NCBI GenBank assembly: GCA_002029975.1
Contig: LQBE01000015.1
Location: 176-58,246, forward strand
Origin: a delta proteobacterium ML8_F1
Lineage (GTDB): Bacteria > Bacillota > Clostridia > Peptostreptococcales > Acidaminobacteraceae
Reading direction: 5' to 3'
DNA: 58,071 nucleotides
The notes beneath the pieces are model-generated. The model saw only the letters and a list, made by a program, of their open reading frames with translations. It was not told the origin of the DNA and ran no database searches. The position numbers and the translations under genes were made by a program. The stretch's first letter is position 1, and each line of letters starts with the position of its first letter. Below, in pieces: positions 1-58,071 of the stretch.

Positions 1-1
1 C

Positions 2-1327
2 AACAACTATCCGAAGGATGGCACTACCTTCACAGATTCAGACGGTTACTATGAGTTTTCAGATCTTCCCACAACGACTACTGAAGCCCTGGTGGTCCGC
101 TACTCCAATGTAGAGGGTCCCATCGTTTCAGAATATGACGGCACCCTGAACGGAACCAACGAGGTGAATTATGTTCCCAATCTCAGCAATCCGCCCTATG
201 TGAACTTTGGCCACTGGGACCATCACCTCCAGATTGAAAAGAGCGTCGATGACGGAACAGTCGAAGTCGGAGATACCGTCGAATACACCGTAATCGTCAG
301 AAACCTCGGCAATATGCCCTTCTACTACCTGGATGTCACCGATACCCTGGAGGATGAAGATCCCGTATCCCTGGGTACGGATGAGATTTTCGAACCCGGC
401 GAGGTACACACCTACACCTACAGCACCACCTTCAGCGACGAAGGCACCTATGACAATGTGGCGGCCGCCACAGGCTACCGTCCTGATGAAAGCACCATAG
501 GAGTCGTTGACGACGCCACGGTGGTGGTCACCGACGGTGACAATCCTCCACGACAAACCACCCGCTACACCCTGAGCGGTTACCTGTTCAGCGATATCGA
601 CGGGGACAACACAGTGGATGACGGAGAAACCGGCTATGAAGGTGTCACCGTGGATCTGTATCTGGGAGATTCCCTCTACCGAACCACTACCACCAATGCC
701 GACGGACGTTACAGTTTCAGTGACTTGAGAGGCGAATACACCGTAGTCGCCAATCCAGACAATGAAATAATGGATGCCCAGGTCTCTGAAGCGGATGGAA
801 CCCTTGATCAGGAGGTCACTGAGTCAGTCTACGCAACGACCTCCAATATCAATTTCGGTTACCAGCCCGCCCCCTTGGATGTAACAACCCTCATCTCAGG
901 TTATGTGTTCAATGACCTTAACAGCGACAACATTTTCGACGCCGGAGAGACCGGTTACTCCAATGTGGAAGTCACCCTGTGGTTTGACGGCGAACCCGTC
1001 ACCACGACTCTGACAGCCGCCAACGGTCTTTACGTTTTCGACTTCCTGACCAATCCCGAGCTCAATGGAATGGATCCGGGAGAATATACAGTCACCATCG
1101 GAACGGCACCAACAGGTGTCTACCAGGTTTCTGAGTACGACGGGACGCCCATGGACAGCACCGTGGTCCTGGAGCTCACCGAGGAAACCGAGGCAATCAC
1201 CGATGTCAACTTCGGGTTTAAGTCTTCTGTCACCCCCAGTGGCGAAACTTATTACTATCAATGGACCCTCTTGGGTTGTCTGATCCTGCTGGCCGGTGCA
1301 TTTTTAAGAAAGAAACCGAGCTTCTAG
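2..1327 (+). CDS. SdrD-B/DUF11 repeat surface adhesin, 3' part
   Basis: The reading frame is open from base 2, so the gene starts outside the window; the GTG at 92 is internal and has no ribosome binding site. The 441 visible residues are modular. The tail of one SdrD-B (Cna-B-like) module comes first (D-S-D-G-Y-Y-E-F). A DUF11/CARDB-like beta domain follows at about 75-160 (EVGDTVEYTVIVRN). Two more SdrD-B modules lie at about 188-285 and 297-405, each opening SGY(L/V)F(S/N)D and closing with a (I/V)NFG(Y/F) strand. Acidic DxDGD-type loops suggest calcium binding. The C-terminus has a hydrophobic segment of about 18 residues and a short RKKPSF tail, as in sortase substrates or membrane-anchored surface proteins. 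No LPxTG is present; the nearest candidate is TPSGE. A class D sortase gene follows 56 bases later. The likely role is adhesion or an extracellular stalk protein. Confidence 0.85.
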   Translation, partial: NNYPKDGTTFTDSDGYYEFSDLPTTTTEALVVRYSNVEGPIVSEYDGTLNGTNEVNYVPNLSNPPYVNFGHWDHHLQIEKSVDDGTVEVGDTVEYTVIVRNLGNMPFYYLDVTDTLEDEDPVSLGTDEIFEPGEVHTYTYSTTFSDEGTYDNVAAATGYRPDESTIGVVDDATVVVTDGDNPPRQTTRYTLSGYLFSDIDGDNTVDDGETGYEGVTVDLYLGDSLYRTTTTNADGRYSFSDLRGEYTVVANPDNEIMDAQVSEADGTLDQEVTESVYATTSNINFGYQPAPLDVTTLISGYVFNDLNSDNIFDAGETGYSNVEVTLWFDGEPVTTTLTAANGLYVFDFLTNPELNGMDPGEYTVTIGTAPTGVYQVSEYDGTPMDSTVVLELTEETEAITDVNFGFKSSVTPSGETYYYQWTLLGCLILLAGAFLRKKPSF

Positions 1328-1383
1328 ATCTGGACTTCGGGAGCAGGTAAATGCCTGCTCCCACCCTTAAGGGGGAGTGCGTT

Positions 1384-2091
1384 ATGAGAAAACTATTGGC
1401 CTGGGCTCTGATGTCAATCGGCCTGGGTCTCATTTTATACTTTCCGCTCAGGGAAAAATACTACGATTACCAGCAACAGCGGCTTTTCGAATCGGCGGTA
1501 CAAACCCCTGAAGCACAAACCACCAGTGAACTAGATGACCAACTGTCGATTCACCCGGGGGAACCAAAGACAAGTGACGAACCGACCCGGGAAACCGAAG
1601 AAGAAACCGCAGCACTTGATGTTTTGGAAACCTCACCGGAAACCATTGAAATGCCTGACGCCCTGGCGGGTCTCGTGGAGGAGTCCCGACCCAACGAACC
1701 CAGAGTCGTAGACGGCACGATGATTATTGAGGCCATCGACCTGGAACTTCCCATTATCAGAGGGGCCTCAGCAGAAAACATGCTGGTTTCTATTGCCAGT
1801 TTCAAAAATACCATTGCCCCTGGTGCCGAAGGCAACTATGCCGTCATCGGTCATCGCAACATCACCTACGGGCGGAATTTCAACCGGCTGGGGGAAGTCT
1901 CCCTGGGAGACGAAATCAAGGTAAAAAAAGGAAACACCACTTATGTCTACCGGATCAGTGATATCTTCAGGGTCCTTCCCGAGGATGTGGGGGTGCTTTT
2001 CGGGACCTCCGGAAAACATCAGATTACCCTGATCACCTGCGATCCCATGGGGGATCCCACCCACCGACTAATCGTAAGAGGTGTCCTTTGA
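1384..2091 (+). CDS. Class D sortase
   Basis: This is a membrane-anchored cysteine transpeptidase that would join surface proteins to the cell wall. I start it at ATG 1384, behind a GGGGGAG site; an in-frame ATG at 1351 lacks one. The protein has 235 residues: an N-terminal membrane anchor (about 5-20), an acidic low-complexity linker (about 30-100) and a C-terminal sortase fold. The catalytic set is visible: His in NYAVIGHRN, Cys in TLITCDP and Arg in HRLIVRG. The E-A-I-D-L-E-L-P-I opening and the TLITC motif fit class D. It lies directly downstream of the adhesin and is the obvious candidate to process it, although that protein's sorting signal is not canonical. No terminator was seen between the two genes. 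Confidence 0.88.
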   Translation: MRKLLAWALMSIGLGLILYFPLREKYYDYQQQRLFESAVQTPEAQTTSELDDQLSIHPGEPKTSDEPTRETEEETAALDVLETSPETIEMPDALAGLVEESRPNEPRVVDGTMIIEAIDLELPIIRGASAENMLVSIASFKNTIAPGAEGNYAVIGHRNITYGRNFNRLGEVSLGDEIKVKKGNTTYVYRISDIFRVLPEDVGVLFGTSGKHQITLITCDPMGDPTHRLIVRGVL

Positions 2092-2130
2092 AACCAATTA
2101 AACTTTATTTTTGCATTTTAGATATTTTAT

Positions 2131-2159
2131 TTGACATTTAAAGAAAATCATGTTACCCT
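2131..2159 (+). promoter_or_regulatory. Sigma-A promoter for the riboswitch-transglutaminase unit
   Basis: A consensus -35 TTGACA lies at 2131-2136. After a 17-base spacer comes an extended -10, TG-T-TACCCT, with TG at 2151-2152 and the hexamer at 2154-2159. It sits about 40 bases upstream of the first riboswitch aptamer, so transcripts would carry both aptamers. Confidence 0.7.
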
Positions 2160-2189
2160 TAAGGGGCAAATAGGAATCTGAAGAAGTTG

Positions 2190-2287
2190 GTCTTTCCAAC
2201 GATAACGGCAAACCAGCCAAAAGGCTGGGACGCAAAGCTACAGGGCCTTCACCTTGAATCAAGGAAAGGCAGCCAGCTACCGAATTA
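2190..2287 (+). promoter_or_regulatory. Cyclic-di-GMP-I (GEMM-I) riboswitch, first of a tandem pair
   Basis: The core GGCAAACC..GGGACGCAAAGCT..AGGGCC..AGGCAGCCAGCTACCGA matches the class I c-di-GMP aptamer, including the conserved GGACGCAAAG segment and the ACCGA end. The two expected paired arms can be drawn: CAGCC/GGCTG, and the CCTT/AAGG-containing second arm. A short hairpin (GTTGG/CCAAC) precedes the aptamer. No clear terminator follows, only a T-run after AGAGAGAC. The aptamer is nearly identical to the second copy. Confidence 0.9.
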
Positions 2288-2324
2288 GAGAGACTTTTTA
2301 TTTGAAAAAATTATGGAAGTTACT

Positions 2325-2428
2325 TCGCTGATCTCAATAGCGATAAAGGCAAACCAGCCAAAAGGCTGGGACGCAAAGCTAAAGGGCCTTCACCTTGAAC
2401 CAAGGAAAGGCAGCCAGCTACCGAAGGG
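2325..2428 (+). promoter_or_regulatory. Cyclic-di-GMP-I (GEMM-I) riboswitch, second of a tandem pair
   Basis: This aptamer repeats the same conserved core (GGCAAACCAGCC, GGGACGCAAAGCT, CAGCCAGCTACCGA) and is also preceded by a small hairpin (CGCT..AGCG). Its 3' strand runs directly into the ribosome binding site GAAGGGAG of the transglutaminase gene, whose ATG is at 2441. Ligand-dependent closure of the P1 helix could therefore affect translation start. The on/off sign cannot be read from the sequence with confidence. Confidence 0.9.
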
Positions 2429-2440
2429 AGATTATTTTTT

Positions 2441-3220
2441 ATGTTCAAGCGTTCCTTGATTCTGTTGCTTGCCGCTGTAATGTTTTTCAGCCCCACTGCC
2501 GTCAGCTTCGCCGACGCAGCCAGTTACAGCTTCACTGCTCTGGAAACAGGCGCCATAGCGATTCAAAAACCCGCCGACAACGATCTCAGGGTTTTCATCA
2601 CAAAGGAAGACCATCAGGCACTGTACACCCTCACTGAGGATGCCCGGCTTCCCCTGCAGTTCGGCAACGGCGATTACGAAATCAACGTTTATGAAAAAAT
2701 CAACGGCCGCTTCAAATTGATTGACCAACAGGCTCTCAACCTCCAGCTTGAAGATCCCAAAGCCGTCTATCTCAATGCCACTCAGAATGTCGACTTCAAC
2801 GAAGACATGGCCGCTGTCAGAAAAGCCAGGGAACTCACCCGGGACCTTGCCACCCAAGCTGAAAAAATTGACGCCATACACAGTTATGTCATCGAAAATA
2901 TCGTCTACGACTATCAGAAAGCCCGCACTGTCAAAGGAAACTATGTGCCAAGTGTGGAAGGAACCTTTGAAATTGCCAGTGGAATCTGTTACGACTACGC
3001 CTCTCTCATGGCTGGAATGCTTCGAAGTATCGGAGTTCCCACCAAGGTGGCTGTCGGTTATGTCGGCACGGTCTACCACGCCTGGAACGAGATTTATCTC
3101 GAAGAAACCGGAGAGTGGATTACCGTGGACGCTACCCAGGATGCGATTTACTCCAAGTACGGCCTGCCGGTGAGCCTCTCCAAAACTTCCGACATGTACC
3201 AGGTGGCCGTCACTTACTAA
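2441..3220 (+). CDS. Secreted transglutaminase-like (TGL domain) protein
   Basis: This 259-residue exported protein has a signal peptide at 1-25 (hydrophobic LILLLAAVMFF, then A-D-A). A beta-rich N-terminal part is followed by a transglutaminase-core domain at about 125-235. The catalytic triad is visible: Cys183 in GICYDYASL, His213 in VYHAWNEIYL and Asp230 in TVDAT. Bacterial members of this family act as cysteine proteases or cross-linking enzymes at the cell surface; the substrate cannot be told. Its start follows GAAGGGAG at the edge of the second c-di-GMP aptamer, so its synthesis is very probably controlled by c-di-GMP. It lies next to a sortase and an adhesin, suggesting a role in switching between attached and free states. 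A terminator follows at 3250. Confidence 0.85.
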   Translation: MFKRSLILLLAAVMFFSPTAVSFADAASYSFTALETGAIAIQKPADNDLRVFITKEDHQALYTLTEDARLPLQFGNGDYEINVYEKINGRFKLIDQQALNLQLEDPKAVYLNATQNVDFNEDMAAVRKARELTRDLATQAEKIDAIHSYVIENIVYDYQKARTVKGNYVPSVEGTFEIASGICYDYASLMAGMLRSIGVPTKVAVGYVGTVYHAWNEIYLEETGEWITVDATQDAIYSKYGLPVSLSKTSDMYQVAVTY

Positions 3221-3249
3221 AAAGCCATTGAATAGTTTTATATATCTTG

Positions 3250-3288
3250 GATCCCCGATTTCAATCCCCCCGGGGATCATTTTTTTTG
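3250..3288 (+). terminator. Intrinsic terminator after the transglutaminase gene
   Basis: An 8-base stem, GATCCCCG/CGGGGATC (3250-3257 with 3271-3278), is followed by A and a run of eight T. Confidence 0.85.
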
Positions 3289-3294
3289 TTTTTC

Positions 3295-3613
3295 CAGGTG
3301 ATGTCCAGGCGCTTAGAAACCCGACGAAAATCCAGTCCTTTAAGCTCACCTGGGTGAAGAAGACGCTAAGTGACAGTCTGTATGGCGAAAGACCCCCGCC
3401 TAGTGAAAGCGGGCGCTTCCTGGTCGATATCTCTGACGGGAGAAATTTCTCCGGGTTCCAAAGGTCTCACACCGGCCCCGGCGCACCAAAACAACAGGGG
3501 CGGTCCAGCAGTTTTTTAGCTGCACCAGGATCTTCTTGCACAGATGAAAGGCCAGTCAAAACAACTGACCTCTCCCCTTGGTCCCACAAAGCCCCCGAAA
3601 CCGGGGGCTTTGT
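3295..3613. ncRNA. Unidentified hairpin-rich region, candidate structured RNA
   Basis: No convincing protein is encoded between the transglutaminase terminator and pepP. The stretch instead folds locally: CCCGC/GCGGG (3395-3399 with 3409-3413), GGAGAAA/TTTCTCC (3439-3452), CCGGCCCC/GGGGCGG (3472-3479 with 3497-3503), GGTCCAGC/GCTGCACC (3502-3509 with 3519-3526, one mismatch), and GGCCAGT/ACTGACC near 3551-3570. A distal pairing, GTGAAGAAGA (3354-3363) with TCTTCTTGCAC (3531-3541), would bracket the middle hairpins. It ends in a 12-base terminator-like stem. I compared it from memory with RNase P RNA, tmRNA, 6S, SRP RNA and common riboswitches and found no match. Strand is undetermined. Confidence 0.35.
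3586..3613. terminator. Bidirectional terminator-like hairpin
   Basis: ACAAAGCCCCCG pairs perfectly with CGGGGGCTTTGT around an AAAC loop. The T-rich 3' arm can serve transcripts from either side: the candidate RNA from the left, and pepP, which ends at 3619, from the right. Confidence 0.7.
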
Positions 3614-3618
3614 CTGAT

Positions 3619-4860
3619 CTATTGGTTTTTCATAATGGCTTCGATTTCATGAATCTCCTTGGGAATATCCCGGGTCAGGACCACCGGACCCTCTTCGGTA
3701 ATCAGAATATCATCCTCGATGCGGATTCCGATAGCCTCTTCCGACACATAAACCCCGGGCTCCAGGGTAATGACCATGCCCGGTTCCAGAGGAATGTCCC
3801 TGGCACCGATGTCATGGGTGTCGAGACCCAGATAGTGACCCACCCCGTGATAGTAGTATTTACTGACCTCTTCGGGTTTTTCAATCAGCCCTGTTGCCAG
3901 CAACTCCCGGGTGAAGACCTCAACCGCCTTGAGATTGAGCTCAGAAAACAGTGTCCCCTTCTTCATGATTTGCAGCACCTCTTCCTGTACCTTGAGCACC
4001 AGCTCATAGAGCTCTCTTTGCCGGGGAGTGAAGGTTCCTCCCACTGGAAAGGTTCTTGAAACATCGGCATTGTAGCCCTCGAACCTTGCCCCCAGGTCCA
4101 AAAGAACCAGTTCGTTTTTCTTCATCCTGCGCTGGTTTTCAACATAATGCAGAATCACTCCATTGGGTCCGCTGGCGACGATGGTTTTAAAGGCGTTTCC
4201 CTCAGCCCCGTTGTTCATGATGACATAATTGAAAAGAGCCTCCATCTGATATTCATAAAGACCGGGCCGAAGGTTTCTCAGAATCTCATCAATCCCCAGC
4301 CTGGTAAGGGCCACGGCCCCCCTGATCTGTTCCAGCTCAATCCCTTGTTTTTTCACTCTCAAATCCCGCAGCGGATAGTGGAGGGATTCAATCTGGATGT
4401 GAGGATATTTCTCCCTGAATTCACTGACCAGACTGTGAATCTGATTCTGGGGCTCTTCAAAGGTGAGACGCTCCAAATCAAAAAAAGCGGTTTTCAAGGC
4501 CTTTTCATGAATCACCTTGTTGAGAATGGTCTTGAGCTCCCGTTCATAAAAAACCACTGGAATGCCCGAGACTGCCACTGCCTCATCCCGGGTCATCCGC
4601 CTTCCCACCCATTTTTCGATGTCCGGCTGTGGCTCCTCAATAAAGAGCATCTCCTCCACCTCCGACTCGTCCTTCACCAGGAGCACAAAAAAATTCTCCC
4701 GCTTTAAGCCCGTCAGGTAGTAGAAATTTCGATCCGGTTTGAAGGGATAAAATTCGTCGGCGGTGGCCCGCGGGGCCTTGCCGCTCAGTACCAGGGCAAA
4801 GCTCTTGCGGGGGAGCCTGCTGGCCAGTCTGCTGCGGTTTCCAATGTGAAAATCCCTCAT
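3619..4860 (-). CDS. pepP: Xaa-Pro aminopeptidase (M24B)
   Basis: The enzyme removes N-terminal residues preceding proline, using a dinuclear metal site in the cytoplasm. It has 413 residues: an N-terminal aminopeptidase-P domain (about 1-120) and a C-terminal pita-bread domain. The five metal ligands are all present: two Asp in LLDLGARFEGYNADVSRTF, His in HGVGHYLGLDTHD, Glu in ITLEPGVYV and Glu in IRIEDDILI. I start it at ATG 4860, about ten bases after GGGGAG. An ATG at 4869 overlaps the ridA stop (ATGA) and is possible, but sits almost on top of that site. It is translationally coupled to ridA upstream and ends at the hairpin at 3586-3613. Confidence 0.92.
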   Translation of the reverse strand: MRDFHIGNRSRLASRLPRKSFALVLSGKAPRATADEFYPFKPDRNFYYLTGLKRENFFVLLVKDESEVEEMLFIEEPQPDIEKWVGRRMTRDEAVAVSGIPVVFYERELKTILNKVIHEKALKTAFFDLERLTFEEPQNQIHSLVSEFREKYPHIQIESLHYPLRDLRVKKQGIELEQIRGAVALTRLGIDEILRNLRPGLYEYQMEALFNYVIMNNGAEGNAFKTIVASGPNGVILHYVENQRRMKKNELVLLDLGARFEGYNADVSRTFPVGGTFTPRQRELYELVLKVQEEVLQIMKKGTLFSELNLKAVEVFTRELLATGLIEKPEEVSKYYYHGVGHYLGLDTHDIGARDIPLEPGMVITLEPGVYVSEEAIGIRIEDDILITEEGPVVLTRDIPKEIHEIEAIMKNQ

Positions 4861-4865
4861 GCCCG

Positions 4866-5327
4866 TCATTCTCCCCGCACCTCTACGATGAGTTCAATCT
4901 CAACAGCGGCATTTCCCGGCAGGGCATTGGTGCCGACAGCCACCCTGGCATGTCGTCCCTGTTCTCCAAAGACAACCTCAAGCAGCTCGCTGGCTCCATC
5001 AATCACCTTGGATTGCTTGGTGAAATCCGGGGCACTGTTCACATAGCCTGTCAATTTGACAATTCTAATGACCTGGTCCAGATCTCCAACCTCTGCCTTC
5101 AAGGCGCTGAGTACCCGGAGGATACAGATTTTTGAAGCCTCATATCCCTCTGCTGCAGAGAGGTCCTGTCCCAGCTTCCCGGCATAGACCAGCTTGTCCC
5201 CCACCTTGGGGGTCTGCCCCGAGATAAAAATCAGATTGCCGGTCCGGGCCGCCGGAAGGTATCGGGCGGCAGGTGCCGGCATGGGGGGCAAATGATACCC
5301 CATGGATTCGATGCGCTTTTCGTACAT
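4866..5327 (-). CDS. RidA/YjgF family protein
   Basis: This 153-residue protein belongs to the RidA/YjgF/UK114 superfamily; the length and the MGYHLPPMPAPAARY opening fit the longer subgroup rather than classical 130-residue RidA. Canonical RidA hydrolyses reactive enamine/imine intermediates released by PLP enzymes. The conserved core is visible in LIFISGQTP, YVNSAPDFTKQ and the C-terminal arginine in RVAVGTNALPGNAAVEIE, the position that binds carboxylates in active family members. The start is clear: AAAGGAGGAAAATT then ATG. It is first in an operon with pepP, the two overlapping by ATGA. Whether this subgroup deaminates enamines is not shown by the sequence. Confidence 0.88.
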   Translation of the reverse strand: MYEKRIESMGYHLPPMPAPAARYLPAARTGNLIFISGQTPKVGDKLVYAGKLGQDLSAAEGYEASKICILRVLSALKAEVGDLDQVIRIVKLTGYVNSAPDFTKQSKVIDGASELLEVVFGEQGRHARVAVGTNALPGNAAVEIELIVEVRGE

Positions 5328-5400
5328 AATTTTCCTCCTTTGAAAGCAATTCTACTGTTCTTATCCTGTGTTTTTTGATATGCTGTTTTCAGGTGATGCC

Positions 5401-6081
5401 ATGCGAAAAGAAAAGCTTGAAATCCTGGTCCTCACAAGTATAGCCTCTGTGATGATTCTGTTTGTTTTGAACTACCTGCTGATGGGTGACTACATTTTTG
5501 TCAGTGTCGTCAAATGGCTTCTTTTTCTGGGGATGCCGGTGATTGTCGCCGTCCACTATTCCGACTATACAATTTTCAAGGGGACTCTCACCCTTGAGCC
5601 TGTCAATTTCAACCGGGATACCAATACCCTGGTCATCACTTTTCTTCCATTACTGGGGATTATGCTGGCCTTCCTGGGCCTCGAGCACCTGATTGATCTT
5701 GACATCATCGAGAATAATCTCGTCACCTATTATCGCCTGAGCAGGGGAAATTTCATCCTTTACGGTCTTTATATGGTTTTTGTCAATTCTCTTTTGGAAG
5801 AATTCTTCTTTCGAGGCTTCATTTTTCTCAACCTGAGAAAACTCGGCTATCCGCGGCTGGCCTATGTGCTCAGTGCCGGTCTCTTTTCCCTCTATCATCT
5901 GGACCTGATCATCCACTGGTTTTCACCGGGGATAGTGCTTTTGTCACTGCTGGGGATTTTTCTGGGCGGTCTGATTTTCGCCTATCTGGATACCCTGACC
6001 GATGGACTGAGTGAAGGCCTGGCGGCCCATGTCCTGGCCGATTTGATGCTTCTGGCCATCGCCGGAATAAATTTCTTTTAA
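5401..6081 (+). CDS. CPBP family intramembrane glutamic endopeptidase
   Basis: This polytopic membrane protein of about 226 residues belongs to the CPBP/Abi (type II CAAX prenyl protease-like) family. Several hydrophobic segments are evident. The family's signature is present: the EExxxR motif in LLEEFFFRGF and the downstream His in FSLYHLDLI. Family members cleave peptides in the membrane or take part in peptide export and self-immunity; no substrate is implied here. ATG 5401 follows AGGTGA with a short four-base gap; in-frame GTG 5368 and ATG 5380 lack a better site. It is transcribed away from ridA and ends in a strong terminator. Confidence 0.82.
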   Translation: MRKEKLEILVLTSIASVMILFVLNYLLMGDYIFVSVVKWLLFLGMPVIVAVHYSDYTIFKGTLTLEPVNFNRDTNTLVITFLPLLGIMLAFLGLEHLIDLDIIENNLVTYYRLSRGNFILYGLYMVFVNSLLEEFFFRGFIFLNLRKLGYPRLAYVLSAGLFSLYHLDLIIHWFSPGIVLLSLLGIFLGGLIFAYLDTLTDGLSEGLAAHVLADLMLLAIAGINFF

Positions 6082-6083
6082 GC

Positions 6084-6121
6084 AGGGGAACATCAGTCAA
6101 GACTGGTGTTCCTATTTTTTT
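6084..6121 (+). terminator. Intrinsic terminator between CPBP protease and nitroreductase genes
   Basis: GGAACATCAGTC pairs with GACTGGTGTTCC (one G-U) around AA, followed by TA and eight T. The converging nitroreductase operon may also use the stem. Confidence 0.85.
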
Positions 6122-6135
6122 TAAACCCTGACCGC

Positions 6136-6645
6136 CTAGAATTTTTCCCAGTGGATCCGGCTGGCATCCTTGCGGTCAAGACCTTCCTTGGCTGTCACTG
6201 GCTCCCCGAGGGCGATCAATCCGACAGGCATGTAGTGCCCGGGAATCCCAAAGGTTTCTTTGACCACCTGGATGTACTCCTCCACGGGGTACACTCCAAT
6301 CCAGACCCCGCCATAACCCATGGCGTGGATTCCCAGAAGGATGTTCTGAATCGCCGCAGCGGTATCCGCCACATAGAAGCCGGGCTCCGGTTGCTTGCGG
6401 GTGTCCGCCATGACCAGAATGCCGGCGCCCGAGGTTTTCAGGCCCTTGGCGTACTTCAAGTCCCTCCCCAGCTGCTCAAGGGTCTTTTTATCCTTGAAAA
6501 CAATAAACTCCTGGGGCTGCAGATTATGAGCCGTTGGCGCAAAAAATCCCAGTGCTGCTATTTCCTCGAGAACTCTGTCCTCCAGGACTTTTCCGGTGAA
6601 CTCCCTGATACTTCTCCTGGTCCTGATACCATGAATGGTTTCCAT
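6136..6645 (-). CDS. Nitroreductase-family FMN oxidoreductase
   Basis: This 169-residue protein has the hallmarks of the nitroreductase superfamily: the N-terminal RTRRSIREF FMN-phosphate motif, the middle segment FAPTAHNLQPQEFIVF, and a C-terminal GYGGVWIGVYP followed by MPVGLIALGEP. Such enzymes reduce nitro compounds, quinones or flavins with NAD(P)H and act as dimers. The substrate here is unknown, and it is shorter than NfsB-type enzymes. Its ATG lies four bases after the ROK kinase stop and uses the AGGAAAGGATGATCAA site inside that gene's end, so it is the last gene of the pgi-ROK-nitroreductase operon. A link to glycolysis beyond shared transcription is not evident. Confidence 0.85.
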   Translation of the reverse strand: METIHGIRTRRSIREFTGKVLEDRVLEEIAALGFFAPTAHNLQPQEFIVFKDKKTLEQLGRDLKYAKGLKTSGAGILVMADTRKQPEPGFYVADTAAAIQNILLGIHAMGYGGVWIGVYPVEEYIQVVKETFGIPGHYMPVGLIALGEPVTAKEGLDRKDASRIHWEKF

Positions 6646-6649
6646 TTGA

Positions 6650-7543
6650 TCATCCTTTCCTCATTGCTTCCGCCAAAAGGGCTCCGCCGTAAATCCCCGC
6701 ATCATTTTCCAGGGAGGAAATCATCAGCTCAGCTCTTGGCAGGGCCTTAGTGAATTTTCTTTGCTCCACTCTTTTTTCCAGTTCTCCAAGGACCAGATTG
6801 AGGCCCAGGGAAACTCCTCCTGCAAAAACAATCCTCTGGGGGTCGAACAGATTGATCAGATTGACCACCCCGTCGGCCAGATGATCCAGATACCAGTCCA
6901 TTGATTGGATCCCCAGAGGGTCTTTTTTTTGATAACCGTCAAAAATCTCCCTGGCCTCCCTGACGGGAAGGGGGGCTCTTTCATTGTAGTGACGCACAAG
7001 AGCCGTAGCCGAGGAATACACTTCAAAACAGTCCTGCCTTCCGCAGGTACAGGGAATCCCCTCATAGCCGATTCGCATGTGTCCCACTTCAAAACCCAGC
7101 CCGTGGCTGCCCCGGTACAAGGCGCCTCCGAGGATGACCCCTCCTCCCACTCCGGTACCCAGGGTCAGGAGGATGCCGTTGTTGATCCCCTTGAGCAGAC
7201 CCGCCTGCTGTTCCGCCAAAGCGGCCAGATTGGCGTCATTGTCCAGAAAAACCTCGACTCCCGTGGCCTCCTCCAGCCATCTGGCCAGGGGAATCTCCTT
7301 CCAAAAGAGATTCTTGCATTCATAGATAAATTTCTGGGTTTCATCCACAATACCGGGAACTCCGATTCCCACGGCGCTGACATTCTCCCCGGAGCGTATG
7401 ATTCCCTTCAGTTTTTCAATCAGTTGGGGGGTCCCTTTTTCAATCTCCGTGGGCACCACCCCCCGGGAAATTATCCGGTCCTCATGGAGGATGCCGTATT
7501 TTACGCTTGTTCCTCCCAGATCGATTCCCAGGACCCTACCCAT
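6650..7543 (-). CDS. ROK-family sugar kinase (glucokinase-like)
   Basis: This 297-residue kinase has the ASKHA phosphate-binding start GIDLGGTSVKYGIL, a sugar-binding/catalytic DNDANLAALAE, the glycine-rich LGTGVGGGVILGG and the ROK zinc motif CTCGRQDCFE. ROK kinases phosphorylate glucose, N-acetylmannosamine, fructose or other hexoses; ROK repressors carry an extra N-terminal helix-turn-helix, which is absent here. Overlap by eight bases with pgi upstream strongly suggests glucose as the substrate, giving glucose-6-phosphate for Pgi. It starts at ATG 7543 after GGAGG with nine bases of spacing. Glucokinase is the best guess, but specificity is inferred from context. Confidence 0.85.
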   Translation of the reverse strand: MGRVLGIDLGGTSVKYGILHEDRIISRGVVPTEIEKGTPQLIEKLKGIIRSGENVSAVGIGVPGIVDETQKFIYECKNLFWKEIPLARWLEEATGVEVFLDNDANLAALAEQQAGLLKGINNGILLTLGTGVGGGVILGGALYRGSHGLGFEVGHMRIGYEGIPCTCGRQDCFEVYSSATALVRHYNERAPLPVREAREIFDGYQKKDPLGIQSMDWYLDHLADGVVNLINLFDPQRIVFAGGVSLGLNLVLGELEKRVEQRKFTKALPRAELMISSLENDAGIYGGALLAEAMRKG

Positions 7544-8858
7544 GGATTTTTGCCTCCAGGGTCTTTTTCAAATCCTCGTATCCTGTTTTGCCAAGGAGGG
7601 CAAACATGTTGTTCTTGTAAGATTCCACCCCCGGCTGGTTGAAGGGATTGACCCCGATGAGATAGCCGCTCATGGCGCAGCTGAACATGAAAAAAGTCAG
7701 GAGCTTTGCAAGATTGAAGGCGTCCATGGATTCAATCCTCAAGACAATATTGGGAACCCCCCCCTCGACATGGGCGAGAAGAGTGCCCTCAAAGGCTTTT
7801 TTGTTCACTTCATTGAGACTGTAGCCGGTGAGATAGTTGAGACCGTCACGGTCCTCCTCATCCCAGGGAATACTCACATCCCGGGGCAAAGCCTCAAAGG
7901 TAAGCACCGTTTCAAAAAGATTTCTCTGTCCCTCCTGAATGTACTGCCCCAGGGAGTGCAGGTCCGTTGAAAAGAGGGCTGAAGAAGGATAGATTCCCTT
8001 GAGCTCCTTGCCTTCGGATTCACCGAAGAGCTGCTTGAACCATTCTGCAATGAAAACCATACCGGGCTCATAATTGACCAGAATCTCTATGTTTTTTCCC
8101 TTCTCCAGGAGTATTTTTCTCATGACTGCGTACTGGTGGGCGCTGTTGTCTTCAAGTCCTCCATGCCGATAGGCCTGATTCCCCGCTTCAATTCCCGCCA
8201 GAATTGCTTCGATATCGATTCCCGCCGCCGCCATGGGCACCAGACCCACCGGGGTGAACACCGAGTAACGACCCCCGATGTCATCCGGAATGGTGAAGGT
8301 CCTGTAACCCTCTTCCTCTGCCAGGGCTCTGAGCGCTCCCCTGGAAGCATCTGTCGTGGCAATAATGCGGTGTCTGGCCTCCCCGCCGTATTTCTCCTCC
8401 ATGAGCCTTCGTATGAGACGAAAGGCAATGGCGGGTTCCGTGGTAGTCCCGGATTTACTGATCACATTGACGTAAATATCCTTTTCTCTGATCACTTTCA
8501 GCAGTTCCTCCAGATAAACCCCGCTGAGGTTGTTACCCGCAAAGTACACCAAAACCCCGGGGTTTTCCCCCGGGTCGAAGCGGTTGCCCAGGGCTTCAAT
8601 CATGGCTCTGGCACCCAGATAACTGCCGCCGATGCCAATGACTACCAGGGCCTGTGCCTTTTCTTTGATTTCTTCGCCCAGGGCCATAATCTGACGAAAG
8701 ACCTCGGGATTTTGCTTTTCATGATAATCCATCCAACCAAGAAATTCCGCTCCCACGGCTGTCCTGTCCACCATGGTTTTGAAAATTTCCGCCACGGCAC
8801 CACTATGGGCCATGACGGCCTCTTGAGAGATTCCTGAATGTTCCACATTTAATTTCAT
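7536..8858 (-). CDS. pgi: Glucose-6-phosphate isomerase
   Basis: The enzyme interconverts glucose-6-phosphate and fructose-6-phosphate in the cytoplasm. The protein has 440 residues, the compact Gram-positive type. Its SIS-domain motifs are visible: VIGIGGSYLGARA, the phosphate-binding SKSGTTTEPA, GGRYSVFTPVGL, and the catalytic Glu in FGESEGKELKGI. The C-terminal NPFNQPGVESYK signature is also present. I place the start at ATG 8858, eight bases after AAGGAG; an upstream in-frame GTG at 8867 would put that site against the codon. It is first in the operon with the ROK kinase, whose start it overlaps, and supplies the entry step to glycolysis, also receiving sugar from the glycogen genes further right. 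Confidence 0.95.
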   Translation of the reverse strand: MKLNVEHSGISQEAVMAHSGAVAEIFKTMVDRTAVGAEFLGWMDYHEKQNPEVFRQIMALGEEIKEKAQALVVIGIGGSYLGARAMIEALGNRFDPGENPGVLVYFAGNNLSGVYLEELLKVIREKDIYVNVISKSGTTTEPAIAFRLIRRLMEEKYGGEARHRIIATTDASRGALRALAEEEGYRTFTIPDDIGGRYSVFTPVGLVPMAAAGIDIEAILAGIEAGNQAYRHGGLEDNSAHQYAVMRKILLEKGKNIEILVNYEPGMVFIAEWFKQLFGESEGKELKGIYPSSALFSTDLHSLGQYIQEGQRNLFETVLTFEALPRDVSIPWDEEDRDGLNYLTGYSLNEVNKKAFEGTLLAHVEGGVPNIVLRIESMDAFNLAKLLTFFMFSCAMSGYLIGVNPFNQPGVESYKNNMFALLGKTGYEDLKKTLEAKIHG

Positions 8859-8949
8859 GGGATTCACTCCTTGAAAAATTAGTTCGTTATCTTCTTTCTA
8901 CCCTTTATTATACAAGAGTTTCAGTTGATTTCCCGGTTCTGAACAACAA

Positions 8950-8987
8950 ATCTTAAAATAAAAAAACCATCCCATGACAGATGGTTT
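8950..8987 (-). terminator. Intrinsic terminator of the aor-maturase-moaD-thiF operon
   Basis: On the minus strand, AAACCATC pairs with GATGGTTT and is followed by a TTTTTTTATTTT tract. It lies just after the ThiF-like gene. Confidence 0.8.
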
Positions 8988-8995
8988 GAAAATAT

Positions 8996-9712
8996 TCAAG
9001 GCTCTATTTTACCGTTCAAAGGAAGGATGTCAAATTCATTGTTGAGAAGATCGATGAAAAGCATCCTGTTTCTCAGGACCTCGCCCCTCCCTAGAAGCAC
9101 CTTGAGCCCTTCCGAGACCTGCACGGCAGCCACCAGAGCCGGGGTGAAGGAAGGATTCCCCAGAATCGCCTCCCTGCCCTTGTCCTGTTTCCCGGGATAA
9201 ATGCTTTCCAGAGTCCCTTCACCAGGGAAGATTGTCGCCACCTGGGCATACCAACCGGCAATGGCACCGTAAATCAAAGGGATACCCATATCCCCTGAAA
9301 TTCCGGCTGCAAGCTTTCTGGCCCCAATGCTGTCCAGGGCGTCAAATACCAGATCGTGGCCGGCTATTATTTCCCGGGCGTTTTCCTCTGTGAGATAGGT
9401 CTCACGGACGGTAATGCTGACCCTGGGGTTCACCGAGGCCATCCTTCTTTGCGCCGCTCTCGCCTTGGAAACGCCGATGAGATCCTCCGTAGCCAGGAGC
9501 TGTCGATTGAGATTGCTTTCATCAAAACAGTCTCCGTCCACCACGGTGATGGCTTCAATCCCCAGACGACCGAGCATTTCCACCACATATCCCCCCAGAC
9601 CGCCACAACCCAGAACGCACACTTTTTTTGAATGCAGCATGAGGACTTCTTCCTCACTCAGCATTTGAAGATTCTTCGCGTACCGCTTTGATAGCCTGCC
9701 GGTATTCTCCAT
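8996..9712 (-). CDS. ThiF/MoeB/HesA-type adenylyltransferase
   Basis: This E1-like enzyme of 238 residues would activate the C-terminal glycine of a ubiquitin-like sulfur carrier as an acyl-adenylate. It has the nucleotide-binding loop VLGCGGLGGYVVEMLGR, an Asp in VVDGD and the FDESNLNRQ motif with the conserved Arg. The zinc-binding CxxC pairs of E. coli MoeB and a catalytic cysteine after the adenylation domain are missing; the equivalent region reads LESIYPGKQDKG. I start it at ATG 9712, six bases after GAGGTG; GTG 9721 is an alternative. It follows the MoaD-like gene by about 30 bases, and that carrier is its natural partner. This suggests a dedicated sulfur-transfer pair for the pterin cofactor of the aldehyde oxidoreductase in the same operon. 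Confidence 0.85.
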   Translation of the reverse strand: MENTGRLSKRYAKNLQMLSEEEVLMLHSKKVCVLGCGGLGGYVVEMLGRLGIEAITVVDGDCFDESNLNRQLLATEDLIGVSKARAAQRRMASVNPRVSITVRETYLTEENAREIIAGHDLVFDALDSIGARKLAAGISGDMGIPLIYGAIAGWYAQVATIFPGEGTLESIYPGKQDKGREAILGNPSFTPALVAAVQVSEGLKVLLGRGEVLRNRMLFIDLLNNEFDILPLNGKIEP

Positions 9713-9745
9713 GACCAACACCTCATCCCCGCTGTATTTTCCCCA

Positions 9746-9970
9746 TCAACCTCCACCCACCGGTGGGAAGATGGATACCACATCCCCGTCTTCAAGAGCC
9801 TGTTCCAAGTCCCCGTCTCTTCCATTGACCAGAAGAATGGCGACCTCTTCCTCAGGAATTCCCAGGTCTTCAATGATCAAACCAGGGGTGACCCCTGCTT
9901 CAAAGTCCTTTGAAAGCACTTTGCCTCTTCCTTCTCTCAATGTGGCAAAAAGCCTGATTTTGACCTCCAC
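9746..9970 (-). CDS. MoaD/ThiS-like sulfur-carrier protein
   Basis: This beta-grasp protein of 74 residues ends in PPVGGG, the C-terminal diglycine tail that is thiocarboxylated in MoaD. The strand pattern KIRLFATLREGRGK at the start and GDVVSIFPPVGGG at the end fit MoaD, which supplies sulfur for the dithiolene of molybdopterin. It starts at GTG 9970 behind a strong AAGGAGGTG. No MoaE (large subunit of molybdopterin synthase) is in the window, so the acceptor is either encoded elsewhere or is a different protein. It sits between the radical-SAM maturase and the ThiF-like activator, implying cofactor work specific to the tungsten enzyme. Confidence 0.85.
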   Translation of the reverse strand: MEVKIRLFATLREGRGKVLSKDFEAGVTPGLIIEDLGIPEEEVAILLVNGRDGDLEQALEDGDVVSIFPPVGGG

Positions 9971-9988
9971 GCCGACACCTCCTTCCCC

Positions 9989-11029
9989 CTACACGCAGTA
10001 AATGATATTCCGGGACCACAGACAATCCGCACAGGACGGGGTATTGCCATGGCAGTCCGCCGCCGTTGACCTGACAAAGTCGCAGCCCTCCACAAGGTCA
10101 CAGTCCATGCAGGAGGGATAGCGGTTGCCCTTGACCATGTTCCGAAAAGTGACATAGTGAGGGTCCTCCCAGAGTTCCAGAAGGGTTTTTTCCATCACCC
10201 TGCCATAGACCGCTTTTTCAATTTTTTTGAGACGGTTGAAAACCACCTCTTCACCAGAATGCATCAAGCGGTAACATGGTGTCACCTCACCCAGAGAATT
10301 GACCACCATGGCTTCATAGTCGACGAAACGACACACCCGGTCAGTTTTTACCCGGGATTCTGTAATTCTAAGTTCAAGACCCTTTCTAAAGGCCAGAGGA
10401 CGTATCCCCTGGAAATAATTGTAGATTTCCCGGTTGTCAAACTGGGTGTAAAGGATTTTCTCTGCGTCTTCAAGGGTCACTGGAATCATATTTGAAAGAA
10501 TCAATTCCGAAGCCCCCAGATTCGAAGCCATCTCAATCACCGCTGGTATGTCTTTTTGGTTGTCTTTCGACACAACCATCTGTATCTGGAGCTGGGGTGT
10601 ATGGGACCTGTGGCGGCGTTTGACTGCATCCATCCCTTGAAGGTTTTTCAACAATTCAAAGTATTCAAAGCCCCTGATCCGGTCGTAGACACTGGCTGAT
10701 CCATCCACAGAAACCACAAGCCTGTCGACATGCCTGACAAAAAGCTCCGACATGTCCTCATCCAGGGTGGTGCCGTTGGTGGTCACTGTGACCCTGTAGC
10801 CGTCAAGCCGGGGAAGAATCTCTTTGAAGGCCGGATGGACCGTGGGTTCTCCAATGCCTCCCAGGACAATTTCCTTCAAAGAGGGATTGTCCCCAAGCTC
10901 CCCGATTATCTTCTCCAGCATCTCATGGGACATATGCCCGCCAAGATCCGGCCAATTATGGCGGTAACACATGACACAGTTGAGATTACAGGCGTCTGTC
11001 AATTCAATGTAGAGCTTTTCAAAGGGCAT
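9989..11029 (-). CDS. Radical SAM/SPASM protein, tungsten oxidoreductase maturase type
   Basis: This 346-residue protein has the radical SAM cluster motif CNLNCVMC close to its N-terminus, the GGIGEPTVHP glycine motif, and a C-terminal SPASM-like region rich in cysteine (CMDCDLVEGC, then C-H-G-N-T-P-S-C-A-D-C) for additional iron-sulfur clusters. This layout, next to an aldehyde ferredoxin oxidoreductase and a MoaD-like protein, matches the group described as tungsten cofactor oxidoreductase radical SAM maturases. The exact reaction is not established. I choose ATG 11029, seven bases after GGAGGT; the upstream ATG at 11044 contains that site within its own codons. It is separated from aor by 84 bases carrying a strong hairpin that may lower its expression relative to the enzyme. 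Confidence 0.85.
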   Translation of the reverse strand: MPFEKLYIELTDACNLNCVMCYRHNWPDLGGHMSHEMLEKIIGELGDNPSLKEIVLGGIGEPTVHPAFKEILPRLDGYRVTVTTNGTTLDEDMSELFVRHVDRLVVSVDGSASVYDRIRGFEYFELLKNLQGMDAVKRRHRSHTPQLQIQMVVSKDNQKDIPAVIEMASNLGASELILSNMIPVTLEDAEKILYTQFDNREIYNYFQGIRPLAFRKGLELRITESRVKTDRVCRFVDYEAMVVNSLGEVTPCYRLMHSGEEVVFNRLKKIEKAVYGRVMEKTLLELWEDPHYVTFRNMVKGNRYPSCMDCDLVEGCDFVRSTAADCHGNTPSCADCLWSRNIIYCV

Positions 11030-11053
11030 TGCAAATACCTCCATTCAAGAAAA

Positions 11054-11083
11054 GCTTCCGGGAGCGGCTAAGCTCCCGGAAGC
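11054..11083 (-). terminator. Intercistronic hairpin between aor and its maturase, possible partial terminator
   Basis: GCTTCCGGGAGC pairs perfectly over 12 bases with GCTCCCGGAAGC around a six-base loop. On the minus strand it is followed by TTTTCTTG. It lies inside the aor operon, so it may act as a leaky terminator or as an mRNA-stabilising 3' end for aor. Confidence 0.6.
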
Positions 11084-11113
11084 GTCAATACCCATCCTGT
11101 ACCAGGGAAAATC

Positions 11114-12904
11114 CTATAGACCCAGCTGGTCTTTTCTTTCCTTCGACGGTACGCCATCGGTTCCCCAGCCCCTCAGTTCATAGTACTCAGGAAGCATTTT
11201 GCTGAGCTGGTTCACTAATCCCTTGGAGGGTCCCTCAGGAATTTCATCCTCCAGCAGTCTCTTGGGCAGGGTGTCTTCAGCAGGCGTAATTCCCGCTGCA
11301 AGGTTGAAGACCCGTTCAAGGTTGTAGATTCTTTCTCCCGCTTCCAGGACCCCGTTGCCGTCCAACTCAGCGCCTACAATGGCATTGAACATGGCTGCAT
11401 AATCAGGCGCTCCCATGGCAAAGGAGGTAAACAGGCACAGTCCTGAAGAATCGATAAAAGCTGTGAAATCCTGGAAGATTTTAGTCCAGGGCGCTTTGTC
11501 CTCCAGGGCGAAACGGTCCAGTTTTTCCGGCAGTCCCAATATCTCCGGAGAAATCATGTAGCCGCGGACGTGACAGCCGCCACGGTTCGAGGTGGCGTAG
11601 GAAAGACCCTGTCCCTGGATTCCCCGGGGATCGTAGGCGGGAAGCTCCTGTTTTTTGACTGACATGGAGAGCTCGGGTACGCCAAAGGCATCACAGAGTC
11701 TATAGGATCCATCGGCCATTTTGTCGCCAAGGCCCTCTCTCATACCGATTTTCTTGGTCCACTCAACAATGGCTTCGGCACTGCCGAATTCCAGGGGAAC
11801 CCCCCCGAGATTTTCATCTTTGAGCAGGCCCTTTTGATTGAGTTCCATAGCTGCCGCAATGGTGGTCCCTGTGGAAATCGTGTCCAGACCCATTTCATTG
11901 CACCAGTAGTTGGCTTTGATGATGGCGCCCATGTCGTCCACGCCACAGTCTCCACCGAAGGCCCAGATGGTTTCATACTCCGGTCCGCCCCCCTCGATGT
12001 CATCCACCTTGGTATAACGACCGCAGGCAATGGGACACCGGTAGCAGGGATCCTTTTTCACGAGATACTTTTCAGCCAGCAACTCGCCACTGATATTCTC
12101 CGCCCCTGGGAATTGCGAGCTCTGGAAGTTGTTGACGGGGAAGGCGCCGTTTTCATTGATGATGTTGACAAGCACCGCCGTCCCATAGGCCGGCAGTCCC
12201 TGACCCGTGACGCCGTTTTCTCTGATTTTGGTATTGCAAGTCTTGATGACTTCTTTCAATTCTTCTTCGTTTGCCACGGCAACCTTTTTAGTGCCGCGGA
12301 CAGTGACCGCCTTGAGATTTTTCGAACCCATCACGGCTCCAACCCCGGACCTGCCCGCAGCCCTGGACTCTTCGTTCATCACTGCCGCCATCAGGGACTG
12401 TTTTTCTCCCGCGGGGCCGATGGTCATAACCCGGGATTTTTCCGGAATTTCTTTCATGAGGGTTCTTGTGGTATCAGAGGTGACCTTGCCCCAGACGTGG
12501 GAGGCATCCCGGATTTCCACTTTTTCATCCTCAATCATGACATACACCGGTTTGTCGCTTTTGCCTTCAACAATGATCATATCGTAGCCGGCGAATTTCA
12601 GCTCCGCACCCCAGTATCCCCCTGAGTTTGACGAGGCGATGGTACCGGTAAGGGGTGATTTTGTCACCACCATATACCTTCCTCCAGTAGGAGCTGTGGT
12701 ACCGGTCATGGGTCCAGTCACTGCAATGAGCTTGTTTTCAGGACTCAGGGCATCCACTAGGGGATCCACTTCATCTACAAAAAACTTCGTTCCGAGGCCG
12801 CGACCACCGACCCATTTCTTGGCCAGCTCCAGGTCGAGATTCTCCACCTTGCAAGTGCCTTCCGTCAGGTTGATTCTCAGATACTTTCCATGGTAACCGT
12901 ACAT
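11114..12904 (-). CDS. aor: Tungsten-containing aldehyde ferredoxin oxidoreductase
   Basis: The enzyme oxidises aldehydes to carboxylic acids (or the reverse) with ferredoxin, using a tungsten bis-pterin and one [4Fe-4S] cluster. The 596 residues match the AOR family: N-terminal pterin-binding domain (GKYLRINLTEG, GGRGLGTKFF, GPMTGTTAPTGGRYMVVTKS), then the cluster ligands CYRCPIAC with a late Cys in DSSGLCLF, and GDCGVDDMGAI in between. I start it at ATG 12904, eight bases after AAGGAGG. It heads an operon with the radical-SAM maturase, MoaD-like and ThiF-like genes, and lies beside cofactor genes moaC, moaA, moeA and moaB. In a fermenter it would detoxify aldehydes from amino-acid breakdown or couple acids to alcohols. 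Substrate range cannot be told. Confidence 0.93.
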   Translation of the reverse strand: MYGYHGKYLRINLTEGTCKVENLDLELAKKWVGGRGLGTKFFVDEVDPLVDALSPENKLIAVTGPMTGTTAPTGGRYMVVTKSPLTGTIASSNSGGYWGAELKFAGYDMIIVEGKSDKPVYVMIEDEKVEIRDASHVWGKVTSDTTRTLMKEIPEKSRVMTIGPAGEKQSLMAAVMNEESRAAGRSGVGAVMGSKNLKAVTVRGTKKVAVANEEELKEVIKTCNTKIRENGVTGQGLPAYGTAVLVNIINENGAFPVNNFQSSQFPGAENISGELLAEKYLVKKDPCYRCPIACGRYTKVDDIEGGGPEYETIWAFGGDCGVDDMGAIIKANYWCNEMGLDTISTGTTIAAAMELNQKGLLKDENLGGVPLEFGSAEAIVEWTKKIGMREGLGDKMADGSYRLCDAFGVPELSMSVKKQELPAYDPRGIQGQGLSYATSNRGGCHVRGYMISPEILGLPEKLDRFALEDKAPWTKIFQDFTAFIDSSGLCLFTSFAMGAPDYAAMFNAIVGAELDGNGVLEAGERIYNLERVFNLAAGITPAEDTLPKRLLEDEIPEGPSKGLVNQLSKMLPEYYELRGWGTDGVPSKERKDQLGL

Positions 12905-12960
12905 AGAACATCCTCCTTTTTTTGGCGCGCTCAAGCTGTGTGAGTCGCTAGAAATAATTA

Positions 12961-13034
12961 ACCGTGGTGCATTAATCTATTCCAATTCCTTTCCAAAAGG
13001 GAGGCAATACAGTTTCCTACATCACCCATTGGTC
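12961..13034 (+). promoter_or_regulatory. Moco-RNA-like element, lying antisense to the flanking genes
   Basis: The plus strand has a CCTTTC/GGGAGG hairpin (12988-12993 with 12999-13004), then CAATACAGTTTCCTAC (13005-13020), enclosed by a helix of ACC-GTGGTG (12961-12969) with CATCAC and a following GGT. The GGGAGGCAA..GTTTCCTAC combination is what I recall of the Moco (molybdenum/tungsten cofactor) RNA motif, and the genes around it are cofactor genes. The puzzle is that both neighbours, aor and moaC, read the other way. I may have the strand of the consensus wrong; if so, this is an ordinary leader element 57 bases upstream of aor. Confidence 0.4.
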
Positions 13035-13097
13035 AGCCCTCGTAGAGAATCGGTCTCCTTAGAGAATCTGACTCGGAATTTGGTAACCCCTTGTCCT

Positions 13098-13598
13098 TTA
13101 CAGTGAATTGATGACTTCCCCCTGGCGCTGATAGGTGCCGGATTTTCCTCCGGTCTTGTACACCAGGCGGATTTCACCGATGACCATGTCCTTGTCCACG
13201 GCCTTGCACATATCGTAGATGGTCAGACCTGCGATACCCACCGCCGTCAGGGCCTCCATTTCCACTCCGGTCCGGCCTTTCAGGGCCACCCGGGATTCCA
13301 TCAGAATCCGGTTGCCGTCGATTTCAAAGGAAAGGTCGACACTGGTGAGCATCAAGGGATGGCACATGGGGATGAGGTCGCTGGTTCTTTTGGCTCCCAG
13401 GATGCCGGCAATCTGGGCCACTCCCAGGACATCCCCCTTCTTGAAGCCGCCCTCGGCCACCAGTCTGATGGTCTCGTCTCCCATGGAGATGCTCCCCCGG
13501 GCGACTGCCACCCTCAGGGTGTCCTCCTTGTCCGTCACTGAAACCATCCTCGCCCTGCCGTCGGGGTTGAAATGGGTCAGTGGATTTTCTTCCTTCAT
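13098..13598 (-). CDS. moaC: Cyclic pyranopterin monophosphate synthase MoaC
   Basis: MoaC converts the MoaA product (3',8-cyclo-7,8-dihydro-GTP) into cyclic pyranopterin monophosphate, the first stable intermediate of molybdenum/tungsten cofactor. The 166-residue protein has the standard length and motifs: LTHFNPDGRARMVSVTDK at the start, IPMCHPLMLTSVDL with catalytic His, GVEMEALTAVGIAGLTIYDMCKA, and the Lys-Asp pair in KAVDKDMVIG. It starts at ATG 13598 after GGGGGGAGA and follows moaA by 14 bases. It is the last gene of the moaB-moeA-moeA2-moaA-moaC run; a 193-base gap with the Moco-like element separates it from aor. Confidence 0.97.
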   Translation of the reverse strand: MKEENPLTHFNPDGRARMVSVTDKEDTLRVAVARGSISMGDETIRLVAEGGFKKGDVLGVAQIAGILGAKRTSDLIPMCHPLMLTSVDLSFEIDGNRILMESRVALKGRTGVEMEALTAVGIAGLTIYDMCKAVDKDMVIGEIRLVYKTGGKSGTYQRQGEVINSL

Positions 13599-13612
13599 CA
13601 GGTTCTCCCCCC

Positions 13613-14569
13613 TTAACCGCCGATTTTAAACATATTCCGGCTGATGATTTTCCCCTCTTCAAGATGGTGCTCGGCGGGTTTATTGAACACCGTCCGCCTG
13701 AGGGTCGCTTCCAGTAAATCCGGTGAATCCACCAGGGGCCTCAGGGGAATCTCTTCATCCGAGTGCAGGCAGGGTTTGAGAAAACCCTCTGATGTCAGAC
13801 GGATGCGATTGCACAGACTGCAGAATTTGCAGGATATCGGGCTGATCAGCCCGACCTTCCCCTTGCCCCGGGGCAGGCGATAGTAAGTCGCCGGGGAACT
13901 CGGATCGTCCCCCTTGACCGGCACAAGGCCCGGCACCCGCCGAAGGACTTCCTCATTGGAGATGAAGTGGGACTTTGACCAGTTGGCCACCTCCCCAATG
14001 GGCATCAGCTCGATAAAACGCACATCCACCGCCTCATCCCGGGTCATTGCGACAAAATCCTCAATTTCCCCGTCGTTGAAACCATTGATCAGCACCACAT
14101 TGATTTTGATGGGGGTGAGCCCGGCCTGCCTTGCCGCCTGGATTCCCTTCAGGGCCTTTTTCAGGTCCCCTCCCCGGGTCATCTCCCTGTAACCCTGGGG
14201 ATTCAGGGTGTCGAGGCTGATATTGACCCGGTTAAGACCGGCTTTTTTGAGATCTTCAGCCATTTCCTCCAGGTAGATACCATTGGTGGTCATGGTGATT
14301 TCCCTGATTTGCGGGTGGCTGCGGATTTTTTTTACCAGGGTCACGATATCAGGTCGGACCAGGGGCTCCCCCCCTGTCAATCGGATTTTGTCCACTCCGA
14401 GCCTCGCCATGACCCCGACGATTTTGTCGATTTCTTCGTAGCTCAGAATATCCTCCCGGGCAATCTTCTCCACCCCTTTTTCTGGCATGCAGTACTTGCA
14501 CCGGAGATTGCAACGATCCGTCACTGATATTCTGAGATAGTTGATATTCCTGCCTTGTCCGTCAATCAT
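13613..14569 (-). CDS. moaA: GTP 3',8-cyclase MoaA
   Basis: MoaA is the radical SAM enzyme that rearranges GTP in the first step of molybdopterin synthesis. The 318-residue protein has the N-terminal SAM cluster motif CNLRCKYC, the GGEPLVRPD motif, and the C-terminal substrate-binding cluster ligands in CKFCSLCNRIRLTS with a later Cys (LKPC). It ends in the conserved GG. I start it at ATG 14569 behind AAGGCGGTGG; an upstream in-frame ATG at 14611 would run far into moeA-PBP. The chosen start overlaps that gene's stop by eight bases, showing tight coupling. moaC follows. Confidence 0.96.
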   Translation of the reverse strand: MIDGQGRNINYLRISVTDRCNLRCKYCMPEKGVEKIAREDILSYEEIDKIVGVMARLGVDKIRLTGGEPLVRPDIVTLVKKIRSHPQIREITMTTNGIYLEEMAEDLKKAGLNRVNISLDTLNPQGYREMTRGGDLKKALKGIQAARQAGLTPIKINVVLINGFNDGEIEDFVAMTRDEAVDVRFIELMPIGEVANWSKSHFISNEEVLRRVPGLVPVKGDDPSSPATYYRLPRGKGKVGLISPISCKFCSLCNRIRLTSEGFLKPCLHSDEEIPLRPLVDSPDLLEATLRRTVFNKPAEHHLEEGKIISRNMFKIGG

Positions 14570-16508
14570 GGGCCACCGCCTTAATAATTCTTCCCGGTGA
14601 GTGAAGCTCATAGCCGCCGACGGCCTCGAGCCTTTGCCTGAACCACTCCGAAGTCAGATGCTCCCGGAAGGCCTTCACCCTTGAATCCTCCAGGTATTTT
14701 TCACAGAGCAGGAAATCGTAGCTTTCGAAACCCATGGGAATAAATTCAAGCTCCATTAGCTGGGCGGCTGAAAAAATCCCGATTCCCGCATCGGCTCCCC
14801 CCTCGAAAACTGAAACCGCTACTGCCGTGTGGGTGGTGACCTCCCGGGTGTAGCCATTGAGGTCCTCCGGGTCAATCCCGGCCTCTTTCAGTTTATAATC
14901 CAGAAGCTGCCGGGTTCCGGCACCCCGCTGGCGGTTTACGAAGGAAACATCTGCCCGGGTGAGGTCTTCAAGGGTGTAAATCCCCTTGGGATTGCCTTTT
15001 TTAACCATGATTCCCTGCTGGCGTCGGACTCCCTCCACAAGCACCACGGACTGGCCCTTGAAATAACGCTCCAAAAGGTGCTGATTGTAGACTCCAGTGG
15101 CTTCATCAATCAGATGCACCGGTGCCAGATGGGTCTGCCCCCGCTTGATGGCGAGAACTCCTCCCATACTGCCCACATGGGCGGAGGACAGAGGCATCTG
15201 GTCCGCCATGAAATCAAGGATGAGATCGTGACTTCCCGTAACCACCAGTCTTCTTTTGATATCCGGTATATTCCGGGTGAGGGTCACCATGACCCTGGAA
15301 CCGGCCTCAATCCCCTCCACATCCTGGGGAATTCTGAGAATGCCGTCGGCTCTGACCAGGCTCATGGTCGAACCCGCACTGCGGTCCAGAGGAGTGGCGA
15401 TGAACCGGTCTTCAATGAAACCCAGGGTCATCCTGATATGCTCCTCGTGCTTCAAAGAGGACACCACCCGCTGGGACAAGGTCGTTTCAAGCTGTCCATC
15501 TGTTTTTTCCCTGTCTTCAATTTTCAGGAAATCCCCTTGAATTCCCTGGAGCAGGTTGACGCTGTAACCCGGATTCATCCGGGTCAAAAGGGGTTTGACA
15601 AAAACTTCAAAGGTGAAAAAGGAAGACACCGGGTACCCCGGGAGTCCCACCACCGGCTTATTCATGATTTCACCGAGGATTGTCGGTTTTCCCGGCTTCA
15701 TGGCAATCCCATGGACCAGGACCCGTCCGAGTGACGTGATGACATCCTTGGAGAAATCCTTGCTCCCCGCTGAAGTTCCTGCAATGGTAATCAGGATATC
15801 GTTTTCCTCAACCCCCCGGGCCACAGCCTCCTTCAGTTCTTGAAAGTCATCCCTGGCCGGAGGATACACCGTGGCCAGAGCCCCATAGGCCAATGCATAG
15901 CTTTTGAACACCCTGGCACTGGAATCCAGTATCTTCCCCCTGCCCAGCTGGTCCAGGGATTGAACGATTTCATTGCCCGTGGGGAGTATCCCCAGACTGA
16001 GCCGCCGGTGGACCACAACCTCCTCCACGCCGCCGCTGATCAGCGCCCCGAGGTCCAGAGGCCTGATGACGTGATCCCTGGGAAGAATCATCTCACCTTT
16101 TAGTATATCCTCTCCCACCTGCCGAACATCCTGCCAGGGGTAGGAGGGAACCATGATTTCAATAATTCCCGGCTCTACGGGAAATACCTCTTCAATCATA
16201 ATGACACTGTCCGCTCCGGGTGGCATGAGATTGCCCGTGTTGATGTAGACAAAATCAATGTTTTCCCTCAAGCGCTTCGGTGTCCGCTCGCTGGCTCCCC
16301 TGGTCAGGGCCGCTTCCACGGCAATGCCGTCCATGGCTGCCATGTGGGCGTCGGGGGAGGATTTTTGAGCCATCACCGCACAGAAAGTCTTCCTGAAAGC
16401 CGCCTCGGCGACCCCCACCTTTTCCGAGGTCCTGGGGATGCTGACTTCCTTGAGATAATGGGCCACCGCTTCATTGACGGGGGTGTTGCCAATATAAATG
16501 TCCTTCAT
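14562..16508 (-). CDS. MoeA-like molybdotransferase fused to a PBP-like ligand domain
   Basis: This 648-residue fusion has an N-terminal MoeA module (about 1-405: MAAMDGIAVEA, GDILITIAGTSAGSKD-type core, GKPTILGEIMNKPVVGLPGYPVS motifs) that would insert molybdate or tungstate into adenylated molybdopterin. It is followed by a periplasmic-binding-protein-like domain (about 410-648: VVTGSHDLILDF, FVNRQRGAGTRQLLDYKL). Such MoeA-PBP fusions are known in clostridia and archaea; the added domain is presumed to bind oxyanion or cofactor. Its NR..AGTR segment resembles the SR..SGTH segment of TupA and the TupA-like regulator in this window. It starts at ATG 16508, overlapping the other moeA by ATGA. 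Two MoeA paralogues in tandem suggest separate handling of Mo and W. Confidence 0.92.
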   Translation of the reverse strand: MKDIYIGNTPVNEAVAHYLKEVSIPRTSEKVGVAEAAFRKTFCAVMAQKSSPDAHMAAMDGIAVEAALTRGASERTPKRLRENIDFVYINTGNLMPPGADSVIMIEEVFPVEPGIIEIMVPSYPWQDVRQVGEDILKGEMILPRDHVIRPLDLGALISGGVEEVVVHRRLSLGILPTGNEIVQSLDQLGRGKILDSSARVFKSYALAYGALATVYPPARDDFQELKEAVARGVEENDILITIAGTSAGSKDFSKDVITSLGRVLVHGIAMKPGKPTILGEIMNKPVVGLPGYPVSSFFTFEVFVKPLLTRMNPGYSVNLLQGIQGDFLKIEDREKTDGQLETTLSQRVVSSLKHEEHIRMTLGFIEDRFIATPLDRSAGSTMSLVRADGILRIPQDVEGIEAGSRVMVTLTRNIPDIKRRLVVTGSHDLILDFMADQMPLSSAHVGSMGGVLAIKRGQTHLAPVHLIDEATGVYNQHLLERYFKGQSVVLVEGVRRQQGIMVKKGNPKGIYTLEDLTRADVSFVNRQRGAGTRQLLDYKLKEAGIDPEDLNGYTREVTTHTAVAVSVFEGGADAGIGIFSAAQLMELEFIPMGFESYDFLLCEKYLEDSRVKAFREHLTSEWFRQRLEAVGGYELHSPGRIIKAVAHD

Positions 16509-17776
16509 TTCAAATCATCTCCCGGATGGAGGGTATTTCTGAGCAGGGTCACCAGGACCACCTGTCCCTCCTTGTAGCCTTCCACATCCCGGGATATTCG
16601 AATAAATCCCGAAGCCCTGGACAAGAGAGTGATCATGCCGGACTTGGAATGAATGGGAGCCGCCTGAAGATAACCCTCCTCGTCGGGAGCACTCAGGGTC
16701 ACCATCACAAAGGCATCTCTTCCCGGCGCGCCGTGAACCCGGTTCATCAGCCGTGCGGCCACCCGGATGGGTTCAAGGGTGGTGTGGTTCAAGGTATCCA
16801 GATAGGGCACGACCACCAGATTGTAAAGCAGCAGGGCGGCCGAAGGATGCCCCGGCAGACCGAAGACAAGCTTGTCTGCAACCCGACCGACAATGGTGGG
16901 TTTTCCCGGTTTTACCGCCAGACCGTGAACGAGGATTTCACTGTCGTCGAAACTTCTGATGACCTCCTGGGTGAAGTCCCTCAGGCCCACTGAACTGCCT
17001 CCTGAAAAAAGCACACAGTCTGAATCCTCCAGGCATTTGCCAAAAACTGCCTGAAGAGCCTCAAAATCATCTTTGACCAGATGATGGCCGGTGACCTCCA
17101 CCCCGTATTCCCGCAGAGCGGCTCCCAGGGCATTGCCGTTGATGTCTCTGATTTTGCCAAGGGCATAGGGTTCACTGGCGGCAATCAGCTCGTCACCGGT
17201 GGAAATGACTCCCACCCTGAGTTTTCTCATCACCGCCACCTCAGAGATTCCGATACCCGCCAGAAGGCCGATGTCATAGGGGGAAAGTCTTCTTCCCGCA
17301 GTCATCACCCTTTCCCCCCTGGCGACATCGTCACCCTTGTACGAAACATCCTCTCCGGGATAAATGGGGCGTTTGACCAAAAGGGTGGTGTCATCAATCT
17401 TTTCGCAGTATTCAATCATTACGACCCCGTCAGCACCTTCGGGAAGAGGACCTCCAGTGGGGATATAAACCGCTTCCCCCCTTTCAAGGCGAAGCTGGCC
17501 GGTGCCACCCATGGTCATCTCCCCAGCCGGTGTGAGAAGACTCGGAATCGCTTCAGAAGCTCCTACCACATCCGCCGAGTGAACCCCGTAGCCATCCACA
17601 GCGGAACGGTCGAAATCAGGGAGATCCACGCCGGAGACAATATCCTCTGCCAGCACCCGGCCCACTGCCTCAAAGAGGGGAACCCTTTCCTCACAAATCC
17701 CCGCCTGGGCCTTCAGTCCGAAATTTTTAATGATTTCAAGCCCTTTGTCAAGGGTCTTCACGTCAAAGAAATCCAA
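16505..17776 (-). CDS. moeA: Molybdopterin molybdotransferase MoeA
   Basis: This stand-alone MoeA would ligate the metal oxyanion to molybdopterin, releasing AMP. Motifs are the N-terminal LPDFDRSAVDGYGV, IPTGGPLPEGADGVVMIE, the SGGSSVGLRD Mog-like core and GKPTIVGRVADKLVFGLPGHP. The start is decided by the ribosome site: GGAGG lies seven bases before a TTG at 17776, giving M-D-F-F-D-V-K. The frame stays open back to ATG 17833 inside moaB, but that start has no site and would add 19 atypical residues. The protein has 423 residues. It follows moaB by 17 bases and overlaps the MoeA-PBP gene. Confidence 0.94.
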   Translation of the reverse strand: MDFFDVKTLDKGLEIIKNFGLKAQAGICEERVPLFEAVGRVLAEDIVSGVDLPDFDRSAVDGYGVHSADVVGASEAIPSLLTPAGEMTMGGTGQLRLERGEAVYIPTGGPLPEGADGVVMIEYCEKIDDTTLLVKRPIYPGEDVSYKGDDVARGERVMTAGRRLSPYDIGLLAGIGISEVAVMRKLRVGVISTGDELIAASEPYALGKIRDINGNALGAALREYGVEVTGHHLVKDDFEALQAVFGKCLEDSDCVLFSGGSSVGLRDFTQEVIRSFDDSEILVHGLAVKPGKPTIVGRVADKLVFGLPGHPSAALLLYNLVVVPYLDTLNHTTLEPIRVAARLMNRVHGAPGRDAFVMVTLSAPDEEGYLQAAPIHSKSGMITLLSRASGFIRISRDVEGYKEGQVVLVTLLRNTLHPGDDLK

Positions 17777-17793
17777 AATATGTCCTCCAAATT

Positions 17794-18309
17794 CTAGTCT
17801 TTTCTGCTTTGGGCTTTTTCCGGTGTCCCGCATTCCCCGTCATCACCCGTCATGATTTGTATGCCGTGGTACAGGGGCTCCAGAATATACTCCAGAGACT
17901 CCCGGACTGCCTTGGGACTCCCGGGCAAATTGACAATCAGGGTTTTCCCCCGGATGCCTGAGCACCCTCTGGAGAGCATCCCTTTGGGAGTGATGCTCAA
18001 AGAGTTCCAGCGAATCGCCTCTGAAATGCCCGGAGCCTCCCTCTCAATCACTTTCCTGGTGGCCTCCGGTGTGACATCCCTGGGACTGAAACCCGTTCCC
18101 CCTGTGGTGAGAATCAAGTCAACCCCCACCTCGTCACTCAGGCGGATCATTTCCCTCGCCAACGCCGAAGACTCATCAGGGAGCACTCTGATACTGACGA
18201 CCTCATAGCCGGCGGCCTCCATGATTCCAACAATCACCTGACCGCTGACGTCCACCCGTTGCCCCTGTGAACCCTTGTCGCTGGCTGTGACAATTCCTAC
18301 TCTGTACAT
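17794..18309 (-). CDS. MoaB/Mog family molybdopterin adenylyltransferase
   Basis: This 171-residue protein activates molybdopterin with ATP before metal insertion by MoeA. It has the family core: GIVTASDKGSQGQRVD, ILTTGGTGFSPRDVTPEAT with the catalytic Asp, and LIVNLPGSPKAVRESLEYI. Length and motifs fit MogA/MoaB alike, so the symbol is left open. ATG 18309 follows AAGGAGCGGT. It is the first gene of the minus-strand cofactor operon; the upstream 354-base gap separates it from the divergent lacI gene and must contain its promoter, which I could not place convincingly. Confidence 0.93.
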   Translation of the reverse strand: MYRVGIVTASDKGSQGQRVDVSGQVIVGIMEAAGYEVVSIRVLPDESSALAREMIRLSDEVGVDLILTTGGTGFSPRDVTPEATRKVIEREAPGISEAIRWNSLSITPKGMLSRGCSGIRGKTLIVNLPGSPKAVRESLEYILEPLYHGIQIMTGDDGECGTPEKAQSRKD

Positions 18310-18593
18310 ACGCTGACCGCTCCTTAACCCAGGATGAATTGATACTTCAAATTGTATAGATTAAGTTTATTCTACCACTTTCCCCCAATTGAATCTATCA
18401 CATTATTCTTAATTTATTTCTATTTAGAATTTTCTGATAATATGTTAACCGGCCTGCATTTCCTTATTATCCCAATATCGTCCTTTAAGGGATTTTAAAT
18501 GCCTTAGAAGTACCTGCCCGGGTCCGGACCAGGAGGTTTATTTTTGATGTTTTTTTGTCCACCGGTCCCGCGACAGGCAACTTTTTACCGGTA
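18310..18593. other. Intergenic region between moaB and lacI (promoter-bearing gap)
   Basis: No gene is seen. The left part (about 18340-18460) is AT-rich and should hold the moaB promoter on the minus strand; TACAAT near 18350 is a possible -10, but no matching -35 was found. The right part leads into the clear lacI promoter at 18594. No T-box, Moco RNA or other riboswitch was recognised. Confidence 0.5.
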
Positions 18594-18622
18594 TTGCCTT
18601 CACAGGCGTGAAATGATAGAAT
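18594..18622 (+). promoter_or_regulatory. Promoter of lacI-malQ-glgP
   Basis: TTGCCT (18594-18599), a 17-base spacer and TAGAAT (18617-18622) with an extended TG at 18614-18615 form a strong sigma-A promoter. The last two bases of the -10 are the first two of the LacI operator palindrome, so a bound repressor would cover the start site. Confidence 0.75.
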
Positions 18623-18648
18623 GAAAACGGTACCGGTACCGTTTTCAT
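18621..18648 (+). promoter_or_regulatory. LacI-family operator, perfect 28-bp palindrome
   Basis: Each half is ATGAAAACGGTACC and its exact reverse complement, centred on the CG between 18634 and 18635. This is typical of LacI/GalR operators, which are inverted repeats around a central CG. It lies between the -10 and the ribosome binding site (AAGGAGG at 18649), so it most likely mediates autorepression of the lacI-malQ-glgP operon. Confidence 0.85.
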
Positions 18649-18663
18649 AAGGAGGCTCCTATT

Positions 18664-19689
18664 GTGAAAATCCTCAATATCAGAGATATCGCCAGAATGA
18701 GCAATGTCAGTGTTTCAACGGTTTCACGGGTCATCAACCACCACTCCGATGTCCATCCCGAAACCAGAGCCAGGATTCAAGGCATTATTGAGGAGCAGGG
18801 GTATATTCCCAATGCCAACGCCCGTCATCTCAAGTTGATCAAGGAGAAACAAGTGGGTATCCTAGTCAAGGGAATCTTCAACCCCTTTTTCTCCGGAATC
18901 GTGGAAATCATGGAAAAGGAGCTTACCCGAAGAGGCTATACCACCATTCTTCACTACTCGGCTGAAACCCGAAGGGATATCGATATCCTGTTGGAGAAGA
19001 CACTGGAGCAGAACCTTGGCGGGTTGGTTTATCTTGGAGGAGATTTCGACGCCGCCTCCCTTGAGGCCCTCGAAGCCCTGGATATTCCCGTGGTGCTCAC
19101 CTCCTCCGATTTCCCCTGGGAAGCAACATCCGATGCCTTTTCCAGCGTCACCATCGACAACGTCAAAGTGGCCTTTACAGCAGTGACAACCCTGTGTGAA
19201 AGGGGACTCACCCGGATTGCCATGCTGGCTCCGGGACCCGGTGGCGGAAAAACAGGAGAGCGTCGCCTCCAGGGCTACCGGGAAGCCCTGGCAGACTTCC
19301 ATCTGCCCTTCAATCCCTCTTTTGTCCACTACGGCGACTACACCATGGCCTCTGGCTATGGCGCCATGAAAGACATGCTCGAAACCCACCCGGAGGTCCA
19401 GGGTGTTTTTGCCGCCTCGGACCAGATTGCCCTGGGGGCCGCCAAATATATTTTGACCACGGGACGCACCATTCCCGGAGATTTGTCCATCATTGGTATC
19501 GACGGCATCGAATACACCCGGTATTTTCATCCGTCCCTGAGTACCATGGTCCAGCCCATGGCCGAATTTGCCCGGCAGACACTTCTGCTGCTGATCAGCC
19601 AGATTGAGGGAAGAGACCCGGGCAGGCGTCACCTGCGACTTGAAGCCACCCTTTTCCAGGGGGAATCCATTATAGGAGGAACACCATGA
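18664..19689 (+). CDS. LacI/GalR family transcriptional repressor (glucan operon)
   Basis: This 341-residue regulator has an N-terminal helix-turn-helix (NIRDIARMSNVSVSTVSRVI) with hinge helix (YIPNANARHLK), followed by a periplasmic-binding-protein-like effector domain (about 60-335). It starts with GTG at 18664, eight bases after AAGGAGG. The effector is probably a maltose- or glucose-type sugar or sugar phosphate, inferred only from the following malQ and glgP; the sequence does not show it. A perfect palindrome overlaps its own promoter, so it probably represses its own operon. It overlaps malQ by ATGA. Confidence 0.93.
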   Translation: MKILNIRDIARMSNVSVSTVSRVINHHSDVHPETRARIQGIIEEQGYIPNANARHLKLIKEKQVGILVKGIFNPFFSGIVEIMEKELTRRGYTTILHYSAETRRDIDILLEKTLEQNLGGLVYLGGDFDAASLEALEALDIPVVLTSSDFPWEATSDAFSSVTIDNVKVAFTAVTTLCERGLTRIAMLAPGPGGGKTGERRLQGYREALADFHLPFNPSFVHYGDYTMASGYGAMKDMLETHPEVQGVFAASDQIALGAAKYILTTGRTIPGDLSIIGIDGIEYTRYFHPSLSTMVQPMAEFARQTLLLLISQIEGRDPGRRHLRLEATLFQGESIIGGTP

Positions 19690-21182
19690 ATAACAGAAGC
19701 AGCGGGATACTGCTCCATATCACCTCGTTACCCGGTCCCTACGGTATCGGAACTCTCGGCAGACCGGCCTACGACTTTGTCGATTTTCTCCATGAAAGCG
19801 GACAGACCTACTGGCAGATCCTCCCCCTGGGAATCACTTCCTACGGGGACTCCCCCTACCAATCCCCCTCTGCCTTTGCCGGAAACCATTACCTGATTGA
19901 TCTTGACCTTCTGGTGGCCTCGGGCTATTTGAAAAAAGAGGATCTCGCCCATCTGCCCGAAGCGTCCATCGATGATCCCGTGGATTTCCATGACATTTTC
20001 ATCACCCGGATTCCCCTGCTTAAAATCGCCCGCCGGAACAGACCCGAAGAACTTGAGCCGGCCATTGCCGCTTTCAGGCAGACCCACCGGCAATGGCTGG
20101 AACCCTTCGCCCTGTTCATGGCCATCAAGGCTCATTTCAATCTTGTTCCCTGGACCGAGTGGCCCGAGGCCTATAAAAACCGGGAGGCCGAAGCCCTGGA
20201 GAACTTTGCCCGGGAAAACCGGGAGGAAATAGATTTCTGGGTCTTTGTCCAGTATCTTTTTTTCAAACAGTGGCAGGACCTCAAGCTTTACGCCGGGGAA
20301 AAAGGCATCCGCTTTATCGGAGACCTTCCCATCTATGTCGCCGAGGACAGCGTGGACGTCTGGAACAACCCCGAACTGTTTTTACTCAATGACCAAAAGC
20401 AGCCCACCCTGGTTGCGGGCTGTCCCCCTGATGATTTTTCAGCCACTGGCCAACTCTGGGGCAATCCCCTCTATGACTGGCATCAAATGAAAGCCAGGGG
20501 CTACCAGTGGTGGATCAGAAGAATCGCCATGGCCATGACCCTGTACGACAAAGTGCGCATCGACCATTTCAGGGGCTTTGAAGCCTACTGGGAGATTCCC
20601 TCGGGTTCTCCCACGGCCCAGACCGGCCAATGGACCCAGGGACCGGGACTGGAGCTCTTCAAGGCCATTGAGGAGGCCCTGGGACCTGTGGATATCATTG
20701 CAGAGGATCTCGGATACCTCACCCCGTCCTTCTATGATTTCAAGGACAAGACCCATTTCCCGGGAATGAACGTCATGCAGTTCTGCTTTGACGCCAGGGA
20801 CACCAGCAATGCCCTCCCCCACGATTTTGAAGTCAATTCCCTTGTCTATACGGGAACCCATGACAACGCCACCACCAAAGGTTGGCTGCAAGAGGATCTC
20901 ACCGAGGAGGATTTCACCCTGGCTAAGGAGTATCTGGCCCTGACCGAAGAAGAGGGTTATGTCGAGGGAATCATCCGAGGCGCCCTGGCGACGGTCTGCA
21001 CCATTGCTGTCATTCCCATGCAGGACTATTTGAATCTCGGCAATGAAGCACGGATGAACACCCCGTCGACCCGCGACGGCAACTGGCGATGGCGGATGAG
21101 CCGCAATGCCCTCACTGGGGATCTCGCCAGAAGCATCCGCCATCGAACTGAAGTTTTTAGGAGGCTAAATCATGGCATTTGA
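19686..21182 (+). CDS. malQ: 4-alpha-glucanotransferase (GH77 amylomaltase)
   Basis: The enzyme transfers alpha-1,4-glucan segments between maltooligosaccharides, releasing glucose and making chains long enough for phosphorylase. The 498-residue protein is the bacterial MalQ type. Motifs include GILLHITSLPGPYGIGTLG at the start, WGNPLYDW, the nucleophile Asp in VRIDHFRGFEAYW, the acid/base Glu in IIAEDLGYL and the THDNATTKGW segment. ATG 19686 follows AGGAGG and overlaps the lacI stop. glgP follows with an 11-base overlap, forming a classic malQ-glgP pair for cytoplasmic maltodextrin or glycogen breakdown. Confidence 0.96.
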   Translation: MNNRSSGILLHITSLPGPYGIGTLGRPAYDFVDFLHESGQTYWQILPLGITSYGDSPYQSPSAFAGNHYLIDLDLLVASGYLKKEDLAHLPEASIDDPVDFHDIFITRIPLLKIARRNRPEELEPAIAAFRQTHRQWLEPFALFMAIKAHFNLVPWTEWPEAYKNREAEALENFARENREEIDFWVFVQYLFFKQWQDLKLYAGEKGIRFIGDLPIYVAEDSVDVWNNPELFLLNDQKQPTLVAGCPPDDFSATGQLWGNPLYDWHQMKARGYQWWIRRIAMAMTLYDKVRIDHFRGFEAYWEIPSGSPTAQTGQWTQGPGLELFKAIEEALGPVDIIAEDLGYLTPSFYDFKDKTHFPGMNVMQFCFDARDTSNALPHDFEVNSLVYTGTHDNATTKGWLQEDLTEEDFTLAKEYLALTEEEGYVEGIIRGALATVCTIAVIPMQDYLNLGNEARMNTPSTRDGNWRWRMSRNALTGDLARSIRHRTEVFRRLNHGI

Positions 21183-23508
21183 CCCTGTGCAATTTCAAGA
21201 ATCCATCAAGAACTATCTCATGAATCATTTCAAGGAGGACCTCGAGGGAGCCACCCCCGAAGCCCTGTATTTCGCCGTCTCCAAGGCCACCATGGCCCAG
21301 GGGATGGCAAACTGGATCCGCCAATCCTCAATGGCGGTGCCAAGGGCCTATTATTTCAGTGCAGAATTCCTCATGGGAAGAGCCCTTGTCAACAACCTGA
21401 TCAACCTTGGTATCTATTCTGAAGTCAAGGAATCCCTGGAAGCGATGGGTCTTGACCTCAATGTCATCGAAGCCTCAGAGGCGGATCCCGGTCTGGGCAA
21501 CGGCGGCCTGGGCCGCCTGGCCGCCTGTTTTCTGGATTCAGCAGCCACCCATGACATCCCCCTTTACGGCTACGGCATCCGATATGCCTACGGTCTTTTC
21601 AAGCAGCAGTTTGTCCATGGCTTTCAGACTGAAACCGCCGACAACTGGCTTGAACACGGAGATCCCTGGTCTGTGAGAATCCCCAGTGAAGCCGTTGAAG
21701 TCAATTTCGACGATTTCACGGTGAGGGCGGTTCCCTACGACATGCCGGTTTTCGGCTATGACACCGACACCATCAACACCCTCCGGCTCTGGCAGTCGGA
21801 GCCTTTGGTCCCCTTTGATTTTGATGCCTTCAATGAACAGGAATACGACAAGGCCAATACCCAGAAAAACCGGGCTCAGGATATTTCCAGGGTGCTTTAT
21901 CCCAATGACGACACTGAACAGGGAAAGCTACTGAGAATCCGGCAGGAGTATTTTTTCAGCAGCGCCTCCCTGAAGGATCTCATCAATCAGCACAAGCGCC
22001 ACCACGGGGACATCAGCACCTTCGGGACCTTCAACAAAATCCAGCTCAATGACACCCATCCCGCGGTTTCCATCCCCGAACTGATCCGCCTGCTGATGGA
22101 CCAGGAGGGACTTTCCTTCGAAAAATCCCTTGAGATTGCCGGGGAAACTTTTTCCTACACCAATCACACCATTCTCTGGGAGGCCCTGGAAACCTGGCCG
22201 GCTGTCTATTATGAGAGACTCCTCCATCGGGTCTACGAAATCATCCTTCTCCTCGACGAGGCTCTTGAAAAAAACCTGCACCAGCACCAGATTCCCCAAG
22301 AGGAGCATTATCAGTACAAGATTCTCCATGAGGGTATCCTGCGCATGGCCAATCTGAGCATTTTTGTTTCCCACGCCGTCAACGGGGTCGCCAAACTTCA
22401 TACCGGAATCATCAAAGCCGTAACCTTAAAGCCCTGGGCAGACCTCTACCCCTCGAAATTCCAGAATAAAACCAATGGCATTACCCAGCGCCGGTGGTTG
22501 CTCAAGGCCAATCCCCAGCTTTCCGAGTACATCACCCAGCTCCTGGGCCACAGGGACTGGATTAAAAATCTCGAGACCCTCAAAGGCCTCGAAGCCTACA
22601 GGAATGATTCCGATGTCCTCAAGACCTTCAAAGCCATCAAGCGTGAAAAAAAACAGGAGCTTGCCGATTATATCCTCGAAAGGGAAGGCATCCGCATCGA
22701 TCCCGACAGCATCTTTGACATTCAGATCAAGCGCCTACACGAGTACAAGCGGCAACTGCTGAATGCCCTGCATATTCTGGATCTGTATTACCGGATCAAA
22801 GAGAATCCCTCCCTGGCAATGCCTCCGAGGACCTTTATCTTCGGTGCCAAGGCCGCACCGGGTTATTATTTCGCCAAGGGGATCATCAAATTCATCAATG
22901 AAATTGCAGGGCTGATCAATTCCGATGCTGCCATAGACGGCCGGTTGAAGGTGGTTTTTGTCGAAAACTACGATGTCACCTATGGGGAAAAGCTCTTCCC
23001 CGCCGCTGACTTCTCCCAGCAGATCTCTACCGCGGGCAAGGAGGCTTCAGGAACCGGCAACATGAAATTCATGCTCAACGGCACCCCCACCATAGGCACC
23101 TATGACGGCGCCAATATCGAAATTTTCGCCCACGGTTCCCAGGCCAGCAACTTTGTCTTCGGGGCCAGGGTCGAAGAACTTGAAGCCATTAAGGACTCCT
23201 ATGACCCCCAAAAATATCTTCATGAGACTCCCGGCTTGAAGCGGGTGGTGGACACCCTGGTTGACGGCACCTTCAGTGACGGCACCAGCGGTATGTTCAA
23301 GGCCATCCACCAGCGGTTGACCCAGGAGGACACCTACTTCGTCCTCAAGGATTTCGAAGATTACCGGAGGGTGATGAACGACTCCGCAAAGGTGTATCTG
23401 GACCCTGCGACCCATGCTGGAATGGCCTGGATGAACCTGGCGAACTCAGGATATTTCAGTTCCGACCGCACCATCAAGGAATACGCAAGAGATATCTGGT
23501 ATCTTTAA
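21172..23508 (+). CDS. glgP: Glycogen/maltodextrin phosphorylase (GT35)
   Basis: This PLP-dependent phosphorylase releases glucose-1-phosphate from alpha-1,4-glucans. It has 778 residues, shorter than animal enzymes and in the range of bacterial maltodextrin and glycogen phosphorylases. Signature segments are DPGLGNGGLGRLAACFLDS, KTNGITQRRWL and the PLP-lysine region STAGKEASGTGNMKFMLNG. It starts with ATG 21172 behind AGGAGG, inside the malQ end. It is the last gene of the operon and is closed by a terminator. Glucose-1-phosphate would need phosphoglucomutase, not seen here, before Pgi. Confidence 0.95.
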   Translation: MAFDPVQFQESIKNYLMNHFKEDLEGATPEALYFAVSKATMAQGMANWIRQSSMAVPRAYYFSAEFLMGRALVNNLINLGIYSEVKESLEAMGLDLNVIEASEADPGLGNGGLGRLAACFLDSAATHDIPLYGYGIRYAYGLFKQQFVHGFQTETADNWLEHGDPWSVRIPSEAVEVNFDDFTVRAVPYDMPVFGYDTDTINTLRLWQSEPLVPFDFDAFNEQEYDKANTQKNRAQDISRVLYPNDDTEQGKLLRIRQEYFFSSASLKDLINQHKRHHGDISTFGTFNKIQLNDTHPAVSIPELIRLLMDQEGLSFEKSLEIAGETFSYTNHTILWEALETWPAVYYERLLHRVYEIILLLDEALEKNLHQHQIPQEEHYQYKILHEGILRMANLSIFVSHAVNGVAKLHTGIIKAVTLKPWADLYPSKFQNKTNGITQRRWLLKANPQLSEYITQLLGHRDWIKNLETLKGLEAYRNDSDVLKTFKAIKREKKQELADYILEREGIRIDPDSIFDIQIKRLHEYKRQLLNALHILDLYYRIKENPSLAMPPRTFIFGAKAAPGYYFAKGIIKFINEIAGLINSDAAIDGRLKVVFVENYDVTYGEKLFPAADFSQQISTAGKEASGTGNMKFMLNGTPTIGTYDGANIEIFAHGSQASNFVFGARVEELEAIKDSYDPQKYLHETPGLKRVVDTLVDGTFSDGTSGMFKAIHQRLTQEDTYFVLKDFEDYRRVMNDSAKVYLDPATHAGMAWMNLANSGYFSSDRTIKEYARDIWYL

Positions 23509-23510
23509 TC

Positions 23511-23549
23511 AAAAGGCCCGGCAATCATTCAAATGATTGCCAGGCTTTT
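23511..23549. terminator. Bidirectional terminator between glgP and alpha-amylase
   Basis: AAAAGGCC.GGCAATCATT pairs with AATGATTGCC.GGCTTTT around CA, with A-runs and T-runs on both sides. It serves the converging glgP and amylase genes. Confidence 0.9.
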
Positions 23550-23550
23550 C

Positions 23551-24813
23551 TCATTTTTTGATGAAAATCCTGTAATCCACAATGGTGCTGTTCCCAAGGG
23601 GCCCCGATTCCCTTCCCCCCAGGACGTCGCAGTAGTCTCCCCCGAGGGCGAAATCGTGGGTAAGAGGGGTCTGCCCGAAATTAACCGCTCCCAGGAACCG
23701 GTATTCCGGATCATGGACAATGAGCAGCTTCTCTTGCACCACCTCATAGACAATGCTTTCCCCGGAGAAAACCCCTGCTGCCATCAGTTGATTGAGCTTT
23801 TTGACCAGGAGGATGTAGCTTGGAACCCCGTGTCCCAGATCAATAGGGTCTGTTTCGAAGAGACTCGGGGTCCTCTGGGTATCCGTCTCCTGTCCGGCGT
23901 AGAAGAGCACTGCTCCCTTGAGCAGATAATTGAGAACAGTGAATTTCTCCTTGTCCTTCATGGTCTTTCCGTAGGCCAGAAATCTGGGCTGGTCGTGATT
24001 TTCTATAAACCGGAGCTTGACATACCCCGGGGGATAAATTGCATCCTGGTTTCTGATTGCCTCAATATAGGTTTTTAGCGCCGTCTCCCCCTTGACAAAA
24101 GTCTCAAAGGCCGGATGGATATCATAATCGTACAGGATATCAAAGACTTCATAGAGGGCCGCATCCTCATTGCCCTCAAAACCCCGGGCTCTCAAATCCT
24201 CCAGAAATTCCCTGTGGACCGATTCCGCCAGCCACAAAACCCCGGGCTTCACAGCTTCAACAGCCTTTTTGGCCTCCCGCCAGAAGTCCAGGGGAACCAG
24301 GGAAGCCACATCACACCGAAAGCCATCCACCCCCATGGCGGCCCAGTCCTTGAGGTACCCGATGAGAAGAGGCCACAGGGCCTGTTGCGAGTAATCAAGG
24401 TCGATGACATCCTCCCACTCCGGTTCCTTGGTCACAGGATTGCCCCGGGCATCCTTCAAAAAGAATTCCGGATGCTCCTGGTACAATTTTGATTCGTAGG
24501 CCGTGTGATTGTAAACCACATCCATGATGACCTTCAAACCCTTTTCATGGGCCTTGTGGATGAAGCTCCTGAAATCCCCGAGAGTTCCGTATTCAGGATT
24601 GATACCGCCGTAATCTGCAATGGCATAGGGACAGCCTAAAGCACCTTTTTTATTGCGTGTTCCGATGGGGTGAATGGGCAGGAGCCAAATCGCCTGGAAA
24701 CCCATCCCTCTTATTCTGTCAAGGTCTTTACCCAGGGTTTCAAAGGTATTGAATTCCCCGTGATTTCTCAGATAGATGGAGTAGATTGTCAGCGAATCAA
24801 ATTTGTTCAACAT
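23551..24813 (-). CDS. GH13 alpha-amylase family glycosidase
   Basis: This 420-residue intracellular (no signal peptide) GH13 enzyme has the four conserved regions: I, IMDVVYNHT; II, GFRCDVAS with the nucleophile Asp; III, LAESVH with the acid/base Glu; IV, FIENHDQPR with the transition-state Asp. The C-terminal domain is short. It probably hydrolyses maltodextrins or related alpha-glucosides in the cytoplasm. The start ATG 24813 follows GAGGTGAT. It lies between the phosphorylase operon and a PucR regulator and is separated from that regulator by a terminator overlapping its stop codon, so it may have its own promoter. Exact specificity cannot be assigned. Confidence 0.87.
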   Translation of the reverse strand: MLNKFDSLTIYSIYLRNHGEFNTFETLGKDLDRIRGMGFQAIWLLPIHPIGTRNKKGALGCPYAIADYGGINPEYGTLGDFRSFIHKAHEKGLKVIMDVVYNHTAYESKLYQEHPEFFLKDARGNPVTKEPEWEDVIDLDYSQQALWPLLIGYLKDWAAMGVDGFRCDVASLVPLDFWREAKKAVEAVKPGVLWLAESVHREFLEDLRARGFEGNEDAALYEVFDILYDYDIHPAFETFVKGETALKTYIEAIRNQDAIYPPGYVKLRFIENHDQPRFLAYGKTMKDKEKFTVLNYLLKGAVLFYAGQETDTQRTPSLFETDPIDLGHGVPSYILLVKKLNQLMAAGVFSGESIVYEVVQEKLLIVHDPEYRFLGAVNFGQTPLTHDFALGGDYCDVLGGRESGPLGNSTIVDYRIFIKK

Positions 24814-24836
24814 ATCACCTCGATCAACAAGATAGG

Positions 24837-24862
24837 AAAACCCATAGACGCTCTATGGGCTT
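24837..24862 (-). terminator. Terminator overlapping the stop codon of the PucR-type regulator
   Basis: CCCATAGA pairs with TCTATGGG around three bases, followed on the minus strand by TTTTCC. The TAG stop of the regulator gene lies within the upstream arm. Confidence 0.65.
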
Positions 24863-25773
24863 TCCCTGAATTCATGGTACAGATACAGACTGTAGAAATT
24901 CACCGCCTCGAGGAAATTCCTGATATCATAGCCTGTGAGACCCTTGATTTTTCCCAGGCGGTAAAGCAGGGTGTTGCGGTGGATGAAAAGCTTGTTCGCC
25001 GTATCAGTGCTATTGAGATTGCTAAACAGAAATTCCTTGGCTGTGTGCATAAGCTCTGGCTCAAGATCAAGAGGCTGCACCTGGGAAAGAATGCGCCCTA
25101 CGGAACCGCCCCCCGCCTCCCGTCTGCTGAGATAAAAAATTTCGCTCAGAAGCATTTTGTCAAACTCATAAATCCCCGGATTTTTTTTCAGGATGCCATG
25201 GAGTTTCCTGAGGACTTTAATCCCCTCGAAGCCGGCCGGAATCTCATCGACCCGGTCAATTCTCCTGGAAAGGTAAAGCTTGACATCCTCGTAGACCGTG
25301 GCTTCAAGGTCACTGTGGACATCCGTTGCCGAGTAGTCCAGGGAATCCTCCTCAGGCTTGAAAACCACCAGGGTACTCAAACCCGCTTTTAAAAGGGTGT
25401 CCTCTTTGGCCATCGCCAAGAAGAATGCCACAAGATTCTCCGTCCCCCCCTTTGATTCCACCCACCAGATTCTCAGGGGAAACTTCAGCCCTTCATGGAA
25501 TCCCTCTGGCAGCCTCCCTGAAAGCAGCCTGTCTTCAAGGAACTCTTCTTCTTTGAAGCAGGAGTCCGCCAGGACCCGGACCAACTCCCTTTCCCTAAAA
25601 GTCAACTGCCTGTCCTTAAGGAAAAGCGTTCCCTGATTAAAGACTAGCTTCTCCAGATAATGGTCCTGAATGAAATCAGGGGGGAATTTCAGGCCGACTT
25701 CGAGTTCGACGGCCACGGCCGTCCCCAGAATCCCTTCTAAAGTCTCAATCAGTTTTTCAAGCAAACCCCTCAC
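24853..25773 (-). CDS. PucR/CdaR-type helix-turn-helix regulator
   Basis: This 306-residue protein ends in the PucR-family helix-turn-helix (FIHRNTLLYRLGKIKGLTGY), located at about 260-290 and preceded by a GGDEF-like/CdaR middle region. The N-terminal half is not recognised. Relatives such as CdaR, PucR and SdaR are usually activators of carbon or nitrogen catabolic genes. It lies five bases after the MsmX/UgpC-type ATPase gene, so the two are co-transcribed, and upstream of the amylase. A role in sugar uptake or glucan use is inferred from that position only. Confidence 0.8.
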   Translation of the reverse strand: MRGLLEKLIETLEGILGTAVAVELEVGLKFPPDFIQDHYLEKLVFNQGTLFLKDRQLTFRERELVRVLADSCFKEEEFLEDRLLSGRLPEGFHEGLKFPLRIWWVESKGGTENLVAFFLAMAKEDTLLKAGLSTLVVFKPEEDSLDYSATDVHSDLEATVYEDVKLYLSRRIDRVDEIPAGFEGIKVLRKLHGILKKNPGIYEFDKMLLSEIFYLSRREAGGGSVGRILSQVQPLDLEPELMHTAKEFLFSNLNSTDTANKLFIHRNTLLYRLGKIKGLTGYDIRNFLEAVNFYSLYLYHEFRESP

Positions 25774-25778
25774 CCTTT

Positions 25779-26864
25779 TCAGAGGATTCTATTCTCCGTT
25801 TCAGCATCAAAAAGATGCAGTTTTGAAGTGTCATAGCTGATGAAAATCTCATCCCCCATGGCGACATCATTTTCGCTGTTGGCGCGGGCGATATACTGGA
25901 TGCCGTCAATCCTGTAATAGATATAGATTTCACTGCCCAGGAGTTCCACCACGTCCACCTTGATTTTGATTCCCGTCTTTGCAATAGAGGTGTCCTCCGG
26001 TCGAATCCCGAAGATGATTTTTTTCGACAGATACCCTTTTTCCTTCAAGGCCGCCTGGGTTTCCTCCGGCAGTTCCACCTGGTCCCCATTGACTTGAAGA
26101 AAAATCCTCCCCTGTGACTCACTCACCATGGCCTCCATGATATTCATCTGGGGGGCTCCGATAAAGCCGGCTACAAAAACATTGGCCGGATTCTGATAAA
26201 TGGTTTTCGGAGGACCGACCTGTTGAATCTCCCCGTTGTTCATGACACAGATTCTTGTCCCCATGGTCATGGCCTCAGTCTGGTCGTGGGTGACGTAAAT
26301 AAAGGTGGAGTCGATTTCCTTGTGCAGACGGATCAGTTCCGCCCGCATCTGCACCCTGAGCTTGGCATCCAGATTCGACAGGGGTTCATCCATCAAAAAT
26401 ACCTCCGGCTCCCTGACAATGGCGCGACCGAGGGCCACCCGCTGACGCTGGCCGCCGGAGAGTTCCTTGGGTTTTCTTTCAAGCAGCTGTTCAATGCCCA
26501 GGACGGTTGCCACAGAAGTCACCTTCTCTTTGATCTTTTGCTTGGGCACCTTCCTGAGCTTCAGACCGAAGGCCATGTTGTCGAAGATGGTCATATGGGG
26601 GTAAAGGGCGTAATTCTGGAATACCATGGCGATATTGCGGTCCTTTGGCACCACGTCATTCACCCGTTTGTCGCCGATATGAAGATCTCCCTTGGTCACC
26701 TCCTCAAGTCCGGCAATCATCCTCAGCGTAGTGGTTTTCCCACAACCTGACGGTCCTACCAGAACCATGAACTCCTTGTCGCCGATATCGAGGTCGATGC
26801 CTTTCACGGCCTCAAACCCGTTGGGGTAGGTTTTGACAATCCCGTTTAATCGCACGTCTGACAT
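25779..26864 (-). CDS. MsmX/UgpC-type sugar ABC transporter ATPase
   Basis: This ATPase of 361 residues energises CUT1-type sugar importers. It has Walker A GPSGCGKTTTLR, signature LSGGQRQRVALGRAI, Walker B VFLMDEPLSNLDAK, the switch His in IYVTHDQTEAM, and a C-terminal TOBE/MalK-like regulatory domain (about 240-361). I start it at ATG 26864 behind AAGGAGG; upstream ATG codons to 26897 lack a site. No permease or binding-protein genes are nearby, so it probably serves several transporters encoded elsewhere, as MsmX does in Bacillus. It is followed closely by the PucR-type regulator. Confidence 0.92.
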   Translation of the reverse strand: MSDVRLNGIVKTYPNGFEAVKGIDLDIGDKEFMVLVGPSGCGKTTTLRMIAGLEEVTKGDLHIGDKRVNDVVPKDRNIAMVFQNYALYPHMTIFDNMAFGLKLRKVPKQKIKEKVTSVATVLGIEQLLERKPKELSGGQRQRVALGRAIVREPEVFLMDEPLSNLDAKLRVQMRAELIRLHKEIDSTFIYVTHDQTEAMTMGTRICVMNNGEIQQVGPPKTIYQNPANVFVAGFIGAPQMNIMEAMVSESQGRIFLQVNGDQVELPEETQAALKEKGYLSKKIIFGIRPEDTSIAKTGIKIKVDVVELLGSEIYIYYRIDGIQYIARANSENDVAMGDEIFISYDTSKLHLFDAETENRIL

Positions 26865-26896
26865 ATGTACCCTCCTTTTTGTTCGATGCTGTCTCA

Positions 26897-26925
26897 ATTA
26901 TACCCAAAGAAATCCGGAGAACCCA
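26897..26925 (-). promoter_or_regulatory. Possible promoter of the ATPase-pucR operon
   Basis: TATAAT on the minus strand (plus-strand 26897-26902) lies 33 bases upstream of the ATPase start. The -35 at 17-base spacing is TGGGTT, a weak match, and overlaps the terminator stem of the previous gene. Confidence 0.4.
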
Positions 26926-26951
26926 CTAGGACTTGCTCCAAAGTTCTCCGG
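26907..26951 (-). terminator. Terminator of the amidotransferase-like gene
   Basis: CCGGAGAAC (26914-26922) pairs with GTTCTCCGG (26943-26951) over nine bases, with a 20-base loop; on the minus strand ATTTCTTT follows. Confidence 0.5.
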
Positions 26952-26975
26952 TATTCCTTGTGTTTTTCTACAAAA

Positions 26976-27722
26976 CTACCTGGTAACCAGGGCCAGAAAT
27001 CCTTCAAAGAGCTTGAACTGTTCCCCGCTGGTCTCCGCCATCATCTCCGGATGCCACTGCACCCCGAAAATCCCGGGATAGGTTGCGTGGACCAGGCCCT
27101 CTACGATGCCGTCCTCGCTGGTGGCTATGGCAACGAGCTGCTCAGAAACTTCATCAATGATCTGATGATGATAGCTGTTGACATGGAGGGTCTCCTTACC
27201 GTAGATATTGTGCAGGATGGAATCTCCCAGCAGAAAAACCTTGTGGGCGATGTCATCTTTCATGAGTCCGATGCCCACATGCTGTATCTGGGTCTTGTGG
27301 TACAACTGGATATCCTGGACCAGGGTCCCACCAAAGGCCACATTGATGAGCTGGAACCCTCTACAGATTCCCAGCACGGGAATGCCCTTTTCAACCGCTT
27401 TTTTCAACAGGGCGATTTCGAAGTCGTCTCTGATTCCCCCGACACTGCCGAGGCCTCTTTTGATGCTCTGGCCGTAGTGTTTCGGGTGAATATCAGCCCC
27501 GCCACTCAGAAGCAGGCCATCAATGCTGTCGATGACACCCTCAATATACCCCTCCTTGAGTATTGTGGGGATGCTCAGGGGAATCCCTCCGGCTCTTTCA
27601 ATATTTCTGGCATAATCCAATGAGGTGGAATGAATATCCCGACCCAGGATATCCCTTTGATAATCCTTGCCCGGTGTTCTTGCGTCGTTGTAGTTGCCTG
27701 TGATGCCAATCAGTGGTCTCAA
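26976..27722 (-). CDS. Class I glutamine amidotransferase-like hydrolase (peptidase C26, PuuD-like)
   Basis: This 248-residue enzyme belongs to the gamma-glutamyl-gamma-aminobutyrate hydrolase group. It has the opening RPLIGITGN, a DGLLLSGGADIHP oxyanion segment, the nucleophile Cys in LGICRGFQLINVAFGG and the catalytic His in FGVQWHPEM. PuuD cleaves gamma-glutamyl-GABA in putrescine breakdown, but no other put genes are near, and other clostridial members act on other gamma-glutamyl amides. The start is TTG 27722, eight bases after CTGGAGG. It is monocistronic, ending at the hairpin at 26907-26951. Confidence 0.88.
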   Translation of the reverse strand: MRPLIGITGNYNDARTPGKDYQRDILGRDIHSTSLDYARNIERAGGIPLSIPTILKEGYIEGVIDSIDGLLLSGGADIHPKHYGQSIKRGLGSVGGIRDDFEIALLKKAVEKGIPVLGICRGFQLINVAFGGTLVQDIQLYHKTQIQHVGIGLMKDDIAHKVFLLGDSILHNIYGKETLHVNSYHHQIIDEVSEQLVAIATSEDGIVEGLVHATYPGIFGVQWHPEMMAETSGEQFKLFEGFLALVTR

Positions 27723-27823
27723 TGCAATGCCTCCAGTCGTTTATATTTTCTTTTAGTTAACCATTTTTTTCATGTGATGTCTATCCCGGGCCATGGCCTC
27801 CAGAGGGTCTTTGTCGGTTCGCT

Positions 27824-28030
27824 TCAATCCACCAGCAGCCAAACACCCAGCAGCATCGCCAGAGCACCGAAAACATCAAAGAAAATTACCGTGCCCTTTT
27901 CTCCCAATACCCTGACAAAAAACTTGATTTTTTTCATTTGCCAGATTCGGGGTGGTTTTTTTTGAGCAATCACTACCACCAGGATACCGTAAAGAATCAA
28001 CACCAGTCCCCATACCGCCATACCTTTCAT
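27824..28030 (-). CDS. Small two-helix membrane protein, function unknown
   Basis: This 68-residue protein is predicted from ATG 28030, which follows AAGGAGG with seven bases of spacing; longer forms from 28057 lack a site. Two hydrophobic helices are visible (about 5-23 and 48-67), joined by a strongly basic loop (QKKPPRIWQMKKIKFF). I do not recognise the family. It starts 32 bases after the TetR regulator gene and is probably co-transcribed with it, which hints at a membrane or efflux-related role, but nothing in the sequence proves this. Confidence 0.6.
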   Translation of the reverse strand: MKGMAVWGLVLILYGILVVVIAQKKPPRIWQMKKIKFFVRVLGEKGTVIFFDVFGALAMLLGVWLLVD

Positions 28031-28062
28031 TTCAAAACCTCCTTTTTTGACTCCCATGGGTC

Positions 28063-28689
28063 TTACTCCTGCGGGTTGCCGATTCCCTTTTCAAGATAAC
28101 TTAAAAAACCTCTGAGAAAATCCACAAGGGATTCGTCCAGAATATTCCCCCGGATTTTCTTGACATAATCCACCACAGAATAATTCATGTCAGTCATCAA
28201 ATGAGCCAGAAAGTCAACGTCAAGATCGCTTCTGAGCTCTCCTCTTTCAATGCCCTGACTGATGAGCTGCCTGTAGATTTCGTGGCTCTTGTGGAGGTTC
28301 GCCTTGACCACCCCGGCATAGATGGGTGAAGCCGTGTCCGCCATGAAAATTTTTGAAATATTCACGTAACGGGGATGCTCCACGGCAAACTGGATCCCGG
28401 ATTTAAAGAGGGCCTCAATCACTTTGAAAAACCCTTCGTTTTCAGAGTTGCCCAACAAGGGGGACAGATATTTGAGTTTTTCTTCGACAATCAGATGGAT
28501 CACATAGGTGTATAAATCCAGTTTGTCCTCAAAATACTGATAAAAACTCCCCTTGGCAATTCCAGAATCCCTGACAATGCGATTGACACTGGCCTTGTCA
28601 TAGGGCAGCCGTTCAAATTCTCCAACGGCCAAATCGATAATCCTTTCTCTTTTTTCGTCAGGCAGATTAAAAAAAGTGGCTTTTGGCAA
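28063..28689 (-). CDS. TetR family transcriptional regulator
   Basis: This 208-residue regulator has an N-terminal TetR helix-turn-helix (about 10-55; NRIVRDSGIAKGSFYQYF, then EDKLDLY). The C-terminal ligand domain is not assignable. I start it at TTG 28689, six bases after GGAGGT; another in-frame TTG at 28710 has no ribosome site. It is divergent to the carnitine acyltransferase-like gene, the usual arrangement for a TetR regulator and its target, and is followed by a small membrane protein gene. An inverted repeat, CAGGT-N8-ACCTG, lies at 28702-28719 just upstream. Confidence 0.88.
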   Translation of the reverse strand: MPKATFFNLPDEKRERIIDLAVGEFERLPYDKASVNRIVRDSGIAKGSFYQYFEDKLDLYTYVIHLIVEEKLKYLSPLLGNSENEGFFKVIEALFKSGIQFAVEHPRYVNISKIFMADTASPIYAGVVKANLHKSHEIYRQLISQGIERGELRSDLDVDFLAHLMTDMNYSVVDYVKKIRGNILDESLVDFLRGFLSYLEKGIGNPQE

Positions 28690-28701
28690 CTTCTCACCTC
28701 C

Positions 28702-28719
28702 CAGGTACAATGTGACCTG
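28702..28719. promoter_or_regulatory. Candidate TetR operator
   Basis: CAGGT-N8-ACCTG is an inverted repeat 13 bases upstream of the TetR TTG start, overlapping its ribosome-site region. The position fits autoregulation, but short repeats of this size occur by chance. Confidence 0.3.
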
Positions 28720-28781
28720 CCAGTCATATCCCCTTTATACCCTTTGGCAACCAGATGACACCCTCAGAAGCGGCAGAATTT

Positions 28782-28810
28782 TTGTTATCCGATATTTTTT
28801 GAAGTATACT
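28782..28810 (+). promoter_or_regulatory. Promoter of the acyltransferase gene
   Basis: TTGTTA (28782-28787), a 17-base spacer and TATACT (28805-28810) lie 28 bases upstream of the ATG at 28839. Confidence 0.65.
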
Positions 28811-28838
28811 GTATAAAACAACCTGGAGGTGACTTGAA

Positions 28839-30554
28839 ATGTCCATGTATGCCCGTCAGAACCAGCTTTTGAAACTTCCCCTGCCGCGACTCAGGGACAC
28901 CTGTGACAAGCTCCTTGAGTGGAGTGGGGTCTTCCTGGACCAAGAGGAACTCGAAGCCACCGCAACAGCTGTGGAAAATTTTGTCAGCGACCCCTCCTCT
29001 GGCCCCTGGTACCAGCACCATCTGGAGAAACTGAACCAGCAGCCGGAGCACTTGAACTGGCTGGAGCCCCTTTGGAAGACCGCCTATCTGGGGAACCCCG
29101 ACCCCCTGCCCATGGGAGGGAACGTCACTTTCATCGCCGCAAAAAATCCCGGCACCCGGGCCCTGGGCCTTGCGAAATTTGTCACCAGCCTGATTAAGGG
29201 TCTGGTGGATTTCAACCGGCTGATCCAATCCGAAAGCCTTGAACCTGACTTTCAGGGGAAAAACCCTCTTTGCATGACCCAGTACAGGACCCTCTTCGGC
29301 ACTAGCCGGATTCCCGGAAGGGAGCAGGATGCCTACTTCATCAACCCCACCTCCCGTCATGTGATTGTGATCCACCGGGGGCGTCACTATGCCCTGGACG
29401 TCCTGGATAAAGAGGGGAATCCTGTCGATTCAAAGAAAATCACTGTCAGTCTTCAATCTCTACTGGCCACAGACTACCCGGGTAATGCGGAGTCTATAGG
29501 GAGTCTGACCTCCCTTGGAAGGCGGGGGTGGGCCCTGTCCCGGCAGAGTCTTATAGACCTCAGCGAAAAAAATCGCCGAGGCTTCCAACGGATAGAAGGG
29601 GCTCTGGCAGTGATTGTCCTGGATGAGAATACCTATCCCGACAAGGACAGCATGTTCAAGCATCTGCTAGGGGGTGACCCCTCCAATCGCTGGTATGACA
29701 AATCCCTGCAGTTCATCATTGGAGACCGTGAGGATTTTGGCATCAACTATGAGCATTCCGGCGTAGACGGGACCACCCTGGGAAGACTGGTTTCCTACCT
29801 GTATGACCACCTTGAACCCCTAGAAGTCGATTCCCTCCCCTCGGGGGCAGCCGACCTTGAGCCCATTGACTTTGACATGGAACCCGTCCACAAAAAAACC
29901 ATCGAAAACGCCCTGAAACAAAGCCGGCTGGACTTCGACAATCTTTCCCTTCTCCTCGTCTCCTTTGATGAATTCGGCAAGGACCATATCAAAAAAATCG
30001 GTGTCAGCCCTGACGCCTTTCTCCAGCTGTCCCTTCAACTCGCCCAGTACACCCTTTTTGGCAGTGTCGCCAACACCTATGAAGCCGTCATGACCAAAAC
30101 CTTCCTCGGGGGCAGGACCGAAACCATGAGACCCGTCACCCGGGAATCCCTGGCCTTTGTCCGGGAACCGGATTCCAGGAACTTGAAAATCGCCGCTGAA
30201 AAGCATATCCAGCGCATCAGGGAATGTCAGCAAGGCCAGGGGGTGGACCGGCATCTCTTCGGACTCAGGACCATGCATGAGCGTTACCGCCCCGATACTC
30301 CCCTGCCGCCGGTTTTCCAATCCCCAGGGTATCTGAAGCTTACTACAAGCTACTTCTCCACCAGTACCAGCAGTAGCAAGGGAATGCTCTACGCCGGTTA
30401 CGGTCCCTTGATTGACGATGGTTATGCCGCTAGATACCTGATCTTTAGTGACCGTCTCACCTTTGTCCTGAGCGCCAAAAAAGGCAATGAAAGCCTTCTG
30501 AAGGCCTACAGAATCCATCTGGTGGGGGCCCTGAGAACCATGGGAGCCCTTTAG
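28839..30554 (+). CDS. Choline/carnitine O-acyltransferase family protein
   Basis: This 571-residue protein has the full carnitine acyltransferase layout. The N-terminal W-x-x-x-W-x-x-T-A-Y segment (NWLEPLWKTAYL) is at about 73-84. The catalytic His306 is in NYEHSGVDGTTLG, with the partner Asp310. The GRTETMRPVT motif lies at about 420, and the STSTSSS..GYGPLIDDGYAARY region near the end. Eukaryotic members move acetyl, medium or long acyl groups between CoA and carnitine or choline; family members are rare in anaerobic bacteria. ATG 28839 follows GGAGGTGA. It is divergent to a TetR gene and followed 128 bases later by a 2-oxoacid oxidoreductase that makes acyl-CoA. Substrate cannot be told from sequence. 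Confidence 0.88.
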   Translation: MSMYARQNQLLKLPLPRLRDTCDKLLEWSGVFLDQEELEATATAVENFVSDPSSGPWYQHHLEKLNQQPEHLNWLEPLWKTAYLGNPDPLPMGGNVTFIAAKNPGTRALGLAKFVTSLIKGLVDFNRLIQSESLEPDFQGKNPLCMTQYRTLFGTSRIPGREQDAYFINPTSRHVIVIHRGRHYALDVLDKEGNPVDSKKITVSLQSLLATDYPGNAESIGSLTSLGRRGWALSRQSLIDLSEKNRRGFQRIEGALAVIVLDENTYPDKDSMFKHLLGGDPSNRWYDKSLQFIIGDREDFGINYEHSGVDGTTLGRLVSYLYDHLEPLEVDSLPSGAADLEPIDFDMEPVHKKTIENALKQSRLDFDNLSLLLVSFDEFGKDHIKKIGVSPDAFLQLSLQLAQYTLFGSVANTYEAVMTKTFLGGRTETMRPVTRESLAFVREPDSRNLKIAAEKHIQRIRECQQGQGVDRHLFGLRTMHERYRPDTPLPPVFQSPGYLKLTTSYFSTSTSSSKGMLYAGYGPLIDDGYAARYLIFSDRLTFVLSAKKGNESLLKAYRIHLVGALRTMGAL

Positions 30555-30682
30555 CCGCCGTGCCCTTGGGTGTTCCTCATCTGAGAATCCCCGGATGTCT
30601 TCGCGGTGAGTATCAGGGGTTTTAGGATTCCCTTTCACTGGGTAAGTATAGAATCAACGCCTGTTTAAAAGGAGGAAAATCC

Positions 30683-32365
30683 ATGCATAACAGTTTTGCC
30701 ATTGTTCTCTCCGGAGAGGCCGGCCAGGGTCTTCAGACCCTGGAGGAACTCATCATCGCTTCGGCCGGCCGGGAATACTATGTTTACAGCACCAAGGAAA
30801 TCATGAGCCGGGTCAGAGGGGGCAACAATACGGTGGAAATCCGTCTGGCCACAAAACCTGTGGCCGCCTATCAGGAAGCCATCGACTATCTGTTTCTTCT
30901 CAATGACCATGCCTATGACCGACTTAAGGACCGGGTTCACGAAAATACCCTGGTTTTCTCAGAGGAATCCTATTTCAAGGGTTCCGAGCAAGGCCTGAAA
31001 CAGATTCTGCCCCTGAAATCCATGGCCGGGGAATTCGGCAGCCCGATCTACGTGAACACCCTGCTTTTTGGCTACATCGCAGGAATTCTGAACCTCAATC
31101 CCGAAACCTGCCGGCAGTTGATTACCGCACGTTTTGAAAATCTGAGTCCGGAAATCATCACAAACAATCTGAAAGCCTTTGAAAAGGGCTCCCGGGCTTC
31201 AGAGGGAATCAATCTCCCCGAGGCCATCAAAAAGACAAGTCACCCCAGGCCTTATAAAATCTTGAACGGTACCACCGCCACCGGTCTTGGCGCTCTGGCG
31301 GGTGGCTGCAATTTCATCAGTTCCTATCCCATGTCTCCCTCCACTGCCCTCTTGGTTTTCCTTTCCAACCACGGCAGGGATTTTGACGTCCTGGTGGAGC
31401 AGGCCGAGGATGAAATTGCCGCCATCAACATGACCCTGGGCGCCTGGTACGCCGGTGCCCGGGGGATGGTCACCACCTCTGGCGGTGGCTTTGCCCTCAT
31501 GGAGGAGGGACTGAGTCTTTCAGGGATTACCGAAACCCCCGTGGTCATCCATATCGCCCAGCGGCCGGGGCCGGCTACCGGTCTTCCCACCCGCACGGAA
31601 CAGGGAGACCTGAATCTTGCAGTCTATGCCGGACACGGTGAATTCCCCAGAATAATTTTCGCACCGGGATATCCGGAGGACGCCCTGAAACTCACTCAAA
31701 AGGCCTTTTATCTCGCAGACAAGTACCAGGTGCCGGTAATGATTCTCACCGACCAGTACTTCCTGGACTCCAACTATCAAATGCTGTCCTTCCCTCTGGA
31801 GGAAGAGCCCCTGGAATCCTTTGTGACTGAGACGCAAAGGGACTACCTCCGCTACAAGCTGGGGGATCATCCCGTGTCCCGGCGCGGCATCCCCGGCTAT
31901 GGCAAGGGTCTGGTCAAGGTGGACTCTGACGAGCATACCGAAGAGGGACTGATTACAGAGGATTTTGAAGTCAGACAACTGATGAATGACAAGCGGCTCG
32001 ACAAGGAATCCCTGATTCTCGAGGACTATCAAAGCGCTGAACTCATCGGTCCAGAAGATTATTCTAAGCTTATCATTGCCTGGGGCTCCAATTACGGCCT
32101 GGTCAGGGAATACATCGAAACCACAGACCGCCGGGATATCGCTTTCCTCTATGTGAAGCAGGTTTATCCCCTCCACGCCAGCCTCAGGGATTTCGCCCGG
32201 CAGGCCGACCAAGTCCTGGTGGTGGAGAACAATGCCACGGGACAGCTGGCCGGTCTTTTGAAACTGCATCTGGACATCGAAGTCACCGACAGCATTCTCA
32301 AGTACACAGGGGAACCCTTCAGCATTGAGGAATTCGAATCCCTATTAAAGGAGGTCCTGAAATGA
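30683..32365 (+). CDS. 2-oxoacid:ferredoxin oxidoreductase, fused gamma-alpha subunit
   Basis: This 560-residue subunit works with the next gene to decarboxylate a 2-oxoacid oxidatively to acyl-CoA and reduce ferredoxin. The first 180 residues are the gamma domain ([28 protein letters not shown]). Residues about 195-560 are the alpha pyrimidine-binding part ([39 protein letters not shown]). The fused gamma-alpha plus separate beta layout fits the 2-oxoglutarate/KorAB-like group; no ferredoxin-like delta domain is present. ATG 30683 follows AAAAGGAGG. The substrate (2-oxoglutarate, or branched or aromatic 2-oxoacids) is open. Confidence 0.9.
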
Positions 32366-33213
32366 AACCCTTTGAGCTCAATCCCAACACCGATATCGCC
32401 TGGTGCCCGGGCTGTGGTGATTTCAGCATCCGAAAGGCCCTGATCATGGCCCTTAATGAACTGGCCCTCGATCCCGGACAGGTCGTCATGACCTCCGGCA
32501 TCGGCCAGGCGGCCAAGATGCCCCAATATGTCGATACCAATTTCTTCAATGGTCTCCACGGAAGGGGACTTCCCCTCGCTGTGGCCATCAAGGCCGTCAA
32601 TCCCTCCCTTACAGTGATTGCCGAGGGAGGCGACGGTGACATGTACGGTGAAGGCGGCAACCATTTCATCCACAATATCCGAAGAAATCCAGACATCGCC
32701 CACTTTGTCCACAACAACATGATTTACGGACTGACCCAGGGCCAGGGCTCTCCCACCAGTCCTGTAGGCCAGCTAAACACCGTCCAGGTGGAAGGGGTCA
32801 TCAATGAACCCTTCAATCCTCTGGCCGTGGCGGTTTCTCTTGGTGCCACCTTTGTGGCCAGAGCCTTTTCCGGAGATATTCCAACCCTTACCCGGATCAT
32901 GAAAGCAGCCATCACCCACAAGGGCTACGCCCTGGTGGATATTTTTCAACCCTGTGTTTCCTTCAACAAAGTCAATACCTTCAAATGGTACCAGGAGCAT
33001 ACCTACTACCTCGACGAAGGCCACGATCCAACCGACCGAATGAAGGCCATGGCCCTGGCCTTTGAAACCGACCCCTATCCCCTGGGCATCCTCTATCAGA
33101 CCAAGGATCGAAGCACCTACGAAGAAAAAGCTGTGGTCTATCAGGAGGATAAAACCCCTTTGATTCACCGCAGGCGGGATCTCAAGGCAGTCGAAAAGCT
33201 GCTGAATGCCTGA
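32362..33213 (+). CDS. 2-oxoacid:ferredoxin oxidoreductase, beta subunit
   Basis: This 283-residue thiamine-diphosphate subunit carries the cluster motif [16 protein letters not shown] near the N-terminus, the ThDP-binding [13 protein letters not shown] with [11 protein letters not shown] (metal-binding), and a late Cys in QPCVSFN. It overlaps the alpha gene by four bases (ATGA) and is translationally coupled to it. Together they form a heterodimer. A strong terminator follows at 33223. Confidence 0.92.
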
Positions 33214-33222
33214 CAAGAGCAA

Positions 33223-33259
33223 ACACCCCGGTCAATATGAAAACCCGGGGTGTTTTTTT
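33223..33259 (+). terminator. Intrinsic terminator after the 2-oxoacid oxidoreductase genes
   Basis: ACACCCCGG pairs with CCGGGGTGT over nine bases, followed by a seven-T run. Confidence 0.9.
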
Positions 33260-33307
33260 ATTTGAGGATTATGTTCCGTCTTATGACAGTACCACGGCCA
33301 AAGTCTT

Positions 33308-34453
33308 CTAGACCATCATTTCCTTCATGAAGGTTCCGACACTGCTGCCGAGTTCCACAGGATAACCCACCCGATACAGGGCGCGTTCGATGGTGGCGAG
33401 AACCGAAACCAGATCGTGCATGTCAATGTTCCCCATATGACCCAGGCGGAACATCCTGCCGGCATAGGCTCCGAGGCCTCCCGCCACAATGATTCCCTCC
33501 TCAGCCAGAATGCTTCTGAATTTTCCGTCATCAATCCCCTGGGGATAAATCAGATTGGAAAGGGTTGTCGCCCGATGCCCCTCCCGGGCTAAAAGGGTGA
33601 ATCCAAGACCCATCAGAGCCTTCTGCATGGCTTTTGCCACCTTCTGATGACGGGCATAGCGGTTTTCAAGCCCCTCTTCCTTCATGATGCGCACTGATTC
33701 CTTCATTGCCCAGACCAGGTTCACCGCAGGTGTCGCAAAGTATTTGGAGGGGTCGTGCATGATAGGGAGCCACTTGTCGAAATCCACGTAGAATTCAGGA
33801 ATTCTTCCCAGGGATTCCCGACGTCTGAGGGCCTTGGGTCCCGCCCACAGCAGCGCAATTCCCGGTGATACCCCAAAGGCCTTCTGGGACCCTGTGAAAA
33901 GCACGTCAATTCCCATGGCGTCCACCTTCTCGGGCTCCGCCCCGGTGGCGCAGACCCCGTCCACAATATAAACCGTGTCCTCGAAATCCTTCATCAGGGC
34001 GCCAATGGCCTCCACCGGCGCCGCCACTCCGGTGGAGGTATCCACATGGGTCACCGTAATGGCCTGATAGGTTTTTTCCTTCAACTGCTTTTCAATCTCC
34101 TCCAGGGGAACAATCTCCCCCCACTCGCTCCGGAGCACATCCACCTCAAGACCCTTTCCTTCGCAAAGATCGATGAACCGGTCACCAAAATAGCCATGGG
34201 ACACCACCAGGACCCTGTCACCCTTTTTTGTCGTATTGCTGATAGCCATTTCCATGGCCAGAGTTCCGGTGCCCGCCACCACAAAGACCTCTCCCTGGGT
34301 TTCCCACAGTGCCTTGAGGTCACCGATAAGCTCCCTGTAGTCTTTTACGAAATCCGGATCGCCAAAGGCCACTGTTTCCCTTCCCATCTGGTCCTGTATG
34401 CTCCTCACCACGGGAGTCGGACCAGGAATCATCACCAATCGCTTGTTTTTCAT
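33308..34453 (-). CDS. Class V aminotransferase (alanine/serine-glyoxylate/pyruvate type)
   Basis: This 381-residue PLP enzyme opens with MIPGPTPV, the family's substrate-side motif, and carries the cofactor motif VVAGTGTLAMEMA, Asp in YIVDGVCATGAEP, and the Schiff-base lysine in FTGSQKAFGVSPG. Relatives use alanine, serine or ureidoglycine with glyoxylate or pyruvate. No substrate is implied by neighbours except that a GntR/FCD regulator precedes it on the same strand. ATG 34453 follows GGAGG with six bases of spacing. It starts 48 bases after the regulator gene and is probably co-transcribed. Confidence 0.88.
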   Translation of the reverse strand: MKNKRLVMIPGPTPVVRSIQDQMGRETVAFGDPDFVKDYRELIGDLKALWETQGEVFVVAGTGTLAMEMAISNTTKKGDRVLVVSHGYFGDRFIDLCEGKGLEVDVLRSEWGEIVPLEEIEKQLKEKTYQAITVTHVDTSTGVAAPVEAIGALMKDFEDTVYIVDGVCATGAEPEKVDAMGIDVLFTGSQKAFGVSPGIALLWAGPKALRRRESLGRIPEFYVDFDKWLPIMHDPSKYFATPAVNLVWAMKESVRIMKEEGLENRYARHQKVAKAMQKALMGLGFTLLAREGHRATTLSNLIYPQGIDDGKFRSILAEEGIIVAGGLGAYAGRMFRLGHMGNIDMHDLVSVLATIERALYRVGYPVELGSSVGTFMKEMMV

Positions 34454-34501
34454 GACTAACCTCCATTATTTTATATGTAACCCTTCGCTCCCCGAAAAAA
34501 C

Positions 34502-35182
34502 TTACTCAGAAAGAATGACATGCTCCTTGTCCACTTCGATTTCATAGGTCTCCCGGAGCTTTCCAATATCCTTTTCTCCCAGTGCCTCAAGAATCAACTC
34601 GTGACCGATGATGCTCTTGTTCATTTGAGAATCCTTGTAAAACCACCGGTCAAAGGTGCAGTAAATCTGGTAGTTGAGATTTCTCAGAATTCTGTTGGTC
34701 CACTTACAGGATTTTCCTGACAAACCCAGAAGATAATTGTGGAATTCCATTTCCTTGTCAATGAATTTCAACGGCCTCTTGTCCAGGTCGTGATTTGAAG
34801 CAATCTGTTTCAATTCCTCATTGAGAGTCCTGAGCCTTGACAGGTCCTTGTCTTCATAATGCCCGTGGGTGATGATGCACTCGATCAGATTGTCTTCAAG
34901 AATTGATCTGAGACGGCTGATTTCCCGGTAGTCAGCTTCGTCATATTCCGCAACAAACCATCCCTTATAGGAGATTGATGTGATAATGCCCTGCTCCTGC
35001 AGTTCTTTCAAAGCCTCCCTGATGGGTGCCCGGCTGATATTGAGACTCTCGGAATATTTGCGTTCACTGATTCTGCTGCCGGGTACCAGATTCTTTTTTA
35101 CAAAAATTTCATCCTTCAAATGCTCGACCATGAAATCTTTAAGATTGCCATTTCGCGCCTTTTGATATTCGCTTGATTTCAA
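34502..35182 (-). CDS. GntR family regulator, FCD (FadR) type
   Basis: This 226-residue regulator has an N-terminal winged helix (about 15-80; ISRAPIREALKELQEQGIITS) and an all-helical FCD domain (about 90-220). FCD-type regulators usually sense small organic acids via a metal site. It starts with TTG 35182, seven bases after GGAGG. It precedes the class V aminotransferase on the same strand and likely controls it in response to an acid in that pathway, which is inference. Confidence 0.88.
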   Translation of the reverse strand: MKSSEYQKARNGNLKDFMVEHLKDEIFVKKNLVPGSRISERKYSESLNISRAPIREALKELQEQGIITSISYKGWFVAEYDEADYREISRLRSILEDNLIECIITHGHYEDKDLSRLRTLNEELKQIASNHDLDKRPLKFIDKEMEFHNYLLGLSGKSCKWTNRILRNLNYQIYCTFDRWFYKDSQMNKSIIGHELILEALGEKDIGKLRETYEIEVDKEHVILSE

Positions 35183-35259
35183 AGCATCTCCTCCAGTGGC
35201 ATGTCCTCGTTTATTGGTAAAACAGATACCTGAAGTGTAACATCTGACAGGGAAAATGT

Positions 35260-35290
35260 CAAAATCAGGGCCCGGTATCCCGGACCCTGA
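35260..35290 (-). terminator. Candidate terminator after gatB
   Basis: On the minus strand, CAGGGtCCGG pairs with CCGGgCCCTG around four bases and is followed by ATTTTGACATTTT. It lies about 60 bases past the gatB stop. Confidence 0.55.
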
Positions 35291-35348
35291 ACCACCTGCA
35301 AAAAACCAGTAATCCTCCCTCTGAACCGGCTGAATCCGGTCCAGGTCA

Positions 35349-36776
35349 TTATTCCTTGAGCTTCCTTTCCAGGATTGCCTTGACGATGCCTGGATTTCCC
35401 TTGCCCTTCGTGGCCTTCATACACTGTCCCATCAAAAATCCAAAGGACTGGGTCCTGCCGGCCCTGTAATCTGAGAGCGCCTGGGGGAATTCTTCGATGA
35501 CTTCCTCAATGACGGCTTCCAGCGTCTGTGCAGAGCTGATCTGATTCAGACCCATCCCTTCGATAAGGGCCCCTGTGGATTTTTCCTGATTGATGAGGGC
35601 CTCAAAAACCTCCTTCGCCGCAGTGCGGCTGACCGTACCCTTTTTCACCTCCAGAATCAGATCCGACAGTTGCTCGGGAGTCAGGGGGACTTTCTCCTGG
35701 TTTTTCATCACCCTGAGCACCTCGGTGATAATCCAGTTGGCAGATTCCCTGGGTTCCCGGGAAAGGGCCACAGTGGCTTCGAAAAAGTCTGCAATCATCT
35801 TTTCTTCAATGAGAATATCCACATCGGTCTCTCTGAGCCCGTAGGCAGCCATCATCCGCTTTTTCCTGTCCACGGGCAGCTCCGGAAGAGAGCTTCTGAT
35901 TTGGAGCACCCACTCCCTGTCAATCCTCACCGGGGGAAGATCCGGTTCTGGAAAATAGCGGTAGTCATGGGCATCCTCTTTGGAGCGCATGGCAAGGGTT
36001 CTGCCCTTGGCCTGATCCCATCTTCTCGTCTCCTGGACCACCTTGTGCCCCTCGCCGTAGGAATACAGCTGCAGCTGGCGGCTCTCTTCCTTTTTGATGG
36101 CTTTGTAAACCTCCTTGATGGAGTTCATGTTTTTGATTTCCACCTTGGTATTGAGGACTGATGTCCCGGCTTTCCTGAGGGAAATATTGACATCCGCCCG
36201 CATGGACCCCTGTTCCATCCGACAGTCAGAAATCCCGGAATAGACCAGAATCGACCGAAGCTGCTTGAGAAAGGCTACGGCCTCCTCGGCACTGCGGATG
36301 TCGGGTTCGGTGACAATTTCAATCAAGGGCACCCCGCCCCGGTTGTAGTCCACCAGGGTGTAGGCCTCATCCTCAAGATGAATCAGTTTTCCAGCATCCT
36401 CTTCAATGTGAATTCTGGTGAGATTCACCCGGGTTTTTTCCCCCTGGGCCGTGACCTCCACGAAGCCCCCGGTGCAGATGGGCAGATCAAACTGGGAAAT
36501 CTGATAGGCCTTGGGCAGGTCCGGATAGAAATAATTCTTGCGGTCCATCTTATTGATGAGATTGATTTCACATCCCAGGGCATTGCCGGCCTTTACAGCC
36601 AGATGGACCACCTCTTCATTGAGGACCGGCAGAACCCCGGGGAGTCCGATACACACGGGACAGGTATTGACATTGGGCTCAGCCCCAAAGGCAGTGGAGC
36701 AGGAACAGAATATCTTGGATTTCGTATTGAGTTCCACATGAATCTCCAGACCTATGACAGTTTCATAGACAGCCAT
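35349..36776 (-). CDS. gatB: Asp-tRNA(Asn)/Glu-tRNA(Gln) amidotransferase subunit B
   Basis: GatB is the kinase and tRNA-binding subunit of the GatCAB complex, which amidates misacylated Asp-tRNA(Asn) or Glu-tRNA(Gln). The 475-residue protein has the signature ETVIGLEIHVELNTKSKIFC with the metal Cys set (CSC, CPVCIGLPG), the VNLTRIHIEEDAGK motif, DYNRGGVPLIEIVTEPD, and a C-terminal YqeY-like tail for tRNA elbow recognition. Its ATG shares one base with the gatA stop, so it is tightly coupled. It is last in aspS-gatC-gatA-gatB. Confidence 0.97.
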   Translation of the reverse strand: MAVYETVIGLEIHVELNTKSKIFCSCSTAFGAEPNVNTCPVCIGLPGVLPVLNEEVVHLAVKAGNALGCEINLINKMDRKNYFYPDLPKAYQISQFDLPICTGGFVEVTAQGEKTRVNLTRIHIEEDAGKLIHLEDEAYTLVDYNRGGVPLIEIVTEPDIRSAEEAVAFLKQLRSILVYSGISDCRMEQGSMRADVNISLRKAGTSVLNTKVEIKNMNSIKEVYKAIKKEESRQLQLYSYGEGHKVVQETRRWDQAKGRTLAMRSKEDAHDYRYFPEPDLPPVRIDREWVLQIRSSLPELPVDRKKRMMAAYGLRETDVDILIEEKMIADFFEATVALSREPRESANWIITEVLRVMKNQEKVPLTPEQLSDLILEVKKGTVSRTAAKEVFEALINQEKSTGALIEGMGLNQISSAQTLEAVIEEVIEEFPQALSDYRAGRTQSFGFLMGQCMKATKGKGNPGIVKAILERKLKE

Positions 36777-38248
36777 TATTCCACCCCCCCTAATTCAGGT
36801 ATCAAATCCAGGCCCAGGTCTTTTTCAAGGGCATAGGCAATCCTGAAGAGCTTGCTTTCTTCGAAATGATTCCCCATGAACTGGATTCCGACGGGAAGTC
36901 CCGACTCACTGAATCCCGCCGGCATGGACAGGGCGGGGATTCCAGCAATGTTCACATTGACGGTGAACAGGTCCGCCAGGTACATCTCCAGGGGGTCCTG
37001 GGTCTTCTCACCCAGTTTGAAGGGCAGCATCGGTACCGTGGGGGAGACAATGGCATCATAGGTTTCAAAGGCTTCCCTGAAGAGTCCCCGAACCTTCTGG
37101 CGAAAAAGCATGGCTTTTTTATAGTAGGCATCGTAATAGCCCGAGGACAGGACATAGGTCCCGAGCATAATGCGGCGCTTGACTTCTTTTCCAAAGGCTT
37201 CCGTCCGGGACTTGACCACCAGCTCTTCAAAGTTCTTGTATTCCCCGGCCCGGTAGCCAAAGCGCACGCCGTCGTAGCGGCCGAGGTTCGAGCTTGCTTC
37301 AGCGGAGGAAATCATGTAGTAGGCGCTGAGTCCGCTCTGGGTGATGGGCAGGGTGAATTCCTCCACTTCAGCACCCTGGTCTTCAAGGCTTTTCACCCCA
37401 CGGAGAACAATCCTTCTGACCTCGGGATTCACCCCTTCAGCGAAAAATTCCCTGGGAATGCCGATACGCATTCCCCTGACCCCTTGCTTCATCGCGGCGG
37501 CATAGTCTTCCTTGGTCCTCCCCGGGGCCGAAGTGGAATCCCTGGGGTCAAAGCCTTCAATCCCCTCCAGGGCGTATGCCGCATCCTCGACAGTTCGTGC
37601 GAAGGGCCCGATTTGGTCCAGGGAGGAACCAAAGGCAATCAGTCCATATCGGGACACCCTGCCGTAGGTGGGCTTGACCCCGACCAGACCACAGAAGGCC
37701 GCCGGCATGCGGATGGATCCCCCTGTATCGGACCCCAGGGCCATGGGGGCGAATCCGGCAGAAACCGCCGCCGCCGAGCCTCCCGAAGAGCCGCCAGGCA
37801 CCCGCGAGGAATCCCACGGATTCCTGACGGGGTGGAATCCGGAATTTTCATTTGAAGAACCCATGGCGAATTCATCCATATTGGTCTTGCCGAGAATCAC
37901 CCCCCCCTGGTGCTTCAAGGCCTCGACGACAGTGGCATCATAGGGGGGGACGAAGTCCTCCAGCATTTTTGAAGCACAGGTAGTCCTGAGCCCCCTGGTG
38001 CACATATTGTCCTTTACCGCCACAGGAACTCCGTCGAGGATATTGAGGGCTGATCCCCGTGCTATCCTTTGATCCACCTGTCGACTTGTTTCCAGGGCGC
38101 TATTTTCATCGAGGGTGAGGAAAGCGCCGATCTGCCTGTCATAGCTTTTAATCCTCTCGAGATAGGCCTTCGTGATTTCTTCCGCCTTGAATTCCTTTTG
38201 TTGAAGCCCCTCATGGATTCTTTTAATCGTCAACTTTTCAACTTCCAT
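36776..38248 (-). CDS. gatA: Asp-tRNA(Asn)/Glu-tRNA(Gln) amidotransferase subunit A
   Basis: GatA releases ammonia from glutamine or asparagine for GatB. The 490-residue protein has the amidase-signature triad: Lys in VAVKDNMCTRG, and the two Ser in VPGGSSGGSAAAV and LGSDTGGSIRMPA. The glutamine-pocket residues of the family (SLDQIGPFARTVED) are conserved. The start is ATG 38248 behind AGGAGGT. It follows gatC by 11 bases. Confidence 0.97.
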   Translation of the reverse strand: MEVEKLTIKRIHEGLQQKEFKAEEITKAYLERIKSYDRQIGAFLTLDENSALETSRQVDQRIARGSALNILDGVPVAVKDNMCTRGLRTTCASKMLEDFVPPYDATVVEALKHQGGVILGKTNMDEFAMGSSNENSGFHPVRNPWDSSRVPGGSSGGSAAAVSAGFAPMALGSDTGGSIRMPAAFCGLVGVKPTYGRVSRYGLIAFGSSLDQIGPFARTVEDAAYALEGIEGFDPRDSTSAPGRTKEDYAAAMKQGVRGMRIGIPREFFAEGVNPEVRRIVLRGVKSLEDQGAEVEEFTLPITQSGLSAYYMISSAEASSNLGRYDGVRFGYRAGEYKNFEELVVKSRTEAFGKEVKRRIMLGTYVLSSGYYDAYYKKAMLFRQKVRGLFREAFETYDAIVSPTVPMLPFKLGEKTQDPLEMYLADLFTVNVNIAGIPALSMPAGFSESGLPVGIQFMGNHFEESKLFRIAYALEKDLGLDLIPELGGVE

Positions 38249-38259
38249 GCCCCTACCTC

Positions 38260-38544
38260 CTAATCCACAACCTTGGGAATTTTTACCGCCGTTCCTGCCA
38301 TGGATGCTGTATTGTTGAACAATTCCCCGAAATGTTCAAAGGGAACCACCCGGTCTTCTCTGAGTCTGAGGCCCTCCTTTTCGAAGGTATCCATCCCATA
38401 TCCCGAAAGATCCTCTTGAGCGAGCTGGTCAAAATGCTCCAGAATTGCCGTGAACTCTCCGGCGAGGTTCAAAGCCTCCTCTGCGGTGAACTCCAGATGA
38501 GCCAGTCTGGCAATGTATTCCACTTCTTCTTTGGTGACTTTCAT
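38260..38544 (-). CDS. gatC: Asp-tRNA(Asn)/Glu-tRNA(Gln) amidotransferase subunit C
   Basis: GatC is a small belt protein joining GatA and GatB. The 94-residue sequence has the family pattern KVTKEEVEYIARLAHLEF, then L-A-G-E-F-T-A-I-L-E-H-F-D-Q-L, and a C-terminal wrapping segment with the low-complexity acidic stretch. It is second in the operon, 18 bases after aspS. Confidence 0.93.
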   Translation of the reverse strand: MKVTKEEVEYIARLAHLEFTAEEALNLAGEFTAILEHFDQLAQEDLSGYGMDTFEKEGLRLREDRVVPFEHFGELFNNTASMAGTAVKIPKVVD

Positions 38545-38562
38545 GGCTGATTCCTCCCTTTC

Positions 38563-39855
38563 CTATGGTTTCAATCGGTTGAGATCCCTGGGTACCAGGG
38601 TTGCCTGGCGGATATTGTCCAGTCCAAGAAACATCATGGTAATCCGTTCAAGTCCGATGGCCAGCCCACCGTGGGGGGGCATGCCGTACTTGAAGGACTC
38701 AAGGTAGAAATCGAAGTCCTCGGGCTTGCCGCCGGCCTTTTGAATGTTCTGATAAAGCTGGTCGTAATCGTGGATACGCTGTCCGCCGGTGGTGATTTCA
38801 AGCCCCTTGAAAATCAAATCAAAGGACCGGGTCATTCCCTCCAGATGCTCATCCGGCATGGTATAAAGAGGCCGCTTGGAGGCGGGATATTTGGTCAGAA
38901 ACACAAAATCAGAATCATAGGTTTCTTTGACATAGCCGGCGAAGAGCTTTTCACCCTCGGCATCAATATTTCCCACCGGGGATTTTTTGCCAAAGGTTTT
39001 CAGCAGTATTTCCTGGGCCTCCGTGAGGGGGATTCTCGGAATCCTGTCCACCTTCGGCAGCGCAGTGCCCAGAATTTCCAGGGCTTCGATGGCTGCAGTT
39101 TCCAGGTGGCCAATGATGGCCTTGATGAGTCGCTCCTCAAGATCCATGATATCCTCTTCACTGTCGATGAAGCCCATCTCCAAATCCAGACTGATGTACT
39201 CGTTGAGGTGCCGCCAGGTGCTGTGAGGCTCTGCCCGGTAGGCCGCTCCAATTTCAAAGACCCTCTCAAAACCGGCACCCACCATCATCTGCTTGTAGAA
39301 CTGGGGACTCTGGGCCATGAAGGTCCGGGTTCCGAAATAATCCAGAACAAAAACATCAGAGCCTCCCTCGGTTTCTATCCCGATGATTTTAGGAGTATGG
39401 ATTTCTGTGAATCCCTCCCGGATCAAAAAGTCTCTGAAAGCCTGGGTAATCTCCTGTTGGACCTTGAAAATCGCACGACGGTCCATCCTTCTCAAGGAAA
39501 CCGTCCGATGGTCAAGCTGTTTCTCCAGAGAAGCTTCAATCTCCCGTCCGTTGATTGAAAAGGGCAGCAGGTCATACCTGGCCTCACCCAGGACATCCAT
39601 CCGGCTCACCAGCACCTCCAGTCCACCGGGGGCCTTTGCATTCACCTGGAGGGTTCCCCTGACCGACACCGAGGCCTCCAGCCTCAGACTCTCAATCACT
39701 GTCTCCCCGTTTACAATCATCTGGACTATCCCGGTCCGATCCCTCAGGACCACAAAGGCGAAGGTTTTGAATTTTTTAATGCTGTGGATCCAGCCCTTCA
39801 AATAGACACTGTGGTCCATCTGTGGGCTGAGATCCCTGATCAATGTCCTTGTCAT
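38563..39855 (-). CDS. aspS: Archaeal-type (probably non-discriminating) aspartyl-tRNA synthetase
   Basis: This 430-residue class IIb enzyme is the short archaeal-type AspRS, without the large GAD insertion of bacterial AspRS. It has an N-terminal OB-fold anticodon domain (about 15-100), motif 2 (VFEIGAAYRAEPHSTWRHLNEY) and motif 3 (GGLAIGLERITMMFLGL). In Clostridium such enzymes charge both tRNA(Asp) and tRNA(Asn), and GatCAB then makes Asn-tRNA. The operon with gatCAB and the T-box with an Asn codon both support this. I start it at ATG 39855 after AGGAGA; an upstream TTG at 39888 lies in the terminator tail of the T-box. A discriminating enzyme cannot be excluded by eye. Confidence 0.9.
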   Translation of the reverse strand: MTRTLIRDLSPQMDHSVYLKGWIHSIKKFKTFAFVVLRDRTGIVQMIVNGETVIESLRLEASVSVRGTLQVNAKAPGGLEVLVSRMDVLGEARYDLLPFSINGREIEASLEKQLDHRTVSLRRMDRRAIFKVQQEITQAFRDFLIREGFTEIHTPKIIGIETEGGSDVFVLDYFGTRTFMAQSPQFYKQMMVGAGFERVFEIGAAYRAEPHSTWRHLNEYISLDLEMGFIDSEEDIMDLEERLIKAIIGHLETAAIEALEILGTALPKVDRIPRIPLTEAQEILLKTFGKKSPVGNIDAEGEKLFAGYVKETYDSDFVFLTKYPASKRPLYTMPDEHLEGMTRSFDLIFKGLEITTGGQRIHDYDQLYQNIQKAGGKPEDFDFYLESFKYGMPPHGGLAIGLERITMMFLGLDNIRQATLVPRDLNRLKP

Positions 39856-39883
39856 GGGTATCTCTCCTAACATTTTGAGTTTT

Positions 39884-40165
39884 TTCAATAAAAAACCTCC
39901 GCACTTAAAGATAAATCTTTAAGGACGAAGGTTGTTTTCGCGGTGCCACCTTAATTAGCATAGGCTCTCTCATTGACGGGTACGGACAATCACATCGATA
40001 CCCCTTCTGCTGTAACGTGCAGTTGACGTCCAAGTCTACTCTCACAGGCTGTGATTTCGGTTGGCGACTCGGGGATGTTCTTCAGATAACCTGCCATGGC
40101 CGAACTTTCACCCTCATCGGCTCGCTAATCATTTCCTGCTATCCTACTCTTCCCGTCATGGTCTT
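39884..40165 (-). promoter_or_regulatory. T-box leader with overlapping Glu/Asn specifier
   Basis: The minus strand has the T-box core AAGGTGGCACCGCG (39939-39952) followed by a terminator, AACCTTCG..CGGAGGTT with a TTTTTT run (39884-39933). The stem I region precedes it, ending near 40160, with a specifier-loop candidate CTGAAGAACATCC. There GAAC (40077-40080) contains GAA (Glu) and AAC (Asn) overlapping by two bases. The leader controls aspS-gatCAB, sensing uncharged tRNA(Asn) and perhaps tRNA(Glu). The secondary structure was not computed. Confidence 0.9.
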
Positions 40166-40184
40166 TGTATGTGTATTTTGATTG

Positions 40185-40213
40185 AGTATATTATATTTGA
40201 AAATAAATGTCAA
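40185..40213 (-). promoter_or_regulatory. Promoter of the T-box-aspS-gatCAB operon
   Basis: On the minus strand, consensus TTGACA (40208-40213), a 17-base spacer and TATACT (40185-40190). It lies directly upstream of stem I. Confidence 0.8.
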
Positions 40214-40262
40214 CTCCCATCAGAGGGTTTGTTTTTCTGTCCGCTGCTTCTTTATAAAGACG

Positions 40263-40481
40263 CTATTCTTTTTCTGCCCTTGCAAGATAAAAAATTCCAA
40301 CCACCAGGGCCACCGCACTCAGAATAACCAGCAAATTCCCAGTGTACTCAAGCATGGCGCTGAACAGCTCCCCACTCCATGAACTGACCCCCGATGCGAA
40401 AATCGCGGCACTGACATATCTGACAGCCAGCAAAAATGCCGCTATGAAACAAAAGGACACGCCGGCACCTCTATTATTCAT
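40263..40481 (-). CDS. Small membrane protein, function unknown
   Basis: This 72-residue ORF starts at ATG 40481 behind GGGAGGG. It has two hydrophobic segments (about 8-30 and 44-66) and a charged C-terminus (ARAEKE). I recognise no family. It lies between the aminotransferase gene and the T-box operon. The ribosome site and hydrophobic design support it modestly. Confidence 0.5.
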   Translation of the reverse strand: MNNRGAGVSFCFIAAFLLAVRYVSAAIFASGVSSWSGELFSAMLEYTGNLLVILSAVALVVGIFYLARAEKE

Positions 40482-40607
40482 TCCAATCCCTCCCTGGCTT
40501 CAGCATGACCTGAGCCATAAACTACAAGCTCCCCCATGTGATATCATGCCTTTTTCTGGCAAGGGGGGCTCTTTTCAAAACCGGACCGATTCACCACTTG
40601 CCCGGAA

Positions 40608-41735
40608 TCAATCATATCTTCTGAGGAATTCAGAGAGTTTGGCCAGCCCTGTTTTCAACTCCAGGGGATTGAAGGCATAGCCAATCCGCATGGACCTGCC
40701 CATGTCGAAGCAGTCCCCGGGGACCAGCATGATTCCCTCCTCCTCCATCAAAAGGGTGCACAGCTCCGTAGAGCTCAGGGGCATGTCATAGTACAAGAGC
40801 GCTGTGGTTCCCCCCTGGGGCCTGACATAATCGAGATGGGGCTCCCCTGCCACAAAGTCATCGAGAATTTTCAGATTCTCCCGGATGATTCCCAGATTTC
40901 TCCGGAGGATTTTTTCCTGGTGTTTCAAGGCAATCCCTCCGATGACCTCGTCAATCATGCCGCAGCTGATCATATTGTAATGCCGGACATTGTATGCCCT
41001 TTTCATCAACTCCAAGGGCCCCACCATCCAGCCCAGTCTGAGGCCTGCCATAGAAAACACCTTGGACATGGATCCTGTACTGATTCCCTTTTCATAGCGG
41101 TCCACAATGGAGGGGACATATCCCTCCTCCTGGTTCAAATGGCGGTAAACCTCGTCGCTGAGAATATACGCATCGCACTCTCTGGCAATTTCGATGATTT
41201 CAGTCATGACCTCATCAGGAATCAGCTGACCTGTGGGATTGTTGGGGGTGTTGAGGCAAATCACCCGGGTTCTGTCACTCACCATCTCCCTGAGCCGTCT
41301 GGTATCGGGGACAAAATCCTCTTCTCTCCTGAGATGGAGGTATTTGACGGTTCCCCCCAGGGATTGGGGCAGACTGTAGTGCTGTTGATAGGTAGGCACC
41401 ACGGCAACCACCTCGTCCATAGGTTCCACCAGGGTGTAGAGAGCCAGAAAATTGGCGCCGATGGCCCCGTTGGTACTCAGAATATTCTCCAGGGACACGT
41501 TCCGGTAAAGACTTGCCACGCCTTTTCTAAAATCCAGGTTTCCAGGAATCTCCCCATAACTGAGCCGAAGGGTCGTCAGACTCTCCAGGGTCTTAAGAGC
41601 CTCTTCATCCCCGGCAACCAGTTCCTTGAGCTGATTCACGGAAATGGAATCAACACAGGTTTCTGCGAGATTATACCGGCAGGTGGTTTCGTAGCGGTCC
41701 ATCCAGTACTCCACCCCGAATTTTTCAATCTTCAC
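40608..41735 (-). CDS. Class I/II PLP-dependent aminotransferase
   Basis: This 375-residue fold-type I enzyme has the PLP features NTPNNPTGQLI, ILSDEVYRHL (Asp that contacts the pyridine nitrogen) and the Schiff-base lysine in STGSMSKVFSMAGLRLGW. The GYAFNPLELKTGL stretch contains a conserved-type Arg context. It may be an aspartate/alanine-type or amino-acid-specific transaminase; no neighbour defines the substrate. GTG 41735 follows AAGGAGAG with seven bases of spacing. It is divergent to acoR, with about 160 bases between them. Confidence 0.87.
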   Translation of the reverse strand: MKIEKFGVEYWMDRYETTCRYNLAETCVDSISVNQLKELVAGDEEALKTLESLTTLRLSYGEIPGNLDFRKGVASLYRNVSLENILSTNGAIGANFLALYTLVEPMDEVVAVVPTYQQHYSLPQSLGGTVKYLHLRREEDFVPDTRRLREMVSDRTRVICLNTPNNPTGQLIPDEVMTEIIEIARECDAYILSDEVYRHLNQEEGYVPSIVDRYEKGISTGSMSKVFSMAGLRLGWMVGPLELMKRAYNVRHYNMISCGMIDEVIGGIALKHQEKILRRNLGIIRENLKILDDFVAGEPHLDYVRPQGGTTALLYYDMPLSSTELCTLLMEEEGIMLVPGDCFDMGRSMRIGYAFNPLELKTGLAKLSEFLRRYD

Positions 41736-41834
41736 CTGGCATCTCTCCTTTATTTTTGGTTCTTTGTATTACGGTTTCACTTCAAGTATACCATAGACTT
41801 CCCGGCGGTTTTTCAAGTTGCCGAAGGAAAAATA

Positions 41835-41843
41835 TGTTATAAT
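41835..41843 (+). promoter_or_regulatory. Extended -10 promoter of acoR
   Basis: TGTTATAAT is a perfect extended -10 about 55 bases upstream of the acoR ATG. No good -35 is present, which extended -10 promoters can tolerate. Confidence 0.5.
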
Positions 41844-41897
41844 TTTTCCATATACTAGTGAATCAACAGAATTTTCTATAATTTGGGGGGTGAACCT

Positions 41898-43829
41898 ATG
41901 AGCAGGGATCTCAACAGACTCAGGGAGAACTGGGAATCCTACATCCTTCGGGGAGAGTTCCAGTCTGATACCCGAGGGGTGGTCAAGGACGCCTGGGACC
42001 GCTGTCTGGCCCATGGAGTGGATTACAATGACGGGTATGGAAAATTTATCTCCAAGGAGGAACTGGGAATCAAACTCAAGAAGAACAAGAATCTCATCGC
42101 CATCGCCAGACCGATTCTTGAGAATGTCTATGAAACCATCAAACAAACCAGTTTCAGCCTGGTCCTCACCGATGCCGAGGGTGTTTTGATTTATGTCATT
42201 GAAAGTGAGAATATTCACTTTGAACACAATACCCTGAATTTTGTCATCGGCGCCAGATGGGATGAAAACACTGTTGGGGCCAATGCCATCGGCACCGCCC
42301 TTGCCACCCGGGAAGCCATTCATATGGTGGGCAGCGAACACTTCTGCCTTTCCCATCACCCCTGGACCTGCAGTGCCGCCCTCATCCACGATATCTCCGG
42401 CCAGATTATCGGCTGCCTTGATATCTCCGGCAGTGTCGTGGAGGAGCATATCCACACCCTTGGAATTGTCACCACCGCTGCAAAAATCATTGAAAACCAG
42501 CTGGTTCTCATGGCATCCTACGAGATGATGCACACTGCTTTCAACGCTGTCGCCGATGGCCTTTTTGTCATAGACCGCAACTATGCCATTACCCGGGTAA
42601 ATGAAAAAACCGCCGAGCTCTTCGGTGTTTCCGAGGAAAAGCTGCTCCATTACAATATGAAGGAAATTCTGAAGGACCTCGAAATCACCCAGAAGGTGTT
42701 TATTGCCGGCGAAACCCTCCGCATCAATGATTATGCCATGAACCTGGACCACAAAAAGCTTGAATGCCTGATCAATGTCTCTCCCATTCAACTGGGCAAC
42801 CGCATCACCGGAGCCGTTGTTCTCATCAAGGAAGCCCAGCAGGTCAGAAGGGTCGTCTCGCAGATTGTCGGATTCAGTGCCGGCTATACCTTTGAAGACA
42901 TCATCACCTCGGACCCCAGAATGCTGGAGTCCATAGAATTTTCAAAAAAAATCGCCAAAACCAACTACACGGTGCTGCTTCAAGGGGAAAGCGGCACAGG
43001 CAAGGAGCTTTTCGCCCATGCAATCCACAATCACTCGTCCAGAAGTCACGGCCCCTTCATTGCCATCAACTGTGCCGCCCTGCCCAAGGACCTGGTGGAA
43101 AGCGAGCTTTTCGGCTATGAAAAGGGCGCCTTCACCGGTGCGGCAACCGACGGCAAACCCGGCAAATTTGAGCTGGCCAGCGGCGGCACCATATTTCTTG
43201 ATGAGATTGGCGAACTGCCTTTTGAGATCCAATCCAAGCTGTTGCGGATTTTTGACAACCAGAAGGTCATCCGAATCGGCGGCCAGTACGAAAGGTCCCT
43301 CGATACCCGAATCATCTGCGCTACCAATCGAAATCTCAGGGATGAAATCGAATACAAAACCTTCCGGGAGGATCTGTTCTTCAGAATCAATGTCATCAAT
43401 GTCACCCTGCCCCCCCTGAGAAACCGCCAGGGAGACATCCTGCTCCTCGCAGAAGAATTCCTCCGAGTCTTGAACAGGGAAAGCGACTCTTTGGACAAGG
43501 TCTTCACCCCGAAATTCCTTCAGATGCTTCAGCAACATCCCTGGAAGGGAAATGTAAGAGAACTGAAATCCTACATCCAGAGGGAATTCCACATCGCCGA
43601 CGACAAATACATCCACGGGCATTTGGAAATTGACTTTAGGCAACCCCGGGAATTTCCGGATAAGGACCTTGATCTTGTGGATTTCGAGAAGGAATTGATT
43701 CTCAAGGCCCTTGAAGCCACCCGGGGGAATGTGGTGGAGGCCGCCAGGAAACTTCACATCGGCAAATCCACTGTCTATCGAAAAATCAAATCCTACAATA
43801 TTGATGTACAGCATTTCAAGACGCTTTAA
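41898..43829 (+). CDS. acoR: Sigma-54-dependent acetoin operon activator
   Basis: This 643-residue enhancer-binding protein has a GAF-type sensor region (about 60-215), a PAS-like part (about 220-300), an AAA+ domain (about 325-560) and a Fis-type helix-turn-helix (about 600-640; EAARKLHIGKSTVYRKI). The AAA+ region has Walker A GESGTGKELFAH and the sigma-54-contacting GAFTGA loop. The start is ATG 41898 just after GGGGGGTGA; an upstream in-frame TTG at 41883 lacks a site. It precedes the aco operon, whose -24/-12 promoter is 140 bases beyond its stop, and would activate it in response to acetoin. Confidence 0.93.
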   Translation: MSRDLNRLRENWESYILRGEFQSDTRGVVKDAWDRCLAHGVDYNDGYGKFISKEELGIKLKKNKNLIAIARPILENVYETIKQTSFSLVLTDAEGVLIYVIESENIHFEHNTLNFVIGARWDENTVGANAIGTALATREAIHMVGSEHFCLSHHPWTCSAALIHDISGQIIGCLDISGSVVEEHIHTLGIVTTAAKIIENQLVLMASYEMMHTAFNAVADGLFVIDRNYAITRVNEKTAELFGVSEEKLLHYNMKEILKDLEITQKVFIAGETLRINDYAMNLDHKKLECLINVSPIQLGNRITGAVVLIKEAQQVRRVVSQIVGFSAGYTFEDIITSDPRMLESIEFSKKIAKTNYTVLLQGESGTGKELFAHAIHNHSSRSHGPFIAINCAALPKDLVESELFGYEKGAFTGAATDGKPGKFELASGGTIFLDEIGELPFEIQSKLLRIFDNQKVIRIGGQYERSLDTRIICATNRNLRDEIEYKTFREDLFFRINVINVTLPPLRNRQGDILLLAEEFLRVLNRESDSLDKVFTPKFLQMLQQHPWKGNVRELKSYIQREFHIADDKYIHGHLEIDFRQPREFPDKDLDLVDFEKELILKALEATRGNVVEAARKLHIGKSTVYRKIKSYNIDVQHFKTL

Positions 43830-43831
43830 GC

Positions 43832-43860
43832 CCGGGCGCCCTCATGGGCGCTTTCCTTTT
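43832..43860 (+). terminator. Candidate terminator after acoR
   Basis: GCGCC pairs with GGCGC around a short loop (43836-43851), followed by TTTCCTTTT. The stem is short and the evidence modest. Confidence 0.4.
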
Positions 43861-43885
43861 CCTCCTGATTTCCCACTTTGGGATT

Positions 43886-43921
43886 CCCATAACGGGAAAT
43901 TCCCGGTTATGGGAAATTCCC
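43886..43921 (+). promoter_or_regulatory. Candidate AcoR enhancer sites
   Basis: An inverted pair CCCATAAC (43886-43893) and GTTATGGG (43906-43913) is overlaid by two exact copies of GGGAAATTCCC (43894-43904 and 43911-43921), each itself palindromic. They lie about 50 bases upstream of the -24 element, in a gap that holds no gene. Confidence 0.5.
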
Positions 43922-43969
43922 GTTTTCCTTTGAAACCAGACCCCGGCTCAAAGATGTCCTCCAGTACAG

Positions 43970-43986
43970 TTGGCACGCCTCTTGCA
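43970..43986 (+). promoter_or_regulatory. Sigma-54 promoter of the aco operon
   Basis: TTGGCACGCCTCTTGCA matches the -24/-12 consensus, with GG (43972-43973) and GC (43984-43985) ten bases apart. It is followed by an AT-rich leader and the acoA start at 44149. It pairs logically with the upstream activator gene acoR. Confidence 0.85.
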
Positions 43987-44148
43987 TTAAAAAGGAATGC
44001 AAACAACTTGATCATCCTCAAGGGGACCATTTATAAGGGGGGACAACCATTCAAACTGATCAAGGGAGGGATTCTGATGCTTGAGATTTCCCGATGTCGG
44101 CCGATACTGAGAAACCCTGATGAAACTATGGAATAAGGAGGAATAATT

Positions 44149-45135
44149 TTGAAGCTGAGCAATGAGAAGATTCTAAGCATGTACGATACCATGCTTAAAA
44201 TCAGAAAATTCGAGGAAAAGGCCATGGGTCTTTTCGCAGAGGGTGAAATTCCAGGCTTTGTTCATCTCTATCTGGGAGAAGAGGCCGTCGCCACAGGTGC
44301 CTGTGCGACACTCGAAGCAGATGATTTTATCACCAGTACCCACCGGGGCCATGGTCACATTATCGCCAAGGGGGGAGATATGAATTTCATGATGGCGGAA
44401 CTCTACGGCAAGGAAACAGGCTACTGTAAAGGCAAGGGAGGCTCCATGCACATCGCCGACCGCTCCAAGGGGATTCTCGGAGCCAACGGCATCGTCGGTG
44501 CCGGCCACAATATCGCCGCCGGAGCCGGCTTGAGCGTCAAGCATCGGGGAACTGACCAGGTGGTGCTGTGCTTCTTCGGCGACGGCTCCACCAATCAGAG
44601 CACCTTCCATGAAGCCCTCAACCTGTCCAGCATCTGGAAGCTTCCCGTGGTTTTCATCTGTGAGAACAACGGTTACGGCATATCCATGAGCCAGGAGCGC
44701 CATCAGGCCATCAAGGACATCGCCGACCGGGCGGTGGCCTACAATATTCCCGGAGTCACCGTGGACGGCAATGATGTCTTCGCCGTCTATGAAGCCGTCA
44801 ACGAGGCCACTAAACGGGCGCGTAAAAATCAAGGCCCCACCCTCGTCGAATGTAAAACCTACCGTCACCGCGGTCATTTTGAAGGCGACCCCACCATGTA
44901 CCGCACCGATGAAGAGCTTCAGGAATGGCTTGAAAAAGATCCTGTCAAAAGAATGGAAAAATTCATGCTGGAAAATGGAATCCTGGGCCAGGAAGATCTG
45001 GACAGTAAAACTGCTGCAATTGACGAAGTCATTGCCACTGCAGTGAAATTTGCCCAGGACAGCCCAAAACCATCTTTGGAATCAGCGGTTGAAAACGTTT
45101 ATTCCGATATCGTAGAGGAGGTAAAAGTAAGATGA
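44149..45135 (+). CDS. acoA: Acetoin dehydrogenase E1 alpha subunit
   Basis: AcoA and AcoB form the thiamine-diphosphate E1 that cleaves acetoin into acetaldehyde and enzyme-bound hydroxyethyl, ultimately acetyl-CoA. The 328-residue protein has the ThDP motif GDGSTNQSTFHEALNLSSIW-type segment, the HRGHGH start region and the E1-alpha phosphorylation-loop-like YRHRGHFEGDP. It starts with TTG 44149, eight bases after AAGGAGG. It is first in the operon and overlaps acoB. Confidence 0.95.
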   Translation: MKLSNEKILSMYDTMLKIRKFEEKAMGLFAEGEIPGFVHLYLGEEAVATGACATLEADDFITSTHRGHGHIIAKGGDMNFMMAELYGKETGYCKGKGGSMHIADRSKGILGANGIVGAGHNIAAGAGLSVKHRGTDQVVLCFFGDGSTNQSTFHEALNLSSIWKLPVVFICENNGYGISMSQERHQAIKDIADRAVAYNIPGVTVDGNDVFAVYEAVNEATKRARKNQGPTLVECKTYRHRGHFEGDPTMYRTDEELQEWLEKDPVKRMEKFMLENGILGQEDLDSKTAAIDEVIATAVKFAQDSPKPSLESAVENVYSDIVEEVKVR

Positions 45136-46103
45136 GGACAATGACCTATGGTGAAGGCATCCGAGAAGGAATGCGGATAAGAATGATGGAGGACCCCAAT
45201 GTCATCATTTTCGGTGAAGACGTCGGCCAGTTCGGCGGATGCTTCGGTGTGACCGCCGGCATGTACGAAGAGTTTTCAGGAGAAAGGGTCCGGGACACTC
45301 CCATTTCCGAAGGCGTCATCATCGGTGCGGCAGTGGGTTCCGCCGCTACAGGACTCAAGCCCATCGCAGAGCTCATGTTCATGGACTTTTCAACAGTGGG
45401 TATGGACCAACTGGTGAATCAGGCGGCGAAAATGCGCTATATGTTCGGCGGCAAAATCGCCCTGCCCATGGTGGTGAGACTCCCCAGCGGCGGCGGTGTC
45501 CGAGCGGCGGCCCAGCACAGCCAGTCTCTGGAAAGCTGGTTCACCCATGTGCCGGGCCTCAAGGTGGTCTATCCCTCCAACGCTGCCGATGCGGCAGGGA
45601 TGATGCTGACTGCCATCGACGATGACAACCCCGTCATTTTTGTAGAACACAAGGCCATCTACGCCATCAAGGGGGAAGTGCCCGATGTCATTGAACCGAT
45701 CCCCTTTGGCAAAGCCTCAGTGAAAAAAGAAGGCACGGATGTGACAATTCTGACCTACGGCAAGCAGGTCTACGATGCCCTGAGCGCCGCCGAAACCCTG
45801 GCCAAGGATGGCATTGACGCCGAGGTCGTGGATTTGAGAAGTCTCTATCCCCTGGACAAGGAAGCCATCTCCGCCTCCCTGAAAAAAACCGGCAAGATTG
45901 TGTTGGTGTCCGAGGAAGTCAAACGCGGTGGATACATCGGGGAAATCGCGGCCATGATTGCCGAGGAATTCTTCTTCGATCTTGACGCCCCCATCCAGAG
46001 AGTCGGCGCCCTCAACACACCCATTCCCTTCTCAGGTGAACTCGAGGACTACGTACTGCCCAACGACATCGATATTGTCAACACTGTTAAAAAATTATTC
46101 TAA
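45132..46103 (+). CDS. acoB: Acetoin dehydrogenase E1 beta subunit
   Basis: The 323-residue transketolase-like subunit has IFGEDVGQFGG, FMDFSTVGMDQLVNQAAKMR and the C-terminal transketolase domain (DVTILTYGKQVYDALSAAE). It overlaps acoA by four bases (ATGA), with GAGGAGG upstream. It forms the E1 heterotetramer with AcoA. acoX follows after 59 bases. Confidence 0.95.
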   Translation: MRTMTYGEGIREGMRIRMMEDPNVIIFGEDVGQFGGCFGVTAGMYEEFSGERVRDTPISEGVIIGAAVGSAATGLKPIAELMFMDFSTVGMDQLVNQAAKMRYMFGGKIALPMVVRLPSGGGVRAAAQHSQSLESWFTHVPGLKVVYPSNAADAAGMMLTAIDDDNPVIFVEHKAIYAIKGEVPDVIEPIPFGKASVKKEGTDVTILTYGKQVYDALSAAETLAKDGIDAEVVDLRSLYPLDKEAISASLKKTGKIVLVSEEVKRGGYIGEIAAMIAEEFFFDLDAPIQRVGALNTPIPFSGELEDYVLPNDIDIVNTVKKLF

Positions 46104-46162
46104 ATTCAACAGGGTGTGCGGTTCCCCCCGGGAATCGCGCACCCCTTAGATAGGAGTACATC

Positions 46163-47158
46163 ATGACAACAATTGGAATCATTGCCAATCCCGCCTCAGG
46201 TAAGGACATCCGCCGGCTGGTCTCCCACGCTACAGTGATTGACAACAACGAAAAAGTCAATATCATTGAACGGGTCATCCTGGGCGCGCAGACCTTCGGA
46301 GTAAAAAAAATCTATGTGATGCCCGACTCTTTTATGATGGGATTCAAGGTAATGGAAAAACTCGAACTTTCCGGCGAACTCAATGTCGAAATTGAAATCC
46401 TCGACATGAAAATAAAAGCTTCCCCTAAGGATACCCAGGTAGCCGCCACCATGCTGGAGGAAATGCAGGTGGGCTGCATCGTAGTCCTGGGCGGAGACGG
46501 CACCCACAGACTGGTGGCCAAGGCCATCAACAAAGTGCCCCTGATCGGCATCTCCACCGGCACCAACAACGCCTATCCCAAAATGCTCGAAGGGACTGTC
46601 GCCGGCATGGCTGCCGCTGCGGCGGCCACTAACGCCATCGATTATGAAACCTTCTGCGAACGGGACAAGATTATTGAAGTTTCTAAAAACGGTGAGTTGG
46701 TGGATATTGCCCTCATGGATGTGGTCATCTCCGATGAAATCTATATTGGCGCAAAAGCCATCTGGAATCTTGAAACCATCAAGCACGTCATTGTCTCGAA
46801 CTGCCACCCCGCGTCCATCGGATTTTCCGCAATTCTCGGGGCAAATATAAAAATTGAAGAAACCGACGACTTCGGAGCCGCCTTGAAAATCAACTCCGGA
46901 ACCAACCATTTCCTGGCCCCCATCGCTGCAGGGAGCATTGTCAGGGTCACCTCTGAAGAGGTGCAGCGGATCAATCTGGGTGAATCCTTCACCCTTGAAC
47001 CGGATTACAAGGGGATGATCGCCCTCGACGGAGAACGGGAGGTCAGCTTTGTCAAGGGTGATCTTCTGTCTTTTAAAATTCTCCGCAACGGACCGCGCCA
47101 CGTGGTTGTCAATCGAATTCTGGAATCTGCATTGGAAAACGGTTTTTTTCAACGATAA
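46163..47158 (+). CDS. acoX: AcoX, ATP-NAD kinase-like protein of the acetoin operon
   Basis: This 331-residue protein is of the NAD-kinase-like fold: GIIANPASGKDIRRL, then LGGDGTHRLVAKAI and STGTNNAYP. AcoX occurs in many acetoin operons, but its biochemical role is not established, and acetoin cleavage has been obtained without it in some systems. ATG 46163 follows ATAGGAG. It lies between acoB and acoC, the order also known from Clostridium magnum. Whether it phosphorylates a nucleotide or another metabolite cannot be told here. Confidence 0.88.
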   Translation: MTTIGIIANPASGKDIRRLVSHATVIDNNEKVNIIERVILGAQTFGVKKIYVMPDSFMMGFKVMEKLELSGELNVEIEILDMKIKASPKDTQVAATMLEEMQVGCIVVLGGDGTHRLVAKAINKVPLIGISTGTNNAYPKMLEGTVAGMAAAAAATNAIDYETFCERDKIIEVSKNGELVDIALMDVVISDEIYIGAKAIWNLETIKHVIVSNCHPASIGFSAILGANIKIEETDDFGAALKINSGTNHFLAPIAAGSIVRVTSEEVQRINLGESFTLEPDYKGMIALDGEREVSFVKGDLLSFKILRNGPRHVVVNRILESALENGFFQR

Positions 47159-47177
47159 GAAATCTTGGAGGGATGTT

Positions 47178-48482
47178 ATGGCACAATTGATTGTAATGCC
47201 GAAACTGGGCTTGACCATGAAGGAAGGAAAATTGGTAAAATGGAATAAACAAGTCGGAGATACCATCAATCTGGGGGAAAAAATTTTCGTCGCCGAGACC
47301 GATAAACTCACCAATGATGTGGAAGCCACCCAGGCCGGAACCCTTTTGAAGATTCTTCAGGAAGAGGGCTCCACCGTCAAGGTACTGGAACCCCTGGGCA
47401 TTGTCGGCAGGGAGGGAGAGGATATTTCCCAGCTTCTCGCCGGACTGGACTCCGATTCCGGGAAAGAGGTCAAAGTGAAGGAAACTGCCGCGCCTCAGGC
47501 TGCAAAGCCTCAAATTCCCGGAAAACCAGAGGGAAAAATCAAGGCCTCTCCCAAAGCTAAAAAACTGGCTGAAGCAAGGGGTGTCGATTTAAGTCTTGTC
47601 CAGGGCACAGGCCCCGCTGGCTCGATTACTGAAAAGGATGTTGAAGGCTACGAACCGCCTTCACAAAAAGTGAAAATGAGTCCCACCGCCGCCAATGTCG
47701 CCAAAACCCTCGGGGTTGATCCAGGAACCATGGAAGCCTCGGGGCGGCTGATGAAGGAGGATGTGGTGGCTCACTGGAACCGCCAGAGCCTGGAGGAACT
47801 CATCCAGCCTCTTGAAACCCGTACTCCCATGAGTTCCATGCGGAGGGTGATTGCCGAACGAATGAGGGAATCCCTGGAGACCTCCGCTGTCGTCCACTAC
47901 AATCTCAGCGTGGACACCACGGAAATGACCCGGCTTCGGGAGAAGTTGAAACCCGTCTACAAGGTCACCTATACCGACCTGATTGTGAAAATCGTTTCCG
48001 CCGCTCTCATGGCCAATCCCCTGCTCAACGCCTCCGTGGAAGGGGAAGAAATCATTACCCGGAATTACGTGAACATGGGAGTCGCTGTCGCCCTGGAGGA
48101 GGGTCTCATCGTTCCCAATATCAAATTCTCCCAGGCCAAAGGCCTGAAAACCATTTCACAGGAAATCCAGGAGCTTTCAGGCAAGGCCAGAGCCGGCACC
48201 CTCACCCTGGATGAAATGACCGGGGGCACCTTCACCGTCACCAATCTCGGAATGTTCAACATGGAATCCTTCACCCCCATCATCAACCAGCCGGAGGTGG
48301 CCATTCTGGGAATCAACTCCATCATGGAGGTTCCCGCCAAAGTTGACGGGGAACTGGTTTTCAAACCCATGATGACCCTCAGTCTTTCTGCCGACCACCG
48401 GGTGGTGGACGGGTCCGAGGGCGCGAAATTTCTCAACCTGGTGAAATCCTATATGGAAAATCCCAGTATTTTAATGCTCTAG
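47178..48482 (+). CDS. acoC: Acetoin dehydrogenase E2 (dihydrolipoyl acetyltransferase)
   Basis: This 434-residue E2 has a lipoyl domain (about 1-80) with the lipoyl-lysine in AETDKLTNDV. Two small peripheral-subunit-binding-like segments follow (about 118-150, KASPKAKKLAEARGVDLS, and a second, SPTAANVAKTLGVDP). The C-terminal catalytic domain (about 215-434) has DHRVVDG. Transfer of the acetyl group to CoA happens there. ATG 47178 follows GGAGGG. Two E3-binding-type segments in tandem are uncommon in E2 proteins. Confidence 0.93.
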   Translation: MAQLIVMPKLGLTMKEGKLVKWNKQVGDTINLGEKIFVAETDKLTNDVEATQAGTLLKILQEEGSTVKVLEPLGIVGREGEDISQLLAGLDSDSGKEVKVKETAAPQAAKPQIPGKPEGKIKASPKAKKLAEARGVDLSLVQGTGPAGSITEKDVEGYEPPSQKVKMSPTAANVAKTLGVDPGTMEASGRLMKEDVVAHWNRQSLEELIQPLETRTPMSSMRRVIAERMRESLETSAVVHYNLSVDTTEMTRLREKLKPVYKVTYTDLIVKIVSAALMANPLLNASVEGEEIITRNYVNMGVAVALEEGLIVPNIKFSQAKGLKTISQEIQELSGKARAGTLTLDEMTGGTFTVTNLGMFNMESFTPIINQPEVAILGINSIMEVPAKVDGELVFKPMMTLSLSADHRVVDGSEGAKFLNLVKSYMENPSILML

Positions 48483-48523
48483 GCCGGCCCGGCCAAATTA
48501 TAAACGATAAGGATGTTGCTGAC

Positions 48524-48937
48524 GTGTTTACCGTAATTGTCAAGGGGCTCATTGTCAAAGATAAAAAAGCCCTGACCCTGAAAAGACATGAAAACCAGGC
48601 CTACGGGGCGGGCTTCTGGGAACTGGTGGGAGGAAAAATCCAAGAGGGGGAATCCCTGGAGGAGGGACTCATCAGAGAGATCTGTGAAGAAACCGGCCTC
48701 AGGACCACCCTGACAAGACTCCTCTATGCCACCACCAATTACTCCAGCACCCTGGGCAGCGTAATCATTCTGGTGTATCTGTGCCAGCCGGAATCCATGG
48801 CTGTCAGCCTGTCCCATGAACACATGGATTATCGCTGGGCCACCTTGTCCCAACTCAGGGAGCTTATCGCCCCCGGTATTCAAGAGGACCTTGACCGTTA
48901 CGGTGCCCTGGACATTGATGAACTGAAAATACCCTAG
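48524..48937 (+). CDS. NUDIX hydrolase, inserted in the acetoin operon
   Basis: This 137-residue protein has a complete NUDIX box, GGKIQEGESLEEGLIREICEETGL with the E-x-x-E-E catalytic set (the glycine-to-glutamate pattern is intact). The substrate is not shown; NUDIX enzymes clear nucleoside diphosphate derivatives. The start is GTG 48524 with AAGGATG upstream. It lies between acoC and acoL with short gaps on both sides, so it is co-transcribed with the acetoin genes. That position is not standard for aco operons. Confidence 0.85.
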   Translation: MFTVIVKGLIVKDKKALTLKRHENQAYGAGFWELVGGKIQEGESLEEGLIREICEETGLRTTLTRLLYATTNYSSTLGSVIILVYLCQPESMAVSLSHEHMDYRWATLSQLRELIAPGIQEDLDRYGALDIDELKIP

Positions 48938-48974
48938 GATGAAGGACAAACCCTTCTCCATGAGGAGGAATGTT

Positions 48975-50360
48975 ATGAAAATACTTGTTTTGGGTGGCGG
49001 TCCCGGAGGTTACGTGGCAGCCATCCGAGGTGCACAGCTCGGAGCCGAGGTCACCCTGGTGGAAAGGCAATCCCTTGGAGGAACCTGTCTCAACGTGGGT
49101 TGCATTCCCACCAAGGTTCTCCTGAATACCACGGATCTTGTGACCACCCTGATTCGGCAGGGGGACTCACTCGGCCTGACCGGAGGTCCCTTCGGAGTAG
49201 ACTGGACCAGGCTTCAACAAAGAAAACAGGAGGTGGTCGCCACCCTTGTGGGCGGTGTCGCCTCTCTTCTTGAAAACAATCAAATCACTGTAATCCAAGG
49301 CACCGGTGAGCTCACCAGTAAAACCACAGCACGCATCACCACAGAGGACGGGGATACCCGGCAGATCACCTTTGACCGGGCAATCCTTGCAACTGGCTCA
49401 GTCCCTTCAGTTTTTCCCATTCCGGGCATAGACAACCCTTCGGTACTTATCAGTGATGAAATCCTGGCCCTGGAAACACTGCCCAAAAGCCTGGTCGTCG
49501 TTGGAGGAGGAGTCATCGGCGTTGAATTCGCCAATCTCTTCTCCCGGCTTGGCGTTGAGGTGACTGTCATTGAAATGCTTCCGGGGATTGTGGACCAGAT
49601 GGAGGAGGAAGTGGTCGCCTACCTGGAAAGCTCCCTGAGAGAGGACGGGGTTCAAATCCATACCCGCTCAAAAGTTGAAGGTTTCGCTCCCTCCCCCGAG
49701 GGTCTCGCCGTCACGGTAAAAACCCCTGATGCCACCATCACCCTTGAAACCGAAAAAGTACTCCTGGCCATGGGCCGCAGGCCCCTGGTTACGGGAATCG
49801 GTCTTGAAAACCTGGGGATAAAAACCCAGGGCGGCATTTCAGTCAATGGGGTCATGCAAACCTCTGTGCCGGAAATTTATGCCGTAGGGGACTGCACCGG
49901 TGGTGCCATGCTCGCCCATGTAGCATCAGCCCAGGGAATCATGGCGGCAGAGCATATCATGGGTCAAGCCTCAAAAATGGCTCTCAATACCACTCCCTAC
50001 TGCGTTTACACCCATCCTGAAATCGCTTCAGTGGGGCTGACGGAAAAACAAGTCAAGGCCGCGGGTTATGATTATGTCGTGGGTCGATTCCCACTCATGG
50101 GCAACGGCAAAGCGCTGATTCTCGGTGAAACCGAAGGACTCATCAAGTGGATTGCCCACAAACAGACCGGGGAAATACTGGGTCTGCATATCGCCGGTCC
50201 AAAGGCGACGGAGCTCATTGTAGAAGGCGCCCTGGCTCTGAGACTGGAGGCCACCGCCGAGGAACTCATCACCACCATACACGCCCATCCCACTCTGGGA
50301 GAGAGCCTGATGGAAGGGGCCCATGGGATTTTCCATCATCCCATCCACCTGCCCAAATAA
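48975..50360 (+). CDS. acoL: Dihydrolipoyl dehydrogenase of the acetoin system (E3)
   Basis: This 461-residue flavoprotein reoxidises lipoyl groups with NAD. It has the FAD loop LVLGGGPGGYVAAIRG, the redox disulfide in GGTCLNVGCIPTKVL, the NAD loop VVVGGGVIGVEFANL and the C-terminal His-Glu pair in HAHPTLGESL. I start it at ATG 48975 behind AGGAGG; the in-frame ATG at 48939 has no site. It closes the aco operon and is followed by a terminator. Confidence 0.95.
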   Translation: MKILVLGGGPGGYVAAIRGAQLGAEVTLVERQSLGGTCLNVGCIPTKVLLNTTDLVTTLIRQGDSLGLTGGPFGVDWTRLQQRKQEVVATLVGGVASLLENNQITVIQGTGELTSKTTARITTEDGDTRQITFDRAILATGSVPSVFPIPGIDNPSVLISDEILALETLPKSLVVVGGGVIGVEFANLFSRLGVEVTVIEMLPGIVDQMEEEVVAYLESSLREDGVQIHTRSKVEGFAPSPEGLAVTVKTPDATITLETEKVLLAMGRRPLVTGIGLENLGIKTQGGISVNGVMQTSVPEIYAVGDCTGGAMLAHVASAQGIMAAEHIMGQASKMALNTTPYCVYTHPEIASVGLTEKQVKAAGYDYVVGRFPLMGNGKALILGETEGLIKWIAHKQTGEILGLHIAGPKATELIVEGALALRLEATAEELITTIHAHPTLGESLMEGAHGIFHHPIHLPK

Positions 50361-50400
50361 AAAAGGACTGATTATTCCTATGGGATGATCAGTCCTTTTT
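50360..50400. terminator. Bidirectional terminator between acoL and the tup regulator
   Basis: AAAAAGGACTGAT pairs with ATCAGTCCTTTTT over 13 bases. Flanking A and T runs allow use by both converging operons. Confidence 0.92.
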
Positions 50401-50440
50401 CATGAATCCGGCTCTTTTGACAATGTCAAAGTGACCCTGG

Positions 50441-51553
50441 TCAATGCGCCCGCTTGAACAGGCCCTCCCTGAATTGGTCCGAGCCGAAGTTTCCTATGAT
50501 TTCCTGTGCTCCTTCACCCTTAATCCAGTTCAAAAACGCCAGAGCTTCCTCCCGGCAAGCCCTGCTCTGATAGCCTCCCCTGAAAAGAACCGCAGAGAAG
50601 GGATTCTCAAGAAGGGGATTTGAGGTGCTTTTGACAAGCATCCGGCTATCCTCCTCCGAGGACAGATAGGTGGCCATATCAACCAGGGTATAGGCCTTTG
50701 ACGCTGCCGCCATTTTCAGGATGCCGGGGTTCCCCATCAGGCCCCGGCTCTTTTGATACCAGCTTCCTCCAGGCACCACCCCGGCTCTTTTCCATAAATC
50801 CTGCTCCTTGAGATGGGTTCCTGAAAAGTCGTTGCGGCTGGCAAATGCCAGTCCTCTTCTGGCGATTTCTTGAAATATCCGTACCGGGTCCCCTCCGGCA
50901 TTGGAAAAATCCTCCTGGTCGACGGGACCCACAATCACATAATCGCTGTCCATCACAGGAATCCTTTCCAGGACATCCCCCGCCTCGACAAACTGCCTTT
51001 CCAACTCCGGGGCATGGCACAGGGCCAGGTCCACCCGCCCCTCTCTTCCCATGGCCAGGGCTCTGCCACTTCCGAGACCGATGGTCTTGACAATGATACC
51101 GGTGTCACTAAAAAATTGTTTCTCCAGCAGGTCCATGAGACCGGTTTGAACCGGTTCCAGGGAACTGGCCATGAGTATGGGCTGCCCCCTGGCCATGATT
51201 TCAGATTCCCCGGTGGCAGAAAAAATCCGGCCCATTTTGTTTTCTATCTCTCTTTCCAGGCTCAGAGACTGCTCCAGGAGTTTTTTGCCCTCCTCCGTCA
51301 GACGGGCCCCACCCCCGGAGGCGCCGCCCACGGTTCGGTCTATCAGGCTGAATCCCAGAACCTTTTCCGCATCACGAAGCAGTCCCCAGGCATATCGGTA
51401 GGAAACCCCAAGCTTTTCCGCTCCCCCGCTGATCGAGCCGCATGTCATGATCCCCTCTAAGAGACGCAAAATATTTTCTCCTCTTGAGGGCTTTTTTGCG
51501 TCAATTTCCAGCGACAGTCTCAAGTCAGGAAGCTTGTTTTTTGATTCGGACAT
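50441..51553 (-). CDS. ModE-type HTH fused to TupA-like ligand domain, tungstate/molybdate regulator
   Basis: This 370-residue protein has an N-terminal ModE/LysR-type winged helix (about 15-105; GSISGGAEKLGVSYRYAWGLL, then GGARLTEEGKKLL). A periplasmic-binding-protein-like domain follows (about 120-365) and resembles the TupA encoded three genes away: ASRNDFSGTHLKEQDLW here against SRGDDSGTHRMEQRLWE there. Such an architecture would sense tungstate or molybdate in the cytoplasm directly. The start is ATG 51553, nine bases after GAAGG; ATG 51562 is possible. It is last in the tup operon and a candidate repressor of it. The ligand is inferred. Confidence 0.85.
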   Translation of the reverse strand: MSESKNKLPDLRLSLEIDAKKPSRGENILRLLEGIMTCGSISGGAEKLGVSYRYAWGLLRDAEKVLGFSLIDRTVGGASGGGARLTEEGKKLLEQSLSLEREIENKMGRIFSATGESEIMARGQPILMASSLEPVQTGLMDLLEKQFFSDTGIIVKTIGLGSGRALAMGREGRVDLALCHAPELERQFVEAGDVLERIPVMDSDYVIVGPVDQEDFSNAGGDPVRIFQEIARRGLAFASRNDFSGTHLKEQDLWKRAGVVPGGSWYQKSRGLMGNPGILKMAAASKAYTLVDMATYLSSEEDSRMLVKSTSNPLLENPFSAVLFRGGYQSRACREEALAFLNWIKGEGAQEIIGNFGSDQFREGLFKRAH

Positions 51554-51565
51554 CCCCATCATCCT

Positions 51566-52309
51566 TCAGTAAATCATTTTTCCCTGAACATAGGCCCTGG
51601 TTTTCCGGTGGGCCTCCGGTGAAAAAACCCTGTCAACCGGACCGATTTCGACAATTCTTCCTTCATCAATGAAAATTACCTGGTCTGAAACCCGCCGGGC
51701 CTGAAACACGTTGTGGGTCACCATCACCACGGTAATTCCCTTGTCCCGGCTCATCCCCTGGATCATGTCCTCAATCAGGGCGACATTCCGGGGGTCAAGG
51801 TTGGCCGTGGGTTCATCAAGAAGAAGAAGCTTGGGTTCAAAGGCCACCGCTCTGGCTATGGCCACCCGCTGGGCCTCGCCGCCTGAGAGGGTATCCCCTC
51901 TCCGATGGGCCAGATCCTCCATTCCCAGATAGGCCAGGAGCTCATCCACCCGTTTTTCCACATCCCTTCGAGGGATTTTTCTCGCCTTGAGTCCAAAGGC
52001 GATATTGTGCCAGACACTTTCTCTGAAAAGCAGTGTCTTTTGAAAAACCAGCGCCATTTCTCGCTGGAACTTCAGACGCTCTCGGTCGCTTTCCCTTTGA
52101 ACCACCTCACCCATGAAATGATAGGTTCCCTGGGTGGGCGGTGTCAGCAGATTGATGATTCTGAGCAGCGTGCTTTTCCCCGCGCCGCTGGGGCCGATCA
52201 CGCCATAAATCAAGCCCTCTTGCAGGGCAAGTGACTCGATATTCAGAATTTCTCTTTGAAACACCTTGCTGACGCCTGTCATTTCCAGGAGAGGACTCTT
52301 ATCCTTCAT
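51566..52309 (-). CDS. tupC: Tungstate ABC transporter ATP-binding protein
   Basis: This ATPase of about 247 residues has Walker A GPSGAGKSTLLR, signature LSGGEAQRVAIARAV, Walker B LLLLDEPTANLD and switch His in VMVTHNVFQA. It energises TupB. ATG 52309 or ATG 52321 could be the start; the GGGTGGGG site is better spaced for 52309. It overlaps tupB by 11 bases and is followed after 12 bases by the regulator. Confidence 0.92.
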   Translation of the reverse strand: MKDKSPLLEMTGVSKVFQREILNIESLALQEGLIYGVIGPSGAGKSTLLRIINLLTPPTQGTYHFMGEVVQRESDRERLKFQREMALVFQKTLLFRESVWHNIAFGLKARKIPRRDVEKRVDELLAYLGMEDLAHRRGDTLSGGEAQRVAIARAVAFEPKLLLLDEPTANLDPRNVALIEDMIQGMSRDKGITVVMVTHNVFQARRVSDQVIFIDEGRIVEIGPVDRVFSPEAHRKTRAYVQGKMIY

Positions 52310-53003
52310 GGGCATCCCCACCCTTCTGAATAGTGTAGAGCACTGAATTCACAAAAAACGACAGGCTCAGAAGAATCATTCCAAGACCGATGGCCAGTTC
52401 AAAATTCCCCTTGCGGGTCTCAAGGACAATGGCAGTGGTCATCACCCGGGTGCGCCCGTCAATGTTGCCTCCCACCATCATCACCGCCCCAACCTCGGCC
52501 ACCACACGCCCGAAACCCGTAATCACTGCCCCCAGAATAGCCATACGGGATTCCTTGACCACCGTCCAGGCGGCAAGGCGGCTGTCAGCGCCGAGGGACC
52601 TGGCGGTTTCTTCAATGACCTTGCCCCTGGCACGGATCCCCACCATGGTGAGTCCCGTGATGATGGGAAGCGCCAGGAAAACCTGTGCGATAATCATGGC
52701 CCCGGGAGTGTAGAGTAGTCCCAGCACTCCCAGAGGCCCCTGTCTTGACAAAATCAAGTAGATAATCAGTCCCGCCACCACCGGGGGCATCCCCATCAGG
52801 GTGAAAATCAACTTATTGATGAACCGGGTTTTTTTCTCGGATTTAAGCCCCAGCCAGGTGCCCAGTAAAACGCCGAGAATCGTCGCAATCACAATTGCCG
52901 ACAAGGAGACCCACAGGGAAAGCCCCACTATTTTGATCAAATCCGGATTCAGGGTGACAATCATTCTGATGGCCTCTAAAATCCCCTCTCCAATCTGGGA
53001 CAC
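52299..53003 (-). CDS. tupB: Tungstate ABC transporter permease
   Basis: This 234-residue integral membrane protein has about five hydrophobic helices and the permease coupling motif EETARSLGADSRLAAWTVV (EAA-loop type). TupB proteins form the membrane channel for tungstate with TupA and TupC. It starts with GTG 53003, seven bases after GGAGG. It lies about 70 bases after tupA and overlaps tupC. Confidence 0.92.
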   Translation of the reverse strand: MSQIGEGILEAIRMIVTLNPDLIKIVGLSLWVSLSAIVIATILGVLLGTWLGLKSEKKTRFINKLIFTLMGMPPVVAGLIIYLILSRQGPLGVLGLLYTPGAMIIAQVFLALPIITGLTMVGIRARGKVIEETARSLGADSRLAAWTVVKESRMAILGAVITGFGRVVAEVGAVMMVGGNIDGRTRVMTTAIVLETRKGNFELAIGLGMILLSLSFFVNSVLYTIQKGGDAHEG

Positions 53004-53076
53004 ATTGTTACCTCCACTCTAGCCTTGAAGCGGTCCTCTGAGACTTCCCGGGACCTGCTCCCTTGTTTTCAATTCT

Positions 53077-53988
53077 TTATTCCAATCCATAGCCGGGAAA
53101 AAACAGGGTTTCCCCGTTGACCTGGTAGGAACCAATCAGATTCTGGCCCTCTTCCGACATCAGGAAATCAACATACATCATAGCATCGTCATACTTGACT
53201 TCCGGGTGCCTCTCAGGACTCACCGCCATAACACCGTACTGATTGAAGAGTCTGGCATCTCCCTCGAGGACAATGACAAGATCAAGGTTGTCCTTCATGG
53301 CCACATAGGTGCCCCGGTCCGTCATGGCATAGCCCTGGACTTCGCTGGCCATATTGAGGGTATCCCCCATGCCCTGTCCCACTGAGAGGTACCATGCCTC
53401 GGAACTTGTATCAATCCCGGCAGTCTCCCAGAGTCTTTGTTCCATGCGATGGGTCCCGGAATCGTCCCCCCGTGAAACAAAACCGCTTCTGGTGTCATTA
53501 ATTGCCTTGAGCCCACTCAGGGCGTCCTTTGCCGCTTTCAGGCCTGCAGGATCGTCTTCGGGTCCAACAAAGATAAAATCATTATACATCACATCCGAAC
53601 GGTTGACAAAGGCTCCTTCCTCCACCAGGGCAAGCTCTGAAACCCGGTCATGGACCACAAGCACATCGGCGTCGCCCCTTTTCCCCGTCTCCAGAGCCGC
53701 TCCGGTTCCCTGGGAAACCACCCGGACCTCGATACCGGTCTTTTGAGAGAATACCGGGTTGAGATAATCCAGCAGGCCTGAATCATAGGTGCTGGTGGTG
53801 GTGGCCAAAATGATAAAATCATCAATCTTCTGTGGTTCTGCCACCGGTTCCTCCCCAGTCTCTTCAGCGGGTGTCGATTCTGCCGGGGGCGTCGTCTGTC
53901 CTGAGCATCCCAAAAAGCCCAGACTGAAAACCGCCGTCAGAACCAACAGGACTGTCATGCCCTTCATCCTTGTTTTCACTTTACCCAT
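53077..53988 (-). CDS. tupA: Tungstate-binding lipoprotein
   Basis: TupA captures tungstate outside the membrane. The 303-residue protein has a lipoprotein signal (LGFLGCSG, Cys at about 28) and a Pro/Glu/Thr-rich spacer. The oxyanion-binding motifs of TupA follow: LATTTSTYDSGLLDYL, SQGTGAALETGKRGDADV and FVSRGDDSGTHRME. The TTTST, GTGAAL and RGDDSGTH segments distinguish it from ModA. ATG 53988 follows GAAGGGAGAA. It is first in the tup operon and supplies tungsten for the aldehyde oxidoreductase in this window. Confidence 0.93.
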   Translation of the reverse strand: MGKVKTRMKGMTVLLVLTAVFSLGFLGCSGQTTPPAESTPAEETGEEPVAEPQKIDDFIILATTTSTYDSGLLDYLNPVFSQKTGIEVRVVSQGTGAALETGKRGDADVLVVHDRVSELALVEEGAFVNRSDVMYNDFIFVGPEDDPAGLKAAKDALSGLKAINDTRSGFVSRGDDSGTHRMEQRLWETAGIDTSSEAWYLSVGQGMGDTLNMASEVQGYAMTDRGTYVAMKDNLDLVIVLEGDARLFNQYGVMAVSPERHPEVKYDDAMMYVDFLMSEEGQNLIGSYQVNGETLFFPGYGLE

Positions 53989-54115
53989 CTAGCATTTCTC
54001 CCTTCTCCTTGTCTATCAGTCCCCGGCAATCATCACCGGGCTGACTTTGACCGCCCCATGCCTGGAAAAAATCCAAGCCGCTCCTAACCGATAGGTATTA
54101 TCATGCATATCCCTT
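53989..54115 (-). promoter_or_regulatory. tupA leader with two hairpins
   Basis: The predicted 5' leader of about 125 bases contains a CCCGG/CCGGG stem (54020-54042) and a CTTGGA/TCCAGG stem near 54060-54076. Neither is followed by a T-run. No known riboswitch was recognised. It may simply be an untranslated leader. Confidence 0.35.
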
Positions 54116-54149
54116 GTTTCATTATAATCGTTATGCACTGTTATGCATA
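54100..54149 (-). promoter_or_regulatory. tupA promoter overlapped by repeated TTATGCA boxes
   Basis: On the minus strand, TATAAT (plus-strand 54121-54126) is a good -10. The spacer and -35 zone hold two copies of the plus-strand octamer GTTATGCA (54130-54137 and 54140-54147), ten bases apart, one helical turn. A related ATCATGCATAT lies at 54100-54110, just past the start site. The -35 itself is poor. The layout fits repression by a protein bound across the promoter, probably the TupA-domain regulator. Confidence 0.6.
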
Positions 54150-54201
54150 GTGAAATGTCTGCAAATCCCTGAGTTTCAACCCCAGCTGCCCTGATGTCGT
54201 G

Positions 54202-55059
54202 CTAAAGCTTCGGAACCCATATTTTCCCTTCTGAATCCCCATAACCATGAATTCTCTTTTCGAGATACAGGCCACCGGTCAGGGCACAGATAAGGGCATC
54301 GAGGAGATCTTCCCTGCCTTTTAATTCAAACCCGGTATACTGGTCATCGGGGTCCAGGGGCTCAAGAAAACCGGCAAGGTTTTCATACCACCTGGCCAGC
54401 ATGGCCAGCAGTTGATTCAAAACCTCGACTCTTTTGACCCGCCGCTCTTCAAGGGACAAGCTGGGCCAGTATTTTTTTGTTTGATGAACCTTATAGGGGA
54501 AACGATATTTTAAATCAAACAACTCTATCAGGGAGGCGTGGGGATAGACCTCAATAAAAACCCCCTTTTCTCCGGCTTCTTCTCCCAGACCATAGCCGAG
54601 AGCCAGAAGGGATGCCCTGATCCTGTCCGACAGTTCCCCAGGTCTCAGGGGGCTCGGACTGTGGGTACCCGCCCCTCGGGAACCGTACTCCCTGCTGATT
54701 AAATTGTCTGATGCCCTTCTGCGGGTGATAGGATTCAAAGACAGGGGCATGTCAAAGGCAATGACCGACACCGGTCCCTCTCCTGAAGATTCACAGACCC
54801 TCAGGATGGCTTCGAAATCCGGCAGGCTCCCTGTGGGCTTGAAGCCATTTTTGATGATAAAGCCCTCTCCTTCAGTGAATTCTTCATAGGAACGGGCCAG
54901 CCTCTTGATCCTGTAACCGGGGTCTGCACCTTCTATCAAGGCGAGGCCTGACGGATTGCGCAGGGTCCAGGCGGCATCCACCCCCAACACCAGGGATCTG
55001 GACTTCGTCCTTCGGGACTTGATAAAAAGCCCTCCTTTTTCTGGATAGCCATTGGCCAA
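54202..55059 (-). CDS. DUF429 family protein (predicted RNase H-like fold)
   Basis: This 285-residue protein has the DUF429 motifs: GVDAAWT near the start, IAFDMPLSLNP, EVYPHASLIELF and a C-terminal EDLLDALICALTGGLY. These acidic positions resemble an RNase H-like metal site, so a nuclease has been predicted for the family, but function is unknown. The start is uncertain: ATG 55059 has a weak site, while a strong AAAGGAGGG at about 55040 precedes an ATC codon rather than a usual start. It lies upstream of tupA on the same strand but is separated from it by the tup promoter. Confidence 0.8.
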   Translation of the reverse strand: MANGYPEKGGLFIKSRRTKSRSLVLGVDAAWTLRNPSGLALIEGADPGYRIKRLARSYEEFTEGEGFIIKNGFKPTGSLPDFEAILRVCESSGEGPVSVIAFDMPLSLNPITRRRASDNLISREYGSRGAGTHSPSPLRPGELSDRIRASLLALGYGLGEEAGEKGVFIEVYPHASLIELFDLKYRFPYKVHQTKKYWPSLSLEERRVKRVEVLNQLLAMLARWYENLAGFLEPLDPDDQYTGFELKGREDLLDALICALTGGLYLEKRIHGYGDSEGKIWVPKL

Positions 55060-55070
55060 CCCAACATTTT

Positions 55071-55089
55071 GATAATGTTTATCATTTCT
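55071..55089. promoter_or_regulatory. Fur-box-like sequence
   Basis: GATAATGTTTATCATTTCT matches 14 of 19 positions of the classical Fur box and includes the dyad GATAA-TGT-TTATC. It lies in the gap between the divergent DUF429 and HMA genes. It is a chance-prone match. Confidence 0.3.
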
Positions 55090-55176
55090 ATTGTAGCGTC
55101 ATATTATTCTTGATCATGGGTATCTAATAGATAAGTTTTTAACAATCTTTTATACCGATATTCGAGGAGGATGATT

Positions 55177-55383
55177 ATGAAAAGAACACTGACCGTAGAC
55201 GGGATGACCTGCGTGGATTGTGAAGAAAAGCTCTTCAATGCTCTAAAAAGCAAGGGACTGAGTGATATTGAAATCCGACTCGATGAAGGACTGGTTTTCA
55301 TTGACAACAACAGTGACTTGACCGATTCCGATATTGTCAACACAGTTTATGAAGTGGGCTACGTCGTCAAAAGCCTTGATTGA
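55177..55383 (+). CDS. Heavy-metal-associated (HMA) domain protein, CopZ-like
   Basis: This 68-residue stand-alone HMA domain has the metal-binding motif GMTCVDCEEKL. Relatives such as CopZ carry copper(I) to ATPases, but the usual Met-x-Cys-x-x-Cys is retained with Val-Asp between the cysteines, and no copper ATPase is near. I start it at ATG 55177 after GAGGAGG. It is monocistronic, with a terminator at 55420. Confidence 0.85.
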   Translation: MKRTLTVDGMTCVDCEEKLFNALKSKGLSDIEIRLDEGLVFIDNNSDLTDSDIVNTVYEVGYVVKSLD

Positions 55384-55419
55384 TTCTTTAGCGCGACAGA
55401 TGACTTGAACCCGACACTT

Positions 55420-55445
55420 GGTCTCCTTTTCAGGAGACCTTTTTT
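55420..55445 (+). terminator. Terminator after the HMA gene
   Basis: GGTCTCC pairs with GGAGACC around six bases, followed by a run of T. Confidence 0.9.
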
Positions 55446-55461
55446 ATGCCTGAAAACCAGA

Positions 55462-55496
55462 AAAAACAATGACCCCCTTTGAGGTTCATTGTTTTT
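55462..55496. terminator. Bidirectional terminator between HMA region and the small minus-strand ORF
   Basis: AAAAACAATGA pairs with TCATTGTTTTT over 11 bases. Read on the minus strand it comes 30 bases after the stop of the small ORF at 55527-55703, supporting a real transcription unit there. Confidence 0.8.
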
Positions 55497-55526
55497 CCTT
55501 GATGGCACGCCAAAAAAGTACCTCTG

Positions 55527-55703
55527 TCAGTTGAAAGGCTCTTGGTCAGTGCCTTCTGATTTTTTCACCTGTCTGGCAAAGAGGGGTTTTCGTTTTGAAT
55601 TCCCCACTTTAAGCCACAGACTATCCTCTGTAATGTTCTTGTACAGTTTGATTCCCAGCCAATTCAGTGGCGTCCAAATCGGCTTGAAGGTAAACCACGG
55701 CAT
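55527..55703 (-). CDS. Small tryptophan-rich protein, function unknown
   Basis: A 58-residue ORF starts at ATG 55703 behind AGGGGG and ends at 55527, with a terminator hairpin 30 bases beyond. It begins MPWFTFKPIWTPLNWLGIK, has four Trp in the first 30 residues, and has a basic, hydrophilic second half. The residue pattern, ribosome site and terminator look real. I recognise no family. A peripheral membrane or membrane-interface protein is conceivable from the aromatic N-terminus. Confidence 0.5.
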   Translation of the reverse strand: MPWFTFKPIWTPLNWLGIKLYKNITEDSLWLKVGNSKRKPLFARQVKKSEGTDQEPFN

Positions 55704-56159
55704 TCTGATTCCCCCTAATCCGAACTATGCAACTACTCTATCAACCCTCTCCCTCTTTATCTCAGGTATTCGAAGATGCCAGGCCCGGCATGCCAATACC
55801 CTGGTGCGTCAAATATCCTGGGATTGGGCTTTCACAGCATTATTTTAACCTATCATTGTGAGCTTGGCAATCACCGTATTTTATTGCAGAAGTTCTTTCA
55901 TTTTTAAAAAGAGAGGCCCTTGTGACATCAATTCTTATAAGGTTTATACTGCGATATTTCAGGGGGTTGCCACTGCATTTAAAGCGACAGCCATCCGTTT
56001 GTTTTCCCTCACCCCAAAGCAAAAAAATATCCGGCACAAGGGGCGGATAGGCTAAATCTCCAGGTGTTGACCTTGACAACCCGTTTAATCGATTGTCCGG
56101 CCCTTTCTAATCTACACGCCTCACCTGCCTTGAAGTGCTTCTTCTCTTTACGGCCTACT
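55704..56159. other. Poorly coding stretch, possible decayed sequence
   Basis: No convincing gene was found between the small ORF and nudC. Reading frames here are short, lack ribosome sites and do not resemble a protein I know. The minus-strand frame over 55840-56079 is open for 79 codons, but composition is ordinary. The stretch is more AT-rich than its neighbours, in keeping with a decayed gene or old insertion. No inverted ends of an insertion sequence were seen. Confidence 0.4.
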
Positions 56160-57020
56160 TCAAGGGAGGGATCTTTTGTTTTTTAGGTTTGTCTTGTTCT
56201 TAAAAACGTTCATCATTTCCCGGGTCAGGGAAATCCCCAGTTCGTCCTCCGGGACACACTCCCTGGAAACCCACAGCCCCAGGGAGAGTTCATCCTCCTG
56301 CAAAGTGATTTCGGGATCCCCTTCAAGTTCAGCAAAAAATCCCGCCAGCAGCGTATCCGTAAAGGGCCAGGGCTGACTTTTGTAGTAGGTTATCTCCTTT
56401 ACCCTGAGACCGACCTCTTCCAGGACTTCTCTTTGGACGGCCTCTTCCAGGGTCTCTCCAATCTCTACGAATCCGGCAATCAGAGCGTAGCTCCGATACT
56501 CCCGATTGGCATACTGGGTCAGCAGCAATTTTTCTCCGTGGGTCACCCCAACGATGACCACTGGCGCAATGGCAGGATAAATCTTTTTTTGGCACGATTC
56601 ACACGAGAGATGCCGTTCCTCTTTCCCCGGTTTCAGCGGATGAGCACACCTTGGGCAGAATCGGTTGTCCTCATACCAGCGATAGAGCTGCCAGCCCACT
56701 GCCCCGGGAAAGGAGCGCCACAATCCCGACTCGCTGCGAAAACGCTTCGTCGACACATACTGCCATCCCGGCACCCTGTCGAGGCCCTTTTCCCTCACCA
56801 GAAAATAGTGGATTTCATCCACCGTGAACAGAAACCGGGCCTCCTTCGCAAGCCCCGGGTGGGTCCCGGCAAAATCAGAAAAGGAGGGATACCAAAGCTT
56901 GTCGACGGTGCTGCTGACAAGTACCGAGTCTCCCTCATAGGTTAAAAAAAGATCCTCCGGCAGGGCCTTTCGGTTCTTGAATCGGTTGTCAAAAATTCTA
57001 GGTCCTATTTCTTGAATCAT
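56160..57020 (-). CDS. nudC: NADH pyrophosphatase/de-NADing-type NUDIX hydrolase
   Basis: This 286-residue NudC-like enzyme hydrolyses NAD(H) and may remove NAD caps from RNA. It has the zinc ribbon FCPRC..CESC, the NUDIX box GFVEIGETLEEAVQREVLEE and the family's SQPWPF motif just after it. I start it at ATG 57020 after GAAGG, with the CHAD gene overlapping by 23 bases; the frame is open further up to 57158 but only as nonsense. It is last in a two-gene unit. Confidence 0.92.
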   Translation of the reverse strand: MIQEIGPRIFDNRFKNRKALPEDLFLTYEGDSVLVSSTVDKLWYPSFSDFAGTHPGLAKEARFLFTVDEIHYFLVREKGLDRVPGWQYVSTKRFRSESGLWRSFPGAVGWQLYRWYEDNRFCPRCAHPLKPGKEERHLSCESCQKKIYPAIAPVVIVGVTHGEKLLLTQYANREYRSYALIAGFVEIGETLEEAVQREVLEEVGLRVKEITYYKSQPWPFTDTLLAGFFAELEGDPEITLQEDELSLGLWVSRECVPEDELGISLTREMMNVFKNKTNLKNKRSLP

Positions 57021-57924
57021 GTCGACCTTCTTTCTTTGGCACCTCTGTGAGGGCCTCAACCAGTGCCTGATGGACCTTGAAGCACTGCTTGAGATACTTT
57101 TTCTCCTGATGAGCCTCATAGTCGACCCATGCCCTGGCCAGGGAATCCGGTATTCCAAGGGACATTTCCCTGAATCGGCTGATATCGTGAAGCTGACCGG
57201 TAGTCTCCTGATACGCCGCCATGGTCCGAATGACTGTTGGATTTTTAGGCACCATGGCCTCAGGGACGGCCCGGTAGAGATAACGGATTTTTTTCATGGC
57301 AATGCGGCTCTGGTGCAGACCATCTCCCTTGAGACTCTGCCGGCGATGATAACGGCCAAGCCACTTCCCAATCATTTTTTCAAGTCGTTGTGCCGTATAA
57401 TTTTCGTCTGAATCCGCTAAAGGCTCCTCCTTGATCCAGGCCAGCCAGTTTTTGATGCAATCCGGCCAGATCCCGCCCTGATCCCTTTCAAAGGTCGCCC
57501 AGTCTCTTTCAATTTCTTCCTCAAGAGAGGCAACAAGACATCTCAAGGCATGAAGCTGCCGGCTGTTATCCACATTCCCCTCCTTAAGCGTCAGGAATGT
57601 CTCAAATTCCTTCAAGGCCTTGATAAAAACAGATTTCTCTCTTGAGCCCTCCAATTCCTTGAGTCCCCTGTCGAGGGTTTTCTTCCCTTCCTCATAATGC
57701 TTCTTGTCAATCAGGGGCTTTAAAAAATACTGCAGGGACATCAACTGTCTGATGACAACCCGAATATCATGGACTTCGGTTTCAGTGATTCTGGACCTGC
57801 CCATGATTTCGAGCCAGATGCCAGTATATTGAAATAGCCCGTCCACTGATTCCTGCATGGTCATGTTTTCCAGGGGAAACCTCAGGCGGTAGTGCCTGGG
57901 GTCACTGTTTCGAATGTCTCCCAC
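56998..57924 (-). CDS. CHAD-domain protein (polyphosphate-associated family)
   Basis: This 308-residue all-helical protein carries the CHAD pattern of conserved basic residues and histidines on paired helices: EVHDIRVVIRQLMSLQYFL, then HQSRIAMKKIRYLYRAV and TTGQLHDISRFREMSL. CHAD proteins bind polyphosphate and often lie near polyphosphate kinase genes. GTG 57924 follows GGAGGGATAGCA. It overlaps nudC downstream and a short open frame upstream, so an operon extending past the window edge is likely. Confidence 0.85.
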   Translation of the reverse strand: MGDIRNSDPRHYRLRFPLENMTMQESVDGLFQYTGIWLEIMGRSRITETEVHDIRVVIRQLMSLQYFLKPLIDKKHYEEGKKTLDRGLKELEGSREKSVFIKALKEFETFLTLKEGNVDNSRQLHALRCLVASLEEEIERDWATFERDQGGIWPDCIKNWLAWIKEEPLADSDENYTAQRLEKMIGKWLGRYHRRQSLKGDGLHQSRIAMKKIRYLYRAVPEAMVPKNPTVIRTMAAYQETTGQLHDISRFREMSLGIPDSLARAWVDYEAHQEKKYLKQCFKVHQALVEALTEVPKKEGRHDSRNRT

Positions 57925-58071
57925 TGCTATCCCTCCGCAACCCTTGGACCCGAAACAGATTCATGAATCTGCCTGAGTCGTATGAAGCCTCTTTGGTTTT
58001 AACCGCCGGCTGATGAGCCTCGGGACCGTCAGTCCCGGCCTGTGGCCTAGAGGTCCCATCAAAATTCTGTG
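57902..58071 (-). CDS. Possible 3' end of an upstream gene (edge fragment)
   Basis: The minus strand has an open frame from the window edge to a TGA at 57902-57904, overlapping the CHAD start by 23 bases. The visible residues (SRPQAGTDGPEAHQPAVK, then FMNLFRV) are hydrophilic, tail-like and not recognisable. Given the CHAD neighbour, a polyphosphate-related gene is possible, but nothing in the fragment shows it. Confidence 0.25.
   Translation of the reverse strand, partial: QNFDGTSRPQAGTDGPEAHQPAVKTKEASYDSGRFMNLFRVQGLRRDSSGRHSKQ

Follow-up and report, generated by a model that had tools for sequence, protein, structure and literature searches.

The window, a stretch of 58,071 nucleotides starting 175 bases into its contig, opens within a surface adhesin gene, which is followed by a sortase gene and by a gene for a secreted transglutaminase-like (TGL) protein whose leader contains two class I c-di-GMP (c-di-GMP-I) aptamers. 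The features of this locus are listed below, with the basis of each assignment in brackets.

1–1327, + strand: surface adhesin, C-terminal part (SdrD_B, DUF11, DUF7507), ending in a signal of sortase type made up of TPSGE, a hydrophobic stretch and RKK (Pfam, anchor scan)
1384–2091, + strand: sortase, 56 nt past the adhesin stop and probably co-transcribed with the adhesin (PF04203, 4e-27; NCBIfam sortase_fam over cut-off)
2131–2159, + strand: probable TGL leader promoter, TTGACA-17-TACCCT, the -10 being preceded by TG (sequence; kept in the relative L007)
2186–2200, + strand: competing 5' hairpin GUUGG-UCUUU-CCAAC, which traps the 5' strand of the aptamer 1 extended P1 (folding energies)
2189–2196, + strand: 5' strand of the aptamer 1 extended P1, partner 2288–2295 (folding, comparison with relatives)
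2198–2285, + strand: c-di-GMP-I aptamer 1, with G20 at 2207, A47 at 2234 and C92 at 2280 (RF01051, RF03167)
2288–2299, + strand: 3' strand of the aptamer 1 extended P1, GAGAGACU, leading into a U tract; presumably a terminator stabilised by ligand (folding)
2325–2343, + strand: competing 5' hairpin of aptamer 2, UCGCU...AGCGA, with GAUCUC in the loop (folding energies)
2330–2335, + strand: GAUCUC, anti-Shine-Dalgarno 5' strand of the aptamer 2 extended P1, partner 2428–2433 (folding, swap test)
2339–2426, + strand: c-di-GMP-I aptamer 2, with G20 at 2348, A47 at 2375 and C92 at 2421 (RF01051, RF03167)
2426–2433, + strand: Shine-Dalgarno GGGAG plus AUU, forming the 3' strand of the aptamer 2 extended P1 (sequence, folding, swap test)
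2441–3220, + strand: secreted TGL cysteine enzyme of 259 aa, C183/H213/D230 (PF01841, alignment, AlphaFold2)
3264–3286, + strand: intrinsic terminator behind the TGL gene (terminator scan)

A candidate structured RNA 3' of the TGL gene (3280–3560) was rejected, as its folding z-score was +0.36 and no Rfam match exceeded the threshold. Elsewhere in the window, a molybdenum/tungsten cofactor riboswitch (12972–13090, - strand) directly precedes an aldehyde ferredoxin oxidoreductase-like ORF (11114–12934); one internal hairpin of the family model is absent from it, which may mark the tungsten type. An ordinary T-box leader (39918–40168, - strand) precedes an aspartyl/asparaginyl-tRNA synthetase-like ORF (38563–39888) and a gatA-like ORF (36776–38248).

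The adhesin and the TGL enzyme

The sortase and adhesin that had been predicted as neighbours of the riboswitches were confirmed by the PF04203 match and by the SdrD_B/DUF11 domains of the upstream gene. The 5' end of the adhesin gene lies beyond the contig edge, with about the first 670 residues absent from the assembly, and a genome search for this part and its riboswitch returned just contig-edge fragments and aptamers 1 and 2. The contig sequence immediately before the window (G000:C15:1-168) repeats about 39 adhesin residues from just downstream, which points either to an artefact of the assembly or to a repeat that interrupted it. TPSGE or VPSGE replaces LPXTG at the adhesin ends in the window (1–1327), in L111 (3797–7126 and 7520–11218) and in L110; the sortase beside these adhesins passed no class-specific NCBIfam cut-off and possibly has an unusual specificity.

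The TGL ORF matched PF01841 (4e-21), and with its Cys-His-Asp residues it belongs to the Transglutaminase-like superfamily. The residues C183, H213 and D230 were invariant in 28 aligned TGL sequences and the N-terminus, as read from the sequence, was signal-peptide-like, in agreement with the signal-peptide-bearing TGL-domain protein originally proposed. The structure predicted by AlphaFold2 (mean pLDDT 89) matched Streptococcus pyogenes TglA (Z 14.4), on which a search of the open literature found no paper, a putative cysteine protease (14.3) and human transglutaminases (about 11). It also matched LapG (Z 11.6, rmsd 3.1 Å, 127 residues), the likeness being one of fold only, as the LapG family PF06035 was not among the Pfam matches of the TGL protein. 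The fold core matched transglutaminases, TglA, LapG and pseudomurein endoisopeptidases about equally. The fold comparison was therefore discarded as a means of separating the two functions, and the predicted structure permits a protease or a transglutaminase because it matches both. Six loci (L119, L008, L009, L010, L013 and L016) contain two consecutive TGL paralogues, and as a rule each of the two has a separate c-di-GMP-I leader.

The aptamers and the architecture of the TGL leader

In the covariance search with RF01051, which the original prediction had set as its refuting test, aptamers 1 and 2 scored 79.0 and 79.4 bits, respectively, over a gathering score of 35 (E about 5e-16, genome), and they differed at 5 of 88 positions (94% identical), as expected of the near-identical class I pair that had been claimed. 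They were the sole class I aptamers above the RF01051 threshold in the 2.38 Mb assembly. The limits first given for them (2190–2287 and 2325–2428) took in flanking P1 strands, the model matches being 2198–2285 and 2339–2426. The c-di-GMP-contacting bases G20, A47 and C92 (Vc2 numbering) were canonical in both aptamers in the sequence alignments, and the genome encodes ligand machinery with 19 GGDEF and 3 EAL domains. Clan competition in cmscan printed RF03167 for both copies (68.2 and 68.8 bits). This GGC variant is defined by G, not A, at position 47, and A47 was found in both copies and in every relative aptamer with a readable position 47; the label was thus rejected as a sign of an altered ligand.

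Among the relatives, G occupied position 20 in 59 of 74 TGL-linked aptamers, whereas 14 of the 18 adhesin/sortase-linked ones had C or A there. C or A at this ligand-contacting position was seen in L007 (1363–1454) and in the adhesin/sortase-linked aptamers of L008, L009, L010, L012, L013 and L016. Because most adhesin-linked aptamers carry A or C here, their ligand is perhaps not identical, and the two groups may differ in ligand affinity or specificity. The idea that the aptamers sense another dinucleotide, either as members of the GGC class or as 3',3'-cGAMP sensors, could draw on these substitutions and on the cmscan label, but RF01051 outscores RF03167 (79 versus 69 bits), the GGC-defining position is A wherever it was read, and both window copies carry G at position 20, A20G being the change that converts a cGAMP riboswitch into a c-di-GMP riboswitch (PMC6456294). 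We give this idea hardly any credence and, judging from the sequences, assign aptamers 1 and 2 with high confidence as c-di-GMP-I riboswitches.

The leader probably starts from a promoter with the -35 element TTGACA (2131–2136), a 17-nt spacer and the -10 element TACCCT together with an extended TG; the equivalent place in L007 reads TTGACA-17-TATGCT. The promoter fell under the threshold of the promoter scanner and its -10 matches 3 of 6 positions, so the word 'strong' in the original prediction was generous. Downstream, each aptamer can close an extended P1 or leave its 5' strand to a local hairpin, and the two states were nearly equal in energy. For aptamer 1 the extended P1 (2189–2196/2288–2295, followed by the U tract) was calculated at -36.7 kcal/mol versus -36.3 kcal/mol for the hairpin at 2186–2200. 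For aptamer 2 the extended P1 with the Shine-Dalgarno paired was at -35.3 kcal/mol versus -35.4 kcal/mol for the hairpin at 2325–2343 with the Shine-Dalgarno free, and the unliganded folds of this copy included alternatives. A ligand stabilising P1 would tip both aptamers, each with its two near-isoenergetic states, to OFF.

As had been claimed, the second aptamer runs into the ribosome site (GGGAG, 2426–2430). Its predicted P1 extension (2330–2335/2428–2433) covers this site, which is the anatomy of a translational OFF switch, burying the 3' half of the Shine-Dalgarno with just 3 of its 5 bases paired in the predicted helix. The stem and U tract of aptamer 1 were not called by the terminator scanner because the loop of this stem is the entire aptamer; the same layout of a P1 3' strand running into a U tract was found in L007, L110 and L111.

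Expression platforms across the relatives

A covariance model made from 25 aptamers recovered 96 aptamers in 65 loci. In a swap test, the pairing of each 5' flank with its own 3' flank was compared with its pairing to the 3' flanks of other loci over 5000 permutations; this test and the association test below used simple redundancy filtering and count related loci as independent. The TGL-proximal copies paired in cis at a mean of -9.92 kcal/mol versus -7.98 ± 0.47 kcal/mol when swapped (0/5000; 25 non-redundant loci). The result was repeated with a second set of fresh TGL loci drawn evenly from the phylum, where the values were -7.91 and -5.84 ± 0.51 kcal/mol, respectively (0/5000; 16 non-redundant loci). 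The flank pairing of adhesin/sortase-linked aptamers was not locus-specific (P 0.91). In several relatives the P1 extension buries the spacer between the Shine-Dalgarno and the start codon, not the Shine-Dalgarno itself. Three class I TGL leaders of the phylum-wide set (L161, L162 and L165) are without a P1 extension and have a different expression platform. In the phylum-wide draw, 24 of the 29 TGL loci examined had one or more class I aptamers within the stretch fetched, nearly all of them directly upstream.

As to whether each copy has a platform of its own, that of copy 2 is clear and the stem with U tract of copy 1 is plausible, the swap test for distal copies giving P 0.067 in the first set, which is weak, and P 0.005 in the second. 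The 94% identity of the window copies would also suit a recent duplication in which one copy works and the other has no regulatory role. Against this stand the separate platforms predicted for the copies and the fact that the majority of riboswitch-led TGL genes, within this family and outside it, have two or three copies in front, with differing flanks (two copies in 15 genes, three in 9 and one in 12), which make a single working copy very improbable.

The complete locus is present in the nearest relative, L007, which is of the same genus and has a TGL protein 73% identical. Its order is a predicted ON aptamer, an adhesin of 1128 residues, a sortase, two predicted OFF aptamers and the TGL gene. 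The leading element is as follows.

L007:1363-1454: single class I aptamer; its final ten bases serve as the 5' arm of a strong terminator (GGCTGCCAAT...GATGGCAGCC, TTTTT)

In this layout, a classic one for ON switches, the ligand holds the 3' strand of the aptamer and the terminator is prevented. Overlap of an intrinsic terminator with the 3' end of the aptamer was seen at 17 of 19 adhesin/sortase-linked aptamers of the relatives versus 0 of 74 TGL-linked ones, and again at 0 of 43 TGL-linked aptamers in the second set; the adhesin-linked aptamers are thus predicted to be ON. They stand ahead of, among others, SdrD_B/SpaA protein genes and, in Saccharibacillus, the gene for an ice-binding-like adhesin (pAdhesive_15) anchored through LPQTGE. 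Of the two exceptions, one, G048 (L112:4035-4428), has an OFF-type class I aptamer and behind it two serial class II aptamers, all ahead of the adhesin; the class II c-di-GMP riboswitch is ON in C. difficile (PMC6200980).

We also considered that the TGL riboswitches are ON; high c-di-GMP would then bring forth enzyme and adhesin at once, and TGL would mature or cross-link the cell surface. ON switches do exist among class I c-di-GMP riboswitches, and the alternative unliganded folds of aptamer 2 would leave room for it, but the terminator overlapping the 3' end, present at adhesin-linked aptamers, occurs in 0 of 117 TGL-linked ones, and the P1 extension that the ligand can stabilise covers the ribosome site and is locus-specific. 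An ON leader for the TGL gene is accordingly judged improbable, and we hold with good confidence, from the anatomy of the platforms, that the adhesin and TGL switches act in opposite directions. An opposite riboswitch of its own would probably precede the window adhesin as well; it was invisible to the original prediction because the 5' end of the adhesin is missing from the assembly.

Of the 36 TGL genes led by a riboswitch, 24 had a sortase gene on the same strand within 3.5 kb upstream, as against 1 of the 30 that lack a riboswitch (Fisher P 4e-8, the loci not being independent). As about one third of the riboswitch-led genes have no sortase nearby, the TGL substrate is maybe not always a sortase substrate.

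Proposed switch and comparison with known systems

From these features we infer the direction of each switch, the action of aptamer 1 as a terminator, an ON riboswitch in this genome and the substrate of the enzyme. The OFF platforms on the TGL arm and the ON platforms on the adhesin arm together imply that c-di-GMP should raise the adhesin and sortase and silence the TGL gene. At high c-di-GMP, aptamer 1 would close its extended P1 running into the U tract and stop transcription, and aptamer 2 would close its own, bury the Shine-Dalgarno and stop translation, so that TGL would not be made. The adhesin-sortase operon would be led by its own class I riboswitch, as seen in the congener, with a terminator that requires the aptamer 3' end; with ligand on this leader, transcription would pass and the adhesin would be displayed. 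When c-di-GMP drops, adhesin synthesis would end, TGL would be made and secreted, and most likely it would then cut or loosen the sortase-anchored adhesin and release the cell. We thus consider it probable that the two-copy OFF leader of the secreted, papain-like TGL enzyme is the counter-regulated half of an adhesin-sortase-TGL module, with adhesin release as the most likely role of the enzyme; the chances that it does so by cleaving the adhesin are about even.

The same opposing switch could instead serve a transglutaminase or wall-modifying enzyme that acts in the motile state by cross-linking, deamidation or hydrolysis of wall peptides and does not remove the adhesin. The nearly equal fold matches described above and the riboswitch-led TGL genes lacking a nearby sortase would agree with this; however, an adhesin cross-linker would be expected together with the adhesin, not against it, and the adjacency of sortase and TGL is conserved under opposite platforms. 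We regard a wall-modifying role as rather unlikely, and favour removal over cross-linking because the TGL gene appears to be regulated opposite to the adhesin. In its broadest form, the adhesin-releasing switch would be a Gram-positive, all-RNA counterpart of the Lap system, in which a TGL cysteine protease under serial OFF leaders sheds ON-led sortase-anchored adhesins across several families of the phylum, and this we put forward tentatively, at slightly less than even chances.

The original prediction had regarded tandem c-di-GMP aptamers as uncommon and their coupling to a TGL enzyme as an unfamiliar arrangement, and neither view held. Among same-class tandems, those of class I c-di-GMP riboswitches outnumber every other class, at 347 doublets and 12 triplets (PMC9481103). 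Table 2 of PMC12452182 reports for Bacillota an enrichment of the same pairing, tandem c-di-GMP-I aptamers with COG1305, 'transglutaminase-like enzymes, putative cysteine proteases' (P = 1.08e-34; 94% doublets, 6% triplets), which is therefore not new. It stands there as a table row; the main text has the word 'transglutaminase' once, and neither table nor main text goes into the direction of the platforms, the mechanism, or the setting beside adhesin and sortase genes. A search of the open literature found no paper joining TGL, sortase, c-di-GMP and riboswitch. Thus, the sensor-enzyme pairing has been tabulated already, and the opposing adhesin/TGL arrangement seems to be undescribed; the module proposed here would give a testable function to that row. 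Several complete class I riboswitches in series are also known from the triple-tandem Bc3-5 of Bacillus thuringiensis, which precedes another gene, was tested experimentally and gives a sharper response (PMC4759541). The present leaders would be natural examples of serial OFF control, in which a transcriptional stage is probably combined with a translational one, and single loci would carry matched ON and OFF platforms on one aptamer class.

The parallel to the C. difficile adhesin/protease switch, at first a guess, gained real support from the platforms and the linkage. In C. difficile, PPEP-1 shaves class II-controlled adhesins when c-di-GMP is low (PMC4591827, PMC11477304), and as proposed here, c-di-GMP riboswitches of opposite action control a sortase-anchored adhesin (CD2831/CD3246) and an adjoining secreted enzyme, PPEP-1 (ZmpI), whose leader is class I and OFF (PMC4591827, PMC6200980, PMC11477304), as predicted for TGL. 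The platform anatomy in L007 and the other relatives fits this pattern of adhesin ON and enzyme OFF, the adhesin leader of the window lying outside the assembly. The C. difficile enzyme is a zinc Pro-Pro endopeptidase behind one aptamer, whereas TGL is a cysteine enzyme behind two or three aptamers of class I. Class II controls the adhesins there, and mostly class I with an ON platform controls those here; adhesin cleavage, demonstrated for PPEP-1, is a prediction for TGL. In the LapA/LapG/LapD system of Pseudomonas fluorescens, c-di-GMP likewise keeps a TGL-fold cysteine enzyme, LapG, from freeing a large adhesin (PMC3032545, PMC4591827), but LapG is held post-translationally by LapD in a Gram-negative periplasm, unlike TGL with its predicted control at the RNA level. 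The new part would thus be a C. difficile-type opposing switch that uses a cysteine enzyme of LapG fold and OFF leaders with class I aptamers in series, which suggests that Gram-positive bacteria have repeatedly arrived at one choice between attachment and release by way of different enzymes, C. difficile using a metalloprotease and the present group a TGL cysteine enzyme.
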